A stretch of DNA of 32,131 nt. Source: an uncultured bacterium. Lineage in GTDB: Bacteria > Bacillota_I > Bacilli_A > RFN20 > CAG-826. The stretch is from NCBI GenBank assembly GCA_949299335.1, contig CASGAD010000001.1, forward strand, positions 1-32,131, in the 5' to 3' direction. Positions 1-32,131 of this stretch are shown here, one piece after another. Both the position numbers and the translations under genes were made by a program. Below the pieces are notes generated by a model that was not told the origin of the DNA, did not search any database, and was given only the letters and a program-made list of their open reading frames with translations. Each line of letters begins with the position of its first letter. Position 1 is the stretch's first letter.

Positions 1-25
1 ACTGAATACCTTTGTTTTTTCCCAT
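1..25 (-). CDS. 5' end of an unidentified minus-strand gene (partial)
   Basis: Reading leftwards from 25 there is an ATG followed by eight codons (MGKNKGIQ) before the window ends. It is preceded at a good distance by a near-perfect ribosome binding site, AAAGGAGGTG on the minus strand (36-45), and by a structured leader and a promoter. Eight residues are too few to assign a family and I do not recognise them. The start is supported by the ribosome binding site and by the leader architecture, not by homology. Confidence 0.6.
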
Positions 26-36
26 ATAATATAAGC

Positions 37-82
37 ACCTCCTTTTTTTGTTTTGGGTACTTATATAATACAAAAAGGAGGT
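37..82 (-). promoter_or_regulatory. Hairpin that would sequester the ribosome binding site of the minus-strand gene
   Basis: In the minus-strand transcript the segment from 82 to 70 (ACCTCCTTTTTGT) is complementary to the segment from 51 to 37 (ACAAAAAAAGGAGGT), which holds the Shine-Dalgarno sequence. All six bases of the core GGAGGT are paired, followed by five A-U pairs, a two-base bulge and two more pairs. The loop is about 18 bases. This is the layout of a translational expression platform. The pairing is seen directly; that it regulates the gene is inference. Confidence 0.55.
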
Positions 83-133
83 CTGACAGACTAAAAGCCG
101 CATTTGCTTATGAACCTGCATTTAGTTTGTCAG
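83..133. other. 13-bp stem-loop next to the anti-Shine-Dalgarno segment (candidate sensor domain)
   Basis: Positions 83-95 pair with 121-133 over 13 consecutive positions, enclosing a 25-base loop. One pair (89/127) is G-U if the plus strand is transcribed but C-A if the minus strand is, so the stem is perfect only on the plus strand. The stem directly abuts the anti-Shine-Dalgarno arm (77-82), and a minus-strand promoter predicts transcription starting near 133, at the foot of the stem, which favours a minus-strand 5' leader. I could not match it to a known riboswitch or leader class. Confidence 0.5.
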
Positions 134-139
134 TTGGCG

Positions 140-168
140 ATATTAAAGTAATACTTTAAATATTCCAA
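140..168 (-). promoter_or_regulatory. Promoter for the minus-strand leader and gene
   Basis: On the minus strand TTGGAA (168-163) is followed after 17 bases by TAATAT (145-140). The predicted start of transcription is near 133. Hexamers are imperfect but the spacing is ideal. Confidence 0.45.
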
Positions 169-182
169 AAAATCTATTTTTC

Positions 183-210
183 TTACTTTATTTTTTTATA
201 GTTTTATATT
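183..210 (+). promoter_or_regulatory. Putative promoter of the EF-G-like gene
   Basis: TTACTT (183-188), a 16-base spacer and TATATT (205-210). The surrounding sequence is very AT-rich, so chance matches are common. It places the transcription start near 217, upstream of the cre-like box. Confidence 0.4.
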
Positions 211-231
211 ATTCTTTAATCATAAAGCAAA

Positions 232-245
232 TGAAAGCGCTTACA
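232..245 (+). promoter_or_regulatory. cre-like box (CcpA operator candidate)
   Basis: TGAAAGCGCTTACA fits the Bacillota catabolite-responsive-element consensus TGWAANCGNTNWCA at every fixed position. It lies between the putative promoter and the ribosome binding site (AGGAGG, 247-252), a position from which CcpA-HPr(Ser-P) usually represses by blocking polymerase. The match is seen; CcpA control is inferred. Confidence 0.6.
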
Positions 246-263
246 TAGGAGGAATAATATAAT

Positions 264-2321
264 ATGAGCTATGACGCTAAATGTATTCGAAATGTGGCCG
301 TATTTGGCCATCAAGGAAGTGGTAAGACGAGCTTAGTTGAATCCCTATATTCCATCGCAAATAATAAGGAAAAAGGTGATGTTAATAAAGGAACAACTGT
401 AAGTGATTATCTTAAAGAAGAAAAGAAAAGACTTACAAGTATATCAACAAGTGTCGTACCGCTTTTTTATTTAAACCATAAAATAAATTTAATTGATGTT
501 CCTGGTAATGATGACTTTGTTTATGAGGCGATTGCGGTTACTCATTCAATTAAAGGGGCAATTTTAGTAGTTAATGCCCAAGCAAAAGTCGAAGTTGGGA
601 CAATTAAGTATTTTAAGATGCTTCGTAAAAGAGGTATCCCATTTGTAATTTATGTTAATAAAATGGATAAGGATTACCCTAATTACGAAGAAATTTTAGC
701 TGATTTACAACACAAATTAGGCAAAGCTTGCATCCCATTTACTTTGCCACTAGGACATGCAGATTCTTTTGATGGATTTATTAATTGTGTAGACTTAAAA
801 GCAAGAAGATACACAGGTAAAGAATGTGTTGATGATATAATTTATGAAGACAAAAAAGCAAAAGTTTTCGAATTACATAATACAATTTGTGAAGCTGTTG
901 CTTTAACTGATGACACTTTACTTGATAAATTCTTTAGTGGTGAAGCCTTAACAAATGAAGAAATTCACGCTGGATTAAGAAAAGGCGTATTAAATGGTGA
1001 TTTATATCCTATAATTTTTGGAAGCGCTCAAAATAATATTGGTATACATACGTTATTAAATATGATGATTGATTATCTACCTGCTCCATGTGATCTTGAG
1101 CCTTATGAAGGCGTAGATGCTTTAGGTAATCCAACATTTAGAAAAACTGAAAATGGCGAACCATTTAGTGCTTATGTGTTTAAGACAATTGTCGATCCAT
1201 ATGTTGGTACAATCAATTATTTAAAGGTTGATAGTGGTGTTTTACATGTTGGTGATGATGTCTATTGTCCTAATTTAAATACAAATATAAAAATTAGTGC
1301 TTTAGCTTTCCCTTGTGGTAAAGATTTAAATACTACAGATGAAGTTACGGCTGGAGATATTGCTTGTATTACAAAATGTAATGACTTAGAAACATCATTT
1401 ACTCTTTGCGATAAAGACAACATTATTAAATTTAAACAAACTCATTTCCCAACTGCTGTTTTCTTTAAAGCAATCGAAATTGAAAATAAAAAGGATGATG
1501 ATAAGATAAATTCTGCTTTAGCTAAGATTCAAAAAGAAGATCCAACTTTAGAAGTGAAACGTAATGTTGAAACAAAGCAATTGTTATTAGGTGGATTAAG
1601 TGAGTCTCACATCAACTTTGTCCTTTCTAAAATTAAAAATACATATGCTATTAATTTAAGAACAGAAGATCCTAAGATTTGTTATCGTGAAACGATTAAA
1701 AAAGAAGCAGTTGGTAATGGCAGATACATTAAACAATCTGGTGGAAGTGGTTTCTATGGCGTAGTCCAAATGAAATTTGTTCCTAGTGAAGAAATCGGCT
1801 TCGAAGAAGAAGTTTTTGGTGGCGCAGTCCCTAAAAATTACTTCCCAGTCATTGAAAAAGGTTTTTATGAAGCATTAAACGAAGGATTGTTAGCTGGTTT
1901 CCCAGTTATTAGATGTAAAGCGATTTTACTTGATGGAAAATACCATCCAGTAGATTCTAACGAATTAGCATTTAAGATGGCTTCAATTTTAGCTTTTAAA
2001 GATGCTTATATGAAAGCAAGTCCAACAATTTTAGAGCCTATTTTAAGAGTTCAAATTTATGTTGATAATGCTTATATGGGTGATGTTTTAAATGACTTAA
2101 ATTCAAGAAGAGGAAGAATTCAAAATATCGTCGATAAAGAAGATGAGACAACAATGATTGAAGTCTTGATTCCTGAAGCTGAAACACTTGATTATGTCAC
2201 CAAGTTAAAAGTTTTAACTCAAGGTGGAGGCTACTTTGTAAGACAATTTGAAACATATGAAGAAGTACCTGCTCAATTTAGAGATAAAGTAATTAAAGAT
2301 AATTCTTTATTAAATAAATAG
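264..2321 (+). CDS. Elongation factor G-like translational GTPase (EF-G paralogue)
   Basis: A 685-residue protein with the five-domain EF-G layout: GTPase domain (about 1-270), domain II (about 290-370), then III, IV and V to about 675. The P-loop GHQGSGKT (15-22) and NKMD (132-135) are intact. Switch II is DVPGNDDF (78-85), where canonical EF-G has DTPGHVDF, so the histidine that positions the hydrolytic water is Asn82. The switch I region (RLTSI, about 56-60) also departs from the RGITI motif of FusA. These features suggest the EF-G-like/FusA2 group rather than the main elongation factor, which normally lies with rpsL and rpsG. The start has a clean AGGAGG site 11 bases upstream. It is monocistronic, with its own promoter, a cre-like box and a terminator. 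Domain IV is retained, so ribosome binding is plausible; the precise role is unknown. Confidence 0.85.
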   Translation: MSYDAKCIRNVAVFGHQGSGKTSLVESLYSIANNKEKGDVNKGTTVSDYLKEEKKRLTSISTSVVPLFYLNHKINLIDVPGNDDFVYEAIAVTHSIKGAILVVNAQAKVEVGTIKYFKMLRKRGIPFVIYVNKMDKDYPNYEEILADLQHKLGKACIPFTLPLGHADSFDGFINCVDLKARRYTGKECVDDIIYEDKKAKVFELHNTICEAVALTDDTLLDKFFSGEALTNEEIHAGLRKGVLNGDLYPIIFGSAQNNIGIHTLLNMMIDYLPAPCDLEPYEGVDALGNPTFRKTENGEPFSAYVFKTIVDPYVGTINYLKVDSGVLHVGDDVYCPNLNTNIKISALAFPCGKDLNTTDEVTAGDIACITKCNDLETSFTLCDKDNIIKFKQTHFPTAVFFKAIEIENKKDDDKINSALAKIQKEDPTLEVKRNVETKQLLLGGLSESHINFVLSKIKNTYAINLRTEDPKICYRETIKKEAVGNGRYIKQSGGSGFYGVVQMKFVPSEEIGFEEEVFGGAVPKNYFPVIEKGFYEALNEGLLAGFPVIRCKAILLDGKYHPVDSNELAFKMASILAFKDAYMKASPTILEPILRVQIYVDNAYMGDVLNDLNSRRGRIQNIVDKEDETTMIEVLIPEAETLDYVTKLKVLTQGGGYFVRQFETYEEVPAQFRDKVIKDNSLLNK

Positions 2322-2338
2322 TAGAACCTTTAAAGCAT

Positions 2339-2385
2339 AAATGCATGTTGATTTAAAAATGATCATCATGCATTTTATTTTCTTT
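2339..2385 (+). terminator. Rho-independent terminator after the EF-G-like gene
   Basis: Positions 2339-2347 pair with 2367-2375 (nine pairs), and after one mismatch 2349-2352 pair with 2362-2365. A T-rich run follows. Confidence 0.8.
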
Positions 2386-2449
2386 AATTTATATAAAAAT
2401 AAATAAAATTTTACATCTTGAATATCTTAGTTTTAAATAGGCTTATATA

Positions 2450-2478
2450 TAGCAAAAAAGCCATTTTTGGCTTATAAT
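2450..2478 (+). promoter_or_regulatory. dxs promoter with a palindrome in its spacer
   Basis: A perfect -10 box TATAAT (2473-2478) ends six bases before the dxs ATG; a weak -35 (TAGCAA, 2450-2455) lies 17 bases upstream. The palindrome AAGCCATTTTTGGCTT (2458-2473) fills most of the spacer. Transcription would start at or within a base or two of the ATG. Confidence 0.55.
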
Positions 2479-2484
2479 TGAATT

Positions 2485-4254
2485 ATGAAAAAAGAAATTA
2501 GACGTTTTATTTTGGACGAAAATTTTGATTTCCATGAAATCAAAAATATGTCGATAGATGAACTTAGGCAATTAAGTGCCGATATTAAAGAGCTAATAAT
2601 TGATAGATGTTCAGAATTTGGTGGGCATCTTTCAAGTAACTTAGGAATTATAAATTTAACTATAGCTTTATTTAGAGCTTTTGATTTTGATAAAGATAAA
2701 ATTGTTTTTGATATTGGACATTATACTTATCCATATAAAATTTTAACTGGTCGACCATTAAGAAATTTAAGAACTGAAAATGGTTGTGATGGTTTTCAAA
2801 AAAGAAGTGAATCTAAGTATGATTTTTATGATGCTGGTCACTCTTCAACTTCAATAAGCGCAGCAGTTGGTTTTGCTAAAGTCAGAGATTTGAATCATGA
2901 AAATTATTCTTGCGTTGCTTTTGTTGGCGATGGTGGAATTGCTAATGGATTATGCTTTGAAGCACTCAATAATTTAATTGTTGATAATACCAAAATTATA
3001 GTTGTTTTAAATGACAATGAGATGTCAATTTCTCCAACTATTGGCGGACTCTCAGTTATTTTAAAGGGCATTAGAATGAATCGCTTTGCAAGCATAGTTT
3101 TTAAAAATGCAAATTTTGAATATATCGGACCTGTAGATGGAGACGATTTTAAACAAATGAGTATTGCTTTTGCCAGAGCAAAAAAATCTAAAAGAAGCGT
3201 AATTTTACACGTTAAGACTTTAAAAGGCGAAGGCTATAAATATGCAGAAGAAGATCAGATTGGTGAATTTCATTTTGTACATCCATTTGATAAAAAAACC
3301 GGCAAAAGTTCAATTAATTTATTAGAAGGTAAGAAATCTTTTTCAAAAATATTTGCTGACTTGGTTGATAAAGAAATGGAGAATAATGAAAAAGTAATTT
3401 CTATTTGTCCTTCAACAACCGTTGGTAGTTGCCTTACAGAAGTATTTAAAAAGTATCCTGAAAGAACTTATGATTGCGGAATAAGCGAAGAGCATAGTGC
3501 GATTTTTGCTAATGCTTTAGCGATTAATGACTTTAAAGTTTATTTATTTATGTATTCAACTTTTTTGCAAAGAGCTTATGATGAAATACTTCATGATGTA
3601 GCAAGAATGAATAGTAATGTTACTTTTTTAATTGATAGGGCAGGTTTAATTGGACCTGATGGAGAGACTCATCAAGGAATTTATGATGAAAGTTTCTTTT
3701 ATTCAATTCCGAATGTGGCACTTAGTATGCCTCATGATGAAGATGATGCTATAAAATTGTTTAATTTATCAAAAAAATATGATAAGCCTTTTGGAATTCG
3801 TTACCCAGCAGTCTATAAAATTAAAGAAAATAGTTATGTTTCTAATAAAACTATTGAATTTGGTGAATGGGATTACGTCTTTAAAAATTCAACTATAAAT
3901 GCTTTTATAACTGTTGGACCACATTTAAATGATATATATAGCTTATTAAAAGATAAAAATGTTACTTTAATTAACGCTTTATTTTTAAAAGGCTATAAAA
4001 AAGAAGAAATTAATAAATTAATGAATTTTAAAAAGATATATATTTATGATCCATATGGTGTAGAAACTGGTTTTGCTAGTCATCTTATTTATGATTTAAT
4101 TACTAACGGATATAAAGGTGAAATTAAAGTCAAAGCAGTACCTTTAGAATTTATTCAAAAGGGAACAATCGATCAACAAGAAGCAAGACTTAGATTAACT
4201 CCTCATGATGCAATAGAAGAATTTAATGAGTTTATAAATAATGAAAACAACTAA
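2485..4254 (+). CDS. dxs: 1-deoxy-D-xylulose-5-phosphate synthase
   Basis: Thiamine-diphosphate enzyme that condenses pyruvate with glyceraldehyde 3-phosphate, the first step of the MEP isoprenoid pathway. At 589 residues it is a little shorter than usual (about 620-640), with a short linker between the PP and Pyr domains. Key features: His48 in the GGHLSSNLG segment, DIGHYTYPYKILTGR (76-90), the cofactor motif GDG (148-150) ending in LNDNEM (175-180), the catalytic glutamate of SEEH (Glu335), and DRAG plus GETHQG (384-398). It is the first gene of an operon with ispH, which it overlaps by 14 bases, and uppS. No Shine-Dalgarno sequence precedes the ATG; the -10 box at 2473-2478 suggests a leaderless message. 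Family assignment is firm. Confidence 0.95.
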   Translation: MKKEIRRFILDENFDFHEIKNMSIDELRQLSADIKELIIDRCSEFGGHLSSNLGIINLTIALFRAFDFDKDKIVFDIGHYTYPYKILTGRPLRNLRTENGCDGFQKRSESKYDFYDAGHSSTSISAAVGFAKVRDLNHENYSCVAFVGDGGIANGLCFEALNNLIVDNTKIIVVLNDNEMSISPTIGGLSVILKGIRMNRFASIVFKNANFEYIGPVDGDDFKQMSIAFARAKKSKRSVILHVKTLKGEGYKYAEEDQIGEFHFVHPFDKKTGKSSINLLEGKKSFSKIFADLVDKEMENNEKVISICPSTTVGSCLTEVFKKYPERTYDCGISEEHSAIFANALAINDFKVYLFMYSTFLQRAYDEILHDVARMNSNVTFLIDRAGLIGPDGETHQGIYDESFFYSIPNVALSMPHDEDDAIKLFNLSKKYDKPFGIRYPAVYKIKENSYVSNKTIEFGEWDYVFKNSTINAFITVGPHLNDIYSLLKDKNVTLINALFLKGYKKEEINKLMNFKKIYIYDPYGVETGFASHLIYDLITNGYKGEIKVKAVPLEFIQKGTIDQQEARLRLTPHDAIEEFNEFINNENN

Positions 4255-5110
4255 GATGATTCCTATTTCATATTGCTTTGGGGTTACTAAAGCAATTAAT
4301 GAAGCTTTGAAGATTAGAAAAGAGTATCAAAATAAAAATATTTATTTCTTTGGAGATTTAGTTCATAACGAAAATGTTATCAATTTTTTTAAAACTTTAA
4401 AAATTGTAGTTGTTCCTTTTACTAAGGAAGACGCTATTTCAATATTAGAGAAATTTAATAAAGATGATATTGTTATTTTTAGCGCTCATGGTCATGATAG
4501 TAAATACGAAGAAATATTAATTAATAATGGTGTCACATATTTTGATACGACTTGTATTAGGGTCAAAAAGAACTTAGAAATTATAAAAAACGCTCATAAA
4601 GAAATTATTTTTATAGGAAAAGAGAAACATCCTGAGACGATTGCTTGTTTATCATATTCTAAAAATATCCATCTATATGATGCTTCAAATAAATATAATT
4701 TTGATTATTCTAAGTTAAAAACAGACTGTCCATTAATCTTAAATCAAACAACATTAAGTTTTTTAGAACTTAAAGATATTTTTAATGAAATAAAAGATAA
4801 TGTTAAAAATCCTGAATTTATTGATGAAATTTGTGATGCTAGTAGAGTGAGGCAACAAAAGATTTTAAATTTGCCTACTGGAGTTGATTTAGTAGTTGTC
4901 GTAGGAAGCAAAAAAAGTAGTAATTCCACTAAATTATATGAATTAAGTTTAACTAATAATAAAAATGTTAAAACTATTATGGTTAATAGCTTAGAAGAAT
5001 TAAAAACTTATGATTTAAGCAATTATCACGATGCTTTAATAGCTAGTGGGACAAGTACCCCATTAAATACTATTAATGAAATAGAAAACTATTTAAACGC
5101 AAAGGAGTAG
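4241..5110 (+). CDS. ispH: 4-hydroxy-3-methylbut-2-enyl diphosphate reductase
   Basis: Iron-sulfur reductase for the last MEP step, giving IPP and DMAPP. The 289-residue protein keeps the three cluster cysteines (Cys12 in YCFGV, Cys105 in DTTC, Cys198 in EICDAS) and the substrate-binding His42 (VHN), His83 (SAHG), His130 (KEKH) and the NQTT threonines (170-171). The start overlaps the end of dxs in another frame by 14 bases, so translation is probably coupled. A second ATG at 4256, just after the dxs stop, would remove only five residues and keep all ligands, so the exact start is not certain. Having dxs and ispH adjacent puts the first and last pathway steps under one promoter; the intermediate enzymes are not in this window. 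Confidence 0.93.
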   Translation: MKTTKMIPISYCFGVTKAINEALKIRKEYQNKNIYFFGDLVHNENVINFFKTLKIVVVPFTKEDAISILEKFNKDDIVIFSAHGHDSKYEEILINNGVTYFDTTCIRVKKNLEIIKNAHKEIIFIGKEKHPETIACLSYSKNIHLYDASNKYNFDYSKLKTDCPLILNQTTLSFLELKDIFNEIKDNVKNPEFIDEICDASRVRQQKILNLPTGVDLVVVVGSKKSSNSTKLYELSLTNNKNVKTIMVNSLEELKTYDLSNYHDALIASGTSTPLNTINEIENYLNAKE

Positions 5111-5113
5111 AAA

Positions 5114-5851
5114 ATGAAAAAGGACGAATTTAAATTAAGTAAACCACTAAACCACATTGCTTTTATTATGGATGGCAATGGAAGATGGGCTAAAAAAAGA
5201 TTATTACCTAGAACTGCTGGACATAAAGAAGGTTGTAAAAGAATAATTGAGAATATTAGAACATGTAAAAAACTTGGAATTAAAGTTGTTTCTTTATATG
5301 CATTTTCTACTGAAAATTGGAATAGACCACAGAAAGAAATTGATCTTCTATTTGAATATTTAAAAGATTTTTTTAATGATTATATTGATGAATTTATAGA
5401 AACTGGTGTTCAAATTAGAGTGTCGGGAGATATTTTTAGATTACCAGTTGATACACAAGAAGTTATTAAAAAAGGACTTGAGTTAACTAAAAATTTAGAT
5501 TCTTTTATTTTTAACATTTGCTTAAATTATGGTTCTAGACAAGAAATAATTAGAGGTATAAAAAACTATGTTAAACTTGTTAAAGAAAATAAAGTAAATG
5601 AAGATGATTTGACAATTGACACTTTTAAAGATTATTTATATACAAGTGGACTTCCTGAAGTCGATTTATTGATTAGAACTAGCGGTGAAGAAAGACTAAG
5701 CAATTTCATGCTCTATCAATTAGCATATTCTGAATTTGTATTCACTGATACTTATTGGCCAGATTTTAAAGAAAAAGAGCTTTATGAGTGCCTAAAGGAA
5801 TATGAATCTAGAGATAGACGATATGGTAAAATTGTTGAAAAAGAGGAATAA
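5114..5851 (+). CDS. uppS: Isoprenyl transferase (undecaprenyl diphosphate synthase)
   Basis: cis-Prenyltransferase that elongates farnesyl diphosphate with IPP to make the C55 carrier lipid used for peptidoglycan and other wall polymers. Length 245 residues, typical. Signatures are FIMDGNGRWAKKR (17-29, catalytic Asp20), YAFSTENWNRP, and the C-terminal LIRTSGEERLSNF followed by LAYSEFVFTD. A strong ribosome binding site (AAAGGAG, 5101-5107) precedes the ATG and lies inside the end of ispH. In Bacillus uppS is followed by cdsA, dxr, rseP, proS and polC before rimP; here rimP follows directly after a promoter. Its presence argues for a walled cell. Confidence 0.95.
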   Translation: MKKDEFKLSKPLNHIAFIMDGNGRWAKKRLLPRTAGHKEGCKRIIENIRTCKKLGIKVVSLYAFSTENWNRPQKEIDLLFEYLKDFFNDYIDEFIETGVQIRVSGDIFRLPVDTQEVIKKGLELTKNLDSFIFNICLNYGSRQEIIRGIKNYVKLVKENKVNEDDLTIDTFKDYLYTSGLPEVDLLIRTSGEERLSNFMLYQLAYSEFVFTDTYWPDFKEKELYECLKEYESRDRRYGKIVEKEE

Positions 5852-5875
5852 ATTAGTGTTTTTTACCACAAAAAT

Positions 5876-5894
5876 AAGTGAGAAATCGCTTTTT
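5876..5894 (+). terminator. Weak terminator-like hairpin after uppS
   Basis: AAGTG (5876-5880 region) pairs with CGCTT (5887-5891) around a six-base loop and runs into five T residues. The stem is short, so termination would be partial. Confidence 0.35.
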
Positions 5895-5902
5895 AAATGC
5901 TA

Positions 5903-5932
5903 TTGACAAGAAAAGGTAAATTTTGCTATTAT
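5903..5932 (+). promoter_or_regulatory. Promoter of the rimP-nusA-infB operon
   Basis: Perfect -35 TTGACA (5903-5908), an 18-base spacer and -10 TATTAT (5927-5932). This is the clearest sigma-A type promoter in the window. Confidence 0.8.
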
Positions 5933-5956
5933 TTTTACGATAAAATTTATCAATCG

Positions 5957-5987
5957 TGAGAGTGCCTGAGGGCATTCTTATTTTTTT
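5957..5987 (+). promoter_or_regulatory. Leader hairpin with U-run before rimP (candidate attenuator)
   Basis: Positions 5957-5966 pair with 5971-5980 (ten pairs, two of them G-U) around the loop TGAG, followed by seven T residues (5981-5987). It sits about 20 bases into the transcript and immediately before the ribosome binding site (GAGGGAG, 5989-5995). It has the form of an intrinsic terminator. Since the operon encodes NusA, which stimulates pausing and intrinsic termination, feedback attenuation is a reasonable inference. Confidence 0.65.
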
Positions 5988-5999
5988 AGAGGGAGCTCA

Positions 6000-6455
6000 A
6001 TGGAAGATTTAAATAGTGTTAAAGATCTAATTATTAAAAGATTAGATGAAATCGGATATGAACTTTATTCATTACGTTATATTACTAAGACCAAAACATT
6101 AGAAGTTGTGGTTGATCGAGTCGAACCTATAAATTTAGATGACATCACTAATGTAAGTAATGAGATAAGTGAAATATTGGATTTACATGATTTTACTGAG
6201 GATAGTTATACGTTAGATGTATCAAGCCTTGGCGTAGAAAAGCCAATTGATATAAGCAAATTAGATTTATATGTTGGAAAATACATTAATGTGCATTTAT
6301 CAAACCCTTATAAAGGATTAAATACGATTGAAGGTAATCTTGTTTCTACTAATGAAGATAGTGTCCAAATTGTATATAAAAATAAAACCAGAGATGTTAA
6401 ATGTGACATTAATAAAAAGGATATAGACAAAGCAAGATTAGCAATTAAATTTTAG
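6000..6455 (+). CDS. rimP: Ribosome maturation factor RimP
   Basis: Assembly factor for the 30S subunit. The 151-residue protein has the usual two-domain form; the most diagnostic stretch is YTLDVSSLGVEKPI (about 85-98), corresponding to the conserved EVSSPGLERPL of the family, followed by an SH3-like C-terminal domain. First gene of the rimP-nusA-ylxR-infB-rbfA operon, as in most Bacillota. The ribosome binding site GAGGGAG lies five to eleven bases before the ATG. Confidence 0.93.
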   Translation: MEDLNSVKDLIIKRLDEIGYELYSLRYITKTKTLEVVVDRVEPINLDDITNVSNEISEILDLHDFTEDSYTLDVSSLGVEKPIDISKLDLYVGKYINVHLSNPYKGLNTIEGNLVSTNEDSVQIVYKNKTRDVKCDINKKDIDKARLAIKF

Positions 6456-6465
6456 GAGAATAGTT

Positions 6466-8253
6466 ATGGCTAGAAAAAGTAGTGAACCAAGAGGAATTAA
6501 CAAAAAGAAATTTATTGAAGCATGCGCCGAAATGGGCAATGAAAAAGGCATTGGGGATGAATCTTTACTCGATGCTCTTACAGAAAGTTTTAGAGTAACT
6601 TTTGCTAAGAAAATTGAACAAGAATATAAGTTAGATACTAGAGGTTTTAAAACTTCAAAAAATAAAGATAAAAATAACGTTAAATTACCAGACGCATTAA
6701 TTAGAACTGAGATCGATTTAGCTAAAGGAAAAGTCGCTTGTTATCATAGATGGGAAGTCGTTAATGATGAAGATGTCACCGATGATTACATTCAAATTGG
6801 CTTAACAGATGCTAAAGAAAAGAATCCTAAATTAAATGTTGGCGATTTCTATGAAGAAGAAGTAGATATTAATACATTAAATACAGGTGATGTTGGAAGA
6901 TTTATTTCTTGCTTCAAACAAAAGATATCAAAAGCTGAGAAAGATGCTTTACTTGATGCATTCGCAAGTAAAATAGGAACAATTGTTACTGGCGAAGTTG
7001 ATAAATCAGATAGTCATTGTGTTATTGTTAACCTTGGCAGAACAACGGCTACACTTTTCCAAAATGATTTGATCGGAGATGAGAAGTTTGCTCAAGGTGA
7101 TAGCATTAAGGTCTATGTCGAAGGTATAGGCAAAGATGATAAGAAAGGTTCGTTAATTAAAATTTCGAGAAGTTGCCCAGGATTTTTAAGAAAACTTTTT
7201 GAAAATGAAATTCATGAAATATACGATGGTACCGTTATTATTAAGGATGTTGCGAGAATTGCTGGCAAAAGAAGTAAAGTAGCAGTTTACAGTAAAGATC
7301 CAAATGTCGACCCAAGCGGAGCATGTATTGGACAAAATGGTTCAAGAATCCAAGCTATTGTTTCTCAACTTGGGAACGCTAAAGATAGTAAAGAAAAAAT
7401 TGATGTTGTTACATATAATTCAAATTTAGGATTATATGTTGCTGAATTATTAAAACCAGGAAAAGTTCTTGGTATGAATATTGATGAAACAAACAAAGTA
7501 ATTACAGTTGTTTGTGAAAATGAAACAGGCACTTTAGCAATTGGCTTTAAAGGAACAAATGCTATATTAGCTAGAAAATTAACTGGTTATAAATTAGACA
7601 TTATTGAAGAAGACGAAGCCATTGAAAAAGGCATTTCTTATAAGACTTTAAGTGAATTTGAAGTTGAAGCTAGAGAAGAAGAAAGAAAAAGATTTAGAGA
7701 AAGACAAGAAGAACTTAACAAGAATAAGAGTGAAGATACAAATGTTGCTTCTGAAGTTGAGGAAATCTTTAGTAATAAAGATGGAGATGAAGATTTTGAT
7801 GAAGAAGTTACAACATATATCGAAGAACCTGTTCAAGAAGAAGTCGCTGAAGAAGAAACACCTGTTGAACCAGTTAAGACTTATGTTCCACCAAAGAAAG
7901 AAAAAGAGGAAGTTGTTTATAATGATGCTCCTGTTTATAAAAAGGAAGAAGCACCTATTGAATTTAGTGAAGTTAAAACAACAACTACTTTGGAATCTTT
8001 AGAAAAATTATTAGCTGAAGAAAAGAAAAATACTGAAAACAAGTCTTCTAAGAAAAAATACAAAAAAGAAGAGAAAAAGTCAGATTATATCGATGATGAC
8101 GATGAAATTGAGATTAGGCCAGTTCAAAAAATGGACATATATACAGATGAGGAATTACAAGAATTAGATGCTGAACTCGATGACATCGATAGTTACGATG
8201 AAGAAGATGATTATAGTGATTACGATAGTGATGACTATTACGAGGATAAGTAA
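6466..8253 (+). CDS. nusA: Transcription termination/antitermination factor NusA with long acidic tail
   Basis: RNA-polymerase-binding factor acting in pausing, termination and rRNA antitermination. Domains in order: N-terminal polymerase-binding domain (about 11-165), S1 (about 168-235), KH1 with GACIGQNGSRIQAI (285-298), KH2 with LAIGFKGTNAILARKLTGYK (357-376). The core ends near residue 388, comparable to the 371-residue Bacillus protein. Residues 388-595 form an extension with no recognisable fold, alternating Lys/Glu-rich stretches and ending in an Asp/Glu/Ser/Tyr-rich run. This recalls the long acidic NusA tails of Mycoplasma. The start follows AGGAGA (6454-6459) that overlaps the rimP stop. 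It ends in TAATG, sharing one base with ylxR. Confidence 0.95.
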   Translation: MARKSSEPRGINKKKFIEACAEMGNEKGIGDESLLDALTESFRVTFAKKIEQEYKLDTRGFKTSKNKDKNNVKLPDALIRTEIDLAKGKVACYHRWEVVNDEDVTDDYIQIGLTDAKEKNPKLNVGDFYEEEVDINTLNTGDVGRFISCFKQKISKAEKDALLDAFASKIGTIVTGEVDKSDSHCVIVNLGRTTATLFQNDLIGDEKFAQGDSIKVYVEGIGKDDKKGSLIKISRSCPGFLRKLFENEIHEIYDGTVIIKDVARIAGKRSKVAVYSKDPNVDPSGACIGQNGSRIQAIVSQLGNAKDSKEKIDVVTYNSNLGLYVAELLKPGKVLGMNIDETNKVITVVCENETGTLAIGFKGTNAILARKLTGYKLDIIEEDEAIEKGISYKTLSEFEVEAREEERKRFRERQEELNKNKSEDTNVASEVEEIFSNKDGDEDFDEEVTTYIEEPVQEEVAEEETPVEPVKTYVPPKKEKEEVVYNDAPVYKKEEAPIEFSEVKTTTTLESLEKLLAEEKKNTENKSSKKKYKKEEKKSDYIDDDDEIEIRPVQKMDIYTDEELQELDAELDDIDSYDEEDDYSDYDSDDYYEDK

Positions 8254-8513
8254 TGAAAAAAATTCCATCTAGAAAATGCTTAGCAACAGGAAATGTTTTT
8301 CCTAAAGAAGACTTATTTAGAATTGTAAGAACACCTGAAGGCGAAGTACAACTAGATATGACAGGCAAAGCAAATGGCAGAGGCGCATATATTTCAAAAA
8401 GCGAGGAAGCCATTGCTAAAGCTAGAAAAACAAAATGTTTAGATAAAGCACTTGAAGTCGCTGTTCCAGATAGTGTTTATGATCGTATGATTTTGTTTTT
8501 AAAAATGAAGTGA
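8253..8513 (+). CDS. ylxR: YlxR/RnpM family RNA-binding protein
   Basis: Small 86-residue protein with the YlxR fold signature: RKCLATGNVFPKEDLFRIVR (7-26) and later TGKANGRGAYIS (37-48). In Bacillus the homologue (RnpM) binds the RNase P RNA and modulates its activity. Its start overlaps the nusA stop by one base, and its TGA stop overlaps the ribosome binding site of infB. The L7Ae-like gene ylxQ, usually between ylxR and infB, is absent. The TGA stop is one of the pieces of evidence for the standard code. Confidence 0.9.
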   Translation: MKKIPSRKCLATGNVFPKEDLFRIVRTPEGEVQLDMTGKANGRGAYISKSEEAIAKARKTKCLDKALEVAVPDSVYDRMILFLKMK

Positions 8514-8522
8514 GGTGATTTA

Positions 8523-10367
8523 ATGAAAAATAAAAAAGGTAATAATACAAGCGAAAGAGAAAGTAATATTCCAACAAAAAAAGTAAATAAAACCAATTTA
8601 AACAAGGTTAACAATGGTGTTTTTGTATTTACTAAGTCACTCACAGTTGGAGAATTAGCAAAACAATTAAATGTCAATGCTAGTGATATCATTAAAAAAT
8701 TATTCATGCAAAAAAAGCTCGTTACCATCAATCAATATTTAGATGATGACACAATTGGTGAATTGTGTTTAGAGTTTGGATATGACTTCAAAAAAGAAGA
8801 AATTGTTGATGTTGAAGACTTTGAAAAAGCTCAAATTGAAGATAAAGAAGAAGACTTAACTGAACGCCCACCAGTTGTTACTATTATGGGACATGTTGAC
8901 CATGGTAAAACAACTCTTATTGATGCAATCAGAAATTCAAACCTTGTTGCTAGTGAAGTTGGTGGAATTTCTCAAGAAATAGGTGCTTATCAAAAAACTA
9001 TTAATGGCAGAAAAATTACTTTTATTGATACTCCAGGACATGAAGCTTTTAGTGCTATGAGAAGCCGTGGTGCTGGTGTAACAGATATAGTTGTATTGGT
9101 TGTTGCAAGTGATGATGGTGTCATGCCTCAAACGATTGAAGCAATTGATCACGCTAAAGCTGCAAAAGTTCCTATCATTGTCGCAATAAATAAAATTGAT
9201 GTTCCAGGTGCTAACCCAGATAAAGTAGCTCAAGAATTAATGCAATATGATGTTATTACAGAATCATACGGTGGAGATGTACTTTGCTGCAATATTAGTG
9301 CAAAAAAGAAAATTGGCATTAGTGAACTTCTTGAAACAATTTTGCTTCAAGCTGAAATGCTTCAACTTAAAGCAAATCCAAAAAGATATGCTATTGGTAC
9401 AGTTTTAGAGGCTGAACTTGATAAAGGCGAAGGACCTAAGGCAACTTTATTGGTCCAAAATGGAACATTATATAGTGGCGATTATGTTGTCGTTGGTACA
9501 ACATATGGAAAAATTAGAAGAATGACTAATGAGCATAAGCAAATTATGAAAGAATGTGGGCCAGGAACACCTTGCAGTGTAATTGGCTTAGCTGAAGTTC
9601 CTCTTGCAGGTGACCATTTCATGGCATTCCCTAACGAAAAACAAGCAAAAGATATCGCAGAAAAACGTAAATTAAAGAAAGTAGAAAAAGAAAGAGCTCA
9701 AAATTCAGGAGTTAACTCTTTAGATGATTTATATAACAAGATTAGTGAAGGGCAACTTGCTCAAATCAATATTGTTTTAAAAACTGACTCGACTGGAAGT
9801 GCTGAAGCTGTTAAAGGAAGTTTAGAAAAACTTAATAATGACCAAGTTAAGGTTAATATTATTAGAGCTGCAGCTGGGGCAATTACTGAAAGTGATATCC
9901 TTTTAGCTAGTGCTTCTAATGCTATTATTTATGGATTTAATGTCCGTCCTACAGCTGCCATTAGAAAGAAAGCTGAAGAAGAGCATGTTGAAATTAATTT
10001 GCATAGAATCATCTACGCTTTAATTGAAGAAATGCAAGATGCAATTAAAGGTAAGATGAAAAAAGAAGAAGTCGAGAAAGTTACAGGACAAGCTGAAGTT
10101 AGAAATATATTCAAAGTTTCTAAAGTTGGTGAAATTGCTGGATGTATGGTGACCGATGGTTCTATCAAACGTGATTCAAAGTGCAGAGTACTTAGAGACG
10201 GTGCAATCGTTTATGAAGGCAAGATTGAATCCTTGAAGAGATTCAAAGATGATGCAAAAGAAGTTAAACAAGGATTTGAGTGCGGTATTAAAATTGAAAA
10301 CTTCAATGATATTCATGAAGGTGATGTAATTGAAGGATTTGAAATGGTTGAAAAAGAAAATGCGTAA
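8523..10367 (+). CDS. infB: Translation initiation factor IF-2
   Basis: GTPase that brings initiator tRNA to the 30S subunit and promotes subunit joining. At 614 residues it is a short form: the low-complexity N-terminus is only about 35 residues, followed by an IF2N helix bundle (about 38-90). GTPase motifs: GHVDHGKT (123-130), DTPGH (169-173), NKID (223-226) and SAKKKIG. Domains II, III and IV with the C-terminal fMet-tRNA-binding barrel follow to 614. The ribosome binding site GAGGTGA (8512-8518) overlaps the ylxR stop. The ylxP gene often found before rbfA is absent. Confidence 0.96.
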
Positions 10368-10728
10368 AAGTTCTTCAAAAGATGTACAAAAAATACAAGC
10401 TTTGATTGCTAGAAACGTTAAAGACATTGTTAGTTATGAAATCAAAAACGAAAATATTGGTTTTATGACAATTACTGATGTTGAAGTAAGTAGTGACCAT
10501 TCTTATTGTAAAATTTATGTTTCATTTTTAAATAATGCTAAAAGTAGTTTAGAAACATTGAATAGAGCAAAAGGATATGTTAGATCAAGGCTTGCGAAAA
10601 AGGTTAATTTAAGAAGAGTCCCTGAAATAAGTTTTGTTCTTGATGATACATTCGAAAAGCAACAAAGACTAGAAAGTCTTATTAAGAAAGAAGAAGACGA
10701 ATTAAAAGGGATGAAAGAAGAAGAGTAA
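10360..10728 (+). CDS. rbfA: Ribosome-binding factor A
   Basis: 30S maturation and cold-shock factor that binds near the 16S 5' helix. I choose the ATG at 10360, giving 122 residues beginning [20 protein letters not shown], because it aligns with the usual RbfA N-terminus and overlaps the infB end by only eight bases; an in-frame ATG at 10330 would add ten residues lying deep inside infB. The diagnostic segment is ITDVEVSSDHSYCKIYVSFL (about 38-57). Last gene of the operon; its final codons form the left arm of the terminator. Confidence 0.92.
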   Translation: MRKSSSKDVQKIQALIARNVKDIVSYEIKNENIGFMTITDVEVSSDHSYCKIYVSFLNNAKSSLETLNRAKGYVRSRLAKKVNLRRVPEISFVLDDTFEKQQRLESLIKKEEDELKGMKEEE

Positions 10729-10766
10729 TTAAACTAAGGAAACTTAGAGTTAATTACTCTTTTTAA
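10721..10766. terminator. Bidirectional terminator shared by rbfA and the TtcA-like gene
   Basis: Perfect 12-bp stem (10721-10732 with 10750-10761) enclosing a second stem CTAAG/CTTAG (10734-10738 with 10743-10747) capped by GAAA. T-runs follow on both strands. The left arm includes the last codons and stop of rbfA, and the right arm includes the stop codon and last codons of the minus-strand gene. Confidence 0.9.
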
Positions 10767-11895
10767 TTTTTAATTCGAGTTTTACAGGGTTTTCAATAAT
10801 TTTATAATAGTTTTTGTCAACTTTTTTAAAACCAAGAGTAGCAATTTCTTGCTTAAATCCTTGTCCGGAAATATAAAATTCAATTGGGTTAAATCTAGAA
10901 TATATGCGTTTATAAACTTCCAAAATGACAAAACTAAAGTATGTTTTATCCTTTAAATAAAGATTAGTAACATAGTATGATTTATGAACATTATGGTATA
11001 AAAGTATGCCTACTAATTTATCTTTCTTATAGATATGTAAGTGATGAGAGATACTATTAATTCTATCTGAAGTCTTTATATATTTTTTCTCAATAATGAA
11101 AGAAGGGATATCAAAAATTTCTTTATAATATAAGTCATTATCTAATTTAAACTCATAGTGCATATAAAATAAATCTTCTTTTTCTTTATTTAATAGCATT
11201 GTTAAAAAGTTATCCTTTGACTCTTCATATTCTTTATTTAATGAAGCGAGGATATTTTTAATGTCTTGACGCTTGGTTTTGCCATCATTAGGACAATTAG
11301 AGGAGAAAGTTGGTATATTTTTTTCTTTAATCAAGCGCTTAATATCATTTTCATCAATATAAACTAATGGTCTAATAAAAGTAATTTTTTCATTAGTAAG
11401 AAACATTTTAGGAGAAAAAGTCGCAAGTCTTCCTCCATAAATGGAATTTAAAAATAAGGTTTCTATTGCATCAGATTTATGATGAGCGAAACTCACTTTG
11501 TTACAGTTATATTTATGAGCTTCCTTGTTTATAATTGCTTTTTTCATTCTAGAACAAATAGAGCAAGGTAACTTTGTTAAGTTTTGTTTATCTTTTTGAA
11601 TTTTTAAAATTTGATAGACTGACCTTTCATCAGCAATTTTTAAATCAAAACCTAATGAAGCAACATAATTTTTTATTGGTGTAGCATCAAAATTGTCAAA
11701 ACCTAAATCAATAATAATTGGAAATAATTTAAAATTAATGTTTGCAAACTTTTTATATAAACTTAAAGCATATAATAAGGCCATTGAGTCCTTACCGCCG
11801 CTAATTCCTAAAGCAATTCGATCATTACTATTAAATAAATTGAAGTCACAATCGGCTTTTTTAATACATGCTAAGATAATTCTAATCGCTTCCAT
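10750..11895 (-). CDS. TtcA-type tRNA 2-thiocytidine synthetase-like protein with an extra C-terminal domain
   Basis: PP-loop ATPase of the TtcA branch, which thiolates cytidine 32 in tRNA using an iron-sulfur cluster. Seen: PP-loop SGGKDS (32-37), Cys111 and Cys114 in LPCSICSRMKK, a third cysteine in FSSNC (Cys200), and the family segments FLNSIYGGRLATFSPK (about 147-162) and FIRPLVYI. The three cysteines correspond to the cluster ligands of TtcA and distinguish it from TilS. The ATPase core ends near 240; residues from about 245 to 381 are an additional domain. That domain has a beta-rich middle (KKDKLVGILLYH, YYVTNLYL) and an IATLGFKKVDKNYYKI end that is reminiscent of GNAT acetyltransferases, but I cannot confirm this. 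The gene has no ribosome binding site and lies between rbfA and ribF, the place normally held by truB. Confidence 0.82.
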   Translation of the reverse strand: MEAIRIILACIKKADCDFNLFNSNDRIALGISGGKDSMALLYALSLYKKFANINFKLFPIIIDLGFDNFDATPIKNYVASLGFDLKIADERSVYQILKIQKDKQNLTKLPCSICSRMKKAIINKEAHKYNCNKVSFAHHKSDAIETLFLNSIYGGRLATFSPKMFLTNEKITFIRPLVYIDENDIKRLIKEKNIPTFSSNCPNDGKTKRQDIKNILASLNKEYEESKDNFLTMLLNKEKEDLFYMHYEFKLDNDLYYKEIFDIPSFIIEKKYIKTSDRINSISHHLHIYKKDKLVGILLYHNVHKSYYVTNLYLKDKTYFSFVILEVYKRIYSRFNPIEFYISGQGFKQEIATLGFKKVDKNYYKIIENPVKLELKIKKSN

Positions 11896-11907
11896 ATTAT
11901 TTGGAAT

Positions 11908-11913
11908 ATTATC
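11908..11913 (-). promoter_or_regulatory. -10 box of the TtcA-like gene
   Basis: GATAAT on the minus strand (11913-11908) lies 12 bases before the ATG, predicting a 5' leader of about five bases. No convincing -35 and no Shine-Dalgarno sequence are visible. Confidence 0.4.
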
Positions 11914-11995
11914 ACTATTTTTTTAATTTAAAAAGAGTAAGTTTAAATATCATTATTTGCATTGCTTTTATAGAATTTATTAGGCTACTTGCTTC

Positions 11996-12024
11996 TTTAA
12001 AAACGAATAAATTTCTCTTATAAT
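11996..12024 (+). promoter_or_regulatory. ribF promoter, -10 box seven bases before the ATG
   Basis: TTTAAA (11996-12001), a 17-base spacer and a perfect TATAAT (12019-12024). The ATG at 12032 is where transcription is expected to start, so the message would be leaderless. Confidence 0.6.
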
Positions 12025-12031
12025 AGTTTTT

Positions 12032-12946
12032 ATGGAAATTATATTTTTAAAAGGTTTTAAAGACATTGTTACAAATATTGATGGTTTAGGACTCGTTTTA
12101 GGTTATTTTGATGGAGTTCATATTGGTCATTCCCAATTGATTTCTTTTGCTAAAGCAAGTACTAAGAAAGGATCTTTAGGAGTTTTGACTTTTGATAGAC
12201 CTTTAAAAAGCGTTGAAGGAAGCCTCATGTCAATCGATGACAAGTTACAAGCTTTAGAAAAACTTGATGTCGATTATGCTTTTGTCGTTATTTGTGATGA
12301 TAATTTAAAGACTATGTCATATAAAAAGTTTGTTAGTGAAGTATTAAAAAAATTTAATCCAACTTCAATTTTCTGTGGACCAGATTTTAAATATGGTTAT
12401 AATGCTGAAGGAGATGTGACTTATTTAAAAACACAATTTGAAAACGTTTATGTTTTAGGTTACGTTAAAGACCATTTTGGAAATAAAATTTCTTCATCAG
12501 CAATAAAAAAATGCCTGCTTGACGGAGATATTGATGAAGCTAATAGATATTTAGGTAGACCATACGTTTTAGGTGGAGTTGTTGCTCATGGCTTTAATGA
12601 AGGAGCAAAAATCGGTTTTCCAACAGCTAATTTAAGTGCTGATACAAGTTATGTCTTACCTCCTAATGGAGTTTATTTTACTAGAACCGAAGTTGATGGA
12701 ATTCAATATAACTCAATAACAAATATTGGCATCCATCCAACTATTAATAAGGTTACAACTCCAACAATTGAGACTCATATAATTGATGAAAAGTTTGATA
12801 GTTTGTATGGGTATCATTTAAAAATATATTTCTATAAAAAAGTTAGAGCTGAGAAAAAGTTTGATAATTTAGAGGCTTTAAGAGAACAAATTTCTCATGA
12901 TATTCTTGAGGCAAAAGAATATTTTGCTTATCGCGTTAAAAAATAA
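12032..12946 (+). CDS. ribF: Bifunctional riboflavin kinase/FAD synthetase
   Basis: Converts riboflavin to FMN and FMN to FAD. The 304-residue protein has the nucleotidyl-transferase motif LGYFDGVHIGH (23-33), the mid-protein SSSAIKKCLLDGDIDEANRYLGRPY, and the C-terminal riboflavin-kinase motif GFPTANL. Length and order are typical. It lies upstream of rpsO as in other Bacillota, but its usual upstream neighbour truB is missing. There is no Shine-Dalgarno sequence before the ATG. Confidence 0.95.
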   Translation: MEIIFLKGFKDIVTNIDGLGLVLGYFDGVHIGHSQLISFAKASTKKGSLGVLTFDRPLKSVEGSLMSIDDKLQALEKLDVDYAFVVICDDNLKTMSYKKFVSEVLKKFNPTSIFCGPDFKYGYNAEGDVTYLKTQFENVYVLGYVKDHFGNKISSSAIKKCLLDGDIDEANRYLGRPYVLGGVVAHGFNEGAKIGFPTANLSADTSYVLPPNGVYFTRTEVDGIQYNSITNIGIHPTINKVTTPTIETHIIDEKFDSLYGYHLKIYFYKKVRAEKKFDNLEALREQISHDILEAKEYFAYRVKK

Positions 12947-12953
12947 ACTTTTG

Positions 12954-12982
12954 TTTACAAAACTTCAGAGTTTTGATATTAT
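12954..12982 (+). promoter_or_regulatory. rpsO promoter
   Basis: TTTACA (12954-12959), a 17-base spacer and TATTAT (12977-12982), five of six matches in each hexamer, immediately downstream of ribF. Confidence 0.75.
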
Positions 12983-12991
12983 ATTTTGGCT

Positions 12992-13060
12992 ACTTTAAAC
13001 CAAGGGAATCGAGTCCCTAACGTTACTCTTAGTTTAAAGCGTATTAATTAGAAAGGGAGA
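12992..13060 (+). promoter_or_regulatory. rpsO 5' leader (probable S15 autoregulatory element)
   Basis: CTTTAAAC (12993-13000) pairs with GTTTAAAG (13032-13039), enclosing an inner hairpin AGGGA/TCCCT (13003-13007 with 13014-13018). The ribosome binding site AAAGGGA (about 13052-13058) lies just downstream. In several bacteria S15 represses its own message through different leader folds that mimic its 16S site; this leader is a plausible member by position. I did not confirm S15 contact motifs. Confidence 0.55.
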
Positions 13061-13068
13061 TTATAAAA

Positions 13069-13338
13069 ATGGCAGTTTCAAAAAATGAAAAAGTAGACAT
13101 CATCAAGAAATTTGGTGCTAATGAAAAGGATACTGGTTCAGTAAGAGTCCAAGTCGCTTTATTAACAGAAAGAATTAAGTTATTAACAAATCACTTAAAA
13201 CAAAACGATAAAGACCATACAGCTAGAAGAAGTTTACTTGTCTTAGTCGGACAAAGAAAATCACTTCTTAGTTATCTCGAAAAGCAAGATAGAGATGCTT
13301 ATTTGGCATTAATTCAAGAGTTAGGCTTAAGAAAGTAA
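13069..13338 (+). CDS. rpsO: 30S ribosomal protein S15
   Basis: Primary 16S-binding protein of the 30S platform. Length 89 residues, the family norm. Conserved features include TGSVRVQVALLTERIKLLTN (22-41), the DHTARRSLLVLVGQRKSLLSYL region (46-67), and a basic C-terminus. Strong promoter, leader and ribosome binding site upstream, and its own terminator downstream, so it is probably transcribed separately. In most relatives pnp follows directly; here an ABC transporter pair and uppP intervene. Confidence 0.97.
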   Translation: MAVSKNEKVDIIKKFGANEKDTGSVRVQVALLTERIKLLTNHLKQNDKDHTARRSLLVLVGQRKSLLSYLEKQDRDAYLALIQELGLRK

Positions 13339-13352
13339 TTAAACTAATTAAG

Positions 13353-13385
13353 AAAAGCCCTTAATAAGGGCTTTTATTTTTATTT
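13353..13385 (+). terminator. Rho-independent terminator after rpsO
   Basis: Perfect ten-base stem, 13353-13362 with 13366-13375, a three-base loop, and a T-rich tail. The tail runs to the start codon of the next gene at 13387. Confidence 0.9.
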
Positions 13386-13386
13386 T

Positions 13387-15120
13387 ATGAAAAACGCATA
13401 TTATTATTTAAAACATTATAAAAAAGAGTTAATTTTAGGACCTGCCTTTAAGATGTTAGAGGTTGTTTTTGAATTATTAATACCTTTTTTAATGTCATAT
13501 ATTATTGATACTGGCATTAATAAGGCTATTAGTAATGGCGACTATTCCTCTATTTATATTCCTGGAATCATAATTTTATTATTAGGTGTTTTAGGTTTTT
13601 CTTCGACATTTGTTTGCCAATATATTGCTTCAATTGCTTCTCAAGGCTTTGGGACAGAATTAAGAAACGCAATATATAAAAAAGTTACTGGATTATCTTT
13701 AAGAGAAGTTGAATTAATTGGCAAAGGAAATTTAGTAACATTAATCACTAATGATGTTAATAGAATGCAAGTTAGTGTAGCAATGATGATTAGATTGGTT
13801 TTAAGAGCCCCAATGTTAATTATTGGATCATTAATTTGTGCTTTTATTATTGACTATCATTTAGCTTTTATCTTCCTTGAAGTTGTTATTTTAATATCAT
13901 TAATTTTATTTTTCGTTATTAAACAATCTTCTAAAAGAATTTTATCAACTCAAAAATCCGTTGATGATTTAGTTACAATCACAAACGATTCATTAAGTGG
14001 AATTAGAGTTGTTAAAGCTTTTAATAATGAAGAATATGAAATTAATAAGTATAAAAAGCAAACAGATGATTATTATAAGGAAATGAAAAAAGTTACTTTA
14101 TTAAATGCAATAACTAACCCAGTAACATTTTTAATTATTAATGTAGCTATTGTTTTAGTTGTTTATTTTGTTGGCAGTTCAACTATTCAAGGTACAGGCT
14201 TAAGTAGTGGCGATTTAACTAGTTTAATTAGTTACCTAAACCAAATTTTATTAGCTTTAATCGTTGTTTCTAACTTAGTTGTTATTTTTACAAAAGCATT
14301 TGCGAGTAAAAAAAGAATTGAAAAACTCTTAAATTTAGAGCCATCAATTAAAAATAATCCTAAATATAAGGATTTAAAAGTTAATGACGGAGAGACTTTG
14401 TTTAGTTTTAAAGATGCTTCATTTAAATATGAAGAAGAAGATAATTTAGTTGTTTCTAATTTGACCTTTGATATTAAAAAAGGTGAAACTATTGGTATTA
14501 TTGGTGGTACAGGTAGTGGAAAAACTACTATTATTAAACTTTTAGAAAGATTTTTTGATGTTACAAGTGGAGAAATCTTATATAAAGGTGTAAACATAAA
14601 AGATTATGATTTAAATTCTTTACATAACGAAATTAGTTTAGTTAATCAAAAGGCTATTTTATTTAAAGGGACTATCGAATCTAATTTAAAAATGGCTAAT
14701 AAAGCAGCTAGTGAAAGTGAAATGATTGAAGCCTTAAAAGTTGCTTGTGCTTATGAATTTGTGGCAAGTTATGAAGATGGTTTAAATCATAAAGTTGAGG
14801 AAGGCGGAAAGAATTTTAGTGGTGGACAAAGACAAAGATTATCTATTGCTAGATCGATATTAAAAAATAGTGAAACCTTAATTTTAGATGATTCAACTAG
14901 TGCCTTAGATTACTTAACAGAAAAAAATCTAAGATATAACTTATCAAACAAGACCGAATTAACAAAAATTATTATTGCTCAAAGAGTTTCCTCTTTAGTT
15001 AATGCAGATAAAATTATCGTAATGTACCATGGAAGAATAGATGCAATTGGAACACATGAAGAGTTACTTAATAAATCTAATATTTATAAAGAAATCTATG
15101 AATCACAGGAGAATAAATAA
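13387..15120 (+). CDS. ABC exporter subunit with degenerate ATPase site (heterodimer partner 1)
   Basis: Half-transporter of 577 residues: N-terminal membrane domain with about six helices (1-305), then a nucleotide-binding domain. Walker A GGTGSGKT (373-380), Q-loop VNQKAIL, signature FSGGQRQRLSIAR (477-489). After Walker B the catalytic glutamate is replaced (LILDDSTSALD, Asp502) and the switch histidine is Gln532 (IIAQRVSSL). That is the pattern of the non-catalytic half of heterodimeric exporters such as BmrCD, LmrCD or TM287/288. Two bases separate its stop from the next half-transporter. There is no visible ribosome binding site, and the start lies just beyond the rpsO terminator. Likely substrates are drugs or lipids; not determinable here. 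Confidence 0.9.
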   Translation: MKNAYYYLKHYKKELILGPAFKMLEVVFELLIPFLMSYIIDTGINKAISNGDYSSIYIPGIIILLLGVLGFSSTFVCQYIASIASQGFGTELRNAIYKKVTGLSLREVELIGKGNLVTLITNDVNRMQVSVAMMIRLVLRAPMLIIGSLICAFIIDYHLAFIFLEVVILISLILFFVIKQSSKRILSTQKSVDDLVTITNDSLSGIRVVKAFNNEEYEINKYKKQTDDYYKEMKKVTLLNAITNPVTFLIINVAIVLVVYFVGSSTIQGTGLSSGDLTSLISYLNQILLALIVVSNLVVIFTKAFASKKRIEKLLNLEPSIKNNPKYKDLKVNDGETLFSFKDASFKYEEEDNLVVSNLTFDIKKGETIGIIGGTGSGKTTIIKLLERFFDVTSGEILYKGVNIKDYDLNSLHNEISLVNQKAILFKGTIESNLKMANKAASESEMIEALKVACAYEFVASYEDGLNHKVEEGGKNFSGGQRQRLSIARSILKNSETLILDDSTSALDYLTEKNLRYNLSNKTELTKIIIAQRVSSLVNADKIIVMYHGRIDAIGTHEELLNKSNIYKEIYESQENK

Positions 15121-15122
15121 TT

Positions 15123-16886
15123 ATGAGTCCAGTAAATAGAATTTTTTATTATATTAAAAAAAGACAAATTTATGTAATTTCATCTTTGATTTGCGCCTTA
15201 ATTTATGTAATATCCATGGTTTTAATTCCTTTATTTAATGGAAAAATGGTTGATATCATTAAAAACTTAGTAGTAGGTGATACAACGAATGAAATTTATA
15301 AAGAGTTTATTTTCACTATTATAATTGACGTTATTTTAATTATATTAGTTTTAGTTTTTGAATTCATTTTTGAATATATTGTTAATGTCTTTGTAGAAGG
15401 CATTAATAAAGAAATAAGAAATAACTTATTCACTAAACTAAATAGTGTGAGTATTAAATTTATTGATTCACATGCTCATGGTGATTTAGTTTCTAGATGT
15501 GTTACGGATAGCGATAATGTAAATAACGCATTAATTAGTGGATTTAAGCAATTCTACCAAGGGCTAATCCAAATTATTGCAACCTTGGTTATTATGTTTA
15601 TTTTTAACTGGATTTTAGGAATTGTTGTAATCATTTTAACTCCTATTAGTTTCCTTATTTCCTATATAGTTGCTAAAAAGAGTAAAATTTACTTTAAAAA
15701 ACAGGCCAAAATTCAAGGAGATATGGGAGCAATTGCTCTTGAAGACTTTAATAACATAGATATTATTAAATCATTTAATTTTGAAGAAGAAGCTTTTAGT
15801 AAATATAAAGCGAGAAATGATGAACTATATGAGGCTGGAAGAAAATCACAATTTGTAAGTTCATTAACTAACCCTTCAACTAGATTAATTAATAATACAA
15901 CTTACGCTCTAGTAGGTATGATTGCTGCTTTACTTTGTGCCTTAAGCTTTAAAAGTGGAAATGTGATTCTTGGAGCTAGTTGCACGACTGGTACCATCCT
16001 TACATTTATTCAATATTCTAATCAATTTGCTAAACCATTTAATGAAATATCTTCTTGCTTGACTGAGATTCAAACTGGTCTTACTTCTTTAAAAAGAATT
16101 AATGATGTTTTGAATGAAGAAAACGATGTTGATGAAGGAACTTCATTAATAGATGAAAAAGTAAAAGGAATCTCATTTAAAAATGTTTACTTTAGTTATG
16201 AACCAAATCAAAGGTTAATTGAAGACTTTAGTTTAGATATTAAAGAAGGGCAAAAAGTTGCTATTGTTGGTCCAACTGGATGTGGTAAAACTACAATAAT
16301 TAACTTAATTTTGCGCTTTTATGACCAAAATAGTGGAGAAATTAAGTTTAATTCCGTTAATAATTTAGATATAAAGAAATCATCTTTAAGACATACATTT
16401 GGTATGGTTTTACAAGACACTTGGATCTTCCATGGAACAGTTTTAGAAAATATTAAATATGCTAAAAAAGACGCCACAATTGAAGAAGTAGAAAAAGCGG
16501 CTTCTAGAGCAAATGCACTTAATTTTATTAAGCACTTACCAAAAGGATTCGACACAGTGATTAGTGAAAATTCAGGTTTAAGTGTTGGTGAAAAACAATT
16601 GATTTGTATAGCTAGAGTTATGCTAGTTGAACCTAACATCATGATTTTGGATGAAGCAACTAGTAATATTGATACTAGAGCAGAAATGAAGATTTCAGAT
16701 GCGTTTAATAAAATGATGGAAAATAAGACTTCATTTGTTATTGCCCATAGATTATCAACAATTAGAAATTCAGATTTAATCATTGTTATGAATAAAGGAC
16801 ATATTATTGAAACTGGTAAACATGATGAATTGTTTGCTAAAAAAGGTTTTTATTACAATTTATATAATGCGCAATATTCAAAATAA
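15123..16886 (+). CDS. ABC exporter subunit with intact catalytic residues (heterodimer partner 2)
   Basis: Half-transporter of 587 residues, membrane domain (1-325) then ATPase. Walker A GPTGCGKT (383-390), Q-loop VLQDTWIFHGT, Walker B MILDEATSNID with the catalytic Glu511, and switch His542 (IAHRLSTI) are intact. The signature is LSVGE (486-490) instead of LSGGQ. In the expected sandwich its good Walker motifs would meet the partner's good FSGGQ, making one competent site, while its LSVGE meets the partner's degenerate half. This complementary asymmetry is strong evidence that the two genes encode one heterodimer. Ribosome binding site AGGAGA (15107-15112) lies in the end of the preceding gene. 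Confidence 0.92.
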   Translation: MSPVNRIFYYIKKRQIYVISSLICALIYVISMVLIPLFNGKMVDIIKNLVVGDTTNEIYKEFIFTIIIDVILIILVLVFEFIFEYIVNVFVEGINKEIRNNLFTKLNSVSIKFIDSHAHGDLVSRCVTDSDNVNNALISGFKQFYQGLIQIIATLVIMFIFNWILGIVVIILTPISFLISYIVAKKSKIYFKKQAKIQGDMGAIALEDFNNIDIIKSFNFEEEAFSKYKARNDELYEAGRKSQFVSSLTNPSTRLINNTTYALVGMIAALLCALSFKSGNVILGASCTTGTILTFIQYSNQFAKPFNEISSCLTEIQTGLTSLKRINDVLNEENDVDEGTSLIDEKVKGISFKNVYFSYEPNQRLIEDFSLDIKEGQKVAIVGPTGCGKTTIINLILRFYDQNSGEIKFNSVNNLDIKKSSLRHTFGMVLQDTWIFHGTVLENIKYAKKDATIEEVEKAASRANALNFIKHLPKGFDTVISENSGLSVGEKQLICIARVMLVEPNIMILDEATSNIDTRAEMKISDAFNKMMENKTSFVIAHRLSTIRNSDLIIVMNKGHIIETGKHDELFAKKGFYYNLYNAQYSK

Positions 16887-16914
16887 TATAAATTTATGTT
16901 AGGATTTAAAAGAT

Positions 16915-17826
16915 ATGGAAAGTGAATTAATCGCCACACTTAAAGCTATTGTTTATGGAATTGTTGAAGGTATAACCGAATGGTTACCTGTTTCTTCAAC
17001 AGGGCACCTTATTATTTTAGATAGTTTTTTTGGCACCTCTAAAATGTATGGAGCAGGATTTTGGGAATTCTTTCTTGTCGTAATTCAACTTGGAGCTATT
17101 TTGGCTGTTATTGTAGGATTTTTTAAAGATTTAAACCCAATAAACCCAAAATTATCATCTAAAGAACGAAATAATATACTGATTGTTTGGTTAAAAATTA
17201 TTATTGGTGTCATTCCTGCTGGAATTGTTGGGGTTATATTTGAATTACTTGATGTTACTGAAACACTTGATAATGTTTTAGTAGTCGCAACAACTCTTCT
17301 AGTTTATGGCATTTTATTCATTATTATTGAAACTTTAAGAAAAAGACACGAACAAAATGTATTATTATTACAAGATTTAAATTTTTATTCAAAAAACCAT
17401 AGATTATACAAATATGAAAGTACATTAGACCTAGATTATAGAATTGTTATAGCAATTGGTTTAGCTCAAATTTTAAGTTTAATTCCTGGAACTAGTAGAA
17501 GTGGCATTACTATATTAGCTGCTTTATTACTTGGCTGTTCTAGAACTTGCGCTTCTCAATTTAGTTTTTATTTATCAATTCCAATTATGTTAGGAGCTAG
17601 TATCATTAAATTTGTTTCATTCTTTAGAGATGGAATTAGTATGAACGTTAATGAAACAATTTATTTATCTGTAGGAATTATTTTTGCGTTTTTAACATCA
17701 ATTTTAATTATTAAATCCTTAATGAAATTTATTAGAAAACATACTTTCATCGGGTTTGGTTATTATCGAATAGTCCTATCAATTGTTTTATTTGCCTTAT
17801 TTAGTGCAAATCTGATTTCCTATTAA
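16915..17826 (+). CDS. uppP: Undecaprenyl-diphosphatase
   Basis: Integral membrane phosphatase (BacA family) that recycles the C55 carrier lipid and can confer bacitracin tolerance. The 303-residue protein has the two family motifs, EGITEWLPVSSTGHL (19-33) and PGTSRSG (about 189-195), and about eight hydrophobic segments. It follows the ABC pair by 28 bases with an AGGA element upstream, so the three genes probably form one transcript. Together with uppS it shows that the undecaprenyl cycle operates. Whether the exporter acts in the same envelope process is only suggested by proximity. Confidence 0.95.
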   Translation: MESELIATLKAIVYGIVEGITEWLPVSSTGHLIILDSFFGTSKMYGAGFWEFFLVVIQLGAILAVIVGFFKDLNPINPKLSSKERNNILIVWLKIIIGVIPAGIVGVIFELLDVTETLDNVLVVATTLLVYGILFIIIETLRKRHEQNVLLLQDLNFYSKNHRLYKYESTLDLDYRIVIAIGLAQILSLIPGTSRSGITILAALLLGCSRTCASQFSFYLSIPIMLGASIIKFVSFFRDGISMNVNETIYLSVGIIFAFLTSILIIKSLMKFIRKHTFIGFGYYRIVLSIVLFALFSANLISY

Positions 17827-17840
17827 TCAACTAAGTTTAT

Positions 17841-17866
17841 AAGCCTTCTTAAATTGAGGGCTTTTT
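17841..17866 (+). terminator. Rho-independent terminator after uppP
   Basis: AAGCCTTC (17841-17848) pairs with GAGGGCTT (17856-17863) with one G-U pair, followed by a T-run. Confidence 0.85.
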
Positions 17867-17984
17867 ATTTATCCAAAAAGAAAAGTATTTAAGATACTAT
17901 TTTTAAATTCAAGTAGAAACACGAAATCATAAAGTGTAAAATATTCATGTTTATATTATGGAAAAGAGAAAAGAAGAGAAGTAA

Positions 17985-20327
17985 ATGAAAAAAGTATTTG
18001 AATTAGAATTTTATGGAAAAAAGCTTGTTGTTGAAACAGGCGAAATTGCAAAACAAGCAGATGGTGCTGTTTTTACAAGATTTAATGATACTGTTGTTTT
18101 ATCAACAGTTTGTTGTTCTGATGAACCTAAAGAAGGCGATTTCTTCCCATTAACTGTTGGTTACGAAGAAAAGCAATATGCTCTTGGAAGAATTCCTGGA
18201 GGATTCTTAAGAAGAGAAGGTAGAGCTAGTGAGCATGCTACTTTAACAGCTAGACTCATTGATAGACCTATTAGACCAATGTTCTCTGATGGATTTAGAA
18301 ACGAAGTTCAAATTGTTAATGAAGTAATGAGTGTCGACTTAGATGCAACTCCAGAAATGACTGCAATGTTTGGCTCTTCACTTGCTTTATGCATTAGTGA
18401 TATACCTTTTGATGGACCAATTGCAGGAGTTTATGTTGGAAGAGTAGATGGTAAACTTATTATTAACCCAACCGTTGAAGAAAGAGAAAAAAGTGATTTA
18501 AATCTCGCTGTTGCTGGAACAAAAGAAGCTATCAACATGGTTGAAGCTGGTGCTAACGAATTAAGCGAAGATGAAATGCTTGATGCCATCATGTTTGGTC
18601 ATGAAGCAATCAAAAAGTTATGTGAATTTGAGATTTCAATTCAAAAGGAAATCGGCAAAGCTAAAAGAGAAGTTAGCTTATATGCTCCAGACCCAGAAAT
18701 AAAAAAAGATATTTATAACCGAATTGGTGAAAAAATGGTCAAAGCAATTTCTATTTTTGATAAATTAGAAAGACAAAATGCAATTGACGCTCTTAAAAAA
18801 GAGATTATTGATGATTATGATTCTAGAGAATACCAAAACGATAAAGATCATCGTTTAAGCATGTTAATGGTTAATGATATTCTTGAAAACATGGTCGCTA
18901 ATGAAGTTAGAAGATTAATTACAGAAGAAAAAATTAGACCTGATGGAAGAAAAGTTGATGAAATTCGTCCATTAGATGCTCAAGTTGATTTATTACCACG
19001 TACACATGGTAGTGCAATGTTTACTCGTGGACAAACTCAAGTTATTTCAACTTGTACACTTGGTATAAAAGATGATGAACAAATTTTAGAAAGTTTATCA
19101 CCAGAAGATACAAAACGCTGGATGCACCATTATAATTTCCCACCATTCTCGGTTGGCGAAATTGGAAAAATGGGTACTCCTGGTAGAAGAGAAATCGGAC
19201 ATGGTGCTTTAGGTGAAAGAGCTTTAAGTTATGTCTTACCATCATTTGAAGAATTTCCATATACAATTCGTTGTGTTGCTGAAGTTTGTGAATCAAATGG
19301 TAGTTCATCTCAAGCAAGTATTTGCGCTTCATGTATGGCATTAATGTCAGCTGGTGTACCAATTAAAAGAATGGTAAGTGGTATCGCTATGGGATTAATT
19401 ACAAGTGGACCACTTGATGGAAAACATCCATATACAATCTTAACTGATATTCAAGGACTAGAAGATCACTTTGGTGATATGGACTTCAAAGTTGCAGGTA
19501 CCGAAGTTGGTGTTACAGCTCTTCAAATGGATATCAAAATTAAAGGTGTTACAAGAGAAATTTTACATGATGCTTTAATGCAAGCTCATGGTGCTAGAGC
19601 AAAAATTAGAGAAGTAATGTCTCAAGCGATTGGTGAACCAAGAAAACAATTATCTAAATATGCTCCTAAATTTGAAACATTCTATATTGATAAAGACAAG
19701 ATTAAGGATGTTATCGGAACTGGCGGAAAAGTTATTAACGATATTATTGAAAAATGTAACAACGTTAAGATTGACATTGAGGATGATGGAAAAGTTACTA
19801 TTTATCACACAGATTTAGATTCAATCTTGAAAGCAAAAGGAATTATTAGTGATATTGTTAAAGAATTTAATATTGGCGAAGAATACGAAGGTGAAGTCAC
19901 TAGGGTAGAAGATTATGGAGTATTTGTAAGACTTTGTGGAGATAAAGAAGGTTTATGTCATGTCTCTAGCTTACAATGGACATATTTAAAAGATGCTCAT
20001 GATTTTGCAAAAGTTGGTGATGTTCTTAAAGTAAAAGTTATTGGTATTGATGATCATGGTAAAATCAAACTTTCACATAAAGAATATGAGAAAAAACCTG
20101 AAAACTACGATGAAAGACCTGCAAAGAAAGATTTCAAAAAAGATCAAAAAAGAGACTACAAAAAGCCAAACACAAATTCAAATCCTGAGTCAAAAGCAGT
20201 AGCTCAAATGAAAGAAGAAGGATTTAAGGAATATAAAAAGAGCGAAGAAATTAAACCTAAAGAAGTAGTTAACGAACCAAAAGAAGAAGAAAATAAAGGA
20301 TTCTTTGGCTTATTTAAAAAGAAATAA
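17985..20327 (+). CDS. pnp: Polyribonucleotide nucleotidyltransferase (PNPase)
   Basis: 3'-5' phosphorolytic exoribonuclease, trimeric. The 780-residue protein contains two RNase PH-like domains, the second with GTEVGVTALQMDIKIKGV carrying the catalytic aspartate, then KH (about 562-620, VIGTGGKVI) and S1 (about 625-700, EGEVTRVEDYGVFVRL). Beyond the S1 domain is a Lys-rich tail of about 80 residues ending in FFGLFKKK, not part of the conserved core. The 118-base upstream region has a weak hairpin (17884-17898) and a purine-rich GAAGAGAAG ribosome binding site. It heads an RNA-decay cluster with yfcE and an RNase J-like gene. Confidence 0.97.
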   Translation: MKKVFELEFYGKKLVVETGEIAKQADGAVFTRFNDTVVLSTVCCSDEPKEGDFFPLTVGYEEKQYALGRIPGGFLRREGRASEHATLTARLIDRPIRPMFSDGFRNEVQIVNEVMSVDLDATPEMTAMFGSSLALCISDIPFDGPIAGVYVGRVDGKLIINPTVEEREKSDLNLAVAGTKEAINMVEAGANELSEDEMLDAIMFGHEAIKKLCEFEISIQKEIGKAKREVSLYAPDPEIKKDIYNRIGEKMVKAISIFDKLERQNAIDALKKEIIDDYDSREYQNDKDHRLSMLMVNDILENMVANEVRRLITEEKIRPDGRKVDEIRPLDAQVDLLPRTHGSAMFTRGQTQVISTCTLGIKDDEQILESLSPEDTKRWMHHYNFPPFSVGEIGKMGTPGRREIGHGALGERALSYVLPSFEEFPYTIRCVAEVCESNGSSSQASICASCMALMSAGVPIKRMVSGIAMGLITSGPLDGKHPYTILTDIQGLEDHFGDMDFKVAGTEVGVTALQMDIKIKGVTREILHDALMQAHGARAKIREVMSQAIGEPRKQLSKYAPKFETFYIDKDKIKDVIGTGGKVINDIIEKCNNVKIDIEDDGKVTIYHTDLDSILKAKGIISDIVKEFNIGEEYEGEVTRVEDYGVFVRLCGDKEGLCHVSSLQWTYLKDAHDFAKVGDVLKVKVIGIDDHGKIKLSHKEYEKKPENYDERPAKKDFKKDQKRDYKKPNTNSNPESKAVAQMKEEGFKEYKKSEEIKPKEVVNEPKEEENKGFFGLFKKK

Positions 20328-20328
20328 G

Positions 20329-20877
20329 ATGAAAATATTAATTGCAAGTGATATTCATGGATCTAGAGAAGCTAGTGAAAAATTAGCTTCTTTAGATTCT
20401 TTTTATAATTTTTCACGAATTATTCTTCTAGGCGATATAAATTATAGTGGAGCTAGAAATATACCCCCACATGATTATTACCCTATTGATGTTTGTAAAA
20501 ATTTATTAGGTTTAAAAAATAAGTTAACTATTATTAGAGGTAATTGCGATTCAAGAGTTGATGAATTTGTTTTAGGCATTAAGTTTAGCGATTTATTAAA
20601 AGAAACCATCAACGGACATAATTTTATTATGACCCATGGTGATTTATATAACGAAAACGATTTTACTTACCATAATAACGATGTTTATTTATATGGTCAT
20701 ACCCATGTGTATAAATTAGAAAAACACGATAATCACTATTTTATTAATCCAGGAAGCACAACTTTGCCTAAAGAAAACACCAAAAAATCATATATGATTT
20801 ATGATTTAGAAAAAGATTGTATAACTTTATATTCTTTAGAAGACGATAGCGTTATTAAAACTCTTGAACTTCACTAA
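20329..20877 (+). CDS. yfcE: YfcE/MJ0936-type metallophosphodiesterase
   Basis: Calcineurin-like phosphoesterase of 182 residues, matching the length of E. coli YfcE. Metal-site motifs are all present: SDIHGS (Asp8, His10), LLGDINYSG (Asp36), RGNCDSRVDE (Asn72), THGD (His103) and YGHTH (His124, His126), ending in NPGSTTLPKE. I start it at the ATG two bases after the pnp stop; starting 24 bases earlier would lie inside pnp and add nothing conserved. No strong ribosome binding site is seen, so translation is probably coupled to pnp. Family members hydrolyse phosphodiesters of unknown physiological substrate. Confidence 0.9.
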   Translation: MKILIASDIHGSREASEKLASLDSFYNFSRIILLGDINYSGARNIPPHDYYPIDVCKNLLGLKNKLTIIRGNCDSRVDEFVLGIKFSDLLKETINGHNFIMTHGDLYNENDFTYHNNDVYLYGHTHVYKLEKHDNHYFINPGSTTLPKENTKKSYMIYDLEKDCITLYSLEDDSVIKTLELH

Positions 20878-20911
20878 TTTTTTTATAATAATAAAGCAAA
20901 AGGAAACATAT

Positions 20912-22630
20912 ATGAATGATAAGATAAAAGTATTAGCATTAGGTGGTCTTGATGAAGAAGGAAAAGACCTTTATGTAATTGAAGTTAATGATAACATTTT
21001 TGTTATTGGAGGAGGGTATAAGTATCCAACAAAAGCCACTCCAGGCATTGACTTTATCATTTCAAATTACGATTACTTAAAAAATAATAAAGAAAAAGTT
21101 AAAGGATATATTATTCCTAAAGGTAAAAAGAATATTTTTGGTGCAATTCCTTACATGATTAAGGATGTTCCAGCTCCAATTTATTGTACAGAGTTAACTG
21201 CTTTATACTTAAGAAGATTTACTAAAGCAAGACAAATTGATTATGAGTATGATTTTAGAAAAATAGAATTGCCATGTAAAATCAATATCGGTAATGTTAT
21301 TTTTGATTTCTTCTCAACATGTTCTTCAACTCCATCAACATTTGGTTTTTCAATAAGAACTCCACTTGGAAATATCGTATATAGTGGTGACTTTATTGTT
21401 GAATATGGAAATGATGATTTCTTTAAACTTGATTTAAACTCTTTAGGTAAAATTGCTGAGTATCCAACTTTGCTTTTATTAAGCGAATCTATTAATGCTA
21501 CTAAAATGGGTTATTGTTCCCCATCTCATAAACTTTTACCATTTTTAACTCAAGTCTTTAAAAAAGAGACTGGTAGAATCTTTATGGCCTTACATTCTAA
21601 TAACCTTTATCATATCAATGAAACTATAAAAGCTTGTGTTGAATTTAATAAGAAAATTATATTCTATGATGACACAACACGTGAAATTATAGGACTTAAA
21701 AAATATTGGACAAATTATAACTTTAATCCAAAAAATATCGTTCCAGTCGAAGATATTTTGCGTTATAAGGACGATGATTTAGTCATTATGATTAGCGATG
21801 AAGGCGAAAAAATTTATGAAAAGATTTCTTTACTAGCTAATCACGAAAATGATGAAAAACAAGTTCGTGTTGGTCAAAATGATACATTTATTATGGCTTG
21901 TCCACCAAGTGATAATAATGAAGTTATTGCAACATCAACTATTGATGAAATTTATAAATCTGGATGTCATGTTAGATATTTAACAAGCAAAAATTTAGTT
22001 AAAATGCATGCTTATGAAGAAGATTTAAAGATGCTTCTTTCACTTTTAAAGCCTAAATATTATTTTCCAATTGAAGGGTATTATGTAAATTTACTTGCTA
22101 ATGCTAAATTAGCTTTTGAAATGAGAATTGGTTTAACTCACAACAACATTTTCTTATTAGACAATGGTCAACCATTAGAAATTACTGCTAATGGAGCTTC
22201 TGTAGATTTCTATAATAAAGAAAACATTAATGTTGGTGATATTATGATTGATGGAAGTGGAGTTGGCGATGTTGTCAATGAAATTATTAATGATAGAACA
22301 AGATTGAGTGAAGATGGTGTCGCCGTTTTTGGCGTAGCAGTAAGCAAATCGACTAGGGAAATTATTGCTGGACCAGATGTCCAAATGCGTGGATTCTTGT
22401 TCTTAAAAGATAAAGAAGCAGATATCATGCTAAAAGAAATGACTAAAATGTTCTTAGATGCTGTAAATAAATGGCTTAAAGAAACTAAAACATTCGACAA
22501 TAAGAAATTAGAAGATCAAATAACAGCAACTATTAGCAAATATTTATTAAGAAATTCTAATCGTAACCCAGTTGTTAAGCCTAATGTAATGATAATTGAT
22601 GATTCTTTAAATAGTTCTAAAGCAGTATAA
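20912..22630 (+). CDS. RNase J2-like protein lacking most catalytic metal ligands
   Basis: 572 residues with the RNase J layout: beta-lactamase domain, inserted beta-CASP domain (about 195-350), linker, and the C-terminal domain with RLSEDGVAVFGVAV and GPDVQMRGF. The metal motif HGHEDH of active RNase J aligns to KGKKNI (70-75), so all four ligands are replaced; the later NHSIP motif is CSSTP (137-141) and PVHGEY is PIEGYY. Asp160 of SGDF and one histidine in MHAYEED remain. It should therefore be inactive as a nuclease. The gene lies between pnp and ftsK, where Bacillus has rnjB, so it is probably a J2-type partner of an active RNase J encoded elsewhere. The ATG at 20912 is chosen for the AAAAGGAAAC ribosome binding site; an upstream in-frame start at 20864 would overlap yfcE. 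Confidence 0.88.
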   Translation: MNDKIKVLALGGLDEEGKDLYVIEVNDNIFVIGGGYKYPTKATPGIDFIISNYDYLKNNKEKVKGYIIPKGKKNIFGAIPYMIKDVPAPIYCTELTALYLRRFTKARQIDYEYDFRKIELPCKINIGNVIFDFFSTCSSTPSTFGFSIRTPLGNIVYSGDFIVEYGNDDFFKLDLNSLGKIAEYPTLLLLSESINATKMGYCSPSHKLLPFLTQVFKKETGRIFMALHSNNLYHINETIKACVEFNKKIIFYDDTTREIIGLKKYWTNYNFNPKNIVPVEDILRYKDDDLVIMISDEGEKIYEKISLLANHENDEKQVRVGQNDTFIMACPPSDNNEVIATSTIDEIYKSGCHVRYLTSKNLVKMHAYEEDLKMLLSLLKPKYYFPIEGYYVNLLANAKLAFEMRIGLTHNNIFLLDNGQPLEITANGASVDFYNKENINVGDIMIDGSGVGDVVNEIINDRTRLSEDGVAVFGVAVSKSTREIIAGPDVQMRGFLFLKDKEADIMLKEMTKMFLDAVNKWLKETKTFDNKKLEDQITATISKYLLRNSNRNPVVKPNVMIIDDSLNSSKAV

Positions 22631-22658
22631 AGTAATAAAGTTAATTGTTCGATAATTT

Positions 22659-22690
22659 AAGGTCATCACGCAAATAGTGATGGCCTTTTT
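22659..22690 (+). terminator. Rho-independent terminator after the RNase J-like gene
   Basis: AAGGTCATCAC (22659-22669) pairs with GTGATGGCCTT (22677-22687) with one G-U pair, followed by T residues. Confidence 0.92.
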
Positions 22691-22796
22691 ACTAATTTTA
22701 ATAAACGCTAAATGTTTTTTAATGTAATGCCCTAAAATTATTTAAAGAAATTTAATGACCCTAAAAAGTTTAAAGATTTTCAAAATAATGTTGATT

Positions 22797-22826
22797 AAAA
22801 AAGCCCGCTACTAAGGTGCTTTTTTA
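22797..22826. terminator. Second terminator-like inverted repeat upstream of ftsK
   Basis: AAAAAAGC (22797-22804) pairs with GCTTTTTT (22818-22825), with two further C-G pairs inside across a one-base bulge. A-run on one side and T-run on the other make it functional in either direction. Confidence 0.6.
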
Positions 22827-22933
22827 ATTTATTTAGAAATTTTAAGTAAAAAAAGCCTCAAAAGTTGACTAAATTGATTAAAAATTATTTATTTTAATAA
22901 ATAAATAAACTATTTTTTTAATGGTTATTTGAT

Positions 22934-22939
22934 TATAAT
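22934..22939 (+). promoter_or_regulatory. ftsK -10 box eight bases before the ATG
   Basis: Perfect TATAAT ending eight bases before the start codon, with no recognisable -35 and no ribosome binding site. Predicts a leader of zero to two bases. Confidence 0.55.
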
Positions 22940-22947
22940 AATTTTGT

Positions 22948-25857
22948 ATGGCAAAAATTAAAGAAAAAATTTTAAATAGTGTAACTAGTGATTGGATAAA
23001 AGCCACTTGTGGCATATTAATTTCGTTAATAGCAGTGTTTGGAGCATTATCAAATGCTAATTCAAATGACCACTTTATTTATGTAAGCAGATTTTTAACA
23101 TGGTGTCTTTCATTTTTATTTGGAAGTTTTTTAACATATGCAATTTATTTTTTGATTTTTCTTGGTGGAATGTCTTTAACATTTTCAACGAAAAGAATAA
23201 AAGTCACAATCAATATGACCATTTTAGGAATATTCTTCTTAATTTTAGGAACTTTAATTTTAATTGCTAATTCTCAAACAACAGATGGAAGTACTTATTT
23301 AACTTTTAGTAATTTTGAAGAAGTGTTTTATGCTAACATTTTAGATGGTTTCCCAATCGTTTCAACTTTTGAAAATTCTGGTGTTATCGGAATGTTTTTA
23401 GTTGCTTTGATAAATAGTGGAATGACTAATATTGGTAGTAATGTTATTGGTTCCTTATTTTTAGTGGCTGGCGTATTTTTTACATTTGCTAAAGTTGCAA
23501 TTAAATTTACTAAAGTTATTATCGATTATTACATGCAAACATTTGCAAAGAAAACTATTGCTAACGATGCAAGTTTTAATTTAGCTAAAGATATTAGTTA
23601 TGACACAACCGCAATTAACGCTATTAAAACTAACCAAGAAATGAAGCGAAATGAAGCAGCTAAAAACGAAGAAATTGAGAATAAAAAGGCTGTTAATGAG
23701 GAAAAACTTAGTACAACAAAATTTAACGAGCATACAAATAATGATATTTTCCAACCAAAGCAAATTTTTGATGGTAATCAAGCCGGATTAAAAAAAGCAA
23801 CATTTTCAATTGAGCCTGAAAAAGAAGAGCCTCGAGAAGTTAAAGTTGAAGAAACCCATGAAACTGAAAATACTAATAATGAAATCTTTAATGCAGATTT
23901 AAGAAATCAAAATAATAATTATGGTGCTGGTAGTTCAACTCACCAATTTGGTACTCGTATAAGTGACTTATTTACTATTCCTAAACCAAAAAATGAACCT
24001 ATTGTTAAAAATAATAATATTGAGACTAATGAGCACACCGAAGTTCAAAATAATTACAATAATCAAATTACTAGACCTGAAAACGCTCCTAGACAAACTA
24101 AAATTGATACATTAACTAATGAGAACGAAGTAACTTATGAAAGTCATAGTGAGAACGATTCTCAATATGTTAATCAAATGAGTTCAACAAATGTCACTCA
24201 ACCTAAATTTGAAGAAAGTAGTGCTAGTGAAAATAAATTCTCTCGTGAAGAATTGAATGAACTTGCTAATAAAAAACCTCAATTTGTTGATATTGAAAAA
24301 GAATACACAAATAAATTTGAACTTAAAAAACAAGTTAAAAAGAAATTTGACTATCCTAATTCAACTCTTCTTGAAACAAGAGATCAAACTAAAGGAATGG
24401 ACGAAAATATTCAAGTTGCTGATGCTAGAAAGCAAAAAATTAACGAAATATTCGCTGATTTAGGTGTCGGTGCAAATATTGTTTCTTATACAATTGGTCC
24501 TAGTGTTACTCAATATGATTTACAAACAGATAAAAATGTTTCTATTAGTGGATTAAATAAATATATTAACGATATTAGTGTTCGTCTTGGAGGTTTGGAT
24601 ACTCGTTTTGTCCCTATTGTTCAAGGTAAATCAACTAGTGGAATTGAAATCGCAAACGCTAAAAGCAGTTTGGTAAACTTTAAAGATTGTTTAGAAAAAT
24701 TAGACAATGAAGATCGCTCTAAACTAACAATACCATTTGGACTTGACATTAGTGGTAAATTCATTGCTGGTGATTTAAGAGAATTCCCACATTTGCTTGT
24801 TTGTGGTACAACTGGTAGTGGTAAGTCAATCTTTATTCATAGCATAATTATGTCTTTAATCATGAGAAATTCACCTGAAGAATTAAAACTCATTATGGTT
24901 GATCCTAAGAGAGTTGAATTTGGAAAATATAAAGATATTCCCCATTTATTATGCCCACCAATCAATGATTCTAATAAAGCATTTATTGCTTTAAATAAAC
25001 TTGTTGATGTAATGGAAGCGAGATATACATTATTTGAAGACACTGGCGTAAGTAACATTAAACAATATAATCAAGAAGCTTTAGAAAACGGCAGAGATAA
25101 ATTGCCTTATATTGTTTTAATTTGTGATGAATTCGCTGATTTAATGGATACAAATAGAAAATGTAGTGAACCAATTGTTAGAATTGGACAAAAAGCTAGA
25201 GCTGCAGGAATTCACATGATCATTGCTACTCAAAGACCTTCAACAAATGTTATTACTGGCGTTATTAAAGCAAATTTACCTGTTAGAGTTGCTTTAAGTT
25301 GTTCTAGCTATATTGATTCAACAACTATTTTAGGCGAATCTGGCGCGGAAAAACTTTTAGGAAATGGTGATATGCTTGTTATGTGCCCATTATTTACAAA
25401 ACAAGGATTTACTCGTGTCCAAGGTGCTTTTGTCGACAATAAAGAAATTAAAAAGGTGTGCGATTTCCTTAGAGAGAATGGAGAAACTGAATATGATCCA
25501 TTATTCTTAGATTTGGAGGAAAAGAGCAAAGTTCCAATTGACTTAGATGATCAAAGTCAAAAAATGAATAAGGCTTTTGATGACAAATATGAAGAAGTTA
25601 AACGTTGGGTTGTAAATGAAGAATATACTTCAATTAGCAAAATTCAAAGAACATTTGGATTCGGTTTCCCTAGAGCTGGTAAAATATTTACTCAACTCGA
25701 GGAAGACGGTATTGTTGCTAAAGAAAGTGACCCAAATAACGCAAAAGGTCGTAAGGTCTTAGTGCATCATATTGAAACAGTAACACAAAGTGAAAATCCT
25801 GGAAGTAGCGAAGTAACTACTATGGATTATTCTAAAAGAGAAGGTAATTATTATTGA
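22948..25857 (+). CDS. ftsK: DNA translocase FtsK/SpoIIIE
   Basis: Septal DNA pump that clears chromosomes from the division site. 969 residues: four predicted membrane helices (about 20-190), a long Asn/Glu/Lys-rich linker (about 200-440), the alpha-beta motor and the C-terminal winged-helix gamma domain (about 885-955, TSISKIQRTFGFGFPRAGKI). Motor motifs are GTTGSGKS (about 620-627), LIMVDPKRVEF, LICDEFADLM and IHMIIATQRPSTNVITG. It is longer than Bacillus SpoIIIE (787 residues), mostly because of the linker. Placement after an rnjB-like gene matches Bacillus spoIIIE. The TGA stop shares one base with the acpS start. Confidence 0.95.
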   Translation: MAKIKEKILNSVTSDWIKATCGILISLIAVFGALSNANSNDHFIYVSRFLTWCLSFLFGSFLTYAIYFLIFLGGMSLTFSTKRIKVTINMTILGIFFLILGTLILIANSQTTDGSTYLTFSNFEEVFYANILDGFPIVSTFENSGVIGMFLVALINSGMTNIGSNVIGSLFLVAGVFFTFAKVAIKFTKVIIDYYMQTFAKKTIANDASFNLAKDISYDTTAINAIKTNQEMKRNEAAKNEEIENKKAVNEEKLSTTKFNEHTNNDIFQPKQIFDGNQAGLKKATFSIEPEKEEPREVKVEETHETENTNNEIFNADLRNQNNNYGAGSSTHQFGTRISDLFTIPKPKNEPIVKNNNIETNEHTEVQNNYNNQITRPENAPRQTKIDTLTNENEVTYESHSENDSQYVNQMSSTNVTQPKFEESSASENKFSREELNELANKKPQFVDIEKEYTNKFELKKQVKKKFDYPNSTLLETRDQTKGMDENIQVADARKQKINEIFADLGVGANIVSYTIGPSVTQYDLQTDKNVSISGLNKYINDISVRLGGLDTRFVPIVQGKSTSGIEIANAKSSLVNFKDCLEKLDNEDRSKLTIPFGLDISGKFIAGDLREFPHLLVCGTTGSGKSIFIHSIIMSLIMRNSPEELKLIMVDPKRVEFGKYKDIPHLLCPPINDSNKAFIALNKLVDVMEARYTLFEDTGVSNIKQYNQEALENGRDKLPYIVLICDEFADLMDTNRKCSEPIVRIGQKARAAGIHMIIATQRPSTNVITGVIKANLPVRVALSCSSYIDSTTILGESGAEKLLGNGDMLVMCPLFTKQGFTRVQGAFVDNKEIKKVCDFLRENGETEYDPLFLDLEEKSKVPIDLDDQSQKMNKAFDDKYEEVKRWVVNEEYTSISKIQRTFGFGFPRAGKIFTQLEEDGIVAKESDPNNAKGRKVLVHHIETVTQSENPGSSEVTTMDYSKREGNYY

Positions 25858-26174
25858 TGGAAATAGGAATTGATTTAACATATATTCCTAGATTCAAAAA
25901 TTATGATAGATTAGCAGAGAAGATTTTTGGCAAAAAGGAATATGAATATTATTTGTCTGCAATTAATAAGCAAGAATTTGTAGCAAGTAGATTTTGTTTA
26001 AAAGAAGCTTTTCTTAAATGTCTAAAGTCTGGAATATTAGATTTAGATTTAAAAGAAATTGAAGTAATAAAAGAAGATACAGGTGCAATCCATATCGAGT
26101 ATAAAGGAAGAATTTATAAAGCTTCACTATCTCATGAAAATGAATATTGTGCCGGGGTGGTAATTTATGATTGA
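25857..26174 (+). CDS. acpS: Holo-[acyl-carrier-protein] synthase
   Basis: Transfers 4'-phosphopantetheine from CoA to acyl carrier protein. Begins MEIGIDLTYIPRF with the metal-binding Asp6; the second motif is RFCLKEAFLK with Glu50; SLSHENEYCAGVVI closes the fold. Length 105 residues, typical. The ATG at 25857 overlaps the ftsK TGA; a TTG one codon upstream is possible but unnecessary. It overlaps pulA by eight bases. Confidence 0.92.
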   Translation: MEIGIDLTYIPRFKNYDRLAEKIFGKKEYEYYLSAINKQEFVASRFCLKEAFLKCLKSGILDLDLKEIEVIKEDTGAIHIEYKGRIYKASLSHENEYCAGVVIYD

Positions 26175-28314
26175 TACTTTTTTTGGGGCTAAGCTTGTTG
26201 ATTATAATACGATTAGAATCGCAGTTTTTTCTAGTATTGCTAAAGGGAAAAATGTGCCTTTTCAATTGATTATTGATGGTGAATTTGCTGAAAATTTAAA
26301 CATTGTTAAGCAATCCTTTTTAAGTGGTATTTGTTTATATGAATGTAAGCCAAAATATCCAATTACTTTAGGAAAAAATTATATTATTCAATGTAGAGAT
26401 TTTGGTAGTACATCTTTAGATGTAAACGATGCAACTTCATTTCAATATTTTGATGATGAGTATTATTACGATGGCGATGACTTGGGAGTAACTTATTCTA
26501 AGACTTCGACAACTTTTAAATTATGGGCACCTTTAGCTAGTAAAGTTTCCTTATTTATAAGGAAAAACTCTAATGAGAAATTCGCTTCTTATAAAATGGT
26601 AAGAAAAGATGCTGGCGTTTATGAGCTTACTTTATTTGGTGATTATGAAGGATATTTTTATAGATATCAAGTCACTAATAGTGGTATGACTTTTATAACT
26701 ACAGACCCTTATGGAAAAGCATCTAGTGCTAATGGCAAAGATAGTGCCATTATTGACTTTGATAAAGTGAAAATCGACCTATACGAAGAAGATTTACCTA
26801 CTTATAAAAATTACACAGACACAATTATATACGAATTGCATGTAAGAGATTTTACTATTGACAAATCAACCACAATTAAGAATAAAGGTAAATATTTAGG
26901 ATTATGCGAAGAAAATTGTTTTACTGAATATGGAAATCCTGCTGGTATTGATTACATCAAGAGTTTAGGAATTACTCATGTTCAATTATTGCCAATTTAT
27001 GATTATAAAACTGTAGATGAATTAAATCCTGATGCTTCTTATAACTGGGGATATGATCCTCAACAATATTTCTGTCCTGAAGGAAGTTATTCTACTGACC
27101 CAAATAATCCTTATTCAAGAATTATAGAACTTAAAAAAATGATTCAATCTTTCCATAAAAACAAGATCAAAGTTAATATGGATGTTGTTTTTAATCATGT
27201 TTATAACTATGAATTTAGTGTTTTTGAAAAGATTGTTCCAAATTATTATTTTAGAAAAAATAAAAATGGAACATTGTGTGATGGAAGTGGTTGTGGTAAT
27301 GATTTAGCTACTGAAAGAAAGATGGTTAGAAAATTAATCATTGATGCTTTAACTTATTGGGTAAAAGAATATGGTATCGATGGATTTAGATTCGATTTAA
27401 TGGGATTAATTGATATTGATACAATGAATCTTGCCTTAAAAAAAGTAAGCGAATTAAAAAGCGATGCGATGATTTATGGGGAAGGCTGGGATATGTCAAC
27501 TAATCTCCCTAGCGATAAAAAAACAACTATTCTTAATTCTTTTAAATTAAAAGATATTGCATTTTTTAATGATAGTTTTAGAGACATAGTTAGAGGCAAT
27601 AGTGATTTAAATAATCCTTATGGAGGCTATTTATTAGGTGATATTTCTTATTTAGAAGGATTTAAGTTTGCTAATATGGGCTCTGTAGTAAATTATTTAT
27701 ATCCACCAAGGTTTATTAGTGCAAATCAATCCATAAATTATGTTGAATGTCATGACAATTGCACTTTGTACGATAAAATTAAAAAAACTTTAAAAACTGA
27801 CGATGACAATGTCATTTTGGCGACAATTAATTCTATTAATTTAATAATTTTGCATTCAAATGGAGTACCATTTTTCCATGCTGGACAAGAAATTGGCCTT
27901 TCTAAAAAAATGAAAGAAAATACTTATAACGCAGGTGATGAATATAACAAATTTGATTATAAAGTATTAGATAAGAGATTTAATAATTATTTGTATTTTA
28001 AGAGTATTCTCGCTTATAGAAAGTATTTAAATAAACTTGGAATAAATGCTTATGAGCCAAAAGAAATTCAAAATTCAAAAACATTTGTCAATGTTGACAA
28101 TGGTTGCTTATTAATAAAGCGTCAAATTAAGGAAAAAGATAAAGTTAATCAGTATATATTAGCAATCAATCCAACAGATAAACCATTAAATCTTGTTTTT
28201 GATGACTACTATAGAGTTATTTTAGGTGATGGAGGTTATTTAAAAGACAGTCAAATCTATGTTCAAAATGTAGTTATTTTACCTCATAGAGTTGATGCTT
28301 TTATAAAAAAATAG
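26167..28314 (+). CDS. pulA: Type I pullulanase (glycogen/alpha-glucan debranching enzyme), intracellular
   Basis: GH13 enzyme cleaving alpha-1,6 branch points. 715 residues with an N-terminal region (1-90), a CBM48-like module (about 95-185, FKLWAPLASKVSLFI) and the catalytic barrel. Diagnostic motifs: YNWGYDPQQYF (type I pullulanase signature), VNMDVVFNHVY, GFRFDLMG with nucleophile Asp410, IYGEGWD with acid/base Glu439, and VECHDN (His529, Asp530). No signal peptide or anchor is visible, so it likely works on cytoplasmic glycogen or imported maltodextrin. It overlaps acpS by eight bases and sits two bases before plsC. Such a metabolic gene in the ftsK-acpS transcript is unusual. Confidence 0.93.
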   Translation: MIDTFFGAKLVDYNTIRIAVFSSIAKGKNVPFQLIIDGEFAENLNIVKQSFLSGICLYECKPKYPITLGKNYIIQCRDFGSTSLDVNDATSFQYFDDEYYYDGDDLGVTYSKTSTTFKLWAPLASKVSLFIRKNSNEKFASYKMVRKDAGVYELTLFGDYEGYFYRYQVTNSGMTFITTDPYGKASSANGKDSAIIDFDKVKIDLYEEDLPTYKNYTDTIIYELHVRDFTIDKSTTIKNKGKYLGLCEENCFTEYGNPAGIDYIKSLGITHVQLLPIYDYKTVDELNPDASYNWGYDPQQYFCPEGSYSTDPNNPYSRIIELKKMIQSFHKNKIKVNMDVVFNHVYNYEFSVFEKIVPNYYFRKNKNGTLCDGSGCGNDLATERKMVRKLIIDALTYWVKEYGIDGFRFDLMGLIDIDTMNLALKKVSELKSDAMIYGEGWDMSTNLPSDKKTTILNSFKLKDIAFFNDSFRDIVRGNSDLNNPYGGYLLGDISYLEGFKFANMGSVVNYLYPPRFISANQSINYVECHDNCTLYDKIKKTLKTDDDNVILATINSINLIILHSNGVPFFHAGQEIGLSKKMKENTYNAGDEYNKFDYKVLDKRFNNYLYFKSILAYRKYLNKLGINAYEPKEIQNSKTFVNVDNGCLLIKRQIKEKDKVNQYILAINPTDKPLNLVFDDYYRVILGDGGYLKDSQIYVQNVVILPHRVDAFIKK

Positions 28315-28316
28315 AT

Positions 28317-29096
28317 ATGTGGAAATACATTAAAGTTATATTTAAATGTTTACCAGCAATTATATTTGCTTATTTTAGTTGGATGATTAAATTTAGTCGT
28401 CACCCAGAAAAATATGATATTAAACTTAGATTTTTCAAGATTCAAAAACTAGTAAGAAAAGTTCTAAGAGCTTTTAATGTCACAATTAGTGAAATCAATT
28501 TGAATGGTTTTAATTCTTATAATAAGAATGGTAAAAATAGATTTATTATTGCAAACCATTTAAGTGATGCAGATCCATTAATTTTTATTGCTTACTCAAA
28601 ACGTCCAATTACTTTTGTAGCTAAAAAAGAAACAGCTAAGTTTCCTTTAGTTGGTAGAGTCATTAAAATCCTTGATGGTGAATTTATCGATAGAGATGAT
28701 TTAAAAATGCAATTAAAAGTTTTTAGAAATGTTGAGAATAAGATGAAGTCAATACCTTGTTTAGACTGGATTATTTTCCCTGAAGGAACTCGTAATAAAG
28801 TTAATATTAAAGAAGTGCAAGAATTCCATTATGGATCATTTAAACCAGCTATGAGAAACGAGCTTGATATTTATGTATTCTCTTTACTTGGAACGCAAAG
28901 AATATTAGACAAAAAATGTAAAAATAAAAGTTATGTGATTCCTTTTAAACTCAATAAAGTCATTACTAGTGACGAGTATAAAGAAAAGACAACTATTGAA
29001 GTCTCAAATTACGCTTATGAACTTTGTAGTGATGGTGTTAAAGAGTTAATTCCTATTGATGAAAGTTACATTGCTAAATTTTCTAAAAAGCATTAA
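28317..29096 (+). CDS. plsC: 1-acyl-sn-glycerol-3-phosphate acyltransferase family protein
   Basis: LPLAT-family acyltransferase that would make phosphatidic acid. 259 residues with an N-terminal hydrophobic segment (about 8-25), the catalytic HX4D motif in NHLSDADP (His81, Asp86) and the FPEGTR motif (154-159). Members also act on other acceptors, so the plsC name rests on family resemblance. It follows pulA by two bases with no clear ribosome binding site, consistent with coupling. Its stop codon abuts the stop of the convergent methyltransferase gene with no terminator between. Confidence 0.85.
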   Translation: MWKYIKVIFKCLPAIIFAYFSWMIKFSRHPEKYDIKLRFFKIQKLVRKVLRAFNVTISEINLNGFNSYNKNGKNRFIIANHLSDADPLIFIAYSKRPITFVAKKETAKFPLVGRVIKILDGEFIDRDDLKMQLKVFRNVENKMKSIPCLDWIIFPEGTRNKVNIKEVQEFHYGSFKPAMRNELDIYVFSLLGTQRILDKKCKNKSYVIPFKLNKVITSDEYKEKTTIEVSNYAYELCSDGVKELIPIDESYIAKFSKKH

Positions 29097-30392
29097 TTAA
29101 TGTCTTAATCCTTTAGGGTATAAATTTTTTAATCTACCATTGCTATATTTTACAAATCCTAAATTTATATTATTAAACGACACTATATAGTAGTCGTTTT
29201 TTAATGGCAAAATTTTAGAGATTTCTTCGCCATGAAGGTAAGCATTTTTCTCGCTTTCAGTTAAAGAAATTGATTCTTTAGAATTTAAATAATGAGCTAA
29301 ATGAAAGGAAGGAATTTCATAGTTTTTTCTAATTTCCATTACCTCAAGTCCTGGTCTAATTAAGTTAAAAATAGAGAGATCTAAAGGGTTATTATTTAAG
29401 TATAGTTTCTCCTTTAACATAAGTTTATTTTTAAAATCCAAATTATATCTTTTAATTATCTCATTTTTAATATTTAAATTAGCTTTTGCAGGGTTTTTAA
29501 TTGATTTTTGTGAGTTTCCAGTCTTTTTTAATAAGGAAATAAATTGCCCTTCTCCTTCGTATAAGTTAGGAAACAAGTGAATGCATTCTTTGACTTTTGA
29601 GTCTTTATAAAAACCATCTTTTAAAGGTATATTTATTAACTTTAAATCTTTATGAGAATTTAAAACTTCTAATATAACTTCTTCATTTTCTTCATAACTA
29701 AAAGAACAAGTGGAGTAAACAATTTCGCCACCTTCTTTTAGCATATCATAAGCTATATTTAATAAATTTATTTGGGTTTCTTTTAATGATAGAACTTTAT
29801 CAATAGACCAATCTTTTTTAGCTAATTCGTTTTTTCTAAACATTGCTGAGCCACTACATGGAGCATCCAAAATTATTTTATCAAATGTAGATAATAGTTT
29901 ATGTTTTATAGTAGATAAATCGTTATTAGTAACTATTACATTACTTGCACCAATTCGTTCAATATTTTTAGATAATTCTAAAGCTCTAGAATGGCTTAAA
30001 TCATTAGAAATCATTTCAAAATCCTTATCTTTATTATATAAAAGTAAAGAAATTGTTTTTCCTCCTGGAGCGCTACACATGTCTAAAACTAAATCATAAT
30101 CTTGAATATTTAATAAGGAAGATACTATTAAACTCGAAGCATCCATGATGTAATAGGCCCCAGCGATAAGCAGGAAATTTTTTCCAAAATCATATTCGTC
30201 TTTATCGAAATAATAAACATATTTCAAGAGAGGATGTTTCTTGACATGAGGAAATAATTTAATAAAATCATCTTCGCTTATTTTTGAAGTGTTTAAAATT
30301 AAAGAATTAGTTCTTTTTTTCTCTAAAGAATTGACTAATTCTTCCACAAAAGGCTTTGATAAATACTTATAAAGATTTAAAATAAAATCCAT
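29097..30392 (-). CDS. rsmF: RsmF-type rRNA cytosine-C5 methyltransferase
   Basis: S-adenosylmethionine-dependent RNA m5C methyltransferase of the NOL1/NOP2/Sun family. 431 residues: N-terminal domain, Rossmann core with DMCSAPGGKT (104-113), motif IV DAPCSG (Cys179) and motif VI STCSFSYEENEE (catalytic Cys229), then a C-terminal PUA-like region ending NLYPKGLRH as in RsmF/YebU proteins. The exact rRNA position cannot be read from sequence. No Shine-Dalgarno sequence precedes the ATG; a -10 box lies seven bases upstream. Confidence 0.9.
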   Translation of the reverse strand: MDFILNLYKYLSKPFVEELVNSLEKKRTNSLILNTSKISEDDFIKLFPHVKKHPLLKYVYYFDKDEYDFGKNFLLIAGAYYIMDASSLIVSSLLNIQDYDLVLDMCSAPGGKTISLLLYNKDKDFEMISNDLSHSRALELSKNIERIGASNVIVTNNDLSTIKHKLLSTFDKIILDAPCSGSAMFRKNELAKKDWSIDKVLSLKETQINLLNIAYDMLKEGGEIVYSTCSFSYEENEEVILEVLNSHKDLKLINIPLKDGFYKDSKVKECIHLFPNLYEGEGQFISLLKKTGNSQKSIKNPAKANLNIKNEIIKRYNLDFKNKLMLKEKLYLNNNPLDLSIFNLIRPGLEVMEIRKNYEIPSFHLAHYLNSKESISLTESEKNAYLHGEEISKILPLKNDYYIVSFNNINLGFVKYSNGRLKNLYPKGLRH

Positions 30393-30399
30393 ATTTAAT

Positions 30400-30405
30400 A
30401 TAATA
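30400..30405 (-). promoter_or_regulatory. rsmF -10 box seven bases before the ATG
   Basis: TATTAT on the minus strand (30405-30400) followed by seven bases and the start codon; a weak -35. Predicts a leaderless message. Confidence 0.45.
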
Positions 30406-30426
30406 ATTTTATAAAAATTAAAAATC

Positions 30427-30432
30427 TATAAT
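30427..30432 (+). promoter_or_regulatory. pdp -10 box
   Basis: Perfect TATAAT on the plus strand, 22 bases before the pdp ATG, leaving a short leader that includes the ribosome binding site AAGGAGAA (30443-30450). The -35 is not clear. Confidence 0.5.
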
Positions 30433-30454
30433 TAAAATAATTAAGGAGAAATAA

Positions 30455-31753
30455 ATGGATATTATTGAAATAATTGAAAAGAAAAGAGATGGTAATGTTT
30501 TATCTAGAGAAGAAATTCATTACTTTATTTCTGAATATGTTTCTGGTGAAATAAAAGATTATCAAGCTAGTGCTTTATTGATGGCAATTTATATTCGTGG
30601 AATGAATGATGAAGAGACTTCTTATTTAACCGAAGAAATGAGAGTTAGTGGCGATGTTTTAGACTTAAGTGATATTCCTGGAGTAAAAGTTGATAAGCAT
30701 TCTACTGGCGGAGTTGGTGATAAAGTATCATTAATTTTAGGACCAATGATTGCTTCTTTAGGCGCTCATTTAGCTAAGATGAGTGGCAGAGGACTTGGTC
30801 ATACAGGTGGCACTTTAGATAAATTAGAGTCCATTCCAGGAATGAGAATAAATCTTACTGAGGAAGAATTTAAATCCCAAGTTAAGCGTATTGGAATTTC
30901 AATTATTGGTCAAAATGAAAAATTGGTTCCAGCTGATAAAAAATTATATGCTTTGCGTGATGTAACGGGGACTGTCAGTGCAATACCTTTAATTGCTAGT
31001 TCAATTATGTCTAAAAAATTAGCCAGTGGAACTGATGCCATTTTACTTGATGTTAAATATGGTAGTGGGGCTTTTATGAAAACTATTGAAGATGCAAAAA
31101 AACTTGCTATTACTATGGTTAATATTGGAAAACAATTAAATAAAGATGTAAAAGCTGAAGTAACAGATATGAGTGAGCCATTAGGAATGGCGATTGGCAA
31201 TAATCTAGAAATAAAAGAAGTCATAAAAACTTTAAAAAATGAAGGGCCTCAAGATTTAACAGAATTATGTGTTGATAGTGGAGCTATTCTTTTAAAACAA
31301 GCAAAAATTTATGATTCCGAAGAAGAAGCTAAAATACATTTAAGAGAAAATTTAAAAAATGGTAAAGCATTTAATAAATTCTTAGAATTTGTTGAGGCTC
31401 AAGGAGGAGATACTTCTTATATTTTAAATCCTGATAAATTCCCGATTAGTAAAAATATTATTCCTATTTATTCTCAAAAAGATGGATATGTAAGTAAACT
31501 TGATGCCTTAACTATTGGTATTTCTTCAATGAAATTAGGTGGTGGAAGAGAAACTCTTGATGATGTTATTGATATGTCTGCTGGTATTATATTAAATAAG
31601 AAAGTTGGAGATAAGGTTAAAAAGGGAGAGCTTCTTTGCGAATTGCATACTAATAAAGAAGATTTTGAAGAAATCAAAGAAAATGTATTCAATGCATTTG
31701 AAATTTCTAGTAAAGCATTTAAGAAAAATAATGAAAGAATTTTAATTTCTTAA
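30455..31753 (+). CDS. pdp: Pyrimidine-nucleoside phosphorylase
   Basis: Phosphorolyses uridine, deoxyuridine or thymidine, feeding pentose phosphate into central metabolism. 432 residues, typical. The phosphate site KHSTGG (81-86) and the family signature SGRGLGHTGGTLDKLE (110-125) are intact, and the C-terminal domain (about 345-432) is present. Sequence alone does not separate broad-specificity Pdp from thymidine phosphorylase DeoA; Pdp is more usual in Bacillota. It has its own promoter and a good ribosome binding site, and is divergent from rsmF. Confidence 0.93.
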   Translation: MDIIEIIEKKRDGNVLSREEIHYFISEYVSGEIKDYQASALLMAIYIRGMNDEETSYLTEEMRVSGDVLDLSDIPGVKVDKHSTGGVGDKVSLILGPMIASLGAHLAKMSGRGLGHTGGTLDKLESIPGMRINLTEEEFKSQVKRIGISIIGQNEKLVPADKKLYALRDVTGTVSAIPLIASSIMSKKLASGTDAILLDVKYGSGAFMKTIEDAKKLAITMVNIGKQLNKDVKAEVTDMSEPLGMAIGNNLEIKEVIKTLKNEGPQDLTELCVDSGAILLKQAKIYDSEEEAKIHLRENLKNGKAFNKFLEFVEAQGGDTSYILNPDKFPISKNIIPIYSQKDGYVSKLDALTIGISSMKLGGGRETLDDVIDMSAGIILNKKVGDKVKKGELLCELHTNKEDFEEIKENVFNAFEISSKAFKKNNERILIS

Positions 31754-31777
31754 TTTAATCATTATATATATAATATT

Positions 31778-31804
31778 GTCACCCTTGAGTGGGTGACTTT
31801 TTAT
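31778..31804 (+). terminator. Rho-independent terminator after pdp
   Basis: GTCACCC (31778-31784) pairs with GGGTGAC (31791-31797), loop of six, then five T residues. Confidence 0.92.
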
Positions 31805-31865
31805 TATTTTTGCGCTTTATTGGCTTTTTTTAATTTACGAAAAAAACTATAAAAAATTTAAAAAA

Positions 31866-31906
31866 GTGCTTTACATTAAAAAGCGTCTATAGTAATTTTT
31901 AAGCAC
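31866..31906 (+). promoter_or_regulatory. Probable rRNA operon promoter region
   Basis: TTTACA (31870-31875) is a good -35, but the best -10 candidates (TATAGT 31888-31893, AGTAAT 31891-31896) give spacers of 12 and 15, so the exact promoter is unresolved. The region is bounded by an inverted repeat GTGCTT/AAGCAC (31866-31871 and 31901-31906). Confidence 0.4.
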
Positions 31907-32049
31907 GCGGCAAAAAGCCAGTTGCTGTGAGTAACAGCCGTGCAAGAGATCTTTGAAAACTAAATAGATGTACAAACAAAAAGAAAACGTCAATTTATTT
32001 AAGAAATTCTTTAAATTAACAACCAGAATAATTTTGAACTAGATATAAA
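31903..32049 (+). ncRNA. 16S rRNA leader with three-way junction and boxA
   Basis: The leader begins with a compact fold: outer stem GCACG/CGTGC (31903-31907 with 31939-31943) enclosing two hairpins, GGC-AAAAA-GCC (31909-31919) and GCTGT-GAGTA-ACAGC (31924-31938). Then comes ATCTTTGAAAACTA (31949-31962), which matches the Bacillota rRNA boxA where NusB/S10 load. The remaining AT-rich part should contain the 5' strand of the RNase III processing stem, whose partner is outside the window. Confidence 0.65.
31949..31962 (+). promoter_or_regulatory. boxA antitermination element
   Basis: The core TCTTTGAAAACT is the familiar sequence upstream of Bacillota 16S genes. It links to nusA in this window, since NusA and NusB/S10 form the rRNA antitermination complex. 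Confidence 0.75.
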
Positions 32050-32131
32050 CTATTTGAGAGTTTGATGCTGGCTCAGGATGAACGCTGGCGGTGTGCCTAA
32101 TACATGCAAGTCGAGCGAGAGAGCTTGCTCT
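32050..32131 (+). rRNA. rrs: 16S ribosomal RNA, 5' end (partial)
   Basis: AGAGTTTGATGCTGGCTCAG (32057-32076) corresponds to E. coli positions 8-27, followed by GATGAACGCTGGCGG and CCTAATACATGCAAGTCGA, all universal bacterial 16S sequence. The gene therefore starts near 32050 and is cut off in the V1 region by the window end. The bases after the conserved block agree with a Bacilli/Mollicutes-related organism but are too few to classify it. Confidence 0.97.

Follow-up and report, generated by a model that had tools for sequence, protein, structure and literature searches.

The rnjB gene of an uncultured bacterium of a Bacilli/Mollicutes-type lineage, whose relatives are animal-gut MAGs, encodes an RNase J2 that has lost both metal sites, and this protein is probably a pseudonuclease, most likely serving in a J1/J2 heteromer as the subunit that does not cut. 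Judged from the sequence, the protein very probably no longer cuts RNA and, by analogy with characterised J2 proteins, it would bind J1. Both the loss of nuclease activity and the role as a partner of J1 are proposed because metal-holding residues have become strictly kept lysines in a genome that has an intact J1. The gene lies in a window of 32,131 nucleotides (contig CASGAD010000001.1, positions 1 to 32,131, forward strand), which is the whole stretch of DNA that was analysed.

Identity of the gene and its surroundings

The gene, its domain and its neighbours map to the following positions of the window:

17985-20327, + strand: pnp (PNPase), upstream of rnjB and conserved in the genus
20329-20877, + strand: YfcE-type phosphodiesterase gene, directly upstream of rnjB, missing here in 4 of 24 genus members
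20900-20905, + strand: Shine-Dalgarno-like AAGGAA, which supports the ATG at 20912 over the TTG at 20864
20912-22630, + strand: coding sequence of the RNase J2 (rnjB) putative pseudonuclease, 572 aa, from the open reading frame, homology and tree
22283-22591, + strand: RNase J C-terminal domain PF17770 (RNase_J_C), residues 458-560
22948-25857, + strand: ftsK/spoIIIE, downstream, also adjoining rnjB in sister genera

The reading frame runs uninterrupted from the ATG at 20912 to the stop at 22630 and gives a full-length J2 of 572 aa, which belongs to the RNase J family by end-to-end sequence homology covering the MBL core, the beta-CASP and the C-terminal domain. The last of these, described as well kept in an earlier note on this DNA, is matched by Pfam with 68 bits and, in known RNase J, serves for oligomerisation. 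The beta-CASP domain is matched by Pfam RNase_J_b_CASP (PF22505), no Pfam model reached the MBL core in this search, and the match to NCBIfam TIGR00649 (350.8 bits) falls under its 400-bit cut-off. The closest solved structures are those of Staphylococcus epidermidis RNase J2 (6k6w, 8yyf-k; E ~1e-87, residues 2-559), with Bacillus subtilis RNase J1 ranking after them among the PDB matches. An AlphaFold model built from 6 sequences reached a pLDDT of 58 and a pTM of 0.48, and supports no claim made here.

A search of the whole genome for the RNase J C-terminal domain found two genes, the window gene and a second one on contig C26 (L001). The latter keeps HGHEDH, THSIP, DTGDF, SGH and HGEY intact, so that it is a canonical J1, the kind of intact RNase J for which the earlier note proposed a search of the genome. 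The J2-type assignment made in that note was confirmed by trees (a quick-search mixture-model tree and FastTree): with the motif columns excluded, the mixture-model tree separated J2 from J1 rows at a branch whose SH-aLRT support is 100, and the J1 rows (n=57), all of which keep every ligand, formed a single clade at full support. The window gene is therefore confirmed, at the level of sequence, as RNase J2, the orthologue of rnjB. As in the RNase J2 subfamily, it coexists with a canonical J1, whereas the site-1 histidines H74, H76 and H142, kept in characterised J2s, read K, K and S.

The order pnp, phosphodiesterase, rnjB and ftsK recalls the surroundings of rnjB in B. subtilis, where the gene has the pnpA region on one side and spoIIIE on the other and is thus near ftsK/spoIIIE, as at the window locus. 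Within the genus, pnp adjoins rnjB in all 24 loci and the phosphodiesterase is absent from the rnjB locus in L014, L022, L025 and L026, whereas flanks of 1.5 kb around rnjB in sister genera showed no adjoining pnp. This linkage had been offered as support for a role in RNA decay; since the pnp adjacency was seen in the genus only and the phosphodiesterase is absent in 4 of 24 members, neither is strong functional evidence. As a separate observation, the PNPase (17985-20327) carries a long, charged, lysine-rich tail of ~80 residues behind its S1 domain.

Replacement of the metal ligands

In the numbering of B. subtilis J1, site 1 comprises H74, H76, H142 and D164, and site 2 comprises D78, H79, D164 and H390 (PMC5383250, PMC7864078). 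Six of the seven metal ligands are replaced in the window J2 (H74 by K70, H76 by K72, D78 by N74, H79 by I75, H142 by S138 and H390 by E388), with site 1 reading K, K, S, D and site 2 reading N, I, D, E. The only survivors are D164, as D160, and the SGH histidine H368, as H366. The motifs, all located by alignment, are the following:

21119-21136, + strand: KGKKNI replacing HxHxDH, codons 70-75 (H74K, H76K, D78N, H79I)
21320-21334, + strand: CSSTP replacing THSIP, codons 137-141 (H142 to S138, a position that is A or S in the genus)
21383-21394, + strand: SGDF, codons 158-161; bridging aspartate D164 retained as D160 in 24/24
22001-22024, + strand: KMHAYEED at the SGH motif region, codons 364-371; phosphate-side His retained as H366 in 24/24
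22067-22084, + strand: PIEGYY replacing PxHGEY, codons 386-391 (H390 to E388; E in 22/24, K in 2/24)

The reading of KGKKNI as the equivalent of HGHEDH, together with CSSTP and PIEGYY in an open frame, was already made in the earlier note and is borne out by alignment with J1 and J2 proteins. KGKKNI (70-75) aligns gap-free to HGHEDH of the J1 of the same genome and to HGHEHA of S. epidermidis J2, and this J1 shows THSIP at the position of CSSTP (137-141) and PAHGEY at that of PIEGYY (386-391). A shifted ligand motif is excluded, with the flanking columns G77, Y91, D160, H366, P386 and G389 in register.

Fixation in the genus and selection

The gene is present in 24 of the 26 genomes of the genus; the other two are one with a 27-residue C-terminal fragment only and a 70% complete genome. 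Among the 24 genes, position 70 is K in 23 and R in 1, position 72 is K in all, position 74 is N in 22, position 75 is variable, and position 138 (H142) is A in 17 and S in 7. The ligand loss is thus neither chance nor sequencing error, because these close relatives carry the same [KR]-x-K without exception. All 51 J2s compared from sister genera of the same order (51/51) have His at H74, H76 and H142, and in them H79 and H390 are already lost; genus g7 and some rows that were aberrant or partial do not belong to this set. Between the window genus, at >=58% identity, and the rest, at <=46%, no gene of intermediate similarity turned up among 224 genomes (35 genera) searched across the family.

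Some minor observations concern the same sequences. Cysteines C92, C137, C202, C242 and C352 of the window J2 are fixed in the genus; C202, C242 and C352 stand where sister genera have Thr or Ala, and C137 adjoins the lost H142. The J2 of genome G044, a good assembly, is seemingly split over three frames (L101, L125, L126), either by frameshifts or by sequencing error, and G075, G101 and G111 (91-93% complete) yielded a single RNase J of the J1 type, a possible case of J2 loss.

Codon maximum likelihood gave an omega of 0.023 for J2 and 0.018 for J1 in the same genus, values that are approximate because synonymous sites are saturated at this scale, and the pairwise omega of J2 in eleven pairs ranged from 0.047 to 0.190, about two-fold above J1. 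The gene is therefore under purifying selection by both approaches and, as the earlier note had it, is not decaying. On the genus tree, positions 70 to 75 show 1, 8, 0, 7, 2 and 7 amino-acid changes; K72, between neighbours that change 8 and 7 times, underwent six codon changes, all of them synonymous (AAA/AAG). About a quarter of all J2 positions are invariant in the genus, so that single invariant residues are unremarkable and it is the alternating pattern that counts. This alternating constraint indicates that the every-second-residue register of HxHxD survives as KxKxN, something that a site in decay would not be expected to show. Lost catalytic residues in a frame under purifying selection mark the window J2, from its sequence, as a pseudoenzyme. 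Shifted ligands, the lack of an active-type RNase J and relaxed selection were each looked for, and none was found.

A proposed partner of J1 and the alternatives

The protein keeps the RNase J fold, the beta-CASP and the C-terminal oligomerisation domain, and in a complex with J1 it would stabilise and position the catalytic subunit and perhaps hold RNA without cleaving it. K70 and K72, at the former metal-histidine positions, would lie beside the retained D160 and the new E388 and, if they face the pocket, are likely to make salt bridges that replace the metal structurally. A more far-reaching proposal, which we consider tentative and short of probable, is that the KxKxN pocket has been rebuilt without metal, the ammonium groups of its two lysines, paired with D160 and E388, standing in for the metal charge and locking J2 as a dedicated non-cutting subunit, with complete metal loss recurrent in Bacilli and J1/J2 as a bacterial counterpart of CPSF73/CPSF100.

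A structural role of J2 as a partner has been proposed before. The window J2 shares full-length homology, an intact J1 paralogue and the loss of second-metal ligands with the J2s of Bacillota (B. subtilis RnjB, S. epidermidis 6k6w and those of S. aureus and E. faecalis), but in the characterised proteins the site-1 histidines are still present, along with metal binding or weak activity, whereas the window protein has fixed K, K and A/S at H74, H76 and H142. The S. aureus J2 mutant H76A-G-H78A grows as wild type, which the deletion of J2 does not, and a structural role was proposed by the authors (PMC3937233). Likewise, the E. faecalis J2 mutants H69A and H71A are inactive and bind J1 with a nearly unchanged KD (81 and 89 vs 74 nM; PMC5383250). 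However, pilus production in E. faecalis is reported to require J2 activity (PMC5383250), which indicates that this activity is not dispensable everywhere, and this need, together with the mostly monomeric state of S. epidermidis J2 alone (PMC7864078), suggests that the role of J2 may differ between lineages. Outside bacteria, CPSF100 and INTS9, eukaryotic MBL/beta-CASP pseudonucleases that partner CPSF73 and INTS11, belong to the same superfamily and have likewise lost metal ligands next to an active paralogue, INTS9 being unable to coordinate the ions (PMC7980224). They are not orthologous to the window J2, however, heterodimerise via C-terminal domains of another kind and are parts of large 3′-end processing complexes, whereas the J1/J2 complex of the window lineage is a predicted one.

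Among the other explanations, an RNA-binding regulator independent of J1, whose emptied channel would bind 5′ ends or single-stranded RNA and shield them from J1, would fit the invariant phosphate-side H366 and the positive charge added by K70, K72 and K364. Such a role is unlikely, given that known J2s bind J1 with a KD of ~80 nM (PMC5383250), that the C-terminal domain is kept, and that many J1-conserved positions are lost from the beta-CASP, the least conserved domain of the protein (mean identity 0.57). It is very doubtful that the protein is still an active nuclease with a rebuilt metal site, for instance one made of D160, H366, E388 and the genus-fixed Cys137: the genus shows no variation at D160, H366 and C137, but the three site-1 histidines are all gone and two of them are now lysine. 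Lysine is a poor ligand of Zn or Mn at neutral pH. The J2 of S. epidermidis does work with a single metal and altered ligands (PMC7864078), but the change of one such His abolishes the activity of E. faecalis J2 (PMC5383250). Equally slim are the chances that J2 partners PNPase, or another next-door product, instead of J1; the constant adjacency of pnp in the genus and an S. epidermidis J2-PNPase interaction cited in PMC6759994 would speak for it, but that adjacency was not found in the 1.5 kb flanks of the sister-genus loci. Finally, a decaying gene heading for loss, to which the roughly twice faster evolution of J2 than J1 and a few more distant genomes with one RNase J only could point, is hardly credible, as it is rejected by the selection tests, by a frame that is open in the 24 genus genomes with the gene and by the conservation of the replaced residues.

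Repeated loss in Bacilli

No J2 row in the tree retains all six scored ligands and most retain site 1 only, thus matching the single-metal J2 of S. epidermidis, so that the sequences read as a degeneration series from a two-metal J1 through a one-site J2 to a metal-free J2. In the class-wide trees, the starred branches force at least 5 changes to complete loss of the site-1 histidines, in both trees, with such loss in the window genus, parts of genus g7, genomes that read TGA as Trp (TNSASYN, TDVKNES, GYPSQSN), family f26 (TRFGERT) and one f16 genus (TSAFETN); genus g7 also holds intermediates (THGHDSM, THGFDSV, TEGNDCI). Wherever a J1 was fetched from genomes whose J2 lacks all these histidines, it was canonical. 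In the TGA=Trp genomes sampled, the RNase J that accompanies J1 resembles the window J2 in the loss of all site-1 histidines, the intact J1 in the genome and its grouping with J2, but its loss is independent and involves other replacements (TNSASYN, TDVKNES), without KxK. The statement of the earlier note that the window protein had gone further than J2 therefore holds against the characterised J2s, but not as an isolated case. In the literature searched, no metal-free RNase J2 and no description of J2 as a pseudoenzyme was found, nor were the complete replacement of the site, the fixation of KxKxN or its recurrence across Bacilli.

A non-cutting J2 that partners J1 bears on the open question of what makes Bacillota retain a second RNase J paralogue that has hardly any activity. 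The window lineage would be a natural, fixed and selected version of the S. aureus double-His-to-Ala J2, and at least 4 other lineages likewise; the repeated loss of the site argues for a non-catalytic conserved role of J2 and offers natural separation-of-function proteins. The annotation of such genes as 'ribonuclease J' may thus be functionally wrong, including in Mycoplasma-type minimal genomes, a label that here stands for TGA read as Trp plus small size.

Two further observations were made on these lineages. Genus g7 (L149-L171), of the same family as the window genus, offers a natural degeneration series of J2 active sites that starts at HxHxD, passes by way of partly lost sites and ends in complete loss; most of them lack D164 as well. 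In the TGA=Trp family f22 (L256, L258, L259, L260, L265, L267), H76 has become Lys independently of the window genus (TDVKNES, TDAKNES), mostly together with Asp at H74.
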